Assembly: GCA_018433595.1 (NCBI GenBank)
Contig: JAHDQY010000049.1
Span: 1 to 64,000 of the forward strand
Source of the DNA: Synergistales bacterium
Lineage (GTDB): Bacteria > Synergistota > Synergistia > Synergistales > Aminithiophilaceae
Length of the DNA: 64,000 nucleotides
Reading direction: 5' to 3'
The notes under the pieces are model-generated. The model did not search any database. It was not told the DNA's origin and was given only the letters and a program-made list of their open reading frames with translations. How positions within the stretch are numbered: the stretch's first letter is position 1; the number at the start of each line of letters is the position of its first letter. A program made the position numbers and the translations under genes. Positions 1 through 64,000 of the stretch are shown piece by piece.

Positions 1-108
1 AGCGGCTGAAGCCTCCCTGTTGGTCATCCTCCCGCATGTCACCTCTTCAAGGACATGAAGCTTCCGCGCCTGCCTGATGGACAACCTGATGTCACCCTCG
101 TTCTTCAT
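1..108 (-). CDS. Transposase N-terminus (partial)
   Basis: An open frame starts at an ATG (106-108, minus strand) and runs off the left edge after 36 codons. It reads MKNEGDIRLS, then a basic stretch, then EEVTCGRMTNREASAA, which looks like the beginning of the helix-turn-helix domain of ISNCY-type transposases (GRMTNREA, normally followed by a LGLSxRQVRRL segment). Only this start is visible, so activity cannot be judged. A decayed copy with the start codon changed to ATA lies at 7738-7892. Confidence 0.55.
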   Translation of the reverse strand, partial: MKNEGDIRLSIRQARKLHVLEEVTCGRMTNREASAA

Positions 109-185
109 AGAGTCTATTTTCCACCGAGGGGGGTGACATTTTCCCTGTCCCCTTAAGGGATGACATTATCCCTGTCCGGCCACAG
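1..185 (-). mobile_element. Insertion sequence end (ISNCY/IS1202-like), cut by window edge
   Basis: The outer end appears to be near 185. It has two tandem copies of a TGACATTNTCCCTGTCC-like motif (133-150 and 161-177) next to the start of a transposase reading leftward. Positions 31-185 match 7738-7892 over 155 bp without gaps, which fixes the boundary near 185. The family is recognised from the transposase N-terminus and the terminal sequence only; the rest lies outside the window. Confidence 0.6.
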
Positions 186-201
186 AAGGCCGTCCGAGGT
201 G

Positions 202-230
202 TTGACAAGGCCGAGGAGCCTCGATATACT
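202..230 (+). promoter_or_regulatory. Sigma-70 type promoter of the tRNA-Val/Asp/Phe/Gly cluster
   Basis: TTGACA (202-207), a 17-nt spacer and TATACT (225-230) lie 35 nt before tRNA-Val. The IS end finishes 16 nt upstream of the -35 box. Confidence 0.8.
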
Positions 231-265
231 ACACCGTGCGCTCGCGGAAGAGCGCTGGGTGTGAA

Positions 266-340
266 GGGCGGATAGCTCAGCGGTAGAGCGCCTGCCTTAC
301 AAGCAGGTGGTCGTAGGTTCGATCCCTGCTCCGCCCACCA
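266..340 (+). tRNA. tRNA-Val (UAC)
   Basis: A complete cloverleaf with acceptor GGGCGGA/TCCGCCC, anticodon loop CTTACAA giving anticodon TAC (298-300), a GGTTCGATCC T arm and an encoded CCA. Confidence 0.97.
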
Positions 341-366
341 TAATCTTTGCGAATCATGTTTCGGTT

Positions 367-443
<77 letters not shown>

Positions 444-463
444 TAAATTATTGAGAGAAGAAC

Positions 464-539
464 GGCGAGATAGCTCAGTTGGTAGAGCAGGGGACTGAAA
501 ATCCCCGTGTCCCCAGTTCAATTCTGGGTCTCGCCACCA
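464..539 (+). tRNA. tRNA-Phe (GAA)
   Basis: Acceptor GGCGAGA/TCTCGCC, anticodon stem GGGGA/TCCCC with loop CTGAAAA (anticodon GAA), and an encoded CCA. Confidence 0.97.
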
Positions 540-555
540 TCTTAACTCTCATCGG

Positions 556-630
556 GCGGAAATAGCTCAGTGGTAGAGCACAACCTTGCCAAGGTTGGGG
601 TCGCGGGTTCGAATCCCGTTTTCCGCTCCA
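556..630 (+). tRNA. tRNA-Gly (GCC)
   Basis: Acceptor GCGGAAA/TTTCCGC, anticodon stem CAACC/GGTTG around loop TTGCCAA (anticodon GCC), and an encoded CCA. It is the last tRNA before the hairpin at 641-665. Confidence 0.97.
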
Positions 631-640
631 GATTTTCCAA

Positions 641-665
641 GGGCCCGGAGGTTTCCTCCGGGCCC
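641..665. terminator. Hairpin terminator between tRNA cluster and leftward operon
   Basis: A perfect 11-bp stem GGGCCCGGAGG/CCTCCGGGCCC with a TTT loop. It sits between the end of the rightward tRNA cluster and the end of the leftward operon, so it can serve both. The T tract is weak on both sides. Confidence 0.7.
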
Positions 666-750
666 TTGGTCTATTCGAGCTGCTGATGGGTGACGGATAA
701 CGGAGAAATCAAGATCTGTTTCCTTTTGCGGCTCTGCCGGGAACGAGGCC

Positions 751-1446
751 TTAAGCGTCTTTCGCAAGGGATCGCCTGATGTCTTCCATTTTGTCCTCCG
801 CGATGCCCCACACGGGACCGAATCTCTCGTCGGTCAGGGATTCGAAGACCACACGACTCGGGGCCAGCCTATCGAGGAGCTGTCGGATCTGTTCGACCGA
901 CTGGGGATCGTCGTTGACCCCCTTCATCAAGGTCACGTAGACGGTAAAGAGGCCTTGATACTTTTCCCGGAAGCGGACCATGTGCTCCGTATATTCCTCC
1001 AGAGTGCGTCCCTCCAGGGGGCGCTGCAGCTTGCGGAACCACTCCTCCGTCACGGCCTTGATTTCCCCCGAAACTTCGTCACACCGGCCGGCCAGCTCGG
1101 CATATCGGGGCTCTTCCAGAAGGTAGCCGTTGGTGTAGAGGCTGACTTCGAGGCCCTTCTTCCTGCCGAGGGCGATGATCTCATCCAGGCGGTCATTGGC
1201 GAAGGATTCTCCCATGGAGTTGATGAAGAGGACGTCCGGCCTCTCCTGGTCGATCCGTTTTGCCAGCTCCTCAAGAAAGGCCTCGGTCTCGTCGAACCGG
1301 TAGGAGATTTCCGTCTGGGTCCCCTTCTCCCTGATGGGGCAGAAGACGCACCGGAAGGTACAGTACTTTGCAGGGAGGACGTTGATCTCCATGACTTTTT
1401 TCCCGTCTTCCCGGTGGAACAGCTTCTTGACCTTCATCTGACTCAT
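751..1446 (-). CDS. Radical SAM protein of unknown substrate
   Basis: A 231-residue protein with the radical SAM cluster motif CTFRCVFC (C-x3-C-x2-C) in the N-terminal third, followed by a short TIM-barrel-like sequence with SLYTNGYLL, where family members typically have a beta-strand segment near the SAM site. The start ATG at 1444-1446 follows a GGGGGGG purine run; a longer in-frame start at 1494 would overlap the upstream permease and has no ribosome site. It is the last gene of the operon that begins at about 6207. No extra cysteine cluster is seen beyond the single [4Fe-4S] site, so a tRNA- or activase-type role is possible but not shown. The substrate is unknown. Confidence 0.8.
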   Translation of the reverse strand: MSQMKVKKLFHREDGKKVMEINVLPAKYCTFRCVFCPIREKGTQTEISYRFDETEAFLEELAKRIDQERPDVLFINSMGESFANDRLDEIIALGRKKGLEVSLYTNGYLLEEPRYAELAGRCDEVSGEIKAVTEEWFRKLQRPLEGRTLEEYTEHMVRFREKYQGLFTVYVTLMKGVNDDPQSVEQIRQLLDRLAPSRVVFESLTDERFGPVWGIAEDKMEDIRRSLAKDA

Positions 1447-1459
1447 TATTTCCCCCCCT

Positions 1460-2428
1460 TTATCCGTGCGGCCGCCACCGGGCCATTCCGGCATAGGCCG
1501 AGACCGAAAGGATGATCACCAGGCCGTGGATGAAGCGGGTCCAAAAGCCCACAAGCCCGGCGCTGACGATGCCCGCCTCGATGATGCCGATCAGGATGGC
1601 CCCGACAAAGGAGCCGTAGATCGTCCCCTGTCCCCCGTAGGCCGAGGTGCCCCCGACGAAGACGGCGGCGAAGACGAGGAGCATGTAGCCCTCCCCCTGA
1701 GTGGGCCACCAGTTGTTCAGCTCCAGCGTGGCCAGAAGACCGGCGAAGGCGGCGAGAAACCCCATAAGGGTGAAGGTGGTCATCCGGACCCGATCGACGG
1801 GGATGCCCATCATCTCGGCCGTCTTGCGGTTGTCGCCGACGAAGAGGATGGCGTCCCCGAAGGGGTGTCGGTTCAGGATCAGCCCCAGCACGATGGCTAC
1901 GGCTAGTCCCCAGAGGGCCTGGGCTGGAATCTCCCAGGGTCCGAAGCGGCCCACGAAGAGGCTGTGGAGCCAGTGGCCGCGGATCGAAGAGAGGGCGATG
2001 GCCAGACCGTCGGCCAGAAGGAGGATCAGTCCCCGCCAGAAGAACTGGGTGCCGATGGTGGCGATGATCGACGGAACGCCCACCTTGACGACGAGAAAGC
2101 CGTTGAAAAGCCCCATGGCTGCTCCTGAGGCGAGCGCCAGGGCCATGGCCGCCGCCGGCGGACAGCCTATCTTGGCATGGAGGAAGGCGAAGACGAAAGC
2201 CGCCGCAGCCGAGACGGAAGGAAAACTCAGGTCCATCTCGCCCAGGATGACAAGCAGGGTCATTCCCAGAGTGAGGATGAGCGTTACCGGGATGGTCGAC
2301 ATGAAGGAGCGATAGATCCTGGCGTTGGTGAAGGCCGTCGGTGCGGCCAGGGCGAAGATCCCCCAAAGGCCCGCCAGGGCCAGCGTCACGAGGGCTTGCC
2401 GCCGATATCGGATAAAGAAGCCGATCAT
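1460..2428 (-). CDS. Sugar-type ABC transporter permease (RbsC-like)
   Basis: A 322-residue, strongly hydrophobic protein of the branched-chain/ribose permease family (BPD_transp_2). It has about eight to ten membrane segments, the cytoplasmic loop with NRHPFGDAILFVGDNRKTAE typical of sugar permeases, and GGTSAYGGQGTIYGSFVGA near the C-terminus, also typical of RbsC relatives. The ATG at 2426-2428 overlaps the ATPase stop (ATGA). It would form the membrane channel with the ATPase at 2425-3180 and the binding protein at 3269-4252. The transported compound is unknown; the linkage to a double-cubane reductase makes a plain ribose importer less likely. Confidence 0.88.
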   Translation of the reverse strand: MIGFFIRYRRQALVTLALAGLWGIFALAAPTAFTNARIYRSFMSTIPVTLILTLGMTLLVILGEMDLSFPSVSAAAAFVFAFLHAKIGCPPAAAMALALASGAAMGLFNGFLVVKVGVPSIIATIGTQFFWRGLILLLADGLAIALSSIRGHWLHSLFVGRFGPWEIPAQALWGLAVAIVLGLILNRHPFGDAILFVGDNRKTAEMMGIPVDRVRMTTFTLMGFLAAFAGLLATLELNNWWPTQGEGYMLLVFAAVFVGGTSAYGGQGTIYGSFVGAILIGIIEAGIVSAGLVGFWTRFIHGLVIILSVSAYAGMARWRPHG

Positions 2429-3180
2429 CGTTTTCTCTCCCCGCCCAGCAGGAGCCTTGCGGCCAGCTCTTTCAGGCTGATTTCGCTCTTTTTTAGAATG
2501 GTCGCGATGCGCCCCCGCTCCATGAGGGCGAAACGGTCGGCGATGCGGTGGACGTGGTGCAGTTCGTGACTCACGAAGAGGCAACTGTGCCCTTCGCCGC
2601 GGAGACGCTCCACGAAGGAGAGGACCTTCCCGGCCTCTGTCACGCCCAGGGCCGTCGTCGGCTCGTCGAGAACGATGATGGCCGCGTCGAAATACATGGC
2701 CCGGGCGATGGCCAGCCCCTGCCGTTCGCCTCCGGAAAGGCCCGCCACACGGGCCTCGGGGTGGATCCCGACGCCGCGGAAGCCGAGGACGTCGGAAAGG
2801 AGCTTCATCGTCTCCTCTTTCTCCCGTCTGACGTTGATCAGGCCGAAGGCGTTTCTCAGATGGCGGCCGACGAAGACGTTGCGCCAGAGGGGCTGCTTCT
2901 CGCCGAGAGAGCGCTCCTGATAAACCGTCTCGACGCCCATCTTGCGGGCCCGGGCCACGTCGTAGCGCCTCCAGTCGACGAGCTTGCCGTCCAGGGTCAT
3001 CGTTCCCGAATCGGGAACGTGAAGGCCCGAGAGGATCTTGACCAGCGTCGATTTCCCGGCCCCGTTGTCGCCCAGCAGCGCGAGTACCTCTCCCTGTTCC
3101 AGATCGAGATCGATGCCGCTCAGGGCCTGGATGGGGCCGAAGGATTTCGTGATGCCTCTTAGGGTCACCGCCGGTTCCAT
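2425..3180 (-). CDS. ABC transporter ATPase, single domain
   Basis: A 251-residue nucleotide-binding subunit with Walker A GDNGAGKST (37-45), signature LSGGE (148-152), Walker B IIVLDEP (168-174) and the switch His in VSHEL (205). Unlike RbsA/XylG ATPases, which fuse two domains, this one has a single domain and must dimerise. RBS-like AGGAGGAGA precedes the ATG. Expression is probably lower than that of the binding protein because an intrinsic terminator (3204-3236) lies upstream. Confidence 0.92.
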   Translation of the reverse strand: MEPAVTLRGITKSFGPIQALSGIDLDLEQGEVLALLGDNGAGKSTLVKILSGLHVPDSGTMTLDGKLVDWRRYDVARARKMGVETVYQERSLGEKQPLWRNVFVGRHLRNAFGLINVRREKEETMKLLSDVLGFRGVGIHPEARVAGLSGGERQGLAIARAMYFDAAIIVLDEPTTALGVTEAGKVLSFVERLRGEGHSCLFVSHELHHVHRIADRFALMERGRIATILKKSEISLKELAARLLLGGERKR

Positions 3181-3203
3181 TCTCCTCCTCCTATGTGGAT
3201 CGC

Positions 3204-3236
3204 AAAAAAGGTGCGGGGGTTGCCCTCCCCCGCACC
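3204..3236 (-). terminator. Internal intrinsic terminator between binding protein and ATPase
   Basis: On the minus strand a 10-bp stem GGTGCGGGGG/CCCCCGCACC with a 7-nt loop is followed by TTTTTT (3204-3209). Read-through here would set a higher level of binding protein than of ATPase and permease. Confidence 0.85.
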
Positions 3237-3268
3237 GAGTATATTGCCTTTTTTAGGAGAAGGCAGCC

Positions 3269-4252
3269 TCAACGGATGCCCTCTTTCGCCAGCGGTGCAA
3301 CGGCGGCGATATTCTCTTCCGACACATAGCCGCCGCCGGTGTCGACGACGAGGCCGCCGAAGCCGTACTTGGCCGTCTGGACGACCTGAAGCACGCCGAA
3401 GTAGCCCATCAGGTAGGGCTGAGCCTCGGAGACGAGATTCAGGTAGCCGCTTTCGATGGAGGTCGCCGTGGCCGGGTTGAGGCTGAATCCTGTGGCATAG
3501 ATCTCGCCCGGTTTGAGGCCGGCGGCACGGAGGAAGTTCTCCATCTGGCCCGTCAGTCCGCCATGGTCGATGACGATGACCTTGCAGTCAGGATTGGCTG
3601 CCAGGTAGCCGGTGAGCACCGGGGCGCCAAGGGAGACGTCGCGGTTGATCTCGTCGGAGATCTCCAGATAATCCACCTTGAGGCCCGCCTCTTCGAAGAC
3701 CTCGAGAATGGCCCGGGCGCGACGGCCCCGGCTTTCGAGGCGCTTCAGTCCCCAGACGAAGGCCTTGTCGCCGGCCTTGAACTCCCTGCGGCGCAGAATC
3801 TCCCGGGCCAGATCCTCCCCCTGCTTCCAGCCGTCGGGGCCGATGTAGCCGAAGCCCCTCGCCTGATACTTGGCCTGGAGGCGAGGGAGCTCCGTATCAA
3901 CGGCGGTAACGATCATGCCCTTCGAAAAGGCCTCGTCGATGAGGGGCTCGAAGGCGTCGTCTCCGGGATGGCCCATAACGACAAAACCGGTCGGTTCCGT
4001 GGCCAGACCGTTCTTGAAATTCTCCAGCATCTTCTCGGCGTTCCAGTCGGAGTAGACGATGGTCAGCTCGACGCCGAGGTCGGCCGCAGCCTGCCTGGCG
4101 CCGTTCACGACGATCGTTGTGTAGGGTTCACCGACGGAGCCGCCCCCGTCGAACCACACCCTCATTCCCTTGCCGCTCGGTTCGGCCTCAGCGAAGGCCA
4201 TCGTCGCCGCCAAAACCAGAAAAGCTGTCGTCACCGCCAGTTTCTTCATCAT
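3269..4252 (-). CDS. Periplasmic sugar-binding-type solute-binding protein
   Basis: A 327-residue secreted protein: MMKKLAVTTAF and a hydrophobic core ending AFAEA form a signal peptide without a lipobox Cys. The mature part is a type I periplasmic binding protein (Peripla_BP_4, ribose/galactose group) with VVMGHPGDDAFEPLIDEA, VTAVDTELP and VIDHGGLTGQ at positions that line the ligand cleft in relatives. Start ATG 4250-4252 was preferred to the longer frame at 4327, which overlaps the upstream gene. It is followed by a terminator, as is usual for abundant binding proteins. Ligand unknown. Confidence 0.87.
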   Translation of the reverse strand: MMKKLAVTTAFLVLAATMAFAEAEPSGKGMRVWFDGGGSVGEPYTTIVVNGARQAAADLGVELTIVYSDWNAEKMLENFKNGLATEPTGFVVMGHPGDDAFEPLIDEAFSKGMIVTAVDTELPRLQAKYQARGFGYIGPDGWKQGEDLAREILRRREFKAGDKAFVWGLKRLESRGRRARAILEVFEEAGLKVDYLEISDEINRDVSLGAPVLTGYLAANPDCKVIVIDHGGLTGQMENFLRAAGLKPGEIYATGFSLNPATATSIESGYLNLVSEAQPYLMGYFGVLQVVQTAKYGFGGLVVDTGGGYVSEENIAAVAPLAKEGIR

Positions 4253-4310
4253 GAACTCTCTGCCTCTCTTCTTTATTAATATAGCAAGCGAATGCGTCGT
4301 CATGGCGAGC

Positions 4311-5444
4311 TCAGAACATCTCGACAAAAGCGCCCATGCGCGTGGCCAGCTGTTCTCTGTCGCCGGAGGAGTAATCGGTCTCGATGGAGAGGTAGCTCTT
4401 CCCCAGGGAATGGACGAGCTCGCGGACGGAATAGCCTTCGACGGCGTAGGTGTGGCAGGCCGTCAGGACGATCTCGACGACGCCGTCCACGTCGTATTCG
4501 CCGATAAGCCGCTTAAGGCCCTCCATCCGGTGCGGGTTGGGGCTCATCACGGAACAGCCGATGGCCAGGTATTTCTCGGCCAGAGCGTCCATGACGTCGA
4601 CTCCTTCCTCGACAGGCCTCAGAGATTCCTTCTGGCCGCTGCAATTCTCGAAGCATACCACGAGGGCACCGGTCTCTTCGAGGACTTCCAGCGTCTTCAT
4701 GACGCCGCCGATGGGGCACCCCGTGACGAGAATGCGTGGCCTGGCGGAAAGATCCCTTTCCGGTGTGGCTTGGCTCAGGGCCTCCGTTGTTGCCTCCAGC
4801 CAAGCGATGGCCTTTTCCTTGTCGAAACGGAACTGGATGTAGTCGGTGATTTCCTGGATCTCGCAGCCGGTCAGAGGAGGGTTCTTCCGACGGGACAGTT
4901 CCCAGAGGATTCTCAGGCTGCGGCGCTCCCTGTTGCGGAGAGCCATTGAGGTGCCCAAAGCCTCATCGGTGATGGCCCGGCCCGTCAAGTCCTCAAGACG
5001 CTGGCGGACACGGTTGAATTCGGACTTCATCAGCGCAAAATCTTCCGGTCTGTCCGGCCTCTGAGGAATCTGGACGAGATGGACTGGCTTGATCCGGTCC
5101 ATCAACTCGTACATCTTCTTCTTGCCGTCACAGGTGGTCTCGGCCACGATGAGGTCACAGAAATGGAAATAGGGACAAGTCCCTCTCAGGGCGTGACCGT
5201 AGCTGGACTTCACGAGGGGGCAGAGATTGCGGGGGAGATGCTCCTCGGCGGCGGGAATGGCCTCCTCGCTTTTGGCGCAGAGGCTCACGGCAATGGCTCC
5301 GGCGGCGTCGATGATCTCCCAGGGCATGTAGCCGCAGTAGGTGCCGATGATCGGGGTGCCCCTCTCGTGGGCTTCCTTGATCTCCAGAATGCCGTCGCGG
5401 TTGTGGCGGCGCACTTCATCGACGATCATCGCAATGGGGCCCAT
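4311..5444 (-). CDS. yjiM: Double-cubane cluster anaerobic reductase (YjiM/HgdB-like)
   Basis: A 377-residue member of the 2-hydroxyacyl-CoA dehydratase D-component family, closest in motif to the stand-alone double-cubane cluster proteins such as E. coli YjiM: GTYCGYMPWEIIDAAGAIAV, PRNLCPLVKSSYG, ETTCDGKKKMYE, TGCPIGG, ENCSGQKE, CHTYAVEGYSV and SIETDYSSGDREQL. The conserved cysteines match ligands of the cluster(s). It is paired, as in other genomes, with the ATP-dependent activase encoded immediately upstream. Such two-component systems drive low-potential reductions; the physiological substrate of this subfamily is unknown. Start at 5442-5444 lies 1 nt from the activase stop. Confidence 0.88.
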   Translation of the reverse strand: MGPIAMIVDEVRRHNRDGILEIKEAHERGTPIIGTYCGYMPWEIIDAAGAIAVSLCAKSEEAIPAAEEHLPRNLCPLVKSSYGHALRGTCPYFHFCDLIVAETTCDGKKKMYELMDRIKPVHLVQIPQRPDRPEDFALMKSEFNRVRQRLEDLTGRAITDEALGTSMALRNRERRSLRILWELSRRKNPPLTGCEIQEITDYIQFRFDKEKAIAWLEATTEALSQATPERDLSARPRILVTGCPIGGVMKTLEVLEETGALVVCFENCSGQKESLRPVEEGVDVMDALAEKYLAIGCSVMSPNPHRMEGLKRLIGEYDVDGVVEIVLTACHTYAVEGYSVRELVHSLGKSYLSIETDYSSGDREQLATRMGAFVEMF

Positions 5445-5445
5445 C

Positions 5446-6207
5446 TCAGAGGTCCTCCCAGGCGATGAGAGCGGCACCGAGAGCCCCTGCCAGGGGCGAC
5501 TTCTCATGGACGGTGACCTCCGTTTTCAGTTCACGGCCGATCAGAACTGCCAGGCTATCGATGCGCGAAAGCCCTCCCGAGAAAAAGAGCGGCTCCGCCA
5601 GGCCCGCTTTCGCCACCATCGCCGCCGCACGGGAGGCGATGGCCTGCAGGATACCGCGGAGCAGTGTCTCTTGAGGGACGCCCCGGGCGATATGGGTCAC
5701 CACCTCCGTCTCGGCGAAGACGGCACACATGCTCGTCAGGGGTTGAACCTCTCCGTCGGCAGCGAGGGTTTTCACCTCGTCAAGGCTGAAGTCAAGCCTC
5801 TGGGCCATCATCTGAAGGAAACGGCCCGTCCCGGCGGCGCAGCGGTCGTTCATGGTGAAATCGACGACGTTTCCCGACGGATCCAGGCGGATAACCTTGC
5901 TGTCCTGGCCTCCGATGTCGAGAACCGTTCGGGTCCTTCCGTCGAGGAAGCGGACTCCTTTGGCGTGGCAGGTGATCTCCGTCACCGTCCGATGGGCTCC
6001 GTCGACGGATTTGCGGCCGTAACCCGTGGCGACGAGAGGCGGAATGGAGGCCTCCCCCTTTCCCACAAGAGAGGAGAGGAGGGAGCGGGCCGTCTCCTTC
6101 ATGTCCCATCCCGTGGGAACGAGGGCGCTGGCGGCGATAGAGCCGTCGAAAAGGACTCCCTTTGCTCCCACGGAACCGATATCGATGCCGATGACCTTAG
6201 GAACTAT
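5446..6207 (-). CDS. yjiL: Acyl-CoA dehydratase-type activase (YjiL-like ASKHA ATPase)
   Basis: ATPase of the BadF/BadG/BcrA/BcrD family that passes electrons from its [4Fe-4S] cluster to the double-cubane protein. Visible motifs are the phosphate-1 loop IGIDIGSVGAKGV, DIGGQDSKVI, the cluster-binding regions NDRCAAGTGRF and TSMCAVFAETE, and FSGGL. The first canonical start (GTG, 6171) lies inside the phosphate-1 loop and would delete it. The reading frame is open upstream to 6213, with AAAGGAG at 6217-6223, but only ATA or other rare starts exist; 6207 (ATA, 9 nt after the ribosome site) is chosen here. A GTG at 6217 in another frame suggests a one-base frameshift as an alternative. Confidence 0.8.
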   Translation of the reverse strand: MVPKVIGIDIGSVGAKGVLFDGSIAASALVPTGWDMKETARSLLSSLVGKGEASIPPLVATGYGRKSVDGAHRTVTEITCHAKGVRFLDGRTRTVLDIGGQDSKVIRLDPSGNVVDFTMNDRCAAGTGRFLQMMAQRLDFSLDEVKTLAADGEVQPLTSMCAVFAETEVVTHIARGVPQETLLRGILQAIASRAAAMVAKAGLAEPLFFSGGLSRIDSLAVLIGRELKTEVTVHEKSPLAGALGAALIAWEDL

Positions 6208-6256
6208 AACTATTCACTCCTTTAATAATAAGAATAACTTCTAGTCATTATTGAGT

Positions 6257-6285
6257 AGAATAGCCCCCTTCGGAAAGGGTGTCAA
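6257..6285 (-). promoter_or_regulatory. Promoter of the double-cubane/ABC operon
   Basis: On the minus strand TTGACA (6280-6285), a 17-nt spacer and TATTCT (6257-6262). The transcript would start near 6250, about 40 nt before the activase frame. Confidence 0.8.
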
Positions 6286-6532
6286 TCGCCAGGGCTTGAC
6301 GAACCTGCGCCACGGTTCCAGGCCTGTAGGGGAATCAGGGCATTCACGGCAGGGAAGCCACTGAGTCGAGAAAGGCGACCGCCTCTTCAGACCTTTCCTG
6401 AAAGCCTTCACCCGTCTATAAAACGTTTCTTTCTCGATATCCGGATCCCTCAGTTGTTTGAGTGATGCTTTTGCTGCTGTTTTCAAATGATTTCAGGATA
6501 TCTGACTTGAACTTTCTCGAATGACAAGGTAG

Positions 6533-6781
6533 GGCGTAGTCGGATTTTCCTTTAACGATATTTGCCGAATCGAGAGAAAATCCATATATGTTTGTAAAAA
6601 AATTTGGAGCGTTTTCGATGTGAAAACGGACGCCCTGGTTCAGGCCAAGCGGAGCTTCGCGGTTGACACTTCAGGTACGGGCACTGGCGGCGGTAGCGGC
6701 GGTGGCGGCTGTCAGGCCGGTCCCGTCGTGCCCGGCCTGGGACTCCTGCTGCTGCCCCTGCTGATGCTGAGACGGAAGTAG
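6533..6781 (+). pseudogene. Remnant of a Synergist-CTERM surface protein
   Basis: The open frame after a stop at 6530 ends with a Gly/Ser-rich linker, GGGGCQAGPVV, a hydrophobic run GLGLLLLPLLML and the basic tail RRK. This Cys-Gly segment, transmembrane helix and basic end match the tripartite Synergist-CTERM sorting signal known from Synergistota. The body of the protein is missing: only about 80 codons are open, and the best start (GTG 6620) gives 53 residues. It is therefore probably the 3' end of a gene whose 5' part was deleted. It is useful as a taxonomic marker. Confidence 0.6.
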
Positions 6782-7073
6782 GAAGTGAAGAACGTCGAAA
6801 AGAGGGACGATTCAGAATCAGTTCCGGTGCTCTGGGCTCAAGGGAAATAGGGAAGAAGCCGTATCCTATCGGTTGTGATCTCGGTCGGTTCAACCGACGG
6901 GATCCGGGGTGATTGAGCCCGTCTTGTCCTCCATTTCAGAGCCGGAGCCCGGCGTCTCGACTTTTCTTGTTCCCTGCAACGCTCCCCAGAGCGGCGTATG
7001 ACCTGCTCCGTCCCGGGGGCGTTGCGTTTGCCTCGGCCTGAGTCTGTCGCTCTGTCTGAATCCGACAGGGAAG

Positions 7074-7101
7074 GGGTGACATTAGCCGTCTCCGGCCACA
7101 C
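7074..7101. repeat. IS-end-like element upstream of tRNA-Cys promoter
   Basis: The segment with GGGGTGACATTAGCCG and CTCCGGCCACA resembles the ends at 158-185 and 7865-7892. As at those two sites, a TTGAC -35 box starts 15-17 nt downstream. The stretch 6782-7073 before it shows nothing I can support. Confidence 0.4.
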
Positions 7102-7117
7102 ACTGTCGAAAATGGAC

Positions 7118-7146
7118 TTGACTCAGGGGGGATGGGCATCTAGAAT
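7118..7146 (+). promoter_or_regulatory. Promoter of tRNA-Cys and tRNA-Asn
   Basis: TTGACT (7118-7123), a 17-nt spacer and TAGAAT (7141-7146), 65 nt before tRNA-Cys. Confidence 0.75.
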
Positions 7147-7210
7147 AGGCCTCGCGGTGCGAAAAAGGCTGAGAATCTTTGAGAACATAGCCTTACTGGC
7201 AACAGAACAG

Positions 7211-7284
7211 GGCGGCATAGCCAAGTGGTAAGGCAGAGGACTGCAAATCCTTCATCCCCGGTTCGAATCCGGGTGCCGCCTCCA
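7211..7284 (+). tRNA. tRNA-Cys (GCA)
   Basis: Acceptor GGCGGCA/TGCCGCC, anticodon loop CTGCAAA (anticodon GCA), T loop GGTTCGAATCC and an encoded CCA. Confidence 0.97.
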
Positions 7285-7326
7285 ACGTTTCGGCGTCGTC
7301 AAAAAGAGTGGCAGTTTCTTTCGTAT

Positions 7327-7402
7327 TCCTCGGTAGCTCAATCGGCAGAGCGGGTGGCTGTTAACCACTAGGTTCGAGGTTCGAGTCCTCGCCGAGGAGC
7401 CA
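7327..7402 (+). tRNA. tRNA-Asn (GUU), integration target
   Basis: Acceptor TCCTCGG/CCGAGGA, anticodon loop CTGTTAA (anticodon GTT), and an encoded CCA at 7400-7402. Its 3' end GGAGCCAGAATT (7396-7407) recurs at 33532-33543 (one mismatch) and 35385-35396, which marks it as the attachment site of the elements that follow. Confidence 0.97.
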
Positions 7403-7565
7403 GAATTCAATCCGCTGATTTCAGCGGTTCCTGTTTAACGCAAGACCCCGTGGGGCGATCCCCTCGGGGTCTCGTCGTTTCTGTCGTGCCCACGCCGAGT
7501 TGCGCCCACCCGCACATTTACCCTGATTCTCCATTTCGAAGCCTGCAGCCGGGGGGGGCGGCTGC
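7403..7565 (+). repeat. Left-end repeat of island 1 (attL side)
   Basis: Matches 33539-33702 at roughly nine bases in ten, including a CCGCTGA/TCAGCGG palindrome (7412-7427) and the hairpin 7443-7472. After an interruption of about 90 nt (7566-7655), the match resumes at 7656-7682 against 33699-33725. 7566-7737 otherwise shows no gene. Confidence 0.85.
7443..7472 (+). terminator. Element-borne hairpin downstream of tRNA-Asn
   Basis: AGACCCCG-T-GGGG, loop CGAT, CCCC-T-CGGGGTCT: a 12-bp stem with a T-T mismatch. It probably replaces the native tRNA-Asn terminator that the insertion moved to 35403-35434. No long T tract follows. Confidence 0.65.
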
Positions 7566-7737
7566 AACCCTAGGGGTTACGGGCGCTCACCGAAAATGTC
7601 CTTCCCGAATTCTCCCGTTCTCTGTTTTTTCGCCCCGCCTTGTTTAACCGCCCGGCTGCATCCGGGCACCCGCTTTACACGACGCCTGAACCCAGCGCCA
7701 GGGCGATCCCCAGCAGAAGAAAGCCTGTCAGGTTCTG

Positions 7738-7892
7738 CCCGCATGTCACCTCTTCAAGAACATGAAGCTTCCGCACCTGCCTGATGGACAACCTGATGTC
7801 ACCCTCGTTCTTTATAGAGTCTATTTCCCACCGAGGGGGGTGGCATTTCCCCTGTCCCCTTAAAGGGTGACATTATCCCTGTCCGGCCACAG
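7738..7892 (-). mobile_element. Decayed fragment of the ISNCY-like element
   Basis: 155 bp align without gaps to 31-185. The transposase start codon is changed from ATG to ATA (7813-7815) and the homology stops after about 25 codons at 7738, so this is a remnant, not a functional element. Its outer end lies 15 nt upstream of the BREX operon -35 box. Confidence 0.75.
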
Positions 7893-7907
7893 CGCTTTCA
7901 AAAGCAC

Positions 7908-7936
7908 TTGACAGCAACTGTCAATAACTGTAAATT
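7908..7936 (+). promoter_or_regulatory. Promoter and operator-like palindrome of the defence operon
   Basis: TTGACA (7908-7913), a 17-nt spacer and TAAATT (7931-7936). The -35 box is part of a perfect inverted repeat TTGACAG-CAA-CTGTCAA (7908-7924), a likely repressor site. The HTH protein at 7998 is the obvious candidate to bind it. Confidence 0.75.
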
Positions 7937-7997
7937 ATGTGCTTGATATGAGGCATGCTGAGTCGAACTTTGCCTTGAGACCAGAGAGGTGCGCTTG

Positions 7998-8204
7998 ATG
8001 GATGAAAAACCGGGTGACGTACTGACTATCGAAGAGTTGGCCGCCTACCTGAAAATACCGAAATCGACGCTCTACAAGCTCGTTCGGGAAGGCAAGATCC
8101 CCTCCCAGAAAATCGGCCGGCACTGGCGTTTCAGAAAAGGAGCCATTGATCACTGGCTTGAAGAAACGCGAGCAAACGAGCCCGGTTCAGGAGGAGATCG
8201 CTAA
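7998..8204 (+). CDS. Small HTH DNA-binding protein (MerR/excisionase type)
   Basis: A 68-residue protein with VLTIEELAAYLKIPKSTLYK, then LVREGKIPSQKIGRHWRF, then a short acidic tail: the winged-helix fold of the excisionase/MerR-like HTH_17 group. It is the first gene of the defence run and its stop overlaps the brxF start (TAATG), so it is probably the operon regulator acting at 7908-7924. Because of its fold and its place next to the attachment site it could also be an excisionase; the sequence does not separate these. The ATG at 7998 is preferred over GTG 7989 for spacing from GAGAGG. Confidence 0.75.
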   Translation: MDEKPGDVLTIEELAAYLKIPKSTLYKLVREGKIPSQKIGRHWRFRKGAIDHWLEETRANEPGSGGDR

Positions 8205-8680
8205 TGGCGGAACCACTCGCCGACAGAGTCATACGAAGAATTGGACAGGCTGCCGAGCTGTACCACCGGCTTGTCATGTTGGTAGCCCCGGCCGGTGCGG
8301 GCAAGACTGCTGCGCTCCAGGATGTTCATGAGCGCACGATGGCTCCGCTGGTCAACGTCAACCTCGAGCTTTCCCGGCGCATGCTCGACCTCACCGAGCG
8401 CCAGCGGGCCTTGCAGTTGCCTCGCCTCCTCGCGGAGATCGTGGGCGCATCCGCAGCCGATGTGGTTCTTCTGGACAACGTCGAGGTCCTCTTCGATGTC
8501 TCGCTCAAGCAGGACCCGCTGCGGCTCCTGCAGGGGCTCTCGCGGAACAAGACGGTGGTCGCGGCCTGGAGCGGCTCCATCGACGGCGAGCACATGGTCT
8601 ATGCGACGCCGGATCACCCCGAATACAAACGATATCCCTTGCGAGATTTCCTGGTAGTGAACCCGGAGGCCGTTGCATGA
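8204..8680 (+). CDS. brxF: BREX type 3 protein BrxF (P-loop)
   Basis: A 158-residue P-loop protein with Walker A APAGAGKT about 30 residues in and a Walker B-like [11 protein letters not shown]. Size and position directly before brxC match BrxF of type 3 BREX systems, which protect against phage by methylating self DNA and blocking phage replication. GAGGAGA precedes the ATG, which overlaps the stop of the HTH gene. The C-terminus runs past the region just before brxC. Confidence 0.82.
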
Positions 8681-8714
8681 AGACAAGGAACGAAAGAGCA
8701 GGAGGGCAGTCGCG

Positions 8715-11700
8715 ATGAAATACGGAGACCTGATTCAATTCGAGCCTATCGAGTCCGTGGTCCAGCTACGGGACGCGGACGAGGCCGCTGCTGCCCGGCA
8801 GCTTGTCCAGACCTATGTCATCTCCGGGGAGATGGCCGAAAAGCTGACCAGTCTGGTCGTTCCTCAGCTTCAGTTCGAACAGCCCATGGACAACAAGGGG
8901 CTCCTGGTCGTCGGCAACTACGGAACCGGTAAGTCTCACCTCATGTCCGTGATCTCCGCCCTGGCTGAAAACGGCGATCTCGCAACGCATCTGAACGACA
9001 AGAGCGTGGCGGCTGCTGCGGGCAAGATCAGCGGCCGCTTCAAGGTGGTCCGAACCGAGATCGGCGCGACCACTATGTCCCTGCGCGACATCCTCGTCGC
9101 CGAACTGGAAGAGCACCTGGCCGCAATGGGCGTGTCTTATTCCTTCCCGCCCGCGGATAAGGTGTCCAACAACAAGCGTTCCTTCGAAGAGATGATGACC
9201 GCCTTCCACCAAGAGCATCCCGACCACGGTCTGCTCCTGGTGGTGGACGAACTGCTCGACTACCTGCGCACCCGCAAGGATCAGGAACTCATTCTCGATC
9301 TCAACTTCCTGCGCGAGATCGGCGAGGTCTGCAAGGACCTGCGGTTCCGTTTCATCGCCGGTGTCCAGGAAGCCATTTTCGATAGCCCTCGTTTTTCCTT
9401 TGTGGCCGACAGCATCCGCCGGGTGAAGGACCGCTTCGAGCAAATCCTCATCGCCCGCAAGGATGTCAAGTTCGTGGTGGCCGAGCGTCTGCTCAAGAAG
9501 ACCGCCGACCAGCAGGTGAAAATTCGGGAGTACCTGACACCCTTCGCTAAGTTCTATGGCCGCATGAACGAGCGCATGGACGAGTTCGTGCGCCTCTTCC
9601 CGGTGCATCCGGACTACATCGACACCTTCGAGCGGGTCACCGCGGTGGAAAAGCGCGAGGTGCTCAAGACTCTGTCCCTGGCCATGAAGAAGCTCCTCAA
9701 CCAGAATGTACCCGACGACCGGCCCGGAGTCATCGCCTATGACGGCTACTGGACGACCCTGCGAGAGAACCCGTCCTTCCGTGCCGTTCCGGACATCAAG
9801 GCGGTCATCGATTGCAGCATGGTGCTCGAGTCGCGCATCCAGCAGGCCTTCACCCGCCCGGCATACAAACCCATGGCGACCCAGCTCATCCACGCGCTGT
9901 CGGTCCACCGACTCACGACGGGCGACATCTACGCCACCCTGGGCGCGACACCGGAGGAACTGCGCGACGGATTATGCCTCTTCCAGCCGGGCATCGAGGA
10001 ACTGGGCGGCGATCCGGCCGATGACCTGCTCTCCCAAGTGGAGACCGTCCTGCGGGAAATCCACAAGACGGTCAGCGGGCAGTTCATTTCGTCCAACCCG
10101 GACAACCGCCAGTATTACCTGGACCTCAAGAAGACCGACGATTTCGACGCGCTGATCGAGAAGCGGGCCGAGAGCCTCGATTCCTCGCAGCTCGACCGCT
10201 ACTACTACGAAGCGCTCCGGCGGGTCATGGAGTGCGCGGACCAGACCTACGTCACGGGCTACAAGATCTGGCAACACGAGCTCGAATGGCTGGAGCGCAA
10301 GGCTGCGCGCCAGGGATACCTTTTCTTCGGCGCGCCCAACGAACGCTCCACAGCGGTGCCGCCGCGGGACTTCTACCTCTATTTCATCCAGCCCTTTGAT
10401 GCGCCGCATTTCAAGGACGAGAAGAAACCCGAGGAGCTGTTCCTGCGCCTGACGAACACGGACGAGGAATTCCGCACCGCGCTTCGAAGCTACGCCGCTG
10501 CCCTGGACCTTTCATCCACCGCTTCGGGCCACGCCAAGTCCACCTACGAGTCCAAGGCATCGAACTTCCTCCGTGATCTCGTGCAGTGGCTCCAGAAGAA
10601 CATGACCACGGTCTTCGAGGTCACCTACCAGGGGCGCGCCAAGTCCCTGACCGAATGGGCCAAGGGTAAGTCCATCCGGGAGCTTTCCGGCATCGGCTCC
10701 CACGAGCGCATCAACTTCCGCGACCTGGTGAACACCACGGCAGGCATCTGTCTCGGGACGAAGTTCCAGGACCAGGCTCCCGAATACCCGTCCTTCTCGG
10801 TGCTCATCACCGGAGCGAACCGGGCCCAGGCCGCGCAGGACGCCCTGCGCGCCATCGCCGGACAGAACCGCACCAAACAGGCCACCGCGGTGCTGGATGC
10901 GCTGGAGCTTCTCGACGGTGAGCGGCTCGATCCCTACCGATCCAAGTACGCCAAGCACATCCTCGGTGTCGCCAAGAAGAAGGGCCACGGACAGGTAGTC
11001 AACCGCTCCGAGCTGATCCAGGACGTCCTCGGTGTGGAGTACCTCGCGCCGCAATCGCTCCGCCTCGAACCCGAATGGGCCGTGGTGGTGCTGGCCGCGC
11101 TGGTCTATGCCGGCGAGGTGGTCCTCTCCATTCCGGGCAAGAAGTTCGATGCCACCGGGCTCCAGCAATTGGCCGGCACCGGCATCGACGATCTGGCCCA
11201 ATTCAAGCACATCGAGCGGCCCAAGGACTGGAACCTTCCGGCGCTTAAAAGCCTTTTCGAACTGCTCGGGCTCACGCCGGGCATGGCCCAACTGGTCACC
11301 CAGGGCAAGGACGAGCCGGTTCAGGAGCTGCAGAAGGCCGTCACCGCAGCGGTGGAGAAACTCGTGCTGGTGCAGCAGAGCATGCAGACCGGGTTGCTCT
11401 TTTGGGGCCGCAGCCTGCTGGCCGAGGACGAAGGTAAAAGGCTGCGCGCCAAACTGGATGAGACCAAGACCTTTCTTGAATCCCTGCAGGCCTACACCAC
11501 GACCGGCAAGCTCAAAAACTTCCGCTATGACGCCTCGGAGGTAACCGCCCATCGTGACGGGCTCAATTCCCTTGCTGAGATCAAATCGCTTGAGGAACTG
11601 GTGGTCGATCTCGGGTCCACGGCCTCGTACCTTTCCACCGCCGAGGCGGTCCTGCCCACCGGCCACGAGTGGATCGACAAGATGAAGACGGCGCGGGACG

Positions 11701-12443
11701 AGGTCCTCGCCGAGATCGGCGACCCGGCCAAACGGAGCGCAGCAGCATTCCGCCAACAGACCCAGCGCAAGCTCGGCGACCTCAAGAAGACTTACCTGTT
11801 GGCCTATCTCTCCATGCACGCCAAAGCGCGCCTGGGCGTGAACGAGGGCAAGCGCAAGGCCCAGCTCATGGGCGACGAACGGCTCAAAGACCTGCAGAGA
11901 CTCTCTACCATTGACCTGATGCCCCGCCAGCACCTCTCGGACTTTCAGAACCGACTCGCCGGATTAAGGAGCTGCTTTGCCCTCACCGAGCAGGAACTGG
12001 AAGCGTCGCCGGTCTGCCCGCACTGCAACTTCAAACCGGGCGCGGAGCCGCCTGCGGCTCCCGCGGCGACGATGCTGGACGCTCTGGACGGCGAGCTCGA
12101 TAAGCTGGTCGAGAACTGGACGCAGACGCTGCTCGCCAACCTCGAAGACCCGACCACCAAGGAGAATCTAAGCCTGCTCAAGCCTGAGCCGCGCAAGCTG
12201 GTGGACGGCTTCATCAAGAAGCGGGCCCTGCCGGACGATCTCGACCAGGACTTCATCCACGCCTTGCAGGAGGTGCTCTTAGGGCTCACCAAGGTCTCGG
12301 TCAAGATCGCGGACCTGCGCGACGCCCTGCTCTCGGGCGGCTCCCCGGCCACCCCAGTGGAGATGCGTAAGCGGTTCGAGGAATACCTGGAAGGGCTGAC
12401 CAAAGGCAAAGAGCCCGGCAAAGTGCGGATCGTTTTGGAATAG
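8715..12443 (+). CDS. brxC: BREX ATPase BrxC (PglY-like)
   Basis: A 1242-residue P-loop ATPase. Walker [14 protein letters not shown] lies at residues 65-77, a Walker B-like [12 protein letters not shown] near 180, and a single CPHC knuckle near residue 1100. Length and domain layout match BrxC/PglY, the large AAA+-like core protein of BREX that probably acts with PglZ and PglX on DNA. The ATG at 8715 follows AGGAGGG; an upstream TTG (8673) would overlap brxF. Codon use is GC-rich, unlike the genes inserted after it. Confidence 0.88.
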
Positions 12444-12452
12444 GAACCGCGA

Positions 12453-13979
12453 ATGAACACCAGAGAAGGCCAATTGATACAACTGATTCGCAAGGGCGAA
12501 AGCATCGATCTTGAATTCAAGACCTGCCGCCACCAGCTCAATCGGGATGTCTATGAGACGGTGTGCGCCTTTTTGAACCGGCATGGCGGTACGATTTTAT
12601 TGGGGGTCACGGATTCCGGTGATATACGAGGCATTGAGCCGGATGCCGTTTCACAAATAAAGAAAGACTTTGTTACTGCCGTCAATAACCCGCAAAAAAT
12701 CCACCCTCCGGCCTACATATCGGTAGATGAGGTGACTGTTAAAGGAAAACCGGTACTTCGCGTGTATGTCCCGGAAAGCTCGCAGGTCCACAGATGCAAC
12801 GGGCGCATTTATGACCGCAATGAGGACGGAGATTTTGACATTACGGATCATACGCGTCAGGTGGCTGACCTCTATCAACGAAAACAGGCCACTTACTCAG
12901 AGAACAAGATCTATCCTTTTGCCAAGCTGGATGATTTGCGTTCTGATCTCATCGACAAATGCCGCCGGCTGGCCGGGGTCTGGCGAGATGATCATCCCTG
13001 GCTCGACATGGACGACATGGGCCTGTTGAAAAGTGCCCAACTCCACCAGGCCGATCCGGAAACCGGCAAAAGCGGCATCACGTTGGCAGGCATACTTTTG
13101 TTTGGAAATGACCAGCTTATTCTATCAGCAGTACCCCATCACCGAACCGATCTCATTTTGCGAAAGGTCAACCTAGATCGCTATGATGACCGGGATCTGG
13201 TCAGAACCAACCTGATTGAAAGCTACGAACGGATCATCGCCTTTGTGCAGAAGCATCTGCCCGACCCCTTTTCCCTCGAAGGCATGGAGCGGATAAGTCT
13301 TCGCGATGCCATTTTCCGTGAAGTTGCCTCCAATATCCTGATTCATCGGGAATACACCAGCGCCTTTCCCGCCAAGCTGATCATCGAACGGGGCCGGGTC
13401 CGCACTGAAAACAGCAATAAGCCCAACGGATTCGGCGTACTCGACCCGGCCAATTTCACGCCGTTTCCTAAAAACCCAGTAATAGGAGCGTTCTTCCGCG
13501 AAATCCACCGCGCCGACGAACTCGGCTCTGGTATGCGCAAGCTGATGCGGTATGGCAAGGCGTATGGCGGCGCCGATCCACAAATGATCGAAGGTGATAT
13601 TTTCAGAATTATCGTCAAGGTGCCCGAATTTGGACCGGTTGGTGAAGTTACAGGTGATGTCGCTCCGAAGCAGGCGTCCAAGTCGGGACTGAGTCGGGCC
13701 CATGACGAGGCCCATGATAAGGCCCATGAGCCCATGAGCGAAATCGAACAAAGAATCCTGCTCGCCTGTCTCAATGCACCACAAAGCACGCCGGAACTGC
13801 TTGCTCTGCTTGGATACAAAAGCCGAACGGGAAACTTCAAGAAGGCGCTCTCACGCTTGATGGATTTAGCTTGTTTGGAGATGACAATTCCGGATAAGCC
13901 CAGAAGCAAGAAACAAAAATACCGGCTGACTGAGAGGGGGCGGAAGGCGCTGGAGGGAACCAAAGGAGACAGCGAATGA
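12453..13979 (+). CDS. Schlafen/AlbA_2-domain ATP-binding protein
   Basis: A 508-residue protein. The N-terminal AlbA_2 domain (about 1-140) shows ESIDLEFKTC and LNRHGGTILLGVTDSG, typical of the divergent AAA-4/Schlafen group. The middle has the HATPase_c_4-like block FREVASNILIHREY and RADELGSGMRKLMRYG. The C-terminus has a winged-helix-like segment after a charged linker with repeated AHDEAHDKAHEP. Such proteins are often regulators or nucleases in defence loci; their role with BREX is not established. It begins 9 nt after brxC but is less GC-rich, consistent with cargo inserted into the BREX operon. Confidence 0.75.
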   Translation: MNTREGQLIQLIRKGESIDLEFKTCRHQLNRDVYETVCAFLNRHGGTILLGVTDSGDIRGIEPDAVSQIKKDFVTAVNNPQKIHPPAYISVDEVTVKGKPVLRVYVPESSQVHRCNGRIYDRNEDGDFDITDHTRQVADLYQRKQATYSENKIYPFAKLDDLRSDLIDKCRRLAGVWRDDHPWLDMDDMGLLKSAQLHQADPETGKSGITLAGILLFGNDQLILSAVPHHRTDLILRKVNLDRYDDRDLVRTNLIESYERIIAFVQKHLPDPFSLEGMERISLRDAIFREVASNILIHREYTSAFPAKLIIERGRVRTENSNKPNGFGVLDPANFTPFPKNPVIGAFFREIHRADELGSGMRKLMRYGKAYGGADPQMIEGDIFRIIVKVPEFGPVGEVTGDVAPKQASKSGLSRAHDEAHDKAHEPMSEIEQRILLACLNAPQSTPELLALLGYKSRTGNFKKALSRLMDLACLEMTIPDKPRSKKQKYRLTERGRKALEGTKGDSE

Positions 13980-14017
13980 CCAAGTCACTGCATAAGTCAG
14001 GTGCGCCCATGATCGAA

Positions 14018-14085
14018 CTTGGTCAGTTGGCATGTGACCAAGCTTTCAACTCGCTAAGATTTATTTGATAACGACATGGTTATCA
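14018..14085. promoter_or_regulatory. Two palindromes upstream of the SIR2 gene
   Basis: CTTGGTCA/TGACCAAG (14018-14042, 9-nt loop) and TGATAAC/GTTATCA (14066-14085, 6-nt loop) occupy the only sizeable gap (126 nt) in the first half of the operon. They may be an operator, or a small terminator plus operator, giving the SIR2-HerA pair its own control. The second one is 21 nt from the ATG. Confidence 0.5.
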
Positions 14086-14105
14086 GACATGTCGGAGGAA
14101 CATAA

Positions 14106-15206
14106 ATGCCATTGCCTACTTTAACCGAAGATATAGCTATTGAGGCCTTGCGGAATTTCTTCCGTGAGAAACCCTTCCTTTTCTTTGGAACAGGGATGTC
14201 ATGTGCCTTGGATCCCCGGTTCGGAATGCCTGCACTAAAAGACGCTCTTCTTGAGGGGATGCAAAGCCGAGCATTGACTGATACACAGAAAGCTGAGTGG
14301 GACGCCGTTGTTTCTGCACTTGACAACGGAACTGACTTAGAGAATGCGTTGAACTCCGTCAATGATCAAGACCTTCTCAAGATTCTGACAGAAATCACCG
14401 GAGCTTCTATAGCAGAAGTGGATAAGAATTATGCGTTTCGTATAGCCTGTGAGAAAACTCAATGGCCTGCCATCAGAATATTAAAAAAACTGGTTGAGAC
14501 GCTTCCCGAAGGCGACCGCATTCTTCATGTGCTGACGCCCAATTATGATATGCTTTTTGAATATGCCTGTGATGTTGCCGGAATCCCTTACACAAATGGT
14601 CTATTTGGTGGGGTTGAGCGAAGGAGGGATTGGCAAGCGGTAGATCGTGCTTTGTTGAAACCAGAACAAATCTATCACAGCCGAAAAATGAAGACGGTCT
14701 TCAAGCACAAAAAGCATGTGCGTCTCTACAAAGTTCACGGATCATTGAACTATTTTTTCCACCACAACGCTCTCATTGAGAACAATGCTTGGATGTGGTA
14801 CCCACCCGATTATGCCGAACGGATAATGATTACGCCCGGACTTAAAAAGTATCAAACACTTCAAAAATATAGACAAGAATTGCTTCAATCTGCTGATACA
14901 GCAATCGACAAAGCGACACATTTTCTCTTTCTCGGTTACGGTTTTAATGACAATCATATAGAGGAATACATCAAACGAAAGCTCATCACGCAAGCGTGTT
15001 GCGGTCTGATAGTTACCAAAGACTCAAATACTCGCATCGAGTCTTTACTAAGCAAATCAAACAACCTTTGGCTTGTCTGTAAGTTGGCGGATGAAGCCGC
15101 GAATGGCTCACGTGTTTACAACAAACAATATGCAGATTGGTTGTTACTCCCAGAGAAGACCATTTGGGACATCTGCGATTTTACAACCCAGATTCTTGGA
15201 GGTTAA
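14106..15206 (+). CDS. SIR2-domain NADase subunit of a SIR2-HerA defence pair
   Basis: A 366-residue SIR2_2 family protein: FFGTGMSC for the NAD-binding loop, TPNYDMLFEYAC (the TxNYD motif), the catalytic-type His in KVHGSLN, and FLGYGFNDNHI near the end. In known SIR2-HerA systems this subunit degrades NAD+ after phage infection and HerA is its partner. The HerA gene follows after 2 nt. A GGAGGAA ribosome site precedes the ATG. The gene is clearly AT-richer than brxC, a sign of separate origin. Confidence 0.88.
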   Translation: MPLPTLTEDIAIEALRNFFREKPFLFFGTGMSCALDPRFGMPALKDALLEGMQSRALTDTQKAEWDAVVSALDNGTDLENALNSVNDQDLLKILTEITGASIAEVDKNYAFRIACEKTQWPAIRILKKLVETLPEGDRILHVLTPNYDMLFEYACDVAGIPYTNGLFGGVERRRDWQAVDRALLKPEQIYHSRKMKTVFKHKKHVRLYKVHGSLNYFFHHNALIENNAWMWYPPDYAERIMITPGLKKYQTLQKYRQELLQSADTAIDKATHFLFLGYGFNDNHIEEYIKRKLITQACCGLIVTKDSNTRIESLLSKSNNLWLVCKLADEAANGSRVYNKQYADWLLLPEKTIWDICDFTTQILGG

Positions 15207-15208
15207 TC

Positions 15209-16942
15209 ATGGCGATTTTCATATTCGACTCTTCTCACTCTCTCGGGAAGGTCAGGGCTGTAGATACCCGAAGGGTCAATGTTCAGGTCAACAGTGATGA
15301 AGACCTTCGAAAAGCCCGCGTTGGCCAGCTTGTGGCGCTTGCACTTCCCGGCGCTGTGGAGGAATGGCTGATCGGACTCATTGATAAAGTCATCAAAACG
15401 CCCGTTTTGGAGGAGCAATCTCTCGTAGATGAAGGTGAATCGGAGGAAACGTCTGCAGTGGTTTTGCCACGCGAGAGCGTTCTAAACACAGTGCAATTGA
15501 CATTGGTTGGAACGGTGACCACCGACAAAAAAACGCGCTTTTCGAGATCGCTCGTCCAAGTACCGGAGATTGACGGATCTTGTTATATCCTCCGTGACGC
15601 TCAGTTGCAAACTTTCATGAATCTACTCTCCAGCGAAGGGAAAACAGAGCATTCATTGGAGATTGGCCGATACACGATCGATGAAAACGCCAAGGCATAT
15701 CTTGATGGCAATAAGCTGTTTCAACGTCATGCATCTCTTTTGGGCAGCACGGGTTCCGGTAAATCCTGGACAGTTGCTGCAATCCTTGAGCAGGCTGCCA
15801 AGCTACCTTCATCTAATCTGATTGTGTTCGACCTGCACGGTGAGTACCGCGAGCTGTCCTTTGCGCGCCAGCTTCGAATACCTGGGCCGGAAAAACTTGG
15901 TAAAACAGATGAGAGTCTATTGTTCTTGCCTTACTGGTTGCTCAATGCCGAGGAATTGCAGGCAATGTTCATTGACCGGAGCGAATTCAGTGCCCACAAC
16001 CAAGTGATGGCCTTTCAGGATACAGTGGTAGGTGAAAAGAAGAAGACGCTTGAAACCTTGGGAAAAACTGAAGTGTTGAACGCCTTCACCTTGGATAGTC
16101 CCATTCCGTTTAATATCACCAATGTGTTGGAGGAATTGGAGCGTCTGAATACGGAAATGGTTCCTGGGTCTGGTGGGAAAGAGAAGCAAGGTCCGTTCTA
16201 TGGTCAGTTCAGCCGTCTTCTTGTCCGGCTCAACAGCAAGGTCAGCGACAAACGTTATGGCTTTTTGTTTCAGGCCCCGGATCCCGAGCATCAATACGAC
16301 GCGATGGCCAAGATGGTGAAGCGGCTGATGGATTATTCCACAGAAAAGGCACAGGTCAAAGTTATTGATTTTTCCGAAGTTCCATCTGACATTTTGCCCG
16401 TCATTGTTGGCTTGGTTGCCAGAATCATTTATCAGGTTCAGTTCTGGACCGATCGCGCCAAACGCCGCCCGATGGCTCTTGTCTGTGATGAAGCCCATCT
16501 TTATCTACCCAAGAAAGACGGAAAGAACCCCGTGGAACAGCGGGCGATCGAGAACTTTGAGAAGATCGCCAAAGAAGGGCGTAAGTATGGTGTGGCGCTC
16601 CTCGTTGTAAGCCAACGACCCTCAGATGTAAGCCCGACGATACTGAGTCAATGCAATAATGTCATCGCTCTACGTTTGACCAACGGAGATGACCAGACAA
16701 CGGTCAAGCGGCTTATGCCAGAAAGCCTTGAAGGTTTAATGGACACACTTCCGATTCTCGATATTGGTGAAGCCTTGGTTGTTGGCGATGCTGTATTGCT
16801 TCCAAGTAGAATACGAATCCATCCGCCAACCGAGAAACCTCTCAGCGCAACGATCGATTTCTGGGATGAGTGGAGCAAAGCGCCCGAATCACCCGATTTC
16901 GTGAAGGCCGTTGAGAATATACGGAGACAAAATAGGTCATGA
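15209..16942 (+). CDS. HerA-like ATPase of the SIR2-HerA pair
   Basis: A 577-residue HerA/FtsK-type ATPase. An N-terminal beta-barrel-like region is followed by Walker A LGSTGSGKSWTV (about 195-206), Walker B LVCDEAHLYLP near 430, and the QRPSDVS-type sensor region. HerA hexamers assemble with SIR2 subunits in the known two-gene antiphage system. The ATG at 15209 follows TTGGAGG; the stop overlaps the pglX start (ATGA), so the pair has been built into the BREX operon without leaving a gap. Confidence 0.88.
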   Translation: MAIFIFDSSHSLGKVRAVDTRRVNVQVNSDEDLRKARVGQLVALALPGAVEEWLIGLIDKVIKTPVLEEQSLVDEGESEETSAVVLPRESVLNTVQLTLVGTVTTDKKTRFSRSLVQVPEIDGSCYILRDAQLQTFMNLLSSEGKTEHSLEIGRYTIDENAKAYLDGNKLFQRHASLLGSTGSGKSWTVAAILEQAAKLPSSNLIVFDLHGEYRELSFARQLRIPGPEKLGKTDESLLFLPYWLLNAEELQAMFIDRSEFSAHNQVMAFQDTVVGEKKKTLETLGKTEVLNAFTLDSPIPFNITNVLEELERLNTEMVPGSGGKEKQGPFYGQFSRLLVRLNSKVSDKRYGFLFQAPDPEHQYDAMAKMVKRLMDYSTEKAQVKVIDFSEVPSDILPVIVGLVARIIYQVQFWTDRAKRRPMALVCDEAHLYLPKKDGKNPVEQRAIENFEKIAKEGRKYGVALLVVSQRPSDVSPTILSQCNNVIALRLTNGDDQTTVKRLMPESLEGLMDTLPILDIGEALVVGDAVLLPSRIRIHPPTEKPLSATIDFWDEWSKAPESPDFVKAVENIRRQNRS

Positions 16943-19719
16943 CTATGGATGAACTTTTCAATTTTGGGGCAAAAACCACATCGGCCGATCCCGTGACCTG
17001 CTTAGGCATGATGTTCCCGAACGACGAGGAGCGGCGGAAGCATTTCCTCGGCCTCCTGCGCGAGAAGCTGAAGGACCCCGAGTTCCGCAAGATCGAGGGA
17101 TTCCCCATCGGCTCGGACGAAGACATCCTGGCGCTCTCGGACCCGCCGTACTACACCGCCTGCCCGAACCCGTTCATCGCCGACTTCATCAAGCATTATG
17201 GCAAGCCCTACGACCCAAGCAAGCCGTACAGCCGTGAGCCGTTCGCTGCGGATGTGAGCGAGGGCAAGAACGACCCGATCTACAACGCCCACTCCTACCA
17301 CACCAAAGTGCCGCACAAGGCCATCATGCGGTATATCCTCCATTACACCGAACCGGGAGAAATAGTTTTCGATGGATTTTGTGGGACCGGAATGACTGGA
17401 GTTGCTGCCAAGGCATGCAACGACAGAGCGGTTGTTGAGTCACTTGGCTACCACATCGACAAAGACGGAACAGTATCCCAGCAAGAAACAGGTGATAATG
17501 GGAAGGCCGTCTTGAAGCCCTTCACTAAACTTGGTGCTCGCCAAGCAGTATTGGACGACCTATCTCCTGCCGCTACGTTCATAGCATATAACTATAACAC
17601 GCCAGTGGATGTCCGTGAGTTTGAAAGGCAAGCCAAAGGCATCATGAAGGATATTGAGGATGAGTGTGGCTGGATGTACGAAACGCTTCACACGGATGGC
17701 AGAACTAAGGGCAGGATCAACCACACGGTATGGTCGGATGTCTTTGTCTGTCCTGAATGTACAAATGAGGTTGTCTTTTGGGAAGTCGCTGTCAACAAGA
17801 AAGAGGGAACGGTAAAGGACGAGTTCCCTTGTCCGCACTGCAAGGCACACCTCACGAAACGGAAGATGGATCGTGCTTGGGTAACACAATTCGATAAGGC
17901 ATTGAACCAATCAATCCGCCAAATCAAGCAGGTTCCTGTCCTAATCAACTACACCGTGGCTGGCAGGAAGGCCGACAAATCGCCCGATGAAAACGATTTA
18001 GCTCTTATTAAGAGAATCGAAAACAGTGATATACCTTACTGGTATCCGACGAATCGTATGATGGAGGGAGGGGAAACCCGTCGCAACGATCCCTTCGGTA
18101 TTACTCATGTGCATCACTTCTACTCCAAGCGAAACCTCTGGATTCTTTCAGCGTTTCGCTCGCGTTGTACTGCTGGCCCGTTGCTACTATGGTTCAATTC
18201 TCAATTGATCAATATTAGCAAGTTGAACAGGTATCGTCCCGGCGTGTCGTTTCCCTACAACCCTCTTAGCGGAACCATGTACATTGGCTCGCAGGTTTCC
18301 GAGTCTTGCGTGTTTACTGCCTATAAAAACAAATTGAAAAGGCTTGTCGAAGCATTCAAACGTATCGATTCCCCAAGCATTATTAGTACTCAATCTATCA
18401 CCCATGCCATGGCGATACCGCCGCAAAGTGTAGATTACATATTCATTGATCCTCCATTCGGCGCAAACTTGAACTATTCTGAGCTTAGCTCTTTATGGGA
18501 ACAATGGCTGAAAGTCTGGACAAACAACATCCCGGAAGCCATAGAAAATGGTGTCCAGCAAAAGGGAATATATGAGTACCGGCTTCTCATGAGTGCTTGT
18601 TTTAAGGAAGCATATCGAGTTCTTAAACCAGGCAGATGGATGACCGTGGAGTTTTCGAATACAAAAGCTTCGGTGTGGAATAGCATTCAGACGGCACTTG
18701 CTGAAGCCGGGTTTATAGTTGCTAATGTCTCGGCGCTTGACAAGCAGCAAGGTACTTTTAAGGCTGTCACCACTCCGACTGCTGTCAAACAAGATCTTGT
18801 TATTTCCGCATATAAACCGAATGGCGGCTTCGAAGATCGATTTCAAAAAGAAGCAAGATCCGAAGAAGGTGTCTGGGATTTTGTTCGCACACACCTGAAA
18901 TACCTGCCAGTCGTCAAGCGTGGTGCCAGCTCGAACCTGATCGTTGTCGGCGAACGCGACCCACGTATTCTTTACGACCAAATGGTGGCCTACTTCGTAC
19001 GCAAGGGCTATCCTATACCAATCAATAGCGCGGAGTTCCAGGAGGGTCTCTCTCAGCGTTTTTCTTATCGTGATGGCATGTATTTCCTGCCTGACCAAGT
19101 GGCTGAATACGACAAGAGGAAGCTTAACGCTGGTGGCATGCAACAAATGTCACTCTTTGTCTCTGATGAGTCCTCAGCAATAGTGTGGCTGCGTCAAACA
19201 CTTAAGGACAAGCCGCAAAAATTTCAGGACATTCATCCGCTCTTCATCAAAGAACTTGGCGGTTGGCAGAAATACGAAAAGCCACTCGAGTTATCAGAGC
19301 TGTTGGAACAGAACTTCCTTCGCTACGACGGCAGCGGCGAGGTGCCAAGCCAAATTCACAGCTACCTTTCGACGAACTTTAAGGAGTTGCGCAATCTACC
19401 TAAAGACAGTCAGGAACTTAGGTCGAGAGCTAAAGACCGTTGGTATGTTCCCGACCCCAACAAAGCTGGCGACTTGGAAAAACTACGCGAGAGGTCATTG
19501 CTCAAGGAGTTCGGAGAATACAGGACAACCAGCCAGAAACGCCTGAAGGTTTTCCGCCTCGAGGCGGTCCGTGCCGGTTTCAAGAAGGCATGGCAGGAGC
19601 GCGACTACACGACAATCATCACCGTGGCCCGCAAGGTTCCTGAGAATGTCCTCCAGGAAGACCCGAAACTCCTCATGTGGTTTGACCAGGCGCTTACACG
19701 TACAGGCAATCAAGATTGA
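16939..19719 (+). CDS. pglX: BREX type 3 adenine methyltransferase PglXI
   Basis: A 926-residue DNA methyltransferase. Motif I FDGFCGTGMTG lies at 144-154 and the catalytic-type DPPF at 504-507. Zinc knuckles CPEC and CPHC lie in between. DPPYY near residue 70 resembles the N-terminal segment of type 3 PglX (PglXI). It would methylate host DNA for BREX self-recognition. Base composition changes sharply at about 17340: the first 134 codons are GC-rich like brxC, and the next 500 or so are much AT-richer, which suggests replacement of the middle or specificity part by recombination. Confidence 0.85.
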   Translation: MTMDELFNFGAKTTSADPVTCLGMMFPNDEERRKHFLGLLREKLKDPEFRKIEGFPIGSDEDILALSDPPYYTACPNPFIADFIKHYGKPYDPSKPYSREPFAADVSEGKNDPIYNAHSYHTKVPHKAIMRYILHYTEPGEIVFDGFCGTGMTGVAAKACNDRAVVESLGYHIDKDGTVSQQETGDNGKAVLKPFTKLGARQAVLDDLSPAATFIAYNYNTPVDVREFERQAKGIMKDIEDECGWMYETLHTDGRTKGRINHTVWSDVFVCPECTNEVVFWEVAVNKKEGTVKDEFPCPHCKAHLTKRKMDRAWVTQFDKALNQSIRQIKQVPVLINYTVAGRKADKSPDENDLALIKRIENSDIPYWYPTNRMMEGGETRRNDPFGITHVHHFYSKRNLWILSAFRSRCTAGPLLLWFNSQLINISKLNRYRPGVSFPYNPLSGTMYIGSQVSESCVFTAYKNKLKRLVEAFKRIDSPSIISTQSITHAMAIPPQSVDYIFIDPPFGANLNYSELSSLWEQWLKVWTNNIPEAIENGVQQKGIYEYRLLMSACFKEAYRVLKPGRWMTVEFSNTKASVWNSIQTALAEAGFIVANVSALDKQQGTFKAVTTPTAVKQDLVISAYKPNGGFEDRFQKEARSEEGVWDFVRTHLKYLPVVKRGASSNLIVVGERDPRILYDQMVAYFVRKGYPIPINSAEFQEGLSQRFSYRDGMYFLPDQVAEYDKRKLNAGGMQQMSLFVSDESSAIVWLRQTLKDKPQKFQDIHPLFIKELGGWQKYEKPLELSELLEQNFLRYDGSGEVPSQIHSYLSTNFKELRNLPKDSQELRSRAKDRWYVPDPNKAGDLEKLRERSLLKEFGEYRTTSQKRLKVFRLEAVRAGFKKAWQERDYTTIITVARKVPENVLQEDPKLLMWFDQALTRTGNQD

Positions 19720-19732
19720 AGGAGCTTTGAAA

Positions 19733-20446
19733 ATGGCGGCACAGACGAGTCCTAAGTATGCTGACGTCACATCTGTGGCAAATCCGATACTGTTGAAAAC
19801 ACTAACTGAGAAGTATCACCGAGCTAATGTTGTGTGGCCTATAGTTCTTATTCAGGGTGACTCAATAGTGTCTTATCTCTACGAAAGGTCCAAAAAGAAT
19901 ACGATCAATAGTTCTGACGACAATAGACCACAAAGCTCTTCCGGTTTAGGAAGTCACTTTATAGACTACTCATCAAATCCCCGACTTATAATTCCAACGA
20001 ATGCATTATTGAAACCGTTCATCTCTTCTGAGTTTACATGTAGTTACGAATATGTCGTTAACTCTCCATATTCTACTGTTGATATTGATTATGCATGGAG
20101 GAGAGGAAAACGGTGGAAAGGTATTGAGTTGACCACCTTCTGGATGGAATTCACGAATCAAGGCCGCGCAGAAGATTTGATATCGAAACTGCATAGACGA
20201 CCGTCTTGGCAAGGACCAGAAGGACCGCATGGCCTTCGCAAGATTGTGGAAGCTGCACAGGATTTGGAGTTATCGCTACATATGGTATGCGTGAATACTC
20301 TTGGAAAAGTCAGCAATCAATTTAAGACCAACGGCAATGTGTATAGGTTTCCGCTATCCCCTGCACAAATAGACCGTCTGGTACAGGGAGCAGTTCCAGA
20401 GAAAGGCGTATTTAGTACATTTGCGGAGTTTCTGGAATGGTTATGA
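19733..20446 (+). CDS. Unknown BREX-associated protein, possible PD-(D/E)XK-type nuclease
   Basis: A 237-residue protein with no match I recognise. A central stretch STVDIDYAWRRGKRWKG followed by IELTTFWMEF has the spacing D-x2-...-E-x-T around charged residues that is seen in some restriction-endonuclease-like folds, but this is only a resemblance. It lies between pglX and brxHII, where BREX operons often carry extra cargo, and is AT-rich and low in rare GC-rich codons. The start ATG follows AAGGAGC. It could instead be a specificity or anti-phage accessory protein. Confidence 0.6.
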   Translation: MAAQTSPKYADVTSVANPILLKTLTEKYHRANVVWPIVLIQGDSIVSYLYERSKKNTINSSDDNRPQSSSGLGSHFIDYSSNPRLIIPTNALLKPFISSEFTCSYEYVVNSPYSTVDIDYAWRRGKRWKGIELTTFWMEFTNQGRAEDLISKLHRRPSWQGPEGPHGLRKIVEAAQDLELSLHMVCVNTLGKVSNQFKTNGNVYRFPLSPAQIDRLVQGAVPEKGVFSTFAEFLEWL

Positions 20447-20465
20447 CTGACTACAGAACGGCTGG

Positions 20466-23321
20466 GTGAAAGCACTTGTTATGAGAGATTTATGGTACTA
20501 CAGCCCGGACCACAGGCAGCTCTGTCAGGTCATCGAAGCCCAGACGCTCTGGGGCGAGACGACCTGCCGCGTCTGGCTGCCCGGCCGCGACTCAGTGGTC
20601 CGCATCCCGGCTTCCAGGCTCAAGTCCCTGGAGAGCGCAGGCACAGGTTCGCCGGACAACATCGCCTACATCGCCGCCGCCGCGCGGGTGGCCGACGCCC
20701 TGACCCAGGACGTCCTGCTCGCGCCCATCGAGTCCTCCGTCATTCCGCTCCCGCATCAGATTCGTGCTCTGTCCCGCGCCATCGCCAATGACCGGGTGCG
20801 CTATCTCCTAGCGGACGAGGTCGGCCTGGGCAAGACCATCGAAGCGGGACTCATTCTGCGTGAGCTGAAGCTTCGCGGGCTGGTCAAGCGGACGCTGGTC
20901 ATCGCCCCGAAGGGATTGGTGAGCCAGTGGGTCAGCGAGATGCGCTTCCACTTCGGCGAGACCTTCCAGCTCGTGCTCCCCGAGGACATCAAGACCCTGA
21001 AACGGATCGCCCCGGTGACGGGCCCGGGAAACGGCGAAAAGGGCAATTCCGACTTGGAGGTTCTGCCCGCCAATGCCTGGCAGATGTTTTCGCAGGTGGT
21101 CGTGCCGATGGACTCGGTCAAGCCTCTGGACAAGCGGCGCGGCTGGAGCGCGGCCCAGGTGAGCGAGCACAACCGGGAGCGGTTCGAGGACCTGATCTCC
21201 GCCGGCTGGGACCTGGTCATCGTGGACGAAGCACACCGTCTCGGTGGCAGCACCGACCAGGTGGCCCGATTCAAGTTGGGCCAGGGACTCTCCGAAGCCG
21301 CGCCATATTTCCTGATGCTTTCGGCCACCCCGCACCAGGGCAAGACCGACGCCTTTCATCGGCTGGTTTCCCTGATCGACGCCCAGGAGTTCCCGGACAT
21401 CGGCAGCGTCACCCGCGAGCGGGTCCAGCCGCATGTCATCCGCACCGAGAAGCGCCGCGCTATCGATGCCGATGGAAAGCCCCTGTTCAAACCGAGGCGC
21501 ACGCAGCTTGGCCCGGTCTCATGGGGAGAGCAGCACCGCAACCAGCAGCACCTCTACGAGGCGGTCACCGAATACGTGCGGGAAGGCTATAACCAGGCCA
21601 TGCGGGAGAAGCGGAGCTATATCGGATTCCTGATGATCCTGATGCAGCGCCTGGTGGTCTCCAGCACCAGCGCCATCCGCACTACGCTTGAAAGGCGGCT
21701 CGATGCGCTCGCCGCACCCCAGGAACAACTGACATTATTCCCGCTCACCACTGAAGAGGAATGGGCGGACCTGGACGGCCAGGAGCAAATCGACGTGCTG
21801 CTCCGCACCCGCCTCAAGGCGCTCAAGAACGAACGCGCTGAGGTCAAGCTGCTCTTGGAAGCCGCGGCCCGCTGCGAGCAGATCGGACCGGATGCCAAGG
21901 CCGAGGCGTTGCTCGATTGGCTCTACCGCCTTCAGTCCGAGGAGAGCGATCCGGAGCTCAAGGCGCTCGTGTTCACCGAGTTCGTTCCCACCCAGGAGAT
22001 GCTGCGTCGATTCCTGACCGAGCGCGGGTTCTCGGTCGTCTGTCTGAACGGCTCCATGGACATGGAAGAACGTAAGCGAGTCCAGGAGGCATTCGCCAAG
22101 GATGTCCGTATTCTCATTTCCACCGACGCCGGCGGGGAAGGTTTGAACCTCCAGTTCTGCCACGTGGTGATCAACTACGACATCCCCTGGAACCCGATGC
22201 GCCTCGAACAGCGGATCGGCCGGGTGGATCGTATCGGCCAGGCCCACGCGGTTCGCGCGGTCAACTTCGTCTTCGAAGGCTCGGTCGAGCATCGGGTCCG
22301 CGAGGTACTGGAGCAGAAGCTCGCCGTCATTTTCGAGGAGTTCGGCATCGACAAGACCGGCGACGTCCTCGACTCGGCCCAGGCGGGCCACATGTTCGAC
22401 GAGATGTATGTCGAGGCGATCCTCAATCCCGAAAAAGTGGAGGACTCCGTAGAGAGCGTGGTTGCCCGCCTGCAGGAGCAGGCTCGCGACGCGCGCACGA
22501 CCGCATCCGTACTTGGGGCGACCGAGGACCTGGAACCTGGCGAAGCCCAGCGGCTGCTGACTCACCCCTTGCCCCATTGGGTCGAGCGCATGACGGTGAG
22601 CTACCTGAAGGCGCACGGCGGCCAAGCCGAGAAAAGAAGCCAGAGCTGGAACCTCACCTGGCCCGACGGCGAGACCTACGAGAATGTGGTCTTCACCGGC
22701 AAGGAAGCCGAGAGGCTTCCGGCTTCCCGGCATCTTACTCTTGAAGAGCCGAAGGTCCGCGGACTGGCCATGCGGCTCCCACGTTTTGCGCCGGGCCAGC
22801 CGGTGCCCATTGTGTCGATCCCAGGTCTCTCCGAGGAAGTTCAGGGCGTCTGGTCCTTGTGGCGAATCGCGATTGCCACCATGGAGTGGAACCGTCGAAG
22901 GATTATGCCTCTCTTCCTGGCCGACAACGGCATGGTCTATATGCCGACGGCCAGACACGTGTGGGATCAGCTCCTCGCGGCAAGCACACAGGTCCGGTCA
23001 GTGATGGAGACCTCGGTCTCGCAAGCTGCCTTTGAGAAGTTACAGAACGCCGCAGAGGAACACGGGAAGCCCATCTACGAAGCGCTCGTGCAAGAGCACC
23101 GGGGGCGCATCGCACGTGAGCGCGAGAAGGCCGACTACGCCTTTGCCGCGCGCCGCAAGACCGTCGAGCGGATCGGCCTGCCCCAGGTCCGCAACTATCG
23201 ACTGAACCTCCTCTCGCAGGAAGAGCGGAGTTTCCAGGAGCAGCTCGATCAGAAGGCCCATGCCTATCCCGAAATGGTGCCGCTGCTTGTGATTCGGGTG
23301 GAGGGTGGTGGCCATGAGTAG
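20466..23321 (+). CDS. brxHII: BREX type 3 helicase BrxHII (SNF2/DEAH-like)
   Basis: A 951-residue superfamily 2 helicase. Q- and Walker A region LADEVGLGKTIEAG lies near residue 116, the DEAH box VDEAHRLGG near 252, and the C-terminal lobe motifs STDAGGEGLNLQF and EQRIGRVDRIGQ near 550-590. Position after pglX and before pglZ matches BrxHII. The GTG at 20466 is used; an ATG six codons further is possible, and neither has a strong ribosome site. The last 3' bases overlap pglZ by 8 nt. Confidence 0.88.
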   Translation: MKALVMRDLWYYSPDHRQLCQVIEAQTLWGETTCRVWLPGRDSVVRIPASRLKSLESAGTGSPDNIAYIAAAARVADALTQDVLLAPIESSVIPLPHQIRALSRAIANDRVRYLLADEVGLGKTIEAGLILRELKLRGLVKRTLVIAPKGLVSQWVSEMRFHFGETFQLVLPEDIKTLKRIAPVTGPGNGEKGNSDLEVLPANAWQMFSQVVVPMDSVKPLDKRRGWSAAQVSEHNRERFEDLISAGWDLVIVDEAHRLGGSTDQVARFKLGQGLSEAAPYFLMLSATPHQGKTDAFHRLVSLIDAQEFPDIGSVTRERVQPHVIRTEKRRAIDADGKPLFKPRRTQLGPVSWGEQHRNQQHLYEAVTEYVREGYNQAMREKRSYIGFLMILMQRLVVSSTSAIRTTLERRLDALAAPQEQLTLFPLTTEEEWADLDGQEQIDVLLRTRLKALKNERAEVKLLLEAAARCEQIGPDAKAEALLDWLYRLQSEESDPELKALVFTEFVPTQEMLRRFLTERGFSVVCLNGSMDMEERKRVQEAFAKDVRILISTDAGGEGLNLQFCHVVINYDIPWNPMRLEQRIGRVDRIGQAHAVRAVNFVFEGSVEHRVREVLEQKLAVIFEEFGIDKTGDVLDSAQAGHMFDEMYVEAILNPEKVEDSVESVVARLQEQARDARTTASVLGATEDLEPGEAQRLLTHPLPHWVERMTVSYLKAHGGQAEKRSQSWNLTWPDGETYENVVFTGKEAERLPASRHLTLEEPKVRGLAMRLPRFAPGQPVPIVSIPGLSEEVQGVWSLWRIAIATMEWNRRRIMPLFLADNGMVYMPTARHVWDQLLAASTQVRSVMETSVSQAAFEKLQNAAEEHGKPIYEALVQEHRGRIAREREKADYAFAARRKTVERIGLPQVRNYRLNLLSQEERSFQEQLDQKAHAYPEMVPLLVIRVEGGGHE

Positions 23322-25320
23322 CTGGCGCGATCAAATCCTGAAGGAATTCACCCCGAAGGTCGCCCGACTCACCCTGGTGGCCGACCCGGACGGACTTCTC
23401 CTTGAAGAAGGGATTCTTGAAGGCGTCCGCGAGCGTGGATTCGAGCTGATCCCGTTTGAAGACCACATCGCGTTCCGTTACGCCTACGAGTCGAAGTTTC
23501 GTTCCCGCTGGGACTGCGGCGAGCACACGGACCTTGTCGTCGTATTGCGCTCGCAAGCAAGCGACCTCAGTGGGTTGCCCTATGATCTCCTCCAGGCCGG
23601 TCGCAGACTCTCCTTCAACCTCGGCGACATCTTCCCGAACCTCAGTTACCCGGTCGTGACTGCCCTGGATCGCGGGGACCTCGATGCCTTGTATGAGGCG
23701 CAGAAGAGACATGCCCCCGGCCAGTTGGGCGACAACGCCACCAAGGAGTTCGTCCTCCGGCACGTCTTTGAAATCGCGCCCGAGCTGGTCAAACAGCCAT
23801 CGGACCTTTTGCGGGTGCTGCTGCGCCGTCACTACCGCAGACAGCGCATCCCAACCGACCTCGACGAGCGGTTCATCCAGCTTCTGCGCCAGAACAACGT
23901 CTTCGACGACTGGCCACTCGAGACGCTGGTGGCGGACAGGGAAGCCTTCTTCGCATTCCTCCAGGAGCGCTGGCCGATCTTCCTCGATCGTGGGGCAGCC
24001 AAAGGGACGTCCAGCGTTCGTGAGGATGAGAAGCCCTACGGTCTGTCCATTGAGGGACCGGTCGAACTTCCCTTCGACCATCATGATGTCCGGGTCTACG
24101 TCGACAACCTCTTCGTCGAGGGGCTGCTGCACTCCGTTCCGCACGAGCATGCGGACACCTTGTCCAAGACCTGGGTAGGCATCGGCGTTCGAACTGCTCC
24201 CATCGAAGACAGGTCCCGTCGCCTGGGCAAGCTCATCGACAGCCTGGAGGCATCCATTCCGGCCGAGGATGCGAAGCACACGGACTGGTTCCACTTTGCC
24301 CGCGGATGGGCGGAGACGATCCTGCTGGCGAACGATCAGGCCGAAGCGATTTCCGAACCGACGGGCGAACGCATCAAGAACTTGCAGGCACAGGTGGATG
24401 CCGGTTTCGCAGGTTGGCTCTTCAAGCGGTATGCCGGGCTGGTCAATCTGCCACCGGTTCCTCCGGTCATGTTGCATCACCTCCCGCGATTTTTTGCCCG
24501 CCAAATGGGAGAAGACCGCACCGCCAAGATCGCACTGATCGTGGTGGACGGCCTTGCCTTGGACCAATGGCTGGTGGTCCGGGATGCACTTGCCTCGCGT
24601 CAGCCCGGTTTTCGATTCCGGGAGCAGGCGGTCTTTGCCTGGATTCCCTCGCTCACCTCCGTCTCGCGCCAAGCGACCTTCGCCGGCAAGGCTCCCATCT
24701 TTTTTCCGAACAGCATCCAGACCACGGACAAGGAACCCGCTCTCTGGGCTCAGTTCTGGGCGGATCAGGGCCTTACGCCAAACGAGGTCGTCTACATCAA
24801 GGGGCTGGGCGACGGTGGTCTGGAGACCGTTTCCGAAGCGCTTTCTCATCCCAAGGCAAGAGTCGCCGGGTTGGTCGTGGACAAGGTCGACAAGATCATG
24901 CACGGGATGGAAATGGGCACCGCCGGGATGCACAACCAGGTGTGCCAGTGGGCCAAGCAACCATACCTGAACACACTTCTCGATCTGCTCTTGGATCGGG
25001 GCTTCCGTGTCTACCTGACCTCTGATCATGGCAACGTCGAGGCGGAAGGTTGCGGTTGTCCATCCGAAGGGGCTGTGGCGGACCTGCGCGGCGAACGAGT
25101 CCGCATCTATCCCGACGTGGCCCTTCGCGGAAAAGTGAAAGAACGATTTCCCGATGCGCTGGAATGGGGAACCGTTGGTCTCCCCGAGGATTACCTCGCC
25201 CTGCTGGCCCCTGCTCGGCAGGTGTTTGTCCAGGAAAAGCAGCGCACCGTGAGCCACGGCGGCGTTTCAGTCGAGGAACTCATCGTCCCTCTTGTTCAGA
25301 TCGAGAGGAGTGGCGAATGA
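23314..25320 (+). CDS. pglZ: BREX phosphatase-fold protein PglZ
   Basis: A 668-residue protein of the alkaline phosphatase superfamily, PglZ family. The N-terminal domain is specific to PglZ; the catalytic-type segments are ALIVVDGLALDQW near residue 408, TSDHGN near 568 and SHGGVSVEELIVP at the end, which together would bind two metals. It is the signature gene of BREX and interacts with BrxC and PglX in characterised systems. The ATG at 23314 follows GGAGGG and overlaps brxHII. Confidence 0.88.
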   Translation: MSSWRDQILKEFTPKVARLTLVADPDGLLLEEGILEGVRERGFELIPFEDHIAFRYAYESKFRSRWDCGEHTDLVVVLRSQASDLSGLPYDLLQAGRRLSFNLGDIFPNLSYPVVTALDRGDLDALYEAQKRHAPGQLGDNATKEFVLRHVFEIAPELVKQPSDLLRVLLRRHYRRQRIPTDLDERFIQLLRQNNVFDDWPLETLVADREAFFAFLQERWPIFLDRGAAKGTSSVREDEKPYGLSIEGPVELPFDHHDVRVYVDNLFVEGLLHSVPHEHADTLSKTWVGIGVRTAPIEDRSRRLGKLIDSLEASIPAEDAKHTDWFHFARGWAETILLANDQAEAISEPTGERIKNLQAQVDAGFAGWLFKRYAGLVNLPPVPPVMLHHLPRFFARQMGEDRTAKIALIVVDGLALDQWLVVRDALASRQPGFRFREQAVFAWIPSLTSVSRQATFAGKAPIFFPNSIQTTDKEPALWAQFWADQGLTPNEVVYIKGLGDGGLETVSEALSHPKARVAGLVVDKVDKIMHGMEMGTAGMHNQVCQWAKQPYLNTLLDLLLDRGFRVYLTSDHGNVEAEGCGCPSEGAVADLRGERVRIYPDVALRGKVKERFPDALEWGTVGLPEDYLALLAPARQVFVQEKQRTVSHGGVSVEELIVPLVQIERSGE

Positions 25321-26090
25321 CCAGACGGACCGACCAGATCGGATTCAGTCAGCGAGTGCGTCTGGAATGGCTTGAGCAGACGGCCAACCTGATCCTGGCA
25401 GGGAATGACAAGGCTGCGGTCAACGATGCCTTGCAGGAACTGCTGAAGGACAAAGTGTCCGTCGGCGGCCAGGCCGAGCGCGGCAATCGCGAGAAGATCA
25501 TCACGATTCTCCTCAAGACGTGGCTGACGGTTCCGAGCGAACTCGAGTCATTGCGCGTCGAAGGACTGGAACTCCTCAAGCGTGTTCCTCGGCGCGATCA
25601 TCTGGCAATCCACTGGGGGATGGTCATGGCCGTCTACCCGTTCTGGTCGGGTGTAGCCATCCAGACCGGCCGTCTTCTGAGGCTTCAGGGCTCCGCTGCC
25701 GCGGTTCATGTCCAGCGCCGGGTCCGCGAGCAATACGGCGAGCGGGAGACCGTTTCCAGAGCAGCCCGCCGCGTGCTGCGTTCGTACTTGGACTGGGGCG
25801 TGCTTCAGGAGACCGGCGTAAAGGGCATTTACTCCGCTGGGACAACGCTGGCTGTTGAGGATTCCCGACTGATCGCCTGGCTGGCCGAAGCATCCCTCCA
25901 CGCCCGGGCCAACGGCTCGGCTTCGCTGAGAGATCTGATCGACAGCCCGAGCTTCTTCCCGTTCCGGGTCAAGCCGGTCCACGCCGAAAGCCTTGTGGCT
26001 GCGTCATCCAGACTCGATGTCCTTCGCCACGGGTTGGATGACGACCTCGTCATGCTGCGGAAACAGACGACAAAAGGAGGCGCACCATGA
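25317..26090 (+). CDS. brxA: BrxA-like protein (DUF1819 position)
   Basis: A 257-residue protein starting in an ATGA overlap with pglZ. It has FSQRVRLEWLEQTANLIL near the start and RREREQYGERETVSRAARR-like basic helices in the middle. Size and place after pglZ fit BrxA (DUF1819), a small DNA-binding protein of BREX types 1 and 3, but sequence recognition is only moderate. Its last codons overlap the first Cmr gene (ATGA), so BREX and the type III module are translationally coupled. Confidence 0.62.
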   Translation: MTRRTDQIGFSQRVRLEWLEQTANLILAGNDKAAVNDALQELLKDKVSVGGQAERGNREKIITILLKTWLTVPSELESLRVEGLELLKRVPRRDHLAIHWGMVMAVYPFWSGVAIQTGRLLRLQGSAAAVHVQRRVREQYGERETVSRAARRVLRSYLDWGVLQETGVKGIYSAGTTLAVEDSRLIAWLAEASLHARANGSASLRDLIDSPSFFPFRVKPVHAESLVAASSRLDVLRHGLDDDLVMLRKQTTKGGAP

Positions 26091-27061
26091 CTATGGCAAA
26101 TGGCGAACGAACCTATCAATTCAAGGCCCTAACGGACTTGTGGACCGGGTCGGTCACACTTGAAGAAAGGAACGGTCAGATAAAGGAAAAAACTGGGCCG
26201 GACCGCCTCATCACTACCGGCATGCTCGGTTCCATCCGCTGGTGGTTCGAGGTATTGGTCCGTGGTCTGGGCGGCAATGCCTGCGACCCAACCGATACGA
26301 AATGTGAAGATCGAAACCATTGTGCTGTCTGTGAACTATTCGGCTGCACCGGCTGGGCGCGGAAGTTCAGATTTGAAGTTCTGGATGAGAATAGCGGTAC
26401 CAAGACAGATCAGATCAAAAAAGGCCAGACTTTCGATCTCCGTTTCACACCCCTCCGTCCGATCCGCGTGGAAGAGTGGACCCTCCTCCACGCTGCTCTT
26501 CGCCTGATCGCCGACTATGGGGCCATCGGCGGCAAGACGGTATTCAAGCCAACGGACGAATCCAGTCGGGCGGGCAGGCTGCATCACAACGACTATGGCC
26601 TGGTGCAGATGGTCACCCTCCAGCAATACGATGGAACAGGTCGTGATGACTTGGGAAAATATCTGTCTAAATGGCGGAAGCTCAATCACGGTGAGTTCGC
26701 CTGGGCCTCATTGCAGCACTTCTGGTGCGTGAACGGAAAGTATCTGGCTCGACAGAACGGCAACTCCAGCGCATTTAACTGTGTTATCGGACGCCCCGAG
26801 CCCAAGCAACAAAGCGGTCAGAACGATTCGTGGATCGCTGGTCGCCGGCCTGATCGAAGAAACAATGTTGAAGCTGAAAGCAAGAAAGTCTTCAGCTTCA
26901 AAGACCCCGCAAGAACCTTCGGCTTCGTAAAACCCGGACTGATCGATTTCAACACCATGAAGGGGCGTCTGACGAACGCTTGTGGGCAGAACGGCTGGGA
27001 TTTTCTCACCGGAGACAATATCATCAATCAACTATTCGCCGGGAAGGAGGACCGCTCATGA
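26087..27061 (+). CDS. cmr1: Cmr1-type Cas7 (RAMP) protein
   Basis: A 324-residue RAMP protein of the Cmr1 group: FKALTDLWTGS near the start, then TTGMLGSIRWWFEVLVRG and CELFGCTGWARKFRF, which are the usual Cmr1 blocks. Cysteines at CDPT, CEDRNHCAVC suggest a metal site. It would cap the backbone of a type III effector. The ATG lies inside the brxA stop (ATGA) and follows AAAGGAGG, so it is translated together with BREX. No cas6 or adaptation gene is nearby. Confidence 0.82.
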   Translation: MTMANGERTYQFKALTDLWTGSVTLEERNGQIKEKTGPDRLITTGMLGSIRWWFEVLVRGLGGNACDPTDTKCEDRNHCAVCELFGCTGWARKFRFEVLDENSGTKTDQIKKGQTFDLRFTPLRPIRVEEWTLLHAALRLIADYGAIGGKTVFKPTDESSRAGRLHHNDYGLVQMVTLQQYDGTGRDDLGKYLSKWRKLNHGEFAWASLQHFWCVNGKYLARQNGNSSAFNCVIGRPEPKQQSGQNDSWIAGRRPDRRNNVEAESKKVFSFKDPARTFGFVKPGLIDFNTMKGRLTNACGQNGWDFLTGDNIINQLFAGKEDRS

Positions 27062-28065
27062 GTTTCGATTATTACGCTTCCCTGGCCGAAAACAAAGCGT
27101 GCCCGAAACGAGTGAACGAGACCGGTCTCGCTTCCGGCTTTGGGGATGGATGCGTGGTCTGGTCCTGTCGTGACGGGGAGAAGAACAATGCACGTCAATG
27201 CTACATGAAACGGGTGGCTGAACTGGAACTCAATCTCTCTCCGGACCTTCACCTTGAGCCAGACCATGTTTCCCTGCCGGATTCGACCTGGTTCGGCATC
27301 GACGTTTCTTTCACGCTGGTATCACCCTGGTACTCGAAGGACGACCGCCCCTTTCACGTGCTGGATAACCCGGTGCGCAAGGATCGGGTCTTCGGAGCGC
27401 CGTTCATGTCAGCGGCTTCCTGGAAGGGATTTCTTCGCTGGGCCTGCCGGATGCAGGCGGGCTTGTCCGATCATCTTGAAAAGCACGATATGAAAATGGA
27501 TGGCTGGAAGGACCCTTCCTGGATCGTCCATCTCTTCGGCAATGAGAAAGGAGAGGATAAGGGTTTTCGATCCGGGACCCTTGCCTGTTATCCCACTTGG
27601 TTCAACAAAGTCGGCTTTGAGGTGATCAATCCCCACAGCCGTAGCCGCCGGGCCGGGACTCAACCCATTTACTATGAGGTTGTTCCAGCCGGGACAAAAG
27701 GTAAGCTACGGCTGCTCTACGCACCTTTGCCGGGAGAAATCGAAAGCGATAAAGTCACGCCCGCCGACTTCATCAACAGCTTCATCGACAGCATAAGGGC
27801 GCTTCTCGAAACGTATGGCATTTCCGCCAAACGCACCGCCGGATGGGGGACTGCTCGAATCGATACCTGGACAGGTTTTTTGAAAGCCTCCGATGAACCC
27901 GCAAAGGTTGAGCCACGATCCGCAAAGAAGACTCTCCACAGTCTCCAGGACCTTGGCACTCTGGTACGTGAGCAAATCCCAGCCGGTTCCTTCACTCACA
28001 AGGACGCGGAAAAATTCAAGGCGGAGATGAAAAGCCGAATTGCCTGGAAGGGAGGAGACCAATGA
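27058..28065 (+). CDS. cmr6: Cmr6-like Cas7 (RAMP) protein
   Basis: A 335-residue RAMP protein with GAPFMSAASWKGFLRWACR, the equivalent of the PGSSLKG element, LFGNEKGEDKGFRSG, and VINPHSRSRRAG, which resembles the dVINPHY segment of Cmr6. A Gly-rich GWGTARI near the C-terminus is also typical. The ATG overlaps the cmr1 stop. It may occupy the position next to Cmr1 at the end of the filament. Assignment to Cmr6 is by motif, and a divergent Cas7 is the alternative. Confidence 0.7.
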   Translation: MSFDYYASLAENKACPKRVNETGLASGFGDGCVVWSCRDGEKNNARQCYMKRVAELELNLSPDLHLEPDHVSLPDSTWFGIDVSFTLVSPWYSKDDRPFHVLDNPVRKDRVFGAPFMSAASWKGFLRWACRMQAGLSDHLEKHDMKMDGWKDPSWIVHLFGNEKGEDKGFRSGTLACYPTWFNKVGFEVINPHSRSRRAGTQPIYYEVVPAGTKGKLRLLYAPLPGEIESDKVTPADFINSFIDSIRALLETYGISAKRTAGWGTARIDTWTGFLKASDEPAKVEPRSAKKTLHSLQDLGTLVREQIPAGSFTHKDAEKFKAEMKSRIAWKGGDQ

Positions 28066-31049
28066 CGGGATTTCAACTTCCGGACACGTTGCAGCGACAT
28101 CGCCCTTTGCTTCTGGCGCTCGAAGCAATCGGCTGGCTCCACATGACAGGCAAGGCCAGAATCGATTTCCTGCGGGAGCACGGTGGCCAGAAGAACAATT
28201 ATGACTACAAGAAGTGGCATGAGCAGGAAAACCCGCCGTTCCCCTGGGATGACCTGCTGCAATGGGTGAAGGGCAAATTCGACCTGGAGAATAACGCGTG
28301 GCCCGGAACTTTGGCAGATTTTCTCTCCAAACATTCGGGCCGAGATGGCGGGATGCTTGGCTTACTCCAGGCTGGCCATGCTATGGCGTCGGGTATCGAG
28401 AAGCAGAGTCTCCCGCAAAGGGCAGTTGAATACCTGGCTCAGGATGTTACCCACATGTGGTTGTCCACGGCCTTCGGCCATCCGGCCCTCAATCTGTTGG
28501 ACGACCCGCCTGAATTGCTCACCGATGTTGGCTGGAAAGGCCTGCTTGAACAGATTAAGCAGCTCCTCACCGTGTTGAAGCAGCTTGGTGACAACAGTTC
28601 CCCAAACGACATTGATGGCTGGTGGCGTTGGCGCGATGGGACGGTGGGTCCCGAAGGATGGCTGCGCAAGGCGTTTACCGGCACCCTGGCCGAAACCAGA
28701 TTGCCGAACAATGATGTCACGCTGTTTGACCAGTCCTATGTCGCGGCCGTCTTGTTCAAAAGCGCCGCGGCCGGTGCGATTCTGGAAGGCAGCTCGTTCC
28801 CCTGGTCCAGCAATGGACTCAAACAACAGACCCGTTGGCGGCTCTTGATCGTCGGGATCGGCGCCGACCACTATGAGGCCCGGGCGGTTGAGATCGGCGA
28901 CTGGACCGGGGCGCGCCTGGCGTTGGACGAGTTTTTCACCAGAGTCTGCAAACTCGTTGAGGTCGATCTGGCTGTAGGCTCCCTGCTGTATAGGGACGGC
29001 GAGACCTGTGTCTTTTCGTTCCCAGGGGAGCGATTCGGCAATGACAAACAAGGGTACCAAGGCGGTGATTTGCAGATCTCCGATTGGCAAAGCTGGCTGG
29101 CTGAACAGATGGACGGCTATGCTCGGGATGCCAACCTCGAGATGCCTCCCTATTGCCATATCAGTGAGCCCTCCCGCTCTCTCGTGGGGATGACGGCGGA
29201 AATCCGGAAGGCGCGGGAAACGATGGCTGTGCCGCTTCACCGCAATTGGCAAATTCCCGGGCAGGATTCGCCGGATGGCCATGTTTGTCCGGTATGTCTT
29301 GTGCGCAGAAGCCGCTCAGGGACAGACAAGCAAAGGCCTTGCGACCCGTGTAAGGCTCGGCGGACTCATCGCTTGGACAAGTGGCTGGAGGGGGAGTTCG
29401 GATCAGACTCCATCTGGATCAGCGAGGTGGCGGATGCCAATGACCGCGTCGCCCTTGTCACGATGAGCCTGGACATCGAGCCCTGGCTGGACGGAATCCG
29501 CCTGGATGCGCTCAGGACCCAGGCCATTCCGGAATGGCGGAAGTTCAATCCTATCTTGAAAAACCAGCCAAACCCCATCGATCCATCCACCTGTTTCGAC
29601 AGCCTCTTTCAGCATATCAAAGGAAAACTCCAGTCCTTTGACAAGGCAGACCCCGTGTTGAGCGGCCTGCAGGAGGGGTACCAGCACGAGACAGATTGGC
29701 CATCTTTTTTCTCCAAAATCGTCGAGGATCGCACCGACTCGCCTCAATGGGACGCCATTGACGAGAGTGGCCGCGCTGGATGGCTCACGCATCAGTTGTT
29801 CTGCAAGCTCGCCTCGCCTGGCCGTATCTATCGCTTCTGGCGGCAGGCCGAGGATTTCTTTAACGTCTTGCTTGCCGAATTCCGCGAGATAGCGGCCGCA
29901 GACCAGAACCGCTGGCGCGTGCGCCGTTTGGTTATCAAGCCCGATAGCTCTTCCGGTTCGTGGGAAGGCCGGCAGACCTACGGCGGACGTTATGGGGATG
30001 CTCCCGTAAGCCTGTTGTATCGGGCACAGACCAAGGACTTCCTCACCATCTGCAACCTGGCCCGACTTCTGAAACCGGAGCAAGACAAGGATTTCCTGCG
30101 CGGGATCACTTTGGAGTTGAAAGCGGACGATAGCATGGACGCCAAACGCCTTGTGGTGCATTCGGCAGCGGACGATGCAGGCGCTCTGGGCGTTTATCAC
30201 CCGGTGATCCCCCTTGAGCTTTCCCCGGTGCGCTTTCGGGTCCTTCTGCCACTTGAAGCCGTGTCCGGCTGTGTGGATCGGACGATTGAAGCATGGAGAG
30301 ATCAATTTGCCCGTGTTTGGGATCGGCTGCCGCTTCGGGTTGGCGTTGTGGCCTTTCCGAGGATGACGCCGTTTCAGGCCGTGATAGACGCGGCGCGGAC
30401 CATCGAAGATGATCTGGACAGGATCAAGAAATCCGAAACCTGGCGGGTGGCGGGATGCGAAACACGGGAAGGCATCACTGCCCTCAGCATCAAGTCTCTT
30501 GATCATCCGCATGAGCTTCTTAAAACCATACCCATCGGGCTCCCCGATGGACGGGATGATGTGTTTTATCCGTACCTTGCTGTGGAAGACAAGCATATCC
30601 GTTTCCCTCTGGATTTCCAGCATCCCAACGACCAGGTCTTGCGGCACGCGAAGGACTTGCGAAGCGGGGACGGGGTTCTCGTTTATCCCTCGCTTATTGC
30701 CACAGTCTTCATGGATAGCACGGCCAGGCGGTTCGAACCTTTGAGTCGTAGACAGCTTACGGAATGGCTGCGGATGCGCGATCTCTGGCGGCTGATGGAC
30801 CGGCATGCACCAAGCCAGACCGCGCTCCGCGGCGCATGGTCGGAGCTTATGGAGCGACGCGGGGCCTGGCAAGGACCGGATGGTACATGGTTCGAGGGAG
30901 GGAAGACGGCCTGGCTCGATCTTGCCCGCGCGGTGTTCCATGAACGTCTGGGCGTTCGAGGCGCATGCCTTGAGGCGTTGGTGCAAGCCGCTGGGGATGG
31001 ACTCCTGGACTGGAGCCTGGAATGGCACATGAGCGTATTAAAAAAGTAA
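28062..31049 (+). CDS. csx11: Type III large subunit Cas10/Csx11-like, both catalytic motifs degenerate
   Basis: A 995-residue large subunit. The N-terminal HD-domain motif reads GWLHMTGK (residues 24-31): His is kept but Asp is replaced by Met. The first palm-like domain has LLIVGIGADH, and where active Cas10 has GGDD the sequence is YRDGETCVF (R311-D312-G313-E314). A zinc-binding CPVC (409-412) with CDPC (427-430) lies between the palm domains, and LSPVRFRVLLPL and RLPLRVGVVAF match Csx11-like C-terminal blocks. I infer loss of DNase and of cyclic oligoadenylate synthesis. Csx11 is, to my knowledge, a signature of subtype III-C. The ATG overlaps the cmr6-like stop. Confidence 0.78.
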   Translation: MTGFQLPDTLQRHRPLLLALEAIGWLHMTGKARIDFLREHGGQKNNYDYKKWHEQENPPFPWDDLLQWVKGKFDLENNAWPGTLADFLSKHSGRDGGMLGLLQAGHAMASGIEKQSLPQRAVEYLAQDVTHMWLSTAFGHPALNLLDDPPELLTDVGWKGLLEQIKQLLTVLKQLGDNSSPNDIDGWWRWRDGTVGPEGWLRKAFTGTLAETRLPNNDVTLFDQSYVAAVLFKSAAAGAILEGSSFPWSSNGLKQQTRWRLLIVGIGADHYEARAVEIGDWTGARLALDEFFTRVCKLVEVDLAVGSLLYRDGETCVFSFPGERFGNDKQGYQGGDLQISDWQSWLAEQMDGYARDANLEMPPYCHISEPSRSLVGMTAEIRKARETMAVPLHRNWQIPGQDSPDGHVCPVCLVRRSRSGTDKQRPCDPCKARRTHRLDKWLEGEFGSDSIWISEVADANDRVALVTMSLDIEPWLDGIRLDALRTQAIPEWRKFNPILKNQPNPIDPSTCFDSLFQHIKGKLQSFDKADPVLSGLQEGYQHETDWPSFFSKIVEDRTDSPQWDAIDESGRAGWLTHQLFCKLASPGRIYRFWRQAEDFFNVLLAEFREIAAADQNRWRVRRLVIKPDSSSGSWEGRQTYGGRYGDAPVSLLYRAQTKDFLTICNLARLLKPEQDKDFLRGITLELKADDSMDAKRLVVHSAADDAGALGVYHPVIPLELSPVRFRVLLPLEAVSGCVDRTIEAWRDQFARVWDRLPLRVGVVAFPRMTPFQAVIDAARTIEDDLDRIKKSETWRVAGCETREGITALSIKSLDHPHELLKTIPIGLPDGRDDVFYPYLAVEDKHIRFPLDFQHPNDQVLRHAKDLRSGDGVLVYPSLIATVFMDSTARRFEPLSRRQLTEWLRMRDLWRLMDRHAPSQTALRGAWSELMERRGAWQGPDGTWFEGGKTAWLDLARAVFHERLGVRGACLEALVQAAGDGLLDWSLEWHMSVLKK

Positions 31050-31066
31050 GTGTCCGGAGGTGACCG

Positions 31067-32062
31067 ATGATAACAAGTAATCAGAGTTTCGTGACATTTC
31101 CGTTTGTTGGCATTGCGCTCGATCCCATCCATGTCGGTACAGGCGGAACTCGGCTGGGCCGGGTGGACAACACCATCGTGCGCGATCCGGTAACGCGGAT
31201 ACCGGAGGTTCCTGGCTCGAGCATCGCGGGAGTCATGCGAGCCTACACGGCCATGGCAAAGGGGAAATACCCCAACTGCGCGGGTCTTGGTCAGCCGGAG
31301 CGCGACGGTGGAGGTGGCCACTGCGGGAAAACCGATTGTCCTGTGTGTACCGTGTTCGGCTTTGCCAAAGGCATAGGCTCAAGTGGCGGTTTCGCGGGAC
31401 TGGCGGCATTCAGCGATATGCATGTGCTGCTCTTTCCCGTGGCGTCGCAATTGGGGCCGCAGTGGATCACGTGTCCAATGGCATTGCGGCAAACCAGCAT
31501 CGCGGAATTCTCAGAACTGAGTGACCTGCCTGAGCAGCAGGTCGTTTACCGCAAAGTGGACGGGACGGCAGCTCAGCCATCATTGAATCTCGGCTGGCTT
31601 TTTCTGCCGGTCAAGACGGATTGGCAGCAACTGGGCGAGATTGCTCAAAAGATCGAAGTACTGGGTATACCGGGTTACATCATCAGCCGCTTGGCTGTCG
31701 TTTCGGACAAGCTATTCACCCATATCGTGAATAGTAACCTCGAAGTACGGACCTCGGTTGCCATCGATCCGGCTACTGGAGCGGCCGAGGAAAGGGCGCT
31801 GTTCACCTATGAGGCCATGCCTCGAGGAACAGTGCTGGTTTGGGAGGTGACCTGCCGGAATCCAAAGCACTTTAAGATCAATCAAGATGATGTGAAGGCG
31901 GTCGACTCACCTGAGAAAGTCAGAGATGTTGTTACTGATGCCCATTCTTATCTGGAACATCTCGGCATCGGTGGCATGGGAAGCCGGGGCATGGGACGGC
32001 TGCGTGTGCTGAGGATGAAGGACCTTTCCGATGCGGATAAGACAGGAAAGGAGGTCTCGTGA
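31067..32062 (+). CDS. cmr4: Cmr4-type Cas7 backbone subunit
   Basis: A 331-residue RAMP protein with HVGTGGTRLGRVDNTIVRD near the start and IPEVPGSSIAGVMRAY, the conserved PGSSxxG loop. Asp34 in RVDN corresponds in position to the Asp that cleaves target RNA in Cmr4, so this subunit may still cut RNA although the large subunit looks inactive. A cysteine cluster GHCGKTDCPVC follows. GIGGMGSRGMGRLRV at the end is the Gly-rich loop. It starts 17 nt after csx11 with GGAGGTGACC as ribosome site. Confidence 0.85.
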   Translation: MITSNQSFVTFPFVGIALDPIHVGTGGTRLGRVDNTIVRDPVTRIPEVPGSSIAGVMRAYTAMAKGKYPNCAGLGQPERDGGGGHCGKTDCPVCTVFGFAKGIGSSGGFAGLAAFSDMHVLLFPVASQLGPQWITCPMALRQTSIAEFSELSDLPEQQVVYRKVDGTAAQPSLNLGWLFLPVKTDWQQLGEIAQKIEVLGIPGYIISRLAVVSDKLFTHIVNSNLEVRTSVAIDPATGAAEERALFTYEAMPRGTVLVWEVTCRNPKHFKINQDDVKAVDSPEKVRDVVTDAHSYLEHLGIGGMGSRGMGRLRVLRMKDLSDADKTGKEVS

Positions 32063-32448
32063 TGGACGCTCCGACCTTCGAAAACCTGGACCTCGGTTGT
32101 GCTAAGGTGGGTAAAACTCTCGCGGAGAGGCCGTCAAAGGAGCTTGAGAACCTCATTACGAGCGCGCTCGCTGTTCTGGAAGAGCAAGGAATTTATGCCC
32201 TGTTTCTTTTTCTAAAAACGCGAGGCGGCAGTGGGGCCGAAAATGTCAACCAGAAGATTTATGAGTTCCTGAAAGTGACGCCACAGCAGGCCCCTTTACT
32301 TTCTGGCAATGCTGATGTCTTTACATCGCTTCAGCAGATGGCCAAGGACCTTGACAAGCTACTGCTGGCACGTGATCTGGCCCGGCAAACACTCGTCTAT
32401 GCCCGCTATCACGCGCGAGTGCCACAAAAGAGTGAGGTGCGAACATGA
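32062..32448 (+). CDS. cmr5: Cmr5-type small subunit (Cas11)
   Basis: A 128-residue, mostly helical protein with AVLEEQGIYALFLFLKTRGG, the best-known block of Cmr5, and two further amphipathic helices. It would line the inner filament along the crRNA-target duplex. The ATG at 32062 overlaps the cmr4 stop (TGATG) and follows AAAGGAGG; a GTG 3 nt upstream is the alternative. Confidence 0.75.
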   Translation: MDAPTFENLDLGCAKVGKTLAERPSKELENLITSALAVLEEQGIYALFLFLKTRGGSGAENVNQKIYEFLKVTPQQAPLLSGNADVFTSLQQMAKDLDKLLLARDLARQTLVYARYHARVPQKSEVRT

Positions 32449-33323
32449 CCTGGACGGCACTTCGATGGATCTGGCAACTGGAAGCGCCGCTTTTCGTCGG
32501 CATGCCTCCGGCAGGGGCGTTGAACCGCTGTAGACCCTATGTCCCGGCGCGTGTGCTTTGGGGATCTGTGACCGCTGAGATATCCCGATCAAGAAACGGT
32601 GAAAGCTTTCCGGATTACGGCAAACTTGGATGGGAAGTCGCTCTCAACTGCCGTTTTACCTACCTCTTTCCGGCCGAGAAACGGGGCGACAAGTTCTTGG
32701 CTTGGATGCCGACATTCGAAAAGATGAGAGGCGTCCAATGGTACTGCCACGGCGGCAAGGAAGGTTTGTCGGATCGTGACTTCAGACGTCGTCTGCTGGA
32801 TTCCCGGCCCGGCACCGCAATCGCTCCCGAATCGGACTCAGCGTCTGAAGGCACACTCCGGGAGACAGAATGTATCAATCCCTGGTGGCGTGATTCCAAC
32901 TGTCAGGGGGAAACGAATGCCATGCTGCTCTTAGGGTACGTCTTTTTGAGAAACAACGGCTTTCGCAGGCAATTGGACAATATCGATACCCTCTTTGTCG
33001 GAGGCGACACCAGATACGGTCTTGGGAAAATATGCCGTGTGGGGTGGCACGAGGTATCCGGTGACTTGTCCGTCTTCGGGAAACGAGTTCATCTGGATAG
33101 AGAGCATCCCGAAATACAGAGCGACATCGTTTGGGGACATGCCTTGGAAGGTGGCCAGCCTGAAATCCATGGAATGCAGGGAGCGAAAGAGCTTCTTGGC
33201 GGTTGGGACCAAGGTAGCCCGTGGAGAGGAGCACTTACGTGGGCTCCTGGCTCATTTCTGGAACGTACAGTGGCCTGGTCGATAGACAACTATGGATACT
33301 GGATGCATCAGGACAATAAATAG
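32445..33323 (+). CDS. Cas5-group RAMP protein (Cmr3 position)
   Basis: A 292-residue RAMP-like protein: WIWQLEAPLFVGMPPAG, YVPARVLWGSVTAEISR, then SRPGTAIAPESDSASEG and LFVGGDTRYGLGKI, a Gly-rich loop typical of the family. It is the only subunit left to fill the Cas5/Cmr3 position that holds the crRNA 5' tag, but sequence similarity to Cmr3 itself is weak; a Csx10-like protein is another possibility. The ATG overlaps the cmr5 stop and it is the last gene of the operon. Confidence 0.6.
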   Translation: MTWTALRWIWQLEAPLFVGMPPAGALNRCRPYVPARVLWGSVTAEISRSRNGESFPDYGKLGWEVALNCRFTYLFPAEKRGDKFLAWMPTFEKMRGVQWYCHGGKEGLSDRDFRRRLLDSRPGTAIAPESDSASEGTLRETECINPWWRDSNCQGETNAMLLLGYVFLRNNGFRRQLDNIDTLFVGGDTRYGLGKICRVGWHEVSGDLSVFGKRVHLDREHPEIQSDIVWGHALEGGQPEIHGMQGAKELLGGWDQGSPWRGALTWAPGSFLERTVAWSIDNYGYWMHQDNK

Positions 33324-33330
33324 CCGATCT

Positions 33331-33384
33331 TTGCGACAGGTTTGCGACAAAACTTGCGACAAACTCACGACTCGACTTGCGACA
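33331..33384 (+). repeat. Four helically phased TTGCGACA repeats
   Basis: TTGCGACA occurs at 33331, 33342, 33354 and 33377, spaced 11, 12 and 23 nt, about one or two turns of DNA. They lie between the last cas gene and the right end of island 1 and may be arm-type binding sites of an integrase or excisionase. The same bases also encode a CDKTCDKLTT-like tail in the frame 33292-33489, a kind of sequence seen at the C-termini of tyrosine recombinases. Confidence 0.5.
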
Positions 33385-33427
33385 TCACCCTTTGGTAAGG
33401 TAAATGAGGAAATGGGATTGCCAGGGT

Positions 33428-33543
33428 TTCCGGCCTGCCGGAACGACATGCTCTTTGATAACCCGTTGAAATTGAAGGTTTTCGGTTAACTACTGGAGGA
33501 AGAGAACGGTTATGAAGAGGGTTGCACACGGGGAGCCAGAGTT
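33428..33543 (+). repeat. Right-end repeat of island 1 with att core
   Basis: Aligns without gaps to 35281-35396 (116 bp). The first 43 bp differ at one position and include the palindrome TTCCGGC-CT-GCCGGAA; the last 36 bp (33508-33543) contain GGTTATGAAGAGGGTTGCA and end in the tRNA-Asn 3' core GGAGCCAGAGTT. The middle 37 bp are diverged. Confidence 0.85.
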
Positions 33544-33702
33544 CAATCCGCTGATTTCAGCGGTTTCTGTTTAACGCGAGACCCCGTGGGGCGATCCCCT
33601 CGGGGTCTCGTCGTTTCTGTCGTGCCCACGCCGACTTACGTCCACCCGCACATTTACCCTGATTCTCCATTTCGAAGCCCGCAGTTCGGGGGGGGGCGGC
33701 TG
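33539..33702 (+). repeat. Left-end repeat of island 2
   Basis: Close copy of 7403-7565, starting at the att core and including the CCGCTGA/TCAGCGG palindrome and the terminator-like hairpin; the match also covers 33699-33725. Between 33726 and 33960 there is a 9-bp hairpin GCCGGACCC/GGGTCCGGC (33759-33778) and no gene I can support. Confidence 0.85.
33579..33608 (+). terminator. Element-borne hairpin of island 2
   Basis: Same AGACCCCG-T-GGGG/CCCC-T-CGGGGTCT hairpin as 7443-7472. Here it could stop transcription leaving the type III genes. Confidence 0.6.
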
Positions 33703-33960
33703 CATCTGGACACCCGCTTTGACGTTTCGCACCCCCCTCCGGTAGGTATCTGCCGAAAGCCGGACCCGTGGGTCCGGCGCAAGCGGATTACCAGACAGCG
33801 GAAACGACCGTGAGATCGGAGACCGTTGTGGGTGCCGGCGGACATCGCCCTCAGGCGGTGTCGAACGAGCTCCAACGGCCTTCTCGATGACCGGCCTATC
33901 CCCAGCCCCGCGGCATCCATGACGGAACCCTTCCACGGCCTCCCGCAAAAGGAGGACCGG

Positions 33961-34104
33961 ATGCCGGCCAACGAACACGTCCCAATCTCTCTCGGCGAGG
34001 TGACATCGGCGATCGCTACGGATCCCTTGCCCGGGGTTAGAGGCGCCATCGAAACGGACGCAGGCTCTCCGGCTTCAGGATCAGGTCGCAATGACAGGAC
34101 CTAA
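33961..34104 (+). CDS. Possible 47-residue protein
   Basis: An ATG preceded by AAAAGGAGG at good distance opens 47 codons (MPANEHVPISLGEVT...). It overlaps the next start by 14 nt, consistent with a small operon. No family is recognised, and the polypeptide has no clear hydrophobic or repeat pattern. The strong ribosome site is the only reason to list it. Confidence 0.35.
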   Translation: MPANEHVPISLGEVTSAIATDPLPGVRGAIETDAGSPASGSGRNDRT

Positions 34105-34330
34105 AACCCGCAGGAAAGCCCCTGACAAATTGAAGAAAAGTCTATGCAAAGCGAGCCACGCACGCTCGGACGAGCTTGGGGTTTTCAAAGACGACCTCTA
34201 TCTGTTGGCGCAAGAGCGATTGGCCCTCAAGAAACCGATCCGATCCCCGAAGGAACTGACGCAGCGAGATCTTCAGCGGCTTCACCATGTTATGATCTAT
34301 GAGGTCAGGAAGTCCGGGAGCAGACCATGA
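34091..34330 (+). CDS. Small basic protein of unknown function
   Basis: A 79-residue, Lys/Arg-rich protein (KTRRKAPDKLKKSLCK at the start, then a helical part with PKELTQRDLQRLHHVM). Its stop overlaps the methyltransferase ATG (ATGA), which supports translation. Basic charge suggests nucleic-acid or partner binding, but no domain is recognised. Confidence 0.5.
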   Translation: MTGPKTRRKAPDKLKKSLCKASHARSDELGVFKDDLYLLAQERLALKKPIRSPKELTQRDLQRLHHVMIYEVRKSGSRP

Positions 34331-35151
34331 ATTCCGGCGGCTCGGCTGGCATTGATGTTGATGAAGAAGGTGTAGGTATGGACATGTGGAAGTTCTTTGA
34401 CATCACGCATCGGGAGCACATTCTCTGCAATCCGATGAGTCTTGAGAAACTTGAACAGCTTATCACGCTTCTGCCTCTGAAACCTGGGGCACGCGTGCTT
34501 GATATCGCCACCGGGAAGGGCGAGTTTCTCATCAGGCTTGCAGAACGGTACCGACAAATGACAGGGACAGGAGTTGATTTTTCTCCCTACTGCATTGCTG
34601 GTGTCCGCAAGAAGCATCGAGAACGCGTTCCGGATGCCCAACTCCATTTCCTGGAGATGGACGGGGCCAAGTATGTCCCGGAGGCCTTGGAGAGCTTTGA
34701 TCTTGTCGCCTGCATCGGTGCGAGCTGGATTTATGGCGGGCATCGAGGGACGTTGAACGCGCTGCGGAAGATGGCGGCCCCGGAAAGCTGGATCGTTGTG
34801 GGAGAGCCGTACTGGCGACATGAACCGGAAAGCGAATATCTGGAAGCGATCGGAGTGAAACGGAACGACTTCGGAACGCACGATCAGAACGTGGAGGCCG
34901 GTCGGGAGCACGGGTTGGAGGCGGTCTACACACTCGTAAGCAGCCAGGATGATTGGGATAGGTACGAAGGGTTACAGTGGTATGCTGCGGAAACCTGGGC
35001 GAATGATCACCGGGATGATCCGGATGTGGAGACCGTGCTGAAACGGGTGCGTGAGAGCAAGGCGGCCTATCTGAGGTGGGGACGGGAAACGCTGGGGTGG
35101 GCGATTTACGCGTTCAAGAAAGGGGGATATGGCACAGTTCCCGTCGGATAA
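34327..35151 (+). CDS. Class I SAM-dependent methyltransferase
   Basis: A 274-residue methyltransferase with motif I ARVLDIATGKGEFLIRLAE and the acidic motif II region TGVDFSPYC. Start at 34327 is translationally coupled to the previous gene; an ATG at 34378 (MDMWKFFDI) with AGAAGG upstream is equally likely and would fit the usual family length (257 residues). The substrate is unknown; resemblance to small-molecule methyltransferases argues against a DNA methylase, as no NPPY/DPPY motif is present. Confidence 0.8.
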   Translation: MNSGGSAGIDVDEEGVGMDMWKFFDITHREHILCNPMSLEKLEQLITLLPLKPGARVLDIATGKGEFLIRLAERYRQMTGTGVDFSPYCIAGVRKKHRERVPDAQLHFLEMDGAKYVPEALESFDLVACIGASWIYGGHRGTLNALRKMAAPESWIVVGEPYWRHEPESEYLEAIGVKRNDFGTHDQNVEAGREHGLEAVYTLVSSQDDWDRYEGLQWYAAETWANDHRDDPDVETVLKRVRESKAAYLRWGRETLGWAIYAFKKGGYGTVPVG

Positions 35152-35280
35152 CGCGCCAGAGGGAAAAAGAGGCATTACCGCCTCCGGACAAGCCGTTCCA
35201 CCGGATCGGCGGGAGAAGACGCCCGCCTCCTGTGGGTTTCACGTTGCCAGGCAGAGGGATGAAACCCAGGTCAACGCCGC

Positions 35281-35396
35281 TTCCGGCCTGCCGGAACGAC
35301 ATGCTCTTTGATAACTCGTTGAATGATAAGCGCGTTCGGATTGACATCCGAACGGAGGACGGCTATGAAGAGGGTTGCAAAGGGGGAGCCAGAATT
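35281..35396 (+). repeat. Right-end repeat of island 2 with att core
   Basis: Second copy of 33428-33543. It ends in GGAGCCAGAATT (35385-35396), identical to the tRNA-Asn end at 7396-7407, and is followed within 7 nt by the probable original tRNA terminator. Confidence 0.85.
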
Positions 35397-35402
35397 TACG
35401 AG

Positions 35403-35434
35403 ACGATCCTTGAGTTTTCAGGGGTCGTTTTTTT
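35403..35434 (+). terminator. Displaced native terminator of tRNA-Asn
   Basis: An 11-bp stem ACGATCCTTGA/TCAGGGGTCGT with a 4-nt loop (35403-35428), followed by TTTTTT. Without the islands it would stand 7 nt after the GGAGCCAGAATT at the 3' end of tRNA-Asn, the usual place for a tRNA terminator. Confidence 0.75.
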
Positions 35435-35480
35435 GCGTTCCAAATTCTTCGTGGAGGTTGAAGATCAATTGGCCAGGTTG

Positions 35481-35819
35481 ATGCCGCTTTTGTTGCTGCT
35501 ATGTTCAAACCTTTTTATGGTTTACGCCTGGTACGGTCATCTGAAGGATCTGCGAGGCAGGCCGCTTCTTATTGTGATCGTTGCAAGCTGGTGCGTGGCG
35601 TTCTTCGAGTACTGTTTTCAGGTTCCGGCAAACAGGCTCGGGAGCCAGTTCTTTTCCCTTCCCCAGCTCAAGGTGATTCAGGAAATCATCGCGATGGCGG
35701 TCTTTGCCGGGTTCTGCGCTTTCTACATGAAGCAGAAGCTGACCCTGGACTATCTTTGGGCCACGTTATGCCTTGCAGGAGCGGCCTTTTTCCTCTTCCG
35801 GAAAATCCCAGGAGCCTAG
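35481..35819 (+). CDS. DMT-like small membrane protein (DUF486)
   Basis: A 112-residue protein with four membrane segments: MPLLLLLCSNLFMVYAWYGH, VIVASWCVAFFEYCFQVPAN, AMAVFAGFCAFYM and TLCLAGAAFFLF. FEYCxQVPANRLGS and QLKVIQEII are the DUF486 signature. The start at 35481 matches the usual length; longer in-frame starts would run into the island 2 right-end repeat. It is the first gene of the chromosome beyond the islands. Function unknown; the family resembles one half of a drug/metabolite transporter. Confidence 0.82.
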   Translation: MPLLLLLCSNLFMVYAWYGHLKDLRGRPLLIVIVASWCVAFFEYCFQVPANRLGSQFFSLPQLKVIQEIIAMAVFAGFCAFYMKQKLTLDYLWATLCLAGAAFFLFRKIPGA

Positions 35820-35990
35820 ACCCTTATTGAACCGGTGTCTTCCGAAGGGTCTCCTCCTCTCTCTGAATTTTGGCGATGATGTCGCAGCATCGGCGTTTCT
35901 GGCGGAGATGCCGATGTTTCACCGGAACGGTTTAGCAATATGAAGTCAGTTCACTTTTTGTTCCCGCCTGAAGAGCCGGAAATCCATCCG

Positions 35991-36015
35991 AGCCCCGGGG
36001 AAATCCCTCGGGGCT
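35991..36015 (+). terminator. Hairpin terminator
   Basis: AGCCCCGGGG, loop AAAT, CCC-T-CGGGGCT, followed by TTGCCG. It may end transcription from 35481. The rest of 35820-36150 shows only a degenerate IS-end-like sequence (36097-36130). Confidence 0.55.
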
Positions 36016-36150
36016 TTGCCGTTTGTGCCGTATTCATGCTGAAGGATGCCTTCCCGTCTTCCCCGGTTCGACCTATCGATGGAAGGCGGATGCAACCTCC
36101 TTGATAGGTGATATTGCTGCTGTCCGGACACCCCAGAGAGAAAACTGCCC

Positions 36151-36179
36151 TTGACAGGAATAGTTCCACAATATACGAT
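36151..36179 (+). promoter_or_regulatory. Promoter of the symporter operon
   Basis: TTGACA (36151-36156), a 17-nt spacer and TACGAT (36174-36179). A sequence related to the IS ends (GTGATATTGCTGCTGTCCGG, 36099-36127) ends about 20 nt upstream of the -35 box. Confidence 0.55.
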
Positions 36180-36363
36180 TTTATCAATATATTATATCTT
36201 TAGAACGTGCTGCATCTCAGTGCCGTTGTCTCGGATTTTCCGATTTTTGAAGAAGTTCCAACGATGTTGTGCCCTTCGGAGCTGTGTGGGGACAGCCCCG
36301 AAAAGGCCTTCTTTTGGATCGCCACGAGTTCTATCACATCAATGATGGAGGAGGAAGAGAGAA

Positions 36364-37782
36364 ATGGAAGGAGTCGGGACCACTTTTGCTTTCTATTGCG
36401 TCTTAGCCTATCTCATCGTGATTACTGTGGTAGGGATTTTTTTCGCGAGAAAGGTCAAAAACCAGGAAGATTATGCCGTAGCCGGCAGGTCTCTGCCGGT
36501 CTATGTTCTCGTCGGAACTCTGATGGCGACATGGATGGGTGCGGGAACCGTCATGGGCGGAGCAAATTCCCTGGGATACAAGCTGGGTTTCGGAGTCGCT
36601 ATCGCGTTTTCCTTGGCTTCCCCTATCGGGCAGTTTGTCCTGACCTATATTTCCAAGAAAATCCGGCGGCAGGAAGCCCAGACAGTTCCAGAAGTCATCG
36701 AAAAGGTCTACGGCCCTTCCGCGCGGCTGATTTCCACGATCATCATTCTGTTGGCATATCTCGGCGTCGTTGCGTATCAATATCTGGGCGTGGGCGCGGT
36801 TTTGAAGACCACGCTTGGCGTTTCTGCGGAGACCGGTTCTATAATCGCTTTTTTTGTCATCTTGGCCACATCTCTTCTGGGAGGGCTCTATTCCGTCGCC
36901 TGGACGGATTTTCTCAGTTGCTGCATGATCGTGATTGCCCTTGTCATCGGCGTTCCTCTTGCCGTAAGGAGTGCCGGCGGCTGGGGATGGGTGACGGCCC
37001 ACGTGCCTCCGGGCCATATGGGGTTCGGTTCCCTGAGTTTTACGCAGGTTTTGGGATTTTTCCTTCCGACTTTTGTCTATCTCATGGGAGACCAAAACAT
37101 GTACCAGCGTTTCTTTGCCGCCAAGGATGAAGACACCGCCGTCAAAGGCGGATTTTGGTGGGTGGCTGTCACTCTCCTGGTGGGGGGCGTCATTTCTGTC
37201 GCAGCTGTGACTGCGCGAGCCCTTTATCCGGATATCGATCCCTCACAGGCGTTCATCCACCTTGCCACTCATGGGATGCCCAAGCTGATCGGCGGGCTTG
37301 CCGTCGCTTCCGTGGCTGCGTTTATCCTGACCACGGCAAATTCGTTCCTCCTCTCCGTGGGGACCAACACCAGCTGGGATCTTTACGCACGATTCGTCAA
37401 TCCTCATGCGGATCAGAAAAAGATGTTGATGATTTCCAGGCTCTGTGTGCTGGTGCTTGCCATTTTGGCCTATATTTTAATCAAATTTTTCCCAGAACTC
37501 CTTGCTCTCCAGATGTATGCCTACACCATGTACGGGGCTGCCATATCCCCGGCCCTGGTAGCCGCCGTTGTTTATCCGGAAAAAGTGACACCTCGAGGAG
37601 GTCTTCTTTCTATCCTGTCGGGAGGTGTCGTGACGTTGGCGATGGAAATCCTTAAAAAGAAGGGATATGCTTTTGCGGTTGCTTACCCTTCGGTACTGCC
37701 GGCTGTTTTTTGTTCTATTTTGATGTTGATTGTTTTTCAAAAAAAACAAGAGGTAAAATATAGCGTATCACAAGATAATTGA
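36364..37782 (+). CDS. Sodium/solute symporter (SSS family)
   Basis: A 472-residue protein with about 12-13 membrane helices and the SSSF blocks AGRSLPVYVLVGTLMATWMG, GGLYSVAWTDFLSCCM and FILTTANSFLLSVGTN, which lie in helices that carry the Na+ sites in relatives. It imports an organic solute with Na+. The amidohydrolase 27 nt downstream suggests a substrate with an amide or cyclic amide bond, but this is an inference. GGAGGAGGAAGAG precedes the ATG. Base composition is visibly lower in GC than the genes right of 40319. Confidence 0.88.
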   Translation: MEGVGTTFAFYCVLAYLIVITVVGIFFARKVKNQEDYAVAGRSLPVYVLVGTLMATWMGAGTVMGGANSLGYKLGFGVAIAFSLASPIGQFVLTYISKKIRRQEAQTVPEVIEKVYGPSARLISTIIILLAYLGVVAYQYLGVGAVLKTTLGVSAETGSIIAFFVILATSLLGGLYSVAWTDFLSCCMIVIALVIGVPLAVRSAGGWGWVTAHVPPGHMGFGSLSFTQVLGFFLPTFVYLMGDQNMYQRFFAAKDEDTAVKGGFWWVAVTLLVGGVISVAAVTARALYPDIDPSQAFIHLATHGMPKLIGGLAVASVAAFILTTANSFLLSVGTNTSWDLYARFVNPHADQKKMLMISRLCVLVLAILAYILIKFFPELLALQMYAYTMYGAAISPALVAAVVYPEKVTPRGGLLSILSGGVVTLAMEILKKKGYAFAVAYPSVLPAVFCSILMLIVFQKKQEVKYSVSQDN

Positions 37783-37809
37783 ACCAAATGCTGGAAGAGG
37801 GGCGATATT

Positions 37810-39042
37810 TTGGCAATTAAGGTTTTAAAAAACGCAACGTTGCTTGATTGCACGGGGTGTGAGCCCAAAGAGAACGCATATGTTGTGGTCGATGATGATA
37901 AAATCAAAGAAGTCGGAACGGGAAAGGCTGCTTCTTCTTTATACGGACCCATGACGGAAAGCATCGATTGCAAGGGCCATTTCCTGATGCCGGGGCTTAT
38001 TGATGCTCATATTCACCTCAGTCTTTTTGACAACGATTTCGGTGAACAGCACCGGAGAAGCCATCCTGCCATGCATTATGTCAAGGCTCTGGGAGTTCTG
38101 AAGGACACGTTGGAACAGGGCTTTACCACGGTTCGCGATGCGGGTGGAGCCGACGCGGGATTTCGCGTCGCCGTGGAAGAAGGGCTCGTCCCTGGGCCCC
38201 GAATCACCGTTTGCGGGCGGGTGCTCACGCAAACCGGGGGACATGCGGACCCTAGGCTTTCCACAGAACTGACGGAACCGGCACAATCTCCCTTCTCCGC
38301 AGTCGTCGCCGATGGCGTGACGGAAGTTACCAAGGCGGCGAGGGAGCAATTAAGGCAGGGGGCCGATCACCTGAAGGTCATCGCCGGCGGAGGATGTGCA
38401 AGTCCGGCGGACGAGCCGGACGCGACGCAGTACAGCTTTGAAGAAATACACGCCATCGTTAAAGAGGGCAGGGCGGCGAACAAAGATGTCCTGGCGCACT
38501 GCTACTCCAACGCAAGTATAAGGTTGGCCGCGGAAGCAGGGGTATATAGTATTGAGCATGGGAATTATCTCGACGCTCCCACGGCGCAATTTCTTAAAAC
38601 AAAAGATTGCTGGCTCGTCCCTACGTTGACGACGTATTTTTTCATGGCGGAAAACGGAAAAGAGCTAGGGATTCCCGGCTATTTCCTCAGGAAAATGAAG
38701 CAAGTTCTGGATCATGCCCTTGAAGCGGTAAAAAACGCGGTAGACTCTGGAGTGAAAATCGGTTCCGGATCAGATGTCATTGGATCTGGCCAGAGGCACA
38801 AAAACAGAGAACTTGAGCTAAAATCCCGCGTTATGGGTCCAATGGATGCCATCCTTTCTGCCACCAGAGAAAATGCAAAGATGCTCAGAAAAGAAAAAAA
38901 TATTGGTACGGTAGAAGTTGGAAAGGATGCGGATCTCATAATTCTTTCGGATAATCCTCTTGATAACGTTTCTGTCTTTAGTGATCGTAACAATATTCTT
39001 GCAATCGTTCAAAGGGGAGAGTTTTACAAAAAACTACTTTAG
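37810..39042 (+). CDS. Metal-dependent amidohydrolase (imidazolonepropionase-like)
   Basis: A 410-residue enzyme with a small beta-domain, then the TIM barrel. Metal ligands in view: LIDAHIHL, the Lys in DHLKVIAGGG, AHCYS, IEHGN and the Asp in GSGSDVIG, i.e. the two-His, Lys, two-His, Asp pattern of the imidazolonepropionase/prolidase-like group. It hydrolyses an amide or related bond; the substrate is unknown. The start is a TTG after GAGGGGCG, with no ATG candidate. Probably one operon with the symporter. A terminator follows. Confidence 0.85.
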   Translation: MAIKVLKNATLLDCTGCEPKENAYVVVDDDKIKEVGTGKAASSLYGPMTESIDCKGHFLMPGLIDAHIHLSLFDNDFGEQHRRSHPAMHYVKALGVLKDTLEQGFTTVRDAGGADAGFRVAVEEGLVPGPRITVCGRVLTQTGGHADPRLSTELTEPAQSPFSAVVADGVTEVTKAAREQLRQGADHLKVIAGGGCASPADEPDATQYSFEEIHAIVKEGRAANKDVLAHCYSNASIRLAAEAGVYSIEHGNYLDAPTAQFLKTKDCWLVPTLTTYFFMAENGKELGIPGYFLRKMKQVLDHALEAVKNAVDSGVKIGSGSDVIGSGQRHKNRELELKSRVMGPMDAILSATRENAKMLRKEKNIGTVEVGKDADLIILSDNPLDNVSVFSDRNNILAIVQRGEFYKKLL

Positions 39043-39074
39043 TCTGAATAAAAAATAATTTATTTAGACGTAGA

Positions 39075-39099
39075 GGGAGACCCCTATCAAGGGTCTCCC
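39075..39099 (+). terminator. Intrinsic terminator after the amidohydrolase
   Basis: Perfect 9-bp stem GGGAGACCC/GGGTCTCCC with a 7-nt loop, followed by ATTTCATTTT. Confidence 0.85.
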
Positions 39100-39546
39100 A
39101 TTTCATTTTCTGTTGTTTTCATGCTCTTGTCTGCGAATAAGGCAATGAAGATCTATGATAAGAAAGTTTTGAAGAAGAAGTCGGGAAGGAAGAAATTGCA
39201 AAGACAAATCGCTCGAAAAGTTAAACGACGAAAGAGAATGTCCCCCTTTGGGGAAGGTTGACGTAACGTGGCCGGAACCCCTACAGTGCTGTAAAAAGAC
39301 CGTCTGCGGGATGCTTCTTGCAGCGCTCATGGTCGTGCCCGATGCCGCGGGAGGGTGGGATGAGGCATCGATGAATTCCATGCCTCTGATGCCTCCAGAG
39401 GTTCCGTCGACCGGTTCCGTAATGTCTTGCACGAGTGGAAGTATCGAATGAGGCAGACAGTCCTTAAGGTCATGGGCACGATCTAATGTCAGGAAGAGAA
39501 GGCGAAGAGGTAAAAGGGGAACCGTTTGCAAAGGGAGGGACGCCTT
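39100..39546. other. Intergenic stretch before the GntR gene
   Basis: About 450 nt with no gene I can support. A possible promoter is TTGACG (39258-39263), an 18-nt spacer and TACAGT (39282-39287). Long frames on the minus strand here have no ribosome site and no recognisable motif. Confidence 0.4.
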
Positions 39547-40326
39547 TTGATAAAGCTGTCTAAAGCGGACGAAGCAGCCAACGGACTTCGAGGGTTGATT
39601 TTGGAGCGCAAGATTCTTCCGGGCGCTCATATCAATATCAGCCAATTGTCCAAGCAATTCAAGATCAGTACAATCCCGATAAGAGAGGCCCTGAAACGAC
39701 TGATTGCCGAAGGGCTAGTCGTACATAAGCCTAACGTCGGCTATGCAGTGCGAAATCTTACGCTTCACGAATACCTTCAGGTATGCGAGGTTCATGAGGC
39801 GCTGGAGCTTTATTTAATTCAAAAGATGGCAAATATTAATTTTTTGGTGGATTTTGATAAGCTGGAGCGGCTAAATTTGCAAATGAAAGACGCGCTCTCT
39901 TTGGGGGATCAGAATTTGGCAACCAAGGCAAATAACCAGTTTCACTATGCAATTTATGAAAATTACCCAAATTCGCTGTTTGTGAAAAGATTGGAAGAAA
40001 CTTGGGAAGAGGTACGCCCCCAGCGTAATATTATGTATGGCAATCCTTTATTTACGAACAATATTTTTAAAGAACATTGCCAAATCATTCAGGCTCTGGA
40101 AAGCGGCGACCCTGAAGAAGCCCGAAAAGCTATGGAACAGCACTATGCCAGTGGCAGGGATGGCGCGATCTTGTCGTTCCCTGTGGCGCCTGAGCCTAGA
40201 AATGAGCAGGCGGACGATGAAACCCGGCAGGCCAGCTACATCGGGAGCGGTTGTCGGGTGCGGCGAGAAAGAGGCGACGGGGGATCTTTGAAAGACGGAC
40301 ATCGAAAGGAGCTTCAAGTTGACTAA
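39547..40326 (+). CDS. GntR-family (FCD-type) transcription regulator
   Basis: A 259-residue regulator: winged helix with LRGLILERKILPGAHINI and STIPIREALKRLIAEGLV (about 15-65), followed by an FCD-like helical ligand domain with HEALELYLIQ and NNQFHYAIYENYPN. A TTG start after AAGGGAGG is used; an upstream TTG (39526) is less well placed. After about residue 220 the sequence changes to a polar, GC-rich tail of some 40 residues that is not usual in the family. It overlaps the next gene and probably controls the neighbouring amidohydrolase genes. Confidence 0.85.
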   Translation: MIKLSKADEAANGLRGLILERKILPGAHINISQLSKQFKISTIPIREALKRLIAEGLVVHKPNVGYAVRNLTLHEYLQVCEVHEALELYLIQKMANINFLVDFDKLERLNLQMKDALSLGDQNLATKANNQFHYAIYENYPNSLFVKRLEETWEEVRPQRNIMYGNPLFTNNIFKEHCQIIQALESGDPEEARKAMEQHYASGRDGAILSFPVAPEPRNEQADDETRQASYIGSGCRVRRERGDGGSLKDGHRKELQVD

Positions 40327-41506
40327 GACATTGCTGCGCAACGGGCTTGTTTGGGATCCGCGCAAAAGAGCGAAGGAACGGTTTCATCTCCTGCTGGAGA
40401 AAGGGCGTATCGTGAGGATCTCTTCGGATCTCGGTGCCCTCGATATCAAGGGAGAGGCCTGTCACGTCATCAATGCCGAACCCTTCTGGGTTACGGCAGG
40501 GCTGATCGACGTCCATACCCATATGGGGCTCTGGGAGGAGGGTTCGCCCGAGGAGGAGGGGAGCGGCAACGAGATGACCAGCCCGATGACGCCCCACCTG
40601 CGGGTCATCGATGCCGTCAACCCCGCCGACAGGGCCTTTGCCGAGGCTCGGAGGGCCGGGGTGACGACCGTCCAGGTCTTGCCGGGAAGCGCCAACGTCA
40701 TCGGAGGGCAGGGAGCTGTTCTGAAAACGGCAGGAGCTGTCGTCGATGCCATGATCCGAAAGGCCCCTTCGGCGATGAAGGCTGCCTTCGGCGAGAATCC
40801 CAAGAACGTCTATCGGGCTCAGAAGGCGGCTCCTTCGACACGGATGGCCGTGGCGGCGACTCTTCGGGAGGCCCTCCTGAAGGCCCGTCGTTACGGGGAA
40901 AAACAGGAAGCGAAAGACGAAGCCGGTAAGCCGGAAGAAGCGGATGTCAAATCCGAGGCCCTTCTTCCCGTCCTCTCCGGTGAAGTGACCCTTCGGGTCC
41001 ATGCCCATCGGGCCGACGACATGATGACGGCTCTGCGGATCGCCGAGGAGTTCGGTCTCTCCATAAGCCTGGAGCACGGCACGGAAGGTGTCCGCATCGC
41101 CTCCGTTCTGGCCGAAAGAGGGATCCCCGTCGCCTACGGTCCGGCTCTTTCGTCGCGTCCCAAGCTGGAGCTTGCCGAGCTGGAGATCGGCGACGCGGCC
41201 CGGCTTGTGGAGGCCGGTGTTCATCTTTCCCTGACGACGGACCATCCTGTCATTCCCATCCGCTTTCTCCTCGCCCAGGCCGCCGAGGCCGTTCGGGCGG
41301 GTCTCGATGCCGATGACGCTCTGGCGGCTCTGACGATCAACGCCGCCGAGCATCTGGAGCTGAGCGGCGAACTCGGCAGCCTTGAAGAGGGCAAGCTTGC
41401 CGATCTGGTCCTCTGGACGGGAGACCCCTTTCACTACCGGACTGTCGCTGCGGCCACCTTCATCGACGGAGAAGTGGTCTACAAAGACAAAGCGGTGGCC
41501 CTTTGA
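40319..41506 (+). CDS. Amidohydrolase family protein
   Basis: A 395-residue amidohydrolase with LIDVHTHMG (metal ligands), LRVHAHRADD, SLEHGTEG and LTTDHPVIP, matching the metal-binding positions of imidazolonepropionase-like hydrolases. TINAAEHL and GSLEEGKLADLVLW close the barrel as in relatives. A TTG start at 40319 follows AAGGAGC and overlaps the GntR stop. It is a second, unrelated-in-composition (GC-rich) amidohydrolase next to 37810. The substrate is unknown. Confidence 0.85.
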   Translation: MTKTLLRNGLVWDPRKRAKERFHLLLEKGRIVRISSDLGALDIKGEACHVINAEPFWVTAGLIDVHTHMGLWEEGSPEEEGSGNEMTSPMTPHLRVIDAVNPADRAFAEARRAGVTTVQVLPGSANVIGGQGAVLKTAGAVVDAMIRKAPSAMKAAFGENPKNVYRAQKAAPSTRMAVAATLREALLKARRYGEKQEAKDEAGKPEEADVKSEALLPVLSGEVTLRVHAHRADDMMTALRIAEEFGLSISLEHGTEGVRIASVLAERGIPVAYGPALSSRPKLELAELEIGDAARLVEAGVHLSLTTDHPVIPIRFLLAQAAEAVRAGLDADDALAALTINAAEHLELSGELGSLEEGKLADLVLWTGDPFHYRTVAAATFIDGEVVYKDKAVAL

Positions 41507-41649
41507 CGGCCGGGAACTTTTTTGCAACGTTCTGCCGGCCGGTCGGGCTCTCCTTTTCGCCCGCTTCGGCTACGGTCTGGGGTCCTGGTGGGTTGATGCC
41601 GCCTGCGCCTGTTTCGACATCGACGTGACCGTGGCCACCCGACACAACG

Positions 41650-41681
41650 CATGGAGGGGTCTCTTGAGAGACCCCTCCATG
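41650..41681. terminator. Bidirectional terminator between convergent genes
   Basis: A perfect 14-bp stem CATGGAGGGGTCTC/GAGACCCCTCCATG with loop TTGA, centred between the ends of 40319-41506 and 41701-42885. No T tract. 41507-41649 contains nothing else. Confidence 0.7.
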
Positions 41682-41700
41682 CACACCGGAAAGGCGTTCC

Positions 41701-42885
41701 TTACTCTCGGAGGATGTAGGCCTTCAGCGGGGGGAATCCGTTGAAGTTGACCGAGCTGTAGCTCGTCGTGTAGGCGCCGGTGGTGAAGATATAGACGCGG
41801 TCGCCTTCGGTGATGTCAGCAGGCATCTCGTACTTGGTGTCCTCGTAGAGGATGTCCATGCTGTCGCAGGTGGGGCCCGCCAGGATGACCTGTTTAACGG
41901 CGTCGCTTTCGCGGTCGACGAAGATGGGGTACTTGATCGATTCGTCGATGGTCTCGATGAGGCCGCTGAATTTACCCACGTCGAGATAGACCCAACTGTA
42001 CTGGTTGAACTCGGATTTCTTGGAGACGAGCACCACTTCGCTGACCAGGACGCCGGAGTCGCCGACGAGGGAGCGTCCCGGCTCGATGAGAATTTCGGGG
42101 GCGTGGTCTCCGAAGTCGTCCTCCAGGAAGCGGGTGATTTCTTGGCAGTAGAGCTCGATGTCCTGGGTGGGGGAGACGTAGTTGGCGGGGAAGCCGCCGC
42201 CGAGATTGAGCATGCGCAGATGAACGCCCTCTTCGGCCAGAGAATCGAAGAGATAGCGACAGGTGGCGATGGCGTGGTCCCATTGGCCGATGTCCCGCTG
42301 CTGAGAGCCGACGTGGAAAGAGATGCCGTAGGGGTCGAGGCCCAGTTCGGCCGCCTGGAGGACAAGCCGGTAGATGGTGTCGGGGTGGGCCCCGAATTTG
42401 CGTGACAGCGGCCAGTCGGCGCCGCTTCCGTCGGTGAGGATGCGGAAGAAGACGCTGGCTCCTGGGGCATTCTCGGCGATCTTGCAGACATCCTCCTCGG
42501 AGTCGGTGGCGAAAAGTCTGATGCCGCGGTCATAGGCGTAGGCGATGTGACGCGCCTTCTTGATCGTGTTGCCGTAACTCATGTCGTCGGGCTTGGCGCC
42601 GAGACGGAGCATCTGATCCAGCTCGAATACGGAGGCGATGTCGAAACGGCAGCCTCTGTCGATGAGCATTTTCAGAATCTCGTCATGAGGGTTGGCCTTG
42701 ACGGCGTAGTAGACTTTGGCGTAGGGCAGAAGCCGATGGAGTTCGTCATATTTTTCGGCGATCCGCTCCAGGTCGATGACGACGAAAGGCGTCTCCTTGT
42801 CGGCTGCAAAGGCCTTGAACCTCTCAAACTTTTCCGGTGTCATGTGCCGTTCGAAATCAAAGGCATACTTGATGGCATCTTCCAC
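41701..42885 (-). CDS. Ornithine/lysine decarboxylase, alanine-racemase fold
   Basis: A 394-residue PLP enzyme of fold type III. PLP-Lys is K63 in YYAVKANP; the phosphate-binding NLGGGFPANY and EPGRSLVG are present, and the active-site Cys is C340 in GPTCDSMD, all as in eukaryotic-type ornithine decarboxylase. It makes putrescine from ornithine or cadaverine from lysine; the sequence does not decide. A GTG start follows AGGGGGGGAG. A promoter lies at 42924-42952. Confidence 0.9.
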   Translation of the reverse strand: MEDAIKYAFDFERHMTPEKFERFKAFAADKETPFVVIDLERIAEKYDELHRLLPYAKVYYAVKANPHDEILKMLIDRGCRFDIASVFELDQMLRLGAKPDDMSYGNTIKKARHIAYAYDRGIRLFATDSEEDVCKIAENAPGASVFFRILTDGSGADWPLSRKFGAHPDTIYRLVLQAAELGLDPYGISFHVGSQQRDIGQWDHAIATCRYLFDSLAEEGVHLRMLNLGGGFPANYVSPTQDIELYCQEITRFLEDDFGDHAPEILIEPGRSLVGDSGVLVSEVVLVSKKSEFNQYSWVYLDVGKFSGLIETIDESIKYPIFVDRESDAVKQVILAGPTCDSMDILYEDTKYEMPADITEGDRVYIFTTGAYTTSYSSVNFNGFPPLKAYILRE

Positions 42886-42923
42886 ACCGCTCCCCCCCCT
42901 GTTGTGCTGAACTTGAGGTCCCC

Positions 42924-42952
42924 AGTTTAGAAGTTGTTCCCCCGGTGATCAA
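42924..42952 (-). promoter_or_regulatory. Promoter of the decarboxylase
   Basis: On the minus strand TTGATC (42947-42952), a 17-nt spacer and TAAACT (42924-42929), about 40 nt before the GTG. Confidence 0.55.
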
Positions 42953-43009
42953 GAGGGTTTGAAGAATTTTCGGCCCTCTTTTCGTTGACTTTTCAGGGGG
43001 GCCGGATTC

Positions 43010-44254
43010 TCACTGGTCGGCGGCGGCCCTGGCGGCCAGAAAGGCCGTGCTCCAGCAGATCTGGAGGTTGTAGCCGCCGGTCGGCCCGTCGAGATCGATG
43101 ATTTCACCGGCGAAAAACAGGTTTGTCCATCGTTTGGCGCGCAGGGTCCGGGGGTCGAGCTCTTTCAGAGAGATCCCTCCTGACGTGACGAGGGCCCAAT
43201 CGAAATCGAGGAGTCCCGTCGGGGTCAGGGTGAGCCCTTTCAGAAGAGAGAGGGTCTTCTTGCGCTCCTCGCGGGTGATGCTGTGGATCGGCCGGTTGAT
43301 GTCGATGCCGGCGAGGGAGGCGAAGGTCGGGATTAAATCCCGAGGGAGCAGCCCCGAGAGGACGGCGGAAAACTCCCTGCCCTTGAGATTCTCGAAGTCG
43401 CGGATCAGCCTTCCGTCGAGTTTCCCTTCATCCAAAGCCGGTTTGAGGTCGATGGAGAGGGTGATGTCGCCGTCTTTTTCCAGGGCCTCGCCGACGCTTC
43501 GCGCCAGATCCATGGCGATGGGGCCGCTGATGCCGAAAGGGGTGAATTGCATTTCGCCGAAACGCCTGTCGATCGGTTTGCCCTCTCTCAGGAGAGTGAG
43601 GGTGACATTGCGGAGGGCCAGCCCCTGGAGCCTGTGGCTCCAGAGTTCGGCTGTCCTGATGGGTACGATGGCCGGTTTCGGGGTGACGATGGCGAGTCCC
43701 AGCTCCCTGGCCCAGCGGAAGCCGTCGCCCCGCGATCCTGTCGCAGGGTAGCTGCAGCCGCCCGTTGCGATGATGAATCGTTTCGCCCTGTGAACCTCTT
43801 CCGCCGTTTCGGCGGCGACAATGGCGTCACCCTCTTTTTGGAGTTTCCTGACGGGGAGGTCCGTCCGGAGGACGACCCCATTTTTAAGGGCCTCACGGAC
43901 GAGAAGGTCTCTCAGCGTTTCGGCGCCTCCTGATCGGGGGAAGACCCTCTTGCCCCGCTCGACGACGGAGGGTAGGCCCCGTTCCTCGAAGAAGCGGCGG
44001 ATCTCTTTGGGGCCGCAAGAGGCCAGGCCGCTGTGGAGGAAGCGTCCCTTGGAACCGAAAGGCTCCTGGAGGTTTTGGGCCGTGAGGCCGGCGTTGGTGA
44101 AATTGCAGCGCCCCTTGCCCGTCAGAAGGAGCTTTTTGCCCGCCTCGTCGTTCCGTTCGAGGAGCAGGGTTTTCGCTCCCCGAGAAGCGGCTTCGATGGC
44201 GGCAAAAAGGCCTGCCGGTCCGGCGCCGATGATGGCGATGTCGAAAGAATCCAA
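43010..44254 (-). CDS. FAD-dependent oxidoreductase (HI0933/BaiN-type flavoprotein)
   Basis: A 414-residue flavoprotein of the HI0933/YhiN/BaiN family. The FAD-binding IIGAGPAGLFAAIEA is at the N-terminus, LLLTGKGRCNFTNAG follows, then RFIIATGGCSYPATGSRGDG, and GEIIDLDGPTGGYNLQICWS closes the FAD site at the C-terminus. Relatives include a bile-acid dehydrogenase and uncharacterised 2,4-dienoyl-type reductases. The start is a TTG 11 nt after AGGAG. The physiological substrate is unknown. Confidence 0.88.
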   Translation of the reverse strand: MDSFDIAIIGAGPAGLFAAIEAASRGAKTLLLERNDEAGKKLLLTGKGRCNFTNAGLTAQNLQEPFGSKGRFLHSGLASCGPKEIRRFFEERGLPSVVERGKRVFPRSGGAETLRDLLVREALKNGVVLRTDLPVRKLQKEGDAIVAAETAEEVHRAKRFIIATGGCSYPATGSRGDGFRWARELGLAIVTPKPAIVPIRTAELWSHRLQGLALRNVTLTLLREGKPIDRRFGEMQFTPFGISGPIAMDLARSVGEALEKDGDITLSIDLKPALDEGKLDGRLIRDFENLKGREFSAVLSGLLPRDLIPTFASLAGIDINRPIHSITREERKKTLSLLKGLTLTPTGLLDFDWALVTSGGISLKELDPRTLRAKRWTNLFFAGEIIDLDGPTGGYNLQICWSTAFLAARAAADQ

Positions 44255-44347
44255 AAGGAATCAGGCTCCTTTTCTCCCGTAACGGGTCGAGGTTCCTTCA
44301 GCGGCGTGAGTTATAATGGAAAAAATCGCATTCACCGCTGAAGGGGG

Positions 44348-45319
44348 GTGACGGTACTGTTGTCTCTGTTTGATGTCGTCAGGGCCCGGGTCCGAATCGC
44401 ATCCATGGTCAACAGAACGGTTCTTGATCCTTCGGCGACTCTCGGCGGCCTCTGCGGCAACGATGTCTTTCTCAAAGCGGAAAACCTTCAGAAGACGGGT
44501 GCCTTCAAATTTCGGGGTGCCTGCAATGCGTTGATGTCCCTTGAAAGGGAAGAGGGGCTGCGGGGAGTGGTGACAGCCTCGTCAGGCAACCACGGTCAGG
44601 CCGTCGCTTGCGCCGCAGCTCGCCTCGGCTATTCGGCCGTCGTCGTTGTCCCCGTCGACGCCTCGCCCGCCAAGGTGGCCGCCGTCGAGGGCTACGGCGC
44701 GAAGGTGATCCCTTGGGGCACCACATCCCTGGAACGGTTGGACAAGGCCTCAGAACTGGTCCGGCAGGAGGGAATGACCTTCATCCACCCCTACGACGAT
44801 GATCGGGTCATGGCAGGACAAGGGACGATCGGCCTTGAGATCATCGATGACCTTCCTGATGTCGATGCCGTTCTCGTCCCCATCGGAGGCGGTGGGCTCC
44901 TTTCGGGAGTGGCCACGGCCCTCAAGGGAATCCGCCCCGGGATCAGGGTCTACGGCGTCGAGTCCGAGCGGAGCAACTGCATGTACCGCTCTCTCCATGC
45001 GGGGAAGAGAACTCCCCTTGAGAGGATCGCAACCGTCGCCGACGGCCTTCGGACGACCATCCCCGGAGAGCGGACTTTTGAAATCGCCCGTCGCCTTGTC
45101 GACGATGTCCTTCTCGTCAGAGAAGAGGAGATCATTGAGGCCCTCCTGTTTCTACTGGAACGGGAGAAGCTGCTTGTCGAGCCGTCCGGCGCCGTGACCG
45201 TCGCCGCGCTCCTTTCGGGGAGGTTCCCTCTGCGACATCGCAAGGTCGTTGCCCTCCTGAGCGGCGGCAACATCGCCCTCGATCGTCTGGAGGAGTTCCT
45301 TGCCGCAAGGAGACGCTGA
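44348..45319 (+). CDS. Threonine/serine dehydratase-type PLP enzyme
   Basis: A 323-residue fold type II PLP enzyme. PLP-Lys is K54 in GAFKFRGACN; SSGNHGQAVA and the phosphate loop PIGGGGLLSG follow. It has no C-terminal ACT regulatory domain, so it resembles the biodegradative threonine ammonia-lyase/serine racemase group, deaminating threonine or serine to a keto acid. GTG 44348 lies very near the AAGGGGGG ribosome site; a TTG four codons later has better spacing and may be the real start. Confidence 0.85.
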   Translation: MTVLLSLFDVVRARVRIASMVNRTVLDPSATLGGLCGNDVFLKAENLQKTGAFKFRGACNALMSLEREEGLRGVVTASSGNHGQAVACAAARLGYSAVVVVPVDASPAKVAAVEGYGAKVIPWGTTSLERLDKASELVRQEGMTFIHPYDDDRVMAGQGTIGLEIIDDLPDVDAVLVPIGGGGLLSGVATALKGIRPGIRVYGVESERSNCMYRSLHAGKRTPLERIATVADGLRTTIPGERTFEIARRLVDDVLLVREEEIIEALLFLLEREKLLVEPSGAVTVAALLSGRFPLRHRKVVALLSGGNIALDRLEEFLAARRR

Positions 45320-45373
45320 TGGAAGACGTTCCCGCGTCATCGACCTGGAGAGCACCGCTCTCTAGGGAGCGCT

Positions 45374-45736
45374 TCAGTAGCCCGACCCCTTCGGCTGAAC
45401 GGGCTCGATCGTCTCCGAAGCGCAGTCGACGCGGAACCAGAATCCCTCTTCGCCGCCAGGGCGGCTTTCGGTTGCCTTTCGCCTGACGGTGAAGCTGACG
45501 ATGAAGGTTCCCTCTCGATCGCCTTGGACAACGCCCCACCCCTTCACTTCGAGAGGCCCTTCGGCCTCCTGCTCTTTGACCCACTCTCTCAGATAGGCTG
45601 GAGAGAGGACCCGCTCCTTGACGAGCACGATGGCTTCCGTCTTGGCCATGACCCCCTGGAAGAGGAGGCAGCCGGCGGCGACACAGGCCAGAATGACGGC
45701 GGCGATGGCGAGGGTTGACAAGGGCGGTCTTTTCAA
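45374..45736 (-). CDS. Membrane-anchored hypothetical protein
   Basis: A 120-residue protein with one N-terminal hydrophobic segment (LAIAAVILACVAAGCLLF) and a soluble, mixed-charge domain. It has no family I recognise. The Cys in the segment is not in a clear lipobox. The TTG start lies 9 nt after AAAGGATG. It is convergent with the dehydratase and divergent from 45841. Confidence 0.6.
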   Translation of the reverse strand: MKRPPLSTLAIAAVILACVAAGCLLFQGVMAKTEAIVLVKERVLSPAYLREWVKEQEAEGPLEVKGWGVVQGDREGTFIVSFTVRRKATESRPGGEEGFWFRVDCASETIEPVQPKGSGY

Positions 45737-45840
45737 CGAGGGTCACATCCTTTCCGGTTCGATCTCTACTTTAGGCATTCTACTTCATCTTGCTTTGAAG
45801 AACGACAATCAAAACGATAACCTATTCCGGAGGTAACCTT

Positions 45841-47073
45841 TTGAAAAGCTCAAAGATTCTCGCTGAGGTCACTGTCGACGAAGAACTGACGCTTCAAATC
45901 CTTACCGGAGAGAAGACGCCTTGGATCGTGCTTCTCAACGGCAAAGCGAAGAAGCGTCGGAATGTCCGTCTCGGGTGGTTCGAATCTCCTCGCCCCGTCC
46001 GTCTCGGCGGCCGGGGGCCTTGTCGGGAGTACTCCGTTGCCGATATCGACGGTGCGCTGGCCTCGCTTCTGGCCGAATTCTTCTCTTCCGTTGCGGTCCA
46101 GGCGATTTTCTGGCAGACTTTCAGATTCCTCCAGAACAGCCTTCACCGGACCAGCGTCGTCGTAGAGGTCTCCGACTGCAAGCTTCTGCCGGACAGCAAG
46201 CGTGACACCCTTTGGCTGGCCTACATCCCCCATCAATCCCCCCATGGTCTGGTTCGTCACACCTTTCCCCTCAGCGGAACGGAGAAACCTCAGATCGAAC
46301 GCTTCCTTTCCGGGGAGGAGCCCTGGCCGGCATTGGAGTTGACGTCTCGTGAAGCCAGGGGATCTCTGGCCTCGATGCCCTTTGTCAGAGACCTGAACCA
46401 GACGGAGCCCTCCCGCTGGCTTCGACCGCTCATGTTGGCCGTCGCCGGCGCTCTGTTGGGCTTTCAGGACGGCTCGGCCGGGGTGGAATGCGATTTTGCC
46501 GATTCCCTGTGGCAGGGCTACTACGCCTCGCAGGGCAGGTTCGACCCTGCCGCATCGCCTCTTGTCGGAGAAGAAGTCTTCCTCGCTGAAATGAGAGGGC
46601 TCCTGCGCCTGTGGCCCTATCTGGAATCGATCGCCTATGAAAGGGCTTTCGACGGCCAGGAATTCCTTCAGGAGCGAGGGTACAGCCGACGGGAGCGTTT
46701 CGCGGCCCTTCTTGACATTTCCGGTCGTCGGCAGTTCGTCGTGACCCGCTTCATCGGTGATGATGGAGCCCTTCTCCTCTCGCCTCAGCGCCCCGGTCCC
46801 GGAGAGAAGGACAGGATCCTTCACTTTCCGCAGGAAACCTTTGATGCCATCGGCAAGCTGAACAGCGAAATCGGCATTCTCGATAGCGAGTTCGCCCTGA
46901 CCCAACTCTGGAGGAGCTGGCGGAGATTTCGAGGGCAGAAGCGGCTGAACGGACTTCTGGAGCTGGTGCCTCTCTTCGGTCGGACGGCTCCGGCGGCTGA
47001 ACCAGGAAAGGGGGAAAGAGATGGCGCGGCTGAAGGGCAAGAGGATTCTCATGTTTGTCGAGGATGCCTATGA
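45841..47073 (+). CDS. Protein of unknown function
   Basis: A 410-residue protein with no recognised domain. It starts at a TTG after a strong GGAGGTAACCTT. The sequence is rich in acidic and aromatic residues (e.g. VAVQAIFWQTFRFLQNSLH) and has no signal peptide or membrane helix. The last 53 nt overlap the PfpI gene in another frame, so the two are coupled. Function is not predicted. Confidence 0.65.
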   Translation: MKSSKILAEVTVDEELTLQILTGEKTPWIVLLNGKAKKRRNVRLGWFESPRPVRLGGRGPCREYSVADIDGALASLLAEFFSSVAVQAIFWQTFRFLQNSLHRTSVVVEVSDCKLLPDSKRDTLWLAYIPHQSPHGLVRHTFPLSGTEKPQIERFLSGEEPWPALELTSREARGSLASMPFVRDLNQTEPSRWLRPLMLAVAGALLGFQDGSAGVECDFADSLWQGYYASQGRFDPAASPLVGEEVFLAEMRGLLRLWPYLESIAYERAFDGQEFLQERGYSRRERFAALLDISGRRQFVVTRFIGDDGALLLSPQRPGPGEKDRILHFPQETFDAIGKLNSEIGILDSEFALTQLWRSWRRFRGQKRLNGLLELVPLFGRTAPAAEPGKGERDGAAEGQEDSHVCRGCL

Positions 47074-47545
47074 AGATCTCGAGCTCTGGTATCCCAGGCT
47101 TCGGCTCATCGAGGAGGGGGCCGAGGTCGTTGTCGCCGCTCCCGAGGCGGGCAGGCTTTACCGAGGCAAGAACGGCTACCCCGCCCGATCGGAGGCCTCC
47201 CTGGCTGATGTGGACGAAAAGGATTTCGACGGTCTCGTTCTCGCCGGCGGCTTCGCTCCCGACAAGCTGCGCCGTATCAGGGAAGTACTTGAGCTGACCC
47301 GGGCCTTTCATGACAGGGGCAAGCTCGTGGCGCACATCTGTCACGCCGGATGGATTCCCATCTCCGCCGGCATCGTCAGGGGGTTCCGCTGCACGTCGAC
47401 GCCGGGCATCAAGGACGATCTCATCAATGCCGGGGCCCAATGGTCCGATGAACCCGTCGTCTGCGATCGCAACATGATTTCCAGCCGCAGGCCCGACGAT
47501 CTTCCCTGTTTCTGTCGGGCCATCATCGATTTTCTCGATCGTTGA
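47021..47545 (+). CDS. DJ-1/PfpI family protein
   Basis: A 174-residue protein of the glutamine-amidotransferase-like superfamily. The nucleophile elbow AHICHAGW carries C107; the preceding acid residue region has FVEDAYEDLELWYP and LAGGFAPDK. Relatives act as intracellular peptidases or protein deglycases. GGGGGAAAGAG precedes the ATG, within the end of the previous gene. Confidence 0.88.
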   Translation: MARLKGKRILMFVEDAYEDLELWYPRLRLIEEGAEVVVAAPEAGRLYRGKNGYPARSEASLADVDEKDFDGLVLAGGFAPDKLRRIREVLELTRAFHDRGKLVAHICHAGWIPISAGIVRGFRCTSTPGIKDDLINAGAQWSDEPVVCDRNMISSRRPDDLPCFCRAIIDFLDR

Positions 47546-47573
47546 GTGCTTGTTTGAGAGAGGAGGGGTCTCT

Positions 47574-48494
47574 GTGAAGATCAACAAGATCGTGGCCTGT
47601 GTCGATGGAAGTGAGGCGAGCCCTCTTGTGATCCGCCAGGCTCTTGACTGGGCTGAGCGGGAAGGTGCGGAAAGCCTCGAAATCCTCCACGTCGTCGATG
47701 CCAAGGTCGAGCTCCCCCTTCTGGAGGCCGAGTTCGAAGGAGCGGCCGACCCCCGGGGCGAAGTGGAGGCCAAGGTGCAGACGAAAGTGGAGGAGATGGT
47801 CCGGGCCAACCTTGAGGGGAATGAAACCGTTCCCTGGACCATCAGGGTCATCATTGGCCGCCCCTATGAGGTCATTGTCCGCCGTGCCCGGGAGATCAAG
47901 GCGGACCTGATCCTGCTGGGGCACCGGCGTCTCTCCGGATGGGAGCGCCTGCTTCTGGGCAGCGTCTCTTCCAAGGTCGTCCCCTACGCCTCGTGCAGCG
48001 TTCTCGTCGTCAGGGCCGGCCAGGAAAAAATCGGGAAGGTCCTCGTCGCTCTTGACGGCACCGAAGAGAGCCGTTCCGTGGCCGCTTTCGGACTGGACCA
48101 GGCCCGCCTTCTCGGCGCCGAGGAGGTCCTTTTCCTTCACGTCGTCGAAGAGGTGACGGAGGCGACTTACACCTATTGGGGATCCTTCACCGTCGGGCCC
48201 GAGTATTACGCACGGGCCCGCAAGGCGGCGGAGGAGTCCATGGACCGGCTCATGGCCGATCTCTGCAGGGAGCGGGAGGGAGAGCTTCCTCTCTGCCGCT
48301 GTCGCGTCGATGTCGGCCGGTCCCATGCCATGATCATCGACAAGGCGGAAAAGGAGAAAGCCGACCTTGTCATCGTCGGAGACCGAGGTGTCTCGAGTGC
48401 GCTTGAGGGCTTCCTCCTGGGAAGCGTCTCGGCCAAGGTCGTCCGCTACAGCCCCTCAAGCGTTCTTGTCTACCGTCTTGCCATCGACAAGTAG
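47574..48494 (+). CDS. Tandem universal stress protein
   Basis: A 306-residue protein with two Usp domains (about 1-150 and 160-306). Each has an ATP-binding G-x2-G-x9-G-S type motif: GHRRLSGWERLLLGSVSSKV and GDRGVSSALEGFLLGSVSAK. It would dimerise internally and bind ATP during stress. GTG 47574 follows GGAGGGG; a TTG 24 nt upstream is less likely. A terminator follows. Confidence 0.92.
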   Translation: MKINKIVACVDGSEASPLVIRQALDWAEREGAESLEILHVVDAKVELPLLEAEFEGAADPRGEVEAKVQTKVEEMVRANLEGNETVPWTIRVIIGRPYEVIVRRAREIKADLILLGHRRLSGWERLLLGSVSSKVVPYASCSVLVVRAGQEKIGKVLVALDGTEESRSVAAFGLDQARLLGAEEVLFLHVVEEVTEATYTYWGSFTVGPEYYARARKAAEESMDRLMADLCREREGELPLCRCRVDVGRSHAMIIDKAEKEKADLVIVGDRGVSSALEGFLLGSVSAKVVRYSPSSVLVYRLAIDK

Positions 48495-48511
48495 AACGCT
48501 GTCCCGAGATG

Positions 48512-48542
48512 GGGAGGCCCTCCGATCATCGGGGGGCCTCCC
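48512..48542. terminator. Bidirectional terminator between usp and tag
   Basis: GGGAGGCCC-T-CCGAT-C-ATCGG-G-GGGCCTCCC hairpin, followed by TTATGTT on the plus strand. It separates convergent genes. Confidence 0.75.
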
Positions 48543-48551
48543 TTATGTTCA

Positions 48552-49112
48552 TCAGACTTCGTCGTGGCGGAAGCAGGAGAGAAGGTGATCGTTGACGAGA
48601 CCGGCGGACTGCATGAGGGCATAACAGATCGTCGGACCGACGAAGCAGAAGCGACGCCTTCTGAGCTCCCTGCTGAGCCGTTCCGACAGGGGCGTCGAGG
48701 AGGGGACCTCCTCCATCGAGCGCCAGCGGTTCCGAAGGGGGATCCCGTCGACGAAGCTCCAGAGAAAGCCGGAAAAAGTCCCCTCCTTCTCGACGACGGA
48801 GAGAAAGGCCCTGGCATTGGTGACGGCGCTCTCGATCTTGCGCCGGTTTCTCACGATATCCCTTCGGGCAAGCAGGCCGGATATCTCCGTTTCACTCATG
48901 CCGGCCACTTTTTCGATATCGAAGCCGTAAAAGGCCTCACGGTATGCTTCCCGTTTTCTCAGGATCGTGATCCAGCTCAACCCCGCCTGAGCTCCCTCAA
49001 GAACCAGAAGTTCGAAAAGCTGTTGGTCCTCCCGAAGAGGAACGCCCCACTCCTGATCGTGATAGGCCACATAAAGGGGATCCGTTCCGGCCCAGGGGCA
49101 GCACTCTGTCAT
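48552..49112 (-). CDS. tag: DNA-3-methyladenine glycosylase I
   Basis: A 186-residue Tag protein. The zinc-binding residues are near the N-terminus (ECCPWAGTDPLYVAYHDQEW) and the C-terminus (VNDHLLSCFRH); QLFELLVLEGAQAGLSW is the helix-hairpin region of the fold. It excises 3-methyladenine from DNA. The ATG overlaps the MFS gene stop (ATGA), so it is translated with it. Confidence 0.93.
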   Translation of the reverse strand: MTECCPWAGTDPLYVAYHDQEWGVPLREDQQLFELLVLEGAQAGLSWITILRKREAYREAFYGFDIEKVAGMSETEISGLLARRDIVRNRRKIESAVTNARAFLSVVEKEGTFSGFLWSFVDGIPLRNRWRSMEEVPSSTPLSERLSRELRRRRFCFVGPTICYALMQSAGLVNDHLLSCFRHDEV

Positions 49113-50278
49113 GGAAGGGCCTTTTCTCCGCTCTTCTGCACCAGGGGGTTCCATAGGCCGAAGTGAAGAACCGGGACGGCGAGGAGCAGAATTCCGCCGA
49201 AAAGGCGGAAAGCGTTTTCGTAGCTTGAGGCTGCGGCGAGGTGCCCGACGAGGAGGGGGGAGATGAAGAAGCAGCAGGCCATGAAAAACCAGATCATCGA
49301 CGACGTCTTGACTCTCAGGTGACGGGGAGCCACGTCTCCGATGAGAGCGAGATGCATGGGAAAGCCGAAGCCCATCCCCAGGCCGAAAAGGACGCCGCAG
49401 GCGGTGAAAAGGAGATTCGTCCCGGCAAAGGAGGCCAGAAAGAGGGCCGCCGACGTCAGAGCGATGGAGGGGGCGGCCAGGCTCATTAGGGGCAGGCGGT
49501 CCATGAGACGGAAGGTCGTCAGGCGGATCAGGACGGAAAGGCCGGCATTGGCCGAGATGAACCCTGAGGCGATAAGCCCCTTGGAGTGGGCCAGGCCTGC
49601 AATGGAGAGCATGGCCGCGTCGGCGAGGGAGAAAAGAATCGCCGAAAGGAAGAGTGTCATTATGGGTCGGCAGGAGAAAAGCTCCCCGTAGGAGCCCGGT
49701 TTTTCCCCGGGCTGAATGGGCGTTTCGTCTTTCCCGAAAAGGAGGGAAAGAAAAAGGCAGGAAAGGGAGACCGCTACGGGGACCAGGATGTAGAGGAAGG
49801 GGTGTTTTGCGGCAAGCAGCGCTTCGGCGATAGGGACGATGGTGACGAGAGGGGCGATACTCCCGGCCGATGTCAGCGAAAAGGAAGAGCCTTGACGGCT
49901 TTCGGAGACGTACAGGGTCTGATAGGTCGTCAGGGCGACGATGAAGAGGCTCGCTCCGACTCCCGTGACGGAGCGCCACAGGACGAGCCCGGCGAGGGAG
50001 TCGCCGGAAAAGGCGACGCCTGCCGAACCCGCCACGAGGATCGATGATCCCAGCAGGAAGCTGAAGCGGAAAGGAAAGCGCTCCACGACCCAGCCGACGA
50101 ATGGGCGGGAGAGGGTCGATGCCGCATAATAGCTGCCCAGAACCAGCCCTGCGGCTCGAGGGTCGTCGAGGCCGAGGCAGCTCAGGTAAGCCGCCAGAAG
50201 GTAGTAGGTGTTGCTCACGCCGTTGACGGCGAAGTTGGCCGCCGTCAATCGAAGGAGCAAGGCTCCGTAGCCCGCCAT
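49109..50278 (-). CDS. MFS transporter
   Basis: A 389-residue protein with 12 hydrophobic segments and the MFS motif A-like SRPFVGWVVERFPFR between helices 2 and 3. Relatives include drug and sugar efflux permeases; no substrate is predicted. AAGGAGG precedes the ATG. It probably forms a two-gene operon with tag. Confidence 0.85.
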   Translation of the reverse strand: MAGYGALLLRLTAANFAVNGVSNTYYLLAAYLSCLGLDDPRAAGLVLGSYYAASTLSRPFVGWVVERFPFRFSFLLGSSILVAGSAGVAFSGDSLAGLVLWRSVTGVGASLFIVALTTYQTLYVSESRQGSSFSLTSAGSIAPLVTIVPIAEALLAAKHPFLYILVPVAVSLSCLFLSLLFGKDETPIQPGEKPGSYGELFSCRPIMTLFLSAILFSLADAAMLSIAGLAHSKGLIASGFISANAGLSVLIRLTTFRLMDRLPLMSLAAPSIALTSAALFLASFAGTNLLFTACGVLFGLGMGFGFPMHLALIGDVAPRHLRVKTSSMIWFFMACCFFISPLLVGHLAAASSYENAFRLFGGILLLAVPVLHFGLWNPLVQKSGEKALP

Positions 50279-50382
50279 GGGAACGCCTCCTTAAGAAGAG
50301 CGATACCAGCATACACCGGGATTTGGAGAAAAGCATCATCGTTGCAGCCATGAATACTGATTCGACAAATGAGCAACGATCA

Positions 50383-50403
50383 GAGAGGCCCGTCGGACCT
50401 CTC
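50383..50403 (-). terminator. Possible terminator after cdaR
   Basis: GAGAGG, a 9-nt loop with a further CC/GG pair, CCTCTC. Weak stem and no T tract; listed because it lies between the cdaR stop and the MFS start. Confidence 0.3.
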
Positions 50404-50441
50404 CCCGCGGCGGAAGCGGAGGTCTTGAAATGCGAGCGGGC

Positions 50442-51638
50442 TCACTTGCGTTCGCCGTCCTTCCGTTTCGGTTCCGTCAGGGCCGGATGCTCCCGGATCC
50501 GGAGGGCCAGAGCCAGCGAAAAGAGCTGGTAGAAGTCGCGAAGGTCCAGGCCCGTCAGGCGGCCGATCTTTTCGAGCCGGTAGGTGAGGGTGTTCCGATG
50601 GATGGCCAGTTCCTTCGCCGCCCGGCCGGGATGGAAGGGAGAGGCCATCCAGGCACGGACGGTGGCCTTCAGCTCGTCGAAGTCGTCCTGATCGGTCAGG
50701 CCGCCCAGGGTCCGCCGCACGAAGGTGCGGGCCAGACGGCGGTCGGCGCCGGCCAAAAGATCGTCGAGGAGGTAATCCTCGTAGAGGAAGACGCCGGGGC
50801 CTCCTGTGGCCCGGCGTCCCAGGACGAGGGCCCGCCAGGCGCTGCGCAGCGACTGGGAGAGCTCCTCGGGGCCCTCCGCCGTGGGGCCGATGCCGAAGGC
50901 GACCGACCGGCCCCGGCGGTTCAGGCTTTCGGCCAGGTCACGGCAGCGGCCGGTCAGCTCCTCCAGGAAGGCGCCTCCCTTGCGCGGCACGGCGGGAATG
51001 ACGACGAACTTGTCGCTGCCCAGAAGGGCCGTCAGATCCTGATGACCCCGAAAGGCTCCCTCGATCTCGGCGGCGATCCTCCGTCTTGCGGCGCTCTCTT
51101 CCGCCTTGGCCTCGCCCGTCAGAAAAGGAGCCAGGTCGATGACGATGCAGAGCCGGGGTAGAGCGAGATCGATGGCCATCTCCCGGCCCCGGGCGAGGAG
51201 AAAGTCCCGGTCCATGTCGCCGCCGGAAAAGGCGTAGATCTCCTGGACGAGATGTTGACGCGCCCCTTCGCGGAGAAGCTGGGCCTCAAGGAGCATCCGT
51301 TCCTTGAGAAAGACCTCGGCCTCGCGCCGGACGAGATGGCCGAAGCGGATCACCTCGTCAGGCGGGCCGGCGATGGCGACGGAGCCGACGATTTCCCCGG
51401 CGAGCTCGATGGGCAGCGTGACGCCGGGGCGGACGTCGCCGAGGCGCCGGGCCTCGTCGACGGAGGTGACCACCTCCCGCCTTCGGTTGATGGCCTCAAG
51501 GGAAGGGCTGTGAAGGCTGCCGACGCGCTCCCTCTGGCTGGCGCCGATGATCCGTCCCCTCTCGTTGGTGATGATGACGTGATGATCGATGGTGGCCTGG
51601 GCCACCTCGGCCACGTTCTGTGCGAGATCGGCCTGCAT
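50442..51638 (-). CDS. CdaR/PucR-family regulator (sugar-diacid type)
   Basis: A 398-residue regulator. The N-terminal CdaR diacid-recognition domain has IITNERGRIIGASQRERVG and DVRPGVTLPIEL; the C-terminal PucR-type HTH (HRNTLTYRLEKIGRLTGL) binds DNA. It is transcribed away from grdE, with 162 nt between them, and is the likely regulator of the reductase genes. An ATG at 51638 follows GGAGGAAC; a TTG-like upstream frame is not needed. Confidence 0.85.
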   Translation of the reverse strand: MQADLAQNVAEVAQATIDHHVIITNERGRIIGASQRERVGSLHSPSLEAINRRREVVTSVDEARRLGDVRPGVTLPIELAGEIVGSVAIAGPPDEVIRFGHLVRREAEVFLKERMLLEAQLLREGARQHLVQEIYAFSGGDMDRDFLLARGREMAIDLALPRLCIVIDLAPFLTGEAKAEESAARRRIAAEIEGAFRGHQDLTALLGSDKFVVIPAVPRKGGAFLEELTGRCRDLAESLNRRGRSVAFGIGPTAEGPEELSQSLRSAWRALVLGRRATGGPGVFLYEDYLLDDLLAGADRRLARTFVRRTLGGLTDQDDFDELKATVRAWMASPFHPGRAAKELAIHRNTLTYRLEKIGRLTGLDLRDFYQLFSLALALRIREHPALTEPKRKDGERK

Positions 51639-51800
51639 GGGGTTCCTCCCCCCTCTTCTTGTGCGGGATGACAAAAAATCCCCTTCAGAGTAGCACTTTT
51701 TGAGACTTCAGACCAATGCGCCGCTCTCCCCCCGGTCCTACTATGTAAATGAGGAAAAACCAATAGCCTGCTCCTGGAGGAGAGGCGGGGAGGTGGCGTC

Positions 51801-53075
51801 ATGAGACTGGAACTGCGCCGGGCTGTCGTTGAAGGCCTCGTTTTCGGCCCTGCCACGGGCCTTGACGGGGGGCTGCTCACCGTCGATGCCGATGAGGCCC
51901 TGCGGTGTCTTGAGGGCATTTCCCTGACGAAGATGCGTCTGGAGATCGCCAGGCCCGGCGAAAGTGTGAGGATCATTCCCGTCAAGGACGTGATCGAGCC
52001 GCGCTGCAAGGTGGAGGGGCCCGGAGAGGTCTTTCCCGGCTTCATTGGCGACGTCGAGACCGTCGGTGAGGGGGCTACCCTTGTCCTCGACGGCGCCGCC
52101 GTCGTCACCTGCGCGCCCGTCGTCGGTTTCCAGGAGGGCTTCATCGACATGTGCGGCCCCGGGGCCGACTACACGCCCTTCTCGAAGACGAAAAATCTCG
52201 TCCTCATCGCCGAGCCCGAGGAGGGGCTGGAAAAGCACGCCTACGAGGGGGCTCTGCGGATGGCCGGTCTCCGCCTGGCCCACTACCTGGCCAAGGCCTG
52301 CGCGTCCGTTGCTCCGGACCGGACCGAAACCTACGAGCTGCCTCCCCTGGCGGGACGGAATTCCGACCTTCCCCGCTTTGTCTATATCTACATGCTCCAG
52401 TCCCAGGGCCTTCTCCATGACACTTACCTCTACGGCGTCGACGTGAAGAAGATCCTGCCCACCCTCATTCACCCCAACGAGGTCCTCGACGGCGCCGTCG
52501 CCTCGGGCAACTGCGTCTCGGCCTGCGACAAGAACACCACCTACCATCACCTGAACAATCCCGTCATCGCCGAACTCTACCGCCGCCACGGCGTCGATCT
52601 CGACTTCCTGGGCGTCATCGTCACCAACGAGAACGTCGTCCTTGTCGACAAGAAACGTTCGTCGAGCTACACGGCCAAGCTGGCCTCCATGATCGGCGCC
52701 GACATGGCCATCGTCACCGAAGAGGGTTACGGCAATCCCGACACGGACCTGGTCATGAACTGCGCCAAGCTGGAGCGTCGGGGCATCAGGACGGTCCTCG
52801 TCACCGACGAGGCGGCCGGCGCCGACGGCGCCAGCCAGGGACTGGCCGATGCCGTCAGCGAGGCGACGGCCGTCGTTTCGGCCGGCAACGTCAACGCCAT
52901 CGTCGTCGTTCCGCCCATGGATCGCGTCCTGGGCTGGCCCGAGTCGATCGCCACCCTTTCGGGGGGCAACGAATCGAGTCTCCGCCCCGACGGTTCCATC
53001 GAGACGGAGATCCAGGCCATCATCGGCTCGACGAACGAGCTCGGCTTCAGTGCCATCGGCTCCCGTTGGGTCTAA
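51801..53075 (+). CDS. grdE: Glycine/sarcosine/betaine reductase component B, subunits alpha/beta proprotein
   Basis: A 424-residue proprotein of the GrdE/GrdG/GrdI family. The processing and active-site Cys region is GNCVSACDKNTTYHH (Cys238 and Cys242), where related proteins are cleaved to give a pyruvoyl group. With GrdB and the shared components A and C (not in this window) it reduces glycine, sarcosine or betaine to acetyl phosphate. The sequence does not decide which substrate. A ribosome site GGGGAGG precedes the ATG. Confidence 0.85.
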   Translation: MRLELRRAVVEGLVFGPATGLDGGLLTVDADEALRCLEGISLTKMRLEIARPGESVRIIPVKDVIEPRCKVEGPGEVFPGFIGDVETVGEGATLVLDGAAVVTCAPVVGFQEGFIDMCGPGADYTPFSKTKNLVLIAEPEEGLEKHAYEGALRMAGLRLAHYLAKACASVAPDRTETYELPPLAGRNSDLPRFVYIYMLQSQGLLHDTYLYGVDVKKILPTLIHPNEVLDGAVASGNCVSACDKNTTYHHLNNPVIAELYRRHGVDLDFLGVIVTNENVVLVDKKRSSSYTAKLASMIGADMAIVTEEGYGNPDTDLVMNCAKLERRGIRTVLVTDEAAGADGASQGLADAVSEATAVVSAGNVNAIVVVPPMDRVLGWPESIATLSGGNESSLRPDGSIETEIQAIIGSTNELGFSAIGSRWV

Positions 53076-53089
53076 AGGGGGAAAGAAAG

Positions 53090-54397
53090 ATGACCAAGCG
53101 CGTTGTCCACTACGTGAACCAGTTCTTCGCCGGTCAGGGCGGTGAGGAGTCGGCCCATCTCGAGCCGGTTACCGTCGAGGGAGCTCTCGGACCGGGACTT
53201 CAGCTTCAGACCCTTCTGGGTGACGAGGCCCAGGTCGTCGCCACCGTCTGGTGCGGCGACAACCATTTCGCCGAGAACCTCGAAAGCACCCGGCGCGAGG
53301 TGCTCCGCCGGATCGCCTCCTTCGAGCCCGATCTCGTCATCGCCGGCCCGGCCTTCAACGCCGGCCGTTACGGCATGGCCTGCGGCGAGGTCTGCCGGTC
53401 CGTCACGGAGGAGCTGAACATCCCGGCCCTGACGGGGCTTTACCCCGAGAACCCCGGCGTCGAGATCTACAGCCGCGATATCTACATCGTTCCCGTCGCC
53501 GACAGCGCCCGGGGGATGAAGGTCGCCCTTCAGACCATGGGCGCCCTGGCCGCCAAGCTCCTCAACGGTGAACTTCAGGGAACGGCCGAGGAGGAGGGTT
53601 ACCTCTCCCGGGGGCGGAGGAAGAACTTCTTCTTCGCCGAAAACGGCGCCGTCCGCGCCGTCGAGATGGCCCTGGCCAAATTCCACGGTCAGCCCTTCAA
53701 GACCGAGTTCGAAATGCCCGTCTTCGACCGCGTTCCGCCCGCTCCGGCCCTGAAGGACCTCAAGGGGGCCACCATCGCCCTCGTCAACTCGGGAGGCGTC
53801 GTTCCCATGGGCAACCCCGACCGGATCGAGGTTTCGTCGGCCTCCCACTTCGGCCGCTACTCCCTGGAATCTCTCGAGGACTTGACGGCTCAGGCCTTCG
53901 AGTCCGTTCACGGCGGTTATGACCGGACCTACGTCAATGACGACCCCGACCGGGTCGTCCCCCTCGACGCCTTGAGGGCCCTCGAAAAGGAAGGTGTCTT
54001 CGGGCGCCTCTACGAATATTACTTCTCGACGGTCGGCACGGGAACGCCGGTGAAGAACTGCTCCCGCTTCGGCACGGAGATTGCCGGACAGCTCAAGGCC
54101 GACGGCGTCGACGCCGTCATCCTCACCTCGACCTGAGGCACCTGCACCCGCTGCGGCGCAGCGATGGTCAAGGAAATCGAACGGGCCGGGTTCCCCGTCG
54201 TTCACATCGCCACCATTGTGCCCATCTCCCTCACCGTGGGCGCAAACCGGATCGTTCCCGGTGTGGCCATTCCTCATCCCCTGGGCAATCCCGATCTTCC
54301 GGCCGAGGAGGAGTTCGCCCTTCGCCGGAGCCTCGTCGAACGGGCCTTCCGGGCCCTGACGACGGACGTGACGGAGCAGACCGTCTTCAACGACTGA
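53090..54397 (+). CDS. grdB: Selenoprotein B of glycine/sarcosine/betaine reductase (TGA = Sec)
   Basis: A 435-residue selenoprotein read through an in-frame TGA at 54134-54136 (Sec349). Before it the frame gives VDAVILTST and after it GTCTRCGAAMVKEIERAG, the exact GrdB-family context for selenocysteine, followed by TIVPISLTVGANRIVPG as in family members. Without recoding the product would end at 348 residues and lose this part. It binds substrate and forms the C-N bond-cleaving selenoether. GrdB, GrdF and GrdH cannot be told apart here. It starts 14 nt after grdE with GGGGGAAAG. Confidence 0.92.
54134..54163 (+). promoter_or_regulatory. Selenocysteine TGA with SECIS-like hairpin
   Basis: After the TGA (54134-54136) a hairpin CGCTGC-GGC-GCAGCG spans 54149-54163; its loop has G at the first two positions and lies about 19-21 nt after the TGA, within the range known for bacterial SECIS elements. 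The same bases encode the conserved RCGAA. Confidence 0.8.
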
Positions 54398-54406
54398 ACC
54401 TTCAAG

Positions 54407-54466
54407 CCCTGACAGAAGCCAAGCCTCCCCACTCTCAAGAGTGGGGAGGCTTGGCTTCTGTCAGGG
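54407..54466. terminator. Very long perfect hairpin after grdB
   Basis: Arms of 29 nt (CCCTGACAGAAGCC... and its exact complement) with a 2-nt loop. It probably ends grdEB transcription, but it has no T tract. 54467-54633 shows no gene. Confidence 0.75.
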
Positions 54467-54633
54467 GCCTTCGAAATGGCAGTTCCGAAATATCTTTCTA
54501 ATCGGAAAATTCAGTTTCCATCAGGTGCTTAAAAACTTCGCCGTGGCACTTCGATCAAGGCACGGCCGATGACTGCGTTATCGAGATGACCTTTCAGGGA
54601 GAAACAGCAGAGGGGCCCGCGAGGAGGCTTCTA

Positions 54634-54662
54634 TTGAACCTTCCGTGAAAATTGGTTACAAT
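54634..54662 (+). promoter_or_regulatory. Promoter of the Mo-hydroxylase leader
   Basis: TTGAAC (54634-54639), a 17-nt spacer and TACAAT (54657-54662). Transcription would start near 54669, 24 nt before the structured leader. Confidence 0.65.
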
Positions 54663-54692
54663 TGTTCCGTCAATCGCATAGTCCTCCAAGCC

Positions 54693-54832
54693 TGAATGCC
54701 TAAAGGGATTCCCTACGGCATCAGGCCGATAGGTGGAGCTGGAAACGGCTTCGCCCCCCTTTCGGAAAGGAGGAAAACGGCACGGTCCCTTGGACCGGCT
54801 TTCCGTCGTTTCCGGAAAGCCGGTCTTTTTTT
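54693..54832 (+). ncRNA. Structured leader with terminator and competing hairpin (candidate riboswitch)
   Basis: Four elements in order: a hairpin CCTG/ATGCC pairing with GGCAT/CAGG (54693-54726); a 10-bp stem GGTGGAGCTG-GAAA-CGGCTTCGCC with a GNRA-type loop (about 54731-54754); a hairpin CCTTT/AAAGG; then a perfect intrinsic terminator GACCGGCTTTCCG/CGGAAAGCCGGTC (54793-54825) with TTTTTTT. CGGTCC-CTT-GGACCG can pair instead with the terminator's first arm. This terminator/antiterminator design upstream of a Mo enzyme operon suggests a sensor of cofactor or substrate; whether it is a Moco-type aptamer I cannot say. The remainder to 55108 shows no further clear structure. Confidence 0.55.
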
Positions 54833-55108
54833 GTGTGCTTCCCGCCGGCAGAGAACGGGTCGGGGGAAGAGGCGGTTGTCGTTGCGTTTGGCTTTATCGC
54901 GTTCCATTCCGCCTGTGGTGACGCTTCAGTCCTTTGGGTGCTGTCCCGTGCTCTGGCCTGTACCCGCTGTGCGCCAAGTGTGGTGCCTGACGTGTTTTTC
55001 CCGCATCACCGAGGGGTTGGCGCGGCTGTTTCCGTTTCGCAGCGGTTTTTCTTAAGGACAAGAAAGGAGGGAATCCAGACGGGGGAGGATTTAAAAAGGT
55101 TCCATCAG

Positions 55109-55507
55109 TTGAAAAACGAGGGGAAGTGTTGTGCCAGTATCCTTGTGCAGCTGGGGCTGGATCTGAAAGGGGAAGAGAACGACCAGCTTGTCCAGGCTGC
55201 AAGCGGGCTTTGTCTCGGAATGAAGAGCGGTCTTGTCTGCGGTGCTTTGACTGGGGGGGCCTGCATGCTCACCCTCTTCGACGAGAATTCCGACGAGATG
55301 GTGCAGGAACTTGCGGAATGGTTCCGTGCGGTCTGCGGCGAGAAATACGGTGGCATCGACTGTGCGGAGATCACCCATGACGATCCTCAAAGACGGCAGA
55401 TGGTGTGTCCTGATCTGATTCAGGCGACCTATCTGCAGGCCAAGAGGATTTTGTCCGATTACGGCTACCTGTCCCGCGATTTTTGTGAGGGCGGGGATGA
55501 TTCCTAG
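55109..55507 (+). CDS. C_GCAxxG_C_C family protein (DVU_1555-like)
   Basis: A protein of about 132 residues with the spaced cysteines of this family: GKCCASILV near the start, GLCLGMKSGLVCGALTGGACM and FRAVCGEKYGGIDCAEI, and a later VCPDL. Such proteins accompany Mo hydroxylase genes in Desulfovibrio-type clusters and may bind a metal cluster. The start is uncertain: TTG 55109 (9 nt after AAAAGG) is used, but homologues begin about 10 residues earlier, where no standard start exists. Confidence 0.72.
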   Translation: MKNEGKCCASILVQLGLDLKGEENDQLVQAASGLCLGMKSGLVCGALTGGACMLTLFDENSDEMVQELAEWFRAVCGEKYGGIDCAEITHDDPQRRQMVCPDLIQATYLQAKRILSDYGYLSRDFCEGGDDS

Positions 55508-55544
55508 GAAAAGGCCGAAGAAAAGTTTGAGGAGGTCAAAAAGC

Positions 55545-58466
55545 ATGGCGCTTAAAAAGATGTGGCTTAATATCAACGGAGCGAATCGCATCTTCATCTG
55601 CGACCCTGAAAAGGATTCTCTGGCGGATGTCCTGCGCCGCATCGGCTGCACCAGCGTCAAGGTGGGCTGCAATACGGGAGTCTGCGGCTCCTGCTCGGTC
55701 ATTCTGAACGGCGAACTGATTCGTTCCTGCATCAGGAAGATCGGCAGAGTGGAGGAGTACAGCAAGGTCATCACCGTGGAGGGAATCGGGACTCCCAACA
55801 ACCTCCACCCCATCCAGGTCGCCTTCATGAACAACGGCGCCATCCAGTGCGGTTTCTGCACGCCGGGCTTTGTCGTCTCCACCTACGCCCTGCTTGCCCA
55901 GAACAGCAGCCCCACCCGGGAAGAGGTCCGGGACTGGTTCGACAAGCACAAGAACGTCTGCCGCTGCACGGGCTACAAGCAGATCACCGACGCCGTTATG
56001 GACGCCGCCAAGGTCATGCGCGGCGAGGCGACCATCGAAGACATCACCTACAAGCTTCCCGGGGACGGGGAGTACTACGGCAAGCCTCTGGTGCGTCCCA
56101 CAGCCCTGGCCAAGGTCTGCGGCCTGGCCGATTACGGCCACGATCAGGCGCTGAAGATGCCCTCCAACACCTACCATGTGGCCATGGTGCAGCCCCGGGT
56201 GGCTCATCACGCCAAAATCCTCAAGATCGACATTTCCGAAGCGGAGAAGATGCCCGGCGTCGCCAAGATCATCCTCGCCGATGATCTGAAGGCGGCGGGA
56301 GGCTCCAACATGATGGCCGAGGCCAACTTCCACGAGAGAAGCACCGTCACGGTGCCCAGCCGCAAGGTCCTCGCCGAGGACAGGATCTACCGGTGGGGCG
56401 ACGTGGTGGCCCTGGCCGTTGCGGATACCGATGATCACGCCCGGGCGGCGGCGGCCAAGGTCAAGGTGGAGATCGAAAAGCTTCCCGAGTACCTGAGTTT
56501 CCTTGAGGCGGCCATGCCCGATGCCATGCGGATCCACGAGGACACGCCGAACATTTTCTGTATTCAGCCCGTGCTGAAGGGTGCCGGTCTGGAGGAGCCC
56601 TCCCAGGTGGCCGAGATCATCGACAATGCCGCCTTCTCTGTCGAGGGCAGCTTCTATTCCAGCCGAGAGCCGCATCTTTCCATCGAAGGCGACGTGATTC
56701 AGGCCTATTTCGATGAGGACGGCTATCTCACCTTCCAGTGCAAATCTCAGGGCGTCTACTCCTCCATCAGCCGGATCGGCGGCTCCATCGGAATGCCCAC
56801 GTCGAAGATGCGCGTCGTCATGAATCCCACCGGAGCCAGCTTCGGATGGTCCACCAATGCGGGCGACCTCTGCCTGGCAGGGGCGGCAGCGATGGTCATG
56901 CAGGCTCCGATCTCCCTTTCCATGAGCTACGAGGAGCACCAGCACTTCTCGGGCAAGCGCTGCCCCTGCCATTCCAACGGACGGGCCGCCTGTGACGAGA
57001 ACGGCAGGCTCACGGCCGTGGAGTTCGATTTCGGCATGGATCACGGCGCCTACTCCTGGGGCGGCGACGACGTGGTGACCAAACAGGTCCGCTTCGCCTT
57101 CTTCCCCTACTACGTTCCTGACGTGGCGGGACTTTCCCGGATCGCCAACACCAACCACAACTTCGGCACCGCCTACCGCAGCTACGGGTCCCCCCAGGCC
57201 TACACCCTGAGCGAGGCCCTGATGGACATGCTCGCCGAGAAGGCAGGCATCGATCCCTTCGAATTCCGCTGGCGGAACATCGCCAGGGAAGGCCAGACCA
57301 ACGTCAACAGCTATCCCTTCCGGCAGTACCCCATGGAAGAGATGATGAAGATGATGAAGCCCCTCTACGAGAAGGCTGTGGCGGAGGCCAAGGCGAAGGA
57401 CACTCCCGCGAAGCGCCGGGGCGTGGGGCTCTCCTGGGGCGGCTTCAACGTCACCGAAGGCGCCACGGATAAGGCGTCGGCGGCCATCGAACTCAACCCG
57501 GACAACACCTTCACGAAGTACGACACCTATCAGGAGCTCGGCCAGGGTGGCGACATCGGTTCTCTCATGCTCACTCTGGAAGCGCTGAAGCCTCTGGGCG
57601 TCACGCCCGACCGGATCAGGCTCGTCCAGAACGACACCAAGCTCTGCCCCGACAGCGGCATGTCCGGTGCCAGCCGCACCCACTTCATGAGCGGCAGGGC
57701 GACCCAGATCGCGGCGGAGAAGCTCATCAACGCCATGCGCAAGCCCGACGGGACCTTCCGGACCTACGAGGAGATGAAGGCCGAAGGGCTGGAAACGAAG
57801 TACGTCGGCCAATACTCCAACACGTCCATTTCCGGGCTGGGGCGCCTCGATCCCAACACGGGAATCGGAGATCCCACCCCCGCCTACACCTACTGCCTGA
57901 ACCTGGCTGAGGTGGAAGTGGACACCGCCACCGGCAAGACCCGGGTCCTCCGCTTCACCTGCGTGGACGACGTGGGCAAGGTCGGCAATATCCAGGCCGT
58001 CAATGGCCAGGCCTACGGCGGAATTTCCCACTCCATCGGCTTCGCTCTGAGCGAGAACTACGACGACGTCAAGAAACACACCAACATCGCCTCCAGCGGC
58101 GTGCCCTACTGCAACGACATTCCCGACGAAATCAACGTCATCCACTACGAGCGTCCCGACGAGGCCGGTCCCTTCGGCTCTTCGGGAGCTTCCGAGGCCT
58201 TCCAGTCCTCGGGCCACATGGCCGTCATCAACGCCATCTACAACGCCTGCGGCGTCCGGATCTTCGAGCTGCCGGCGACCCCGGCCAAGGTCAAGGCCGG
58301 CCTGGATCTCATCGCGAAAGGCGGCAAGGTGGAGCCTCCCAAGAAGTATTTCCTGGGCTCTGACCTCTACGAGGAGCTTGAGAATATCAAGGCCAACCCC
58401 GTGAAGTTCGACGGCGGTGACTACTTCGTCTCCCTTGGCGGAGACAAGACGGATAAGTTCTTCTAG
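55545..58466 (+). CDS. Molybdenum hydroxylase (aldehyde oxidoreductase/xanthine dehydrogenase-like)
   Basis: A 973-residue one-chain hydroxylase like Desulfovibrio MOP. The N-terminal plant-type [2Fe-2S] domain has C42, C47, C50 and C62; the second [2Fe-2S] domain has C102, C105, C139 and C141 (QCGFCTPG, VCRCTGY). The Mo domains follow, with TAYRSYGSPQAY and GPFGSSGASEAF near the catalytic Glu region. No FAD domain is present, so electrons leave through a separate partner, probably the next gene. ATG 55545 follows GAGGAGG. The substrate (aldehyde, purine or other heterocycle) is unknown. Confidence 0.88.
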   Translation: MALKKMWLNINGANRIFICDPEKDSLADVLRRIGCTSVKVGCNTGVCGSCSVILNGELIRSCIRKIGRVEEYSKVITVEGIGTPNNLHPIQVAFMNNGAIQCGFCTPGFVVSTYALLAQNSSPTREEVRDWFDKHKNVCRCTGYKQITDAVMDAAKVMRGEATIEDITYKLPGDGEYYGKPLVRPTALAKVCGLADYGHDQALKMPSNTYHVAMVQPRVAHHAKILKIDISEAEKMPGVAKIILADDLKAAGGSNMMAEANFHERSTVTVPSRKVLAEDRIYRWGDVVALAVADTDDHARAAAAKVKVEIEKLPEYLSFLEAAMPDAMRIHEDTPNIFCIQPVLKGAGLEEPSQVAEIIDNAAFSVEGSFYSSREPHLSIEGDVIQAYFDEDGYLTFQCKSQGVYSSISRIGGSIGMPTSKMRVVMNPTGASFGWSTNAGDLCLAGAAAMVMQAPISLSMSYEEHQHFSGKRCPCHSNGRAACDENGRLTAVEFDFGMDHGAYSWGGDDVVTKQVRFAFFPYYVPDVAGLSRIANTNHNFGTAYRSYGSPQAYTLSEALMDMLAEKAGIDPFEFRWRNIAREGQTNVNSYPFRQYPMEEMMKMMKPLYEKAVAEAKAKDTPAKRRGVGLSWGGFNVTEGATDKASAAIELNPDNTFTKYDTYQELGQGGDIGSLMLTLEALKPLGVTPDRIRLVQNDTKLCPDSGMSGASRTHFMSGRATQIAAEKLINAMRKPDGTFRTYEEMKAEGLETKYVGQYSNTSISGLGRLDPNTGIGDPTPAYTYCLNLAEVEVDTATGKTRVLRFTCVDDVGKVGNIQAVNGQAYGGISHSIGFALSENYDDVKKHTNIASSGVPYCNDIPDEINVIHYERPDEAGPFGSSGASEAFQSSGHMAVINAIYNACGVRIFELPATPAKVKAGLDLIAKGGKVEPPKKYFLGSDLYEELENIKANPVKFDGGDYFVSLGGDKTDKFF

Positions 58467-58501
58467 GACTCTCTCCTGCCGCAGGGATACCGTTCCCTTG
58501 C

Positions 58502-58534
58502 CCGAACCGCACCTGCTTTCAGGGTGCGGTTCGG
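58502..58534 (+). terminator. Hairpin between the hydroxylase and the FAD/Fe-S gene
   Basis: Perfect 12-bp stem CCGAACCGCACC/GGTGCGGTTCGG with a 9-nt loop, followed by TTGGCTG. It may be a partial terminator or an mRNA-stabilising hairpin. Confidence 0.5.
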
Positions 58535-58573
58535 TTGGCTGCATCTGCGAGAGGAGAGCAAGGAGGTCCTGCC

Positions 58574-60877
58574 GTGGAAGAACTCAAAGAACAGATCCAA
58601 ACCCGCTGCCTGGAAAAGGAAGAGCCCTTTTGCGGATCGGCCTGTCCTTTCCATCTGGACGTCCGGGAGTTTATCCTTCGCATGCAGCGCGGAAGCTTCA
58701 ACGGGGCTTTCAGGCTCTTTTCCAACACCGTAGGCTTTCCCGCCATTGTGGCGGCTCTCTGTGACGAGCCCTGCAAGGCCGTATGCCCGCGATCCGAAAC
58801 GGATGAGGCGATCGCTCTCAGGCTCCTGGAAAAGGCAGCCCTGAACCATGCCGTGAACACCAGGCCCAACAGCTACAATCTGCCGCCCAAGCCCCAGAAG
58901 ATCGCCGTCATCGGAGGAGGATTGAGCGGCCTCGCCTGTGTCCTCCGGCTGACCAACAAAAAATACCAGGTCACTCTCTTTGAAAAAGAGGGCGACCTGG
59001 GGGGCCATCTCTGTAATCTTCTCAAGCCCGAGATTTTCCTTGAGGAATTTGAACGTCAATTCATGTACGAAACGTATGAACTCCACAAAAACAGAGAGGT
59101 CGAGACTCTCGAGGAAATCCTTCCTGGTTTTGACGCCGTCTACGTCGCCACCGGCAAGGGAGGAAGCTCCTTCGGCCTTCTGGAGGAGGTCTCGGAGAGA
59201 TCGCCGGGTCCCAGAGCGAGCTCTCTTCCGGGGGTTTTCCTGGGTGGATCCCTTCTCGGGGCGACGACCATGAAGGCCCTCGCTCAGGGGCTTCTCGCGG
59301 CGACTCTCGTCGAAAGCTGGCTCAAGACGGGAAACATGAAAGACGCCGCCGCCGTCGCTCCCACAAAGATGCGCCTCGCCCCAGGTGCCTTGGCCTTTGT
59401 GGAGCCCGTGCGCCCTGAGAAGGAAGATGCCTACACCAGGGAGGAGGCGAAAGCGGAGGCGCGACGTTGCATCCGCTGCCGCTGCGACGCCTGCTTCCGT
59501 CACTGCGCCCTGATGACCTATTTCGAGAAGCTCCCCCGTCGCATCGAGGAGGAGGTGGAGATCACCATTCACCCCGGCACCCTCGACGGCAACGGAACCG
59601 TGGCCACGCGCTTCATCTCCACCTGCAACCAGTGCGGTCTCTGTGGGGAGATCTGTCCGGAAAAGATCGACATGGGGCTTTTCCTCCGGAAAAGCCATCA
59701 GGCCATGAGGGCCAAGGGAGCCATGCCCTGGGCCTTCCACGATTTCTGGCTGAGGGACATGGAATTCGCCAACGGGGACCGGGCCTCTTTCTGCGCCGCT
59801 CCCGACGGTTACGACGAGAGCGAATTTCTCTTCTTCCCCGGCTGTCAGCTCGGCGCGTCGGATCCGCGCTACGTATCGGAAGTCTACCGCTTCTTGCGGT
59901 CGCAAAAGCCCGATACGGCTCTCAGCCTCGCCTGCTGCGGAGCCCCCGCCGTCTGGGCCGGAGACGAGGGGCTTCATGGCAAGGTCCAGGAAAGGCTCCG
60001 CGACGAGTGGCAGTCCCTGGGAGAGCCGAAACTCCTCTTTGCCTGCGCCAGCTGCCTTGAAATGTTCCGGGAGTTTCTTCCGGAAATCGAAGGAGTTCTC
60101 CTCTACGAAGTCCTCTCCCGGTGGGGGTTCCGGCCTCGCAATCGGCAGGCGGAAGAGGTAGCGTCCGTTTTTGACCCCTGCGCCAGCCGCCACCAGGCGG
60201 AGGCTCAGCGAAAGGTCCGGGAGCTGGCGGAGCGGTCGGGCTACAGACTGGTCCCCCTCCCCTACGAGGGCAGGGAGGCCCAATGTTGTTCCTGGGGCGG
60301 GCAGATCTCCATCGCCAACCCGGCTTACGCGGAGTGGCTGGCCGATAGGAGAGCCCGGGAGGGAGAGGCGCCCTATATCGTCTACTGTTCCAACTGCCGG
60401 GATATTTTCGCCGACCGGGGCAAACCGGTACGGCACATCCTGGACGTCCTCTTCGACCTGAGCGGATGGGATCGCAGCTCTCCGACCTTCAGCGCCCGGA
60501 GACGTAACCGCGAGGAGCTGAAACGCTCTCTCCTGAGGGAATTCTGGCCCGGGCGGGAGGTGGAGGAAAGGAATATGAACGAATTCAGGAGGCCGAAGCT
60601 CCTCATCTCTCCCGAGCTGGAAGCGAAGCTGAGCCGGGAGCACATCCTGGAGGAGGATGTGCTGGATGTGATTTCCTTCTGCGAATCCTGCGGGCGGAAA
60701 ATCTGGAGCCCCGAGCAGAAAAGCTTCACCGGCTATCGAGAGGTGGGGAAGTTCACCCTCTGGGTGGAATATGAGCCTTGCGGAGAGGACTTCAAGCTGC
60801 GCAACGCCTACAGCCATCGGATGAGAATCGAGTTGGAGGAAGTCTGGAATGGAAGAAAGCAGAAAATTGATCTGTAG
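58574..60877 (+). CDS. FAD/Fe-S oxidoreductase (DVU_1558-like, dicluster)
   Basis: A 767-residue protein. An N-terminal Cys-rich ferredoxin-like part (CGSACPFHLD, CDEPCKAVCP) precedes the Rossmann motif IAVIGGGLSGLACVL. A C-terminal half has RCIRCRCDACFRHC and CNQCGLCGEICPEKI, and HdrD-type CCG domains with FFPGCQLG, SLACCGAP and AQCCSWGG. It probably takes electrons from the Mo hydroxylase or passes them to NAD or a quinone pool. GTG 58574 follows AAGGAGG; the 3' end overlaps the next gene by 29 nt. Confidence 0.85.
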   Translation: MEELKEQIQTRCLEKEEPFCGSACPFHLDVREFILRMQRGSFNGAFRLFSNTVGFPAIVAALCDEPCKAVCPRSETDEAIALRLLEKAALNHAVNTRPNSYNLPPKPQKIAVIGGGLSGLACVLRLTNKKYQVTLFEKEGDLGGHLCNLLKPEIFLEEFERQFMYETYELHKNREVETLEEILPGFDAVYVATGKGGSSFGLLEEVSERSPGPRASSLPGVFLGGSLLGATTMKALAQGLLAATLVESWLKTGNMKDAAAVAPTKMRLAPGALAFVEPVRPEKEDAYTREEAKAEARRCIRCRCDACFRHCALMTYFEKLPRRIEEEVEITIHPGTLDGNGTVATRFISTCNQCGLCGEICPEKIDMGLFLRKSHQAMRAKGAMPWAFHDFWLRDMEFANGDRASFCAAPDGYDESEFLFFPGCQLGASDPRYVSEVYRFLRSQKPDTALSLACCGAPAVWAGDEGLHGKVQERLRDEWQSLGEPKLLFACASCLEMFREFLPEIEGVLLYEVLSRWGFRPRNRQAEEVASVFDPCASRHQAEAQRKVRELAERSGYRLVPLPYEGREAQCCSWGGQISIANPAYAEWLADRRAREGEAPYIVYCSNCRDIFADRGKPVRHILDVLFDLSGWDRSSPTFSARRRNREELKRSLLREFWPGREVEERNMNEFRRPKLLISPELEAKLSREHILEEDVLDVISFCESCGRKIWSPEQKSFTGYREVGKFTLWVEYEPCGEDFKLRNAYSHRMRIELEEVWNGRKQKIDL

Positions 60878-61043
60878 CCGCTGTCAGGTGGAAATGACTC
60901 CGGCCAAGGCCTACTTCAGTTACCTGGACCACAGCTTTCACACGGATCTTCTCCGCTGTCCCCGCTGCGGGCAGGTCTTCATCCCCGAGGAGCTGGTCAA
61001 GGGCAAGATGCAGGAGGTCGAAATGGCCCTGGAGGACAAATGA
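60849..61043 (+). CDS. Small double-CxxC protein (DVU_1557-like)
   Basis: A 64-residue protein with C9-x2-C12 (ICSRCQVEM) and C37-x2-C40 (RCPRCGQVF), a rubredoxin-like pair of knuckles that may bind iron or zinc. It begins inside the previous gene and ends in an ATGA overlap with the radical SAM gene, which argues for translation. Confidence 0.8.
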   Translation: MEESRKLICSRCQVEMTPAKAYFSYLDHSFHTDLLRCPRCGQVFIPEELVKGKMQEVEMALEDK

Positions 61044-62380
61044 GAGAAGACAACAGAAGCGGCGAAATAGAAGAGACGGCAGTGCTCCGGTGCACCTACA
61101 GCGTCTGCCCGATCTGTCTCAGGCGCATCGAGGCTCGCCATGTACGGCGGAAGGGCGGCGTTTTCCTGGAGAAGGAATGCCCGGAACACGGCGCTTTTTC
61201 CGTCCCCTTCTGGCGGGACAGGATCGATCTGGCCGACTGGATCAAAGACGCGGAGCCGATCAGAGAGGGAGAGAACCTGAACTGTCCCCACGCCTGCGGT
61301 CTCTGCCCCGACCACAGGCGGGATACGTGCTGTGTCGTCCTGGAGGTGACGGGGCGATGCAACCTCGACTGCTCCTTCTGCTTCGCCGGCAAGGACGGAC
61401 TTTCGGAACCCTCCTTCGACCGGCTGAGGGAAAGCCTGCAACAGCTGATCCGGCCGGGTGCGACGCTGGTTCAGCTCAGCGGCGGGGAGCCCACCCTCCG
61501 GGACGATCTGCCGGAACTCGTGGCAGAGGCGAAAAAGGCGGGCTGTAAGTACGTGCAGCTCAACAGCAACGGAATCCGGCTGGCCGAGGATCGACAGTTC
61601 GTGAAGACCCTGGCCGATGCCGGACTCTCCTTCGTCTTCATGCAGTTTGACGGGATAAGAGACGGGACATACGAAAAACTGCGTCGCCGACCCCTGCTGG
61701 GCATCAAAAAACAGGCCATCGTCAACTGCGGAGAGTGCGGCCTCGGCGTGGTCCTCGTTCCCACTCTCGTTCCGAGAGTCAACATCGACGAAATCGGGGA
61801 CATCATCCGTTTCGGCGTCGCCCTCTCCCCCTTCGTGAGGGGGGTCCATTTCCAGCCGGTGAGCTATTTCGGACGGATCCCGCGGCTGCCCGGGGATGAG
61901 GACCGCTTCACCCTGGACGAACTGATATGGCAGATCGGCGAGCAGGCGGGGGACCTGGTCCGTCCGGAAAATCTCGGCCCCTCCTGCTGCGATCATCCCC
62001 TCTGCGGTTTCCACGGGGACTTCATCGTCCTGGGGCCGGGCAAACTCCTTCCCCTGAGCAAAAGAGACGGTCATACCGTGCAGGATTCCCCCTGCTCCGA
62101 CCCGGCGGACCGGAGCAGGGAGTTCGTCGCCCGGCGATGGCAGAGAGGGGAGGAGAAGCTTTCCGGGAATCCGCTGAATTCACGGCAGGATGACATCCAG
62201 GACATGGATTCTTTCCTGGAACGGCTGAAGGTTCACGGCTTCACCGTCACCGCCATGCCTTTCCAGGATGCCGGCAATCTCGATCTGGAGCGTCTCCGTT
62301 CCTGCAGTCTCCACGTTTTCGCAGAGGGGAAGATGATCCCCCTCTGCGCCCGCTACCTGACGGCGTGGAGAGGAAAATGA
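61040..62380 (+). CDS. Radical SAM protein, TrsS-like
   Basis: A 446-residue radical SAM enzyme. An N-terminal Cys-rich part (CPICLRR, ECPEHG, CPHACGLCPDHRRDTCC) suggests an auxiliary cluster; the radical SAM motif is CNLDCSFC (C107, C111, C114), followed by the GGEPTL loop. The family occurs with Mo hydroxylase genes of the DVU_1551-1559 type and probably modifies the cofactor or an accessory protein, but the reaction is unknown. Start ATG overlaps the previous stop. Some relatives contain selenocysteine; no in-frame TGA is seen here. Confidence 0.82.
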   Translation: MREDNRSGEIEETAVLRCTYSVCPICLRRIEARHVRRKGGVFLEKECPEHGAFSVPFWRDRIDLADWIKDAEPIREGENLNCPHACGLCPDHRRDTCCVVLEVTGRCNLDCSFCFAGKDGLSEPSFDRLRESLQQLIRPGATLVQLSGGEPTLRDDLPELVAEAKKAGCKYVQLNSNGIRLAEDRQFVKTLADAGLSFVFMQFDGIRDGTYEKLRRRPLLGIKKQAIVNCGECGLGVVLVPTLVPRVNIDEIGDIIRFGVALSPFVRGVHFQPVSYFGRIPRLPGDEDRFTLDELIWQIGEQAGDLVRPENLGPSCCDHPLCGFHGDFIVLGPGKLLPLSKRDGHTVQDSPCSDPADRSREFVARRWQRGEEKLSGNPLNSRQDDIQDMDSFLERLKVHGFTVTAMPFQDAGNLDLERLRSCSLHVFAEGKMIPLCARYLTAWRGK

Positions 62381-63030
62381 CCCTTCACGGAGCCCCCTTC
62401 CCCAGGCCGGGAGGACTGGAGATCACCGAAAGGGCCCTCCGCTTCTGCCGCTTCCCCTCCCGTTCCCGCCTGGCCGACATCGGATGCGGCCGAGGTGAGA
62501 CGATCCGCCACATCCTGAAAAACCACGATTTCCATATCCTGGGCATCGACAAGGACGAGGCTCTGATCGGGGAACTCCTTTCCGAAGACGAAGGTTTTCC
62601 CGTCATGACGGGGGACGCCCTCCGCCTGCCCTTCCCCGACGACGGGCTCGACGGCCTCCTCTACGAGTGCAGCTTCTCGAAGATGGAAAGCCCCTCGGGC
62701 GTTCTGGAGGAGGCCTTCCGGGTCCTGAAAGGGGGAGGTTTCCTGATCGTCTCCGATTTTTACGCCGCCGGGGAAGAGAGGACCTTCTCGGGAATTCTCG
62801 GGAGGGTCGAGAGGAAGGAGGCGCTGATCGCCAGAATGGAGAAAGCGGGCTTTGCACTCGACTTCTTCGAGGACTTTTCGGCGGGTCTGCCGGGACTCTG
62901 GGGGCAGATGGTCCTTGACAACGGCTTGGAGCGCCTCAGGGAGCTGATCGGAGTCGGCGGTCCCTTGTGCGATGTCCGATGCCGTTACGGACTTTTTGTG
63001 GGCCGGAAGCCCGAAGCCGATGCTCTCTAG
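62377..63030 (+). CDS. SAM-dependent methyltransferase (DVU_1556/TrsM-like)
   Basis: A 217-residue class I methyltransferase with motif I LADIGCGRGETIRHIL and the motif IV-like LLYECSFSKMES. ATG 62377 overlaps the radical SAM stop (ATGA), and its end overlaps the ligase start by a few bases. It probably works with the radical SAM protein on the same substrate. Confidence 0.78.
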   Translation: MTLHGAPFPRPGGLEITERALRFCRFPSRSRLADIGCGRGETIRHILKNHDFHILGIDKDEALIGELLSEDEGFPVMTGDALRLPFPDDGLDGLLYECSFSKMESPSGVLEEAFRVLKGGGFLIVSDFYAAGEERTFSGILGRVERKEALIARMEKAGFALDFFEDFSAGLPGLWGQMVLDNGLERLRELIGVGGPLCDVRCRYGLFVGRKPEADAL

Positions 63031-64000
63031 GATCGAAGACTGGACGGCGACAGTTACGGGCCTGGGGGCGGCCCTGACCCCGGAAGCGTTGGCGGACTGG
63101 CAGATGGGGCGGATCCGCAAGGCCCTCACCCGTGTTCGGGAAAAGAGCACCTTTTACAGGGAGAGCCTCGCCGGAATCGCCGTAGAGAATGTCCTCACGC
63201 CGCCGGACCTGGAGAAACTGCCTTTCACCTCTCCCGAGGACCTGCTCAGGGACCCGGAAGCCCTGCTGTGTGTCCCCTCGAAAGAGATCTCCAGAGTCAT
63301 CACCTTCCGCACCTCCGGAAGCACGGCCGGGCCCAAGCGGATCTATTTCGCCGAAGAGGATCTGGAACGGACGGTGGCCTTTTTCTCCCTGGGAATGACG
63401 ACCTTCGCCGAGGCCGGGCAGCGGGTGGTGATTTTCTTCTCCAGCAGCATTCCGGGCAGCATCTCCGACCTGCTGAGACAGGGGATCGAAAGGATGGGGG
63501 CCGCCGCGGAAATCCATGGCCCCGTCAACGACCCGGAAGAGGCCGGGGCTGCGGCGTCGGGGGCGGACTGTCTGGCGGGGATCCCCGGCGAGATGATCTA
63601 CCTCTGCCGTACCTGCCCCGAACTGCGCCCGAAAACGGTGCTCCTGAGTATGGACTATGCCCCGCAAAGCGTGATCGAGGGGCTGGAGAAGACCTGGAAG
63701 TGCAGGGTCATCCCCCATTACGGCATGACCGAAGCGGGCTACGGCCTTGCCTTGCGGTGTCACTCGGGGAAAGGCTACCATCTGCGCCATCCCGAAATCT
63801 TCGTGGAAATCGTTGATCCCGTCACGGGTCGCCGGGCAGTTCCCGGCCAAGAGGGGGAGGTGGTTGTCACCACCTTCTCCCATAAGGCCATGCCCCTCAT
63901 CCGCTACCGCACCGGCGACATCGCCTGGATGGATCTCTCTTCCTGCCCCTGCGGGGGCGTGCTGCCCCGTCTCGGCGGGATCCGGGGCCGGGCCGCCGGG
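63020..64000 (+). CDS. AMP-dependent ligase/CoA ligase-like (DVU_1553), 3' part outside window
   Basis: An ATG at 63020 opens 327 codons that remain open to the window edge. P-loop TSGSTAGPKRI (about residue 98), PHYGMTEAGYG and IRYRTGDIAW are the adenylate-forming motifs, as in PaaK-like ligases. It is the last visible gene of the Mo hydroxylase cluster and overlaps the methyltransferase by 11 nt. The substrate is unknown. Confidence 0.85.
   Translation, partial: MLSRIEDWTATVTGLGAALTPEALADWQMGRIRKALTRVREKSTFYRESLAGIAVENVLTPPDLEKLPFTSPEDLLRDPEALLCVPSKEISRVITFRTSGSTAGPKRIYFAEEDLERTVAFFSLGMTTFAEAGQRVVIFFSSSIPGSISDLLRQGIERMGAAAEIHGPVNDPEEAGAAASGADCLAGIPGEMIYLCRTCPELRPKTVLLSMDYAPQSVIEGLEKTWKCRVIPHYGMTEAGYGLALRCHSGKGYHLRHPEIFVEIVDPVTGRRAVPGQEGEVVVTTFSHKAMPLIRYRTGDIAWMDLSSCPCGGVLPRLGGIRGRAAG

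Follow-up and report, generated by a model that had tools for sequence, protein, structure and literature searches.

The closest described relatives of the leader studied here belong to the Moco RNA motif (RF01055), in which the RNAs without the P3 stem were proposed, from a correlation, to be sensors of the tungsten cofactor (Regulski et al., 2008; PMC2408646). These P3-less "Tuco" RNAs share with our leader the P1 stem, a P2 stem with its receptor, a GAAA-capped P4, P5 and the lack of P3, as well as a terminator platform and a cofactor-related operon downstream (PMC2408646). By contrast, our leader carries CUCCAAG instead of CUCCGAG and an A.C at the base of P4, its target is a DVU_1555/Mop-type aldehyde-oxidoreductase operon, and Synergistota are probably outside the phyla listed in the abstract of that paper. 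The Escherichia coli moaA Moco riboswitch is of the same aptamer class and is likewise predicted to follow OFF logic; however, it possesses P3 and hides a ribosome-binding site in P1, whereas the leader described here has no P3 and is predicted to act through transcription termination (PMC2408646).

A P3-less RF01055 riboswitch upstream of an aldehyde-oxidoreductase operon

In the window, by which we mean the whole stretch of 64,000 nucleotides of Synergistales DNA that was analyzed, the initial annotation had described a candidate riboswitch of no recognized class and had suggested an Infernal search against Rfam. Run on the whole window (cmscan), this search returned RF01055, the Moco/Tuco riboswitch, with 71 bits (E = 4e-15), 35 bits above the curated gathering cut-off of 36 bits. 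The leader RNA is therefore a further member of an already known riboswitch class, in the form without P3, and a new class is ruled out by the match. The alignment runs end to end over model positions 1–135, with all P3 positions deleted and a junction of 3–4 nt in their place (Table 1). Both the GNRA tetraloop on P4 and the receptor in P2 are present, and the genomic context, with the operon of a molybdopterin-dependent aldehyde oxidoreductase downstream, fits the class. The compact multi-hairpin domain with a GNRA-capped stem that had been noted earlier corresponds to this aptamer, the capped stem being P4; folded together with the terminator it has z = −5.0, and none of 200 shuffles was as stable. 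The strong promoter that had been placed upstream also held, since it matches 9 of 12 consensus positions and is the sole match in 2 kb, where 0.3 would be expected. The aptamer match begins 10 nt past its −10 box, and by sequence reading a congener has TTGAAG-N17-TACAAT at the matching place. A minus-strand match to the DUF1874 RNA reached 22 bits, below its 42-bit cut-off, and was rejected.

Table 1. Features of the leader and of the operon that follows it (window coordinates; gene families assigned by NCBIfam matches)
Feature	Position	Strand	Basis
Sigma-70-type promoter, −35 TTGAAC, 17-nt spacer, −10 TACAAT	54634..54662	+	Boxes and spacing shared with G001 and G003 (congeners)
RF01055 Moco/Tuco aptamer, P3-less form	54672..54788	+	cmscan and alignment
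P1 5' strand UCCUCC, partner 54769–54774	54682..54687	+	Alignment, folding
P2, with internal tetraloop-receptor-like bulge CCUAA / UACGG	54690..54726	+	Alignment
P4 stem, GAAA tetraloop cap at 54742–54745	54732..54755	+	Alignment, folding
P5, 2 pairs	54758..54765	+	Alignment, folding
Antiterminator hairpin, exclusive with P1, P5 and terminator	54760..54817	+	Prefix folding
P1 3' strand GGAGGA, also used by the antiterminator	54769..54774	+	Folding
Intrinsic terminator (14 pairs, 54792–54826) and T run	54792..54832	+	Stem/loop nearly identical in congeners
Leader spacer, no excess structure	54833..55078	+	z +0.8
DVU_1555-family C-GCAxxG-C-C protein, first gene	55079..55507	+	NF045669, 120.8 bits (cut-off 103)
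Mop-type molybdopterin-dependent aldehyde oxidoreductase	55545..58466	+	NF045668, 1147 bits; PDB 1dgj, 1sij/1vlb
Pyridine nucleotide-disulfide oxidoreductase/dicluster-binding protein	58535..60877	+	NF045663, 772 bits
Radical SAM (seleno)protein TrsS	61040..62380	+	NF045646, 518 bits
DVU_1556-family methyltransferase	62365..63030	+	NF045667, 162 bits
DVU_1553-family AMP-dependent CoA ligase, continues past window end	62972..64000	+	NF045666, 378 bits

The coding part had been expected about 280 nt further on, and it does begin about 250–280 nt after the terminator, with the small correction that the first gene has no ATG. Its start is either ACG 55079, which is well placed after AAAGGAGG and at which homologues have ATG, or TTG 55109. 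A 224-aa open frame from GTG 54833 shows homology only from about residue 88 and starts at the end of the terminator T run, and its extension was therefore taken as non-coding. No second RNA element was found in the spacer (54834–55078) by Rfam search or by folding. The closest solved relatives of the Mop-type enzyme are the Desulfovibrio aldehyde oxidoreductases (1dgj, 1sij/1vlb), which are established Mo enzymes (PMC10223205).

Covariation in homologous leaders

The comparison set comprised 61 genomes (the window's own, three congeners, and the remainder from the same order), 43 of which contain the RF01055-type motif, and 129 copies were collected. Covariation in homologous leaders, on which the initial annotation had made its proposal depend, is present: among 61 diverse P3-less copies, both partners have changed in 22 of the 33 aptamer pairs, and 88.7% of cells are paired. 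The covariation score was 0.467, against 0.183 in shuffled alignments and at most 0.124 in slid controls (sliding the partners by a single column lowered it from 0.47 to 0.12), and cells with double changes numbered 361 against 130 in shuffles. P5 is uninformative in this respect because it is invariant.

Expression platform and predicted direction of the response

A perfect terminator whose first arm could pair in a competing hairpin had also been claimed, and both elements were recovered. The terminator stem has no mismatches and is followed by a T run, and the competing hairpin is part of the minimum-energy fold of the RNA truncated at 54818, where the first arm and the loop of the terminator pair instead with P5 and the P1 3' strand. 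The two are about equal in energy (terminator alone, −25.6 kcal/mol; antiterminator at 54761–54813, −25.5 kcal/mol). When growing prefixes were folded, P1 was intact to 54812, the antiterminator was best at 54818, and P1 and the terminator returned together from 54822, these being minimum-energy predictions and not kinetics; one congener leader showed the same mutually exclusive behavior. Complementarity between the P1 3' strand and the terminator arm was above that of shuffled arms, with 28 of 72 terminator leaders at p < 0.05 and the whole set clearly shifted, where the pooled value is not to be read as a probability because the 72 leaders are mutually related. The earlier suggestion of a riboswitch with a terminator/antiterminator platform and, as predicted ligand, Moco or the tungsten cofactor appears well founded.

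Since P1 and the terminator coexist whereas the antiterminator breaks P1, ligand binding should favor termination (OFF), and by this folding model the ligand would most likely stop transcription of the aldehyde-oxidoreductase operon when the cofactor is plentiful. Genetic ON control, in which the ligand prevents the terminator, would be sensible for a cofactor-using enzyme, and ON-type builds are present in tungsten AOR leaders, as discussed below. However, the geometry is against it, as the terminator does not overlap P1, both are present at once in the minimum-energy fold, and the alternative hairpin that blocks the terminator also breaks P1; ON control of this operon was rejected as highly improbable.

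Absence of P3 and the distribution of tungsten genes

Judged by eye, P3 is absent in nearly all collected copies, and clear P3 stems occur in five, of which three precede a modABC-like operon and two precede Mop genes. Genes for the tungsten AOR (PF01314) are present in 41 of the 61 genomes; P3-less copies were found in 40 of these 41 and in none of the 20 genomes without PF01314. In the three genomes with P3-bearing copies only, neither PF01314 nor TupA was found, and the switch precedes the modABC-like operon. The most frequent targets of P3-less copies are tupABC operons. This co-occurrence, which as a genome association is partly phylogenetic, fits the tungsten-cofactor proposal of Regulski et al. 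(PMC2408646), the evidence being correlation in both cases. The tungsten-cofactor specificity of P3-less RNAs had rested on one correlation from 2008, and the relatives compared here, which cover genomes with and without tungsten enzymes and copies with and without P3, give a sharper one.

Alternatively, the aptamer might sense Moco, or both cofactors, despite having no P3, like the E. coli moaA switch. The P3/Tuco rule is a correlation only, and in the E. coli RNA control was lost upon deletion of P3 while specificity was unchanged (PMC2408646). Further, the window's own genome (G000), in which four PF01314 matches indicate tungsten use, has despite these no TupA match and only ModA-type binding proteins. 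Against this, copies with and without P3 segregate with the tungsten genes across the 61 genomes, and we consider Moco sensing rather unlikely.

Some arrangements recur among the relatives. Tandem Moco-type switches about 340–370 nt apart precede tupA in G031:C37, G044:C1, and G049:C2 (L069, L068, and L066), the second copy of each pair being more divergent, and in many relatives P3-less switches lie before DcuR/DpiA-like response regulator genes (L065 8161–8856 and similar).

Probable repression of a Mo-type enzyme by the tungsten cofactor

For the ligand, the direction of the response and its physiological purpose, we infer the following sequence of events. The tungsten cofactor, as the most likely ligand, would bind the P3-less aptamer and hold P1 closed, upon which the terminator would form and transcription would stop before the Mop-type operon; when the ligand is absent, P5 and the P1 3' strand would be engaged in the antiterminator, pairing with the 5' arm and the loop of the terminator, and the operon would be read. 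The purpose would be to shut off the Mo-type aldehyde oxidoreductase when the tungsten cofactor is available for tungsten AORs. We regard this whole reading, a P3-less RF01055 OFF switch through which the tungsten cofactor represses the operon of a Mo-type enzyme, as probable, although it would be unusual for an enzyme to be repressed by a cofactor that it may itself use, which counts against this reading. OFF control suits tungstate transporters, and would be odd for an enzyme unless the user of the ligand is another enzyme.

Switch and Mop genes are frequently associated. The 61 genomes contain 38 strong Mop homologues, and 27 of these have a switch at most 1.5 kb upstream on the same strand. 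Among named genome loci with relatives of the enzyme, the motif, searched with a model built here, precedes the gene in about 15 of 79; these switch-led loci are chiefly from Clostridia (Maledivibacter halophilus, Formimonas warabiya, Clostridium fessum, Sinanaerobacter), and several share the order of the window, i.e., switch, C-GCAxxG-C-C gene, enzyme.

It is conceivable that the same P3-less OFF switch serves a Mop-type enzyme that itself uses tungsten, as plain feedback sparing the enzyme and its accessory proteins. Nearly all switch-led Mop genes have a P3-less copy before them, those in Clostridia included, and the genomes are rich in tungsten AOR genes. However, the solved homologues contain Mo, and three genomes (G015, G023, and G048) have a Mop homologue while tungsten AOR, TupA and the switch were all unfound in them. 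The leaders of the tungsten AOR genes tend, moreover, to the opposite build: a T-tailed hairpin whose first arm is the P1 3' strand (ON-type) was found in 6 of 11 AOR leaders, whereas Mop leaders with a sorted platform comprise 19 of OFF type, the window's included, and two of ON type, both P3-bearing, the sorting being automatic and rough, so that no weight should be placed on leaders that score equally for the two builds. Mop genes without tungsten genes in three genomes, together with ON-type AOR leaders against OFF-type Mop leaders, favor a Mo-type enzyme repressed by the tungsten cofactor, and we judge feedback on a tungsten-using Mop enzyme to be somewhat improbable.

Tungsten AOR leaders often contain a 111-nt variant aptamer with loops such as GCGA, GTAA, and GCAA. 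Such variants, with a GNRA loop other than GAAA, lie before tungsten AOR genes in L099 (3908–4018), L101 (142–252), L103 (3909–4019), L107 (3904–4014), L121 (3368–3478), and L126 (418–528), and in these six the P1 3' strand is used to build a hairpin, often with a T tail (ON-type).

Tentatively, we hypothesize that in this order a single aptamer class serves metal choice with both polarities, in which P3-less OFF switches silence tungstate transporters and the Mo-type aldehyde oxidoreductase in the presence of the tungsten cofactor, the 111-nt P3-less variant acts as an ON switch for tungsten AOR, and the P3-bearing Mop copies of two genomes seem to be ON-type for Moco. The window, with its compact terminator-type switch, would represent the OFF arm of this possible but doubtful scheme. 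If the tungsten cofactor does switch off a Mo-type enzyme in this way, an RNA would be choosing between two metals that serve the same chemistry. TaoR, a tungstoenzyme regulator of Desulfovibrio, reportedly acts on aor and tupABC. The kinds of target, tungsten aor and tupABC, and the control by tungsten are the same, but TaoR is a protein and not an RNA, and no relationship is claimed; the TaoR study (Rajeev et al., 2019) is cited in PMC10102598 and PMC11980592.

Departures of the window copy and the genomic neighborhood

The window copy departs from the other aptamers at near-invariant positions. Its CUCCAAG junction, in place of CUCCGAG, is unique among the 61 P3-less copies compared, and its basal P4 pair is A.C, where 58 of the 61 have G.U. 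An A.C pair can mimic G.U. Judging from the sequence, these departures may weaken ligand binding, and the activity of the window copy is therefore not guaranteed; they are single-base changes only, and class membership stands because it rests on the model score and not on conserved junction detail. Another copy with AGG-U and CCCCCC (L085, 631–749) brings the basal P4 A.C to two copies.

The unit of promoter boxes, aptamer and terminator is found again in congeners G001 and G003, with a match of 0.82 over aptamer and terminator (next best, 0.66), at another site, upstream of a PBP_like_2 (PstS-like) gene. At the site that corresponds to the window locus, flanked by an hcp-like gene (from about 64316 in the window's own contig) and the end of grdF, G001 and G002 have different, shorter DNA, and the segment from 54401 to about 64315 (roughly 10 kb) is therefore specific to the window's genome among the four of the genus. 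A decaying riboswitch, in which the cassette became attached to a recently gained operon, the aptamer has mutated, and the terminator is constitutive or overridden, would account for the changed near-invariant bases, the lack of an ATG in the first gene, and the absence of the segment from the matching site of the congeners. By contrast, P1 can still pair, the tetraloop and its receptor are undamaged, both mutually exclusive folds remain available, the terminator stem is conserved with the congeners, and the score lies well above the cut-off; we regard decay as quite unlikely.

The congener cassette (L038, 881–2191 and the following genes) heads a PstS-like binding protein and genes that match no family, which might together encode an oxyanion transporter of an unknown kind. 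An inverted repeat of 29 bp, perfect and with 2 nt between its arms (54407–54466), lies at the left border of the genome-specific segment; it is not followed by a T run, and no second copy was found in the genome. To the left of it, the gene for sarcosine/glycine reductase selenoprotein B (53066–54397) contains an in-frame TGA and a SECIS_4 element at 54134–54174.
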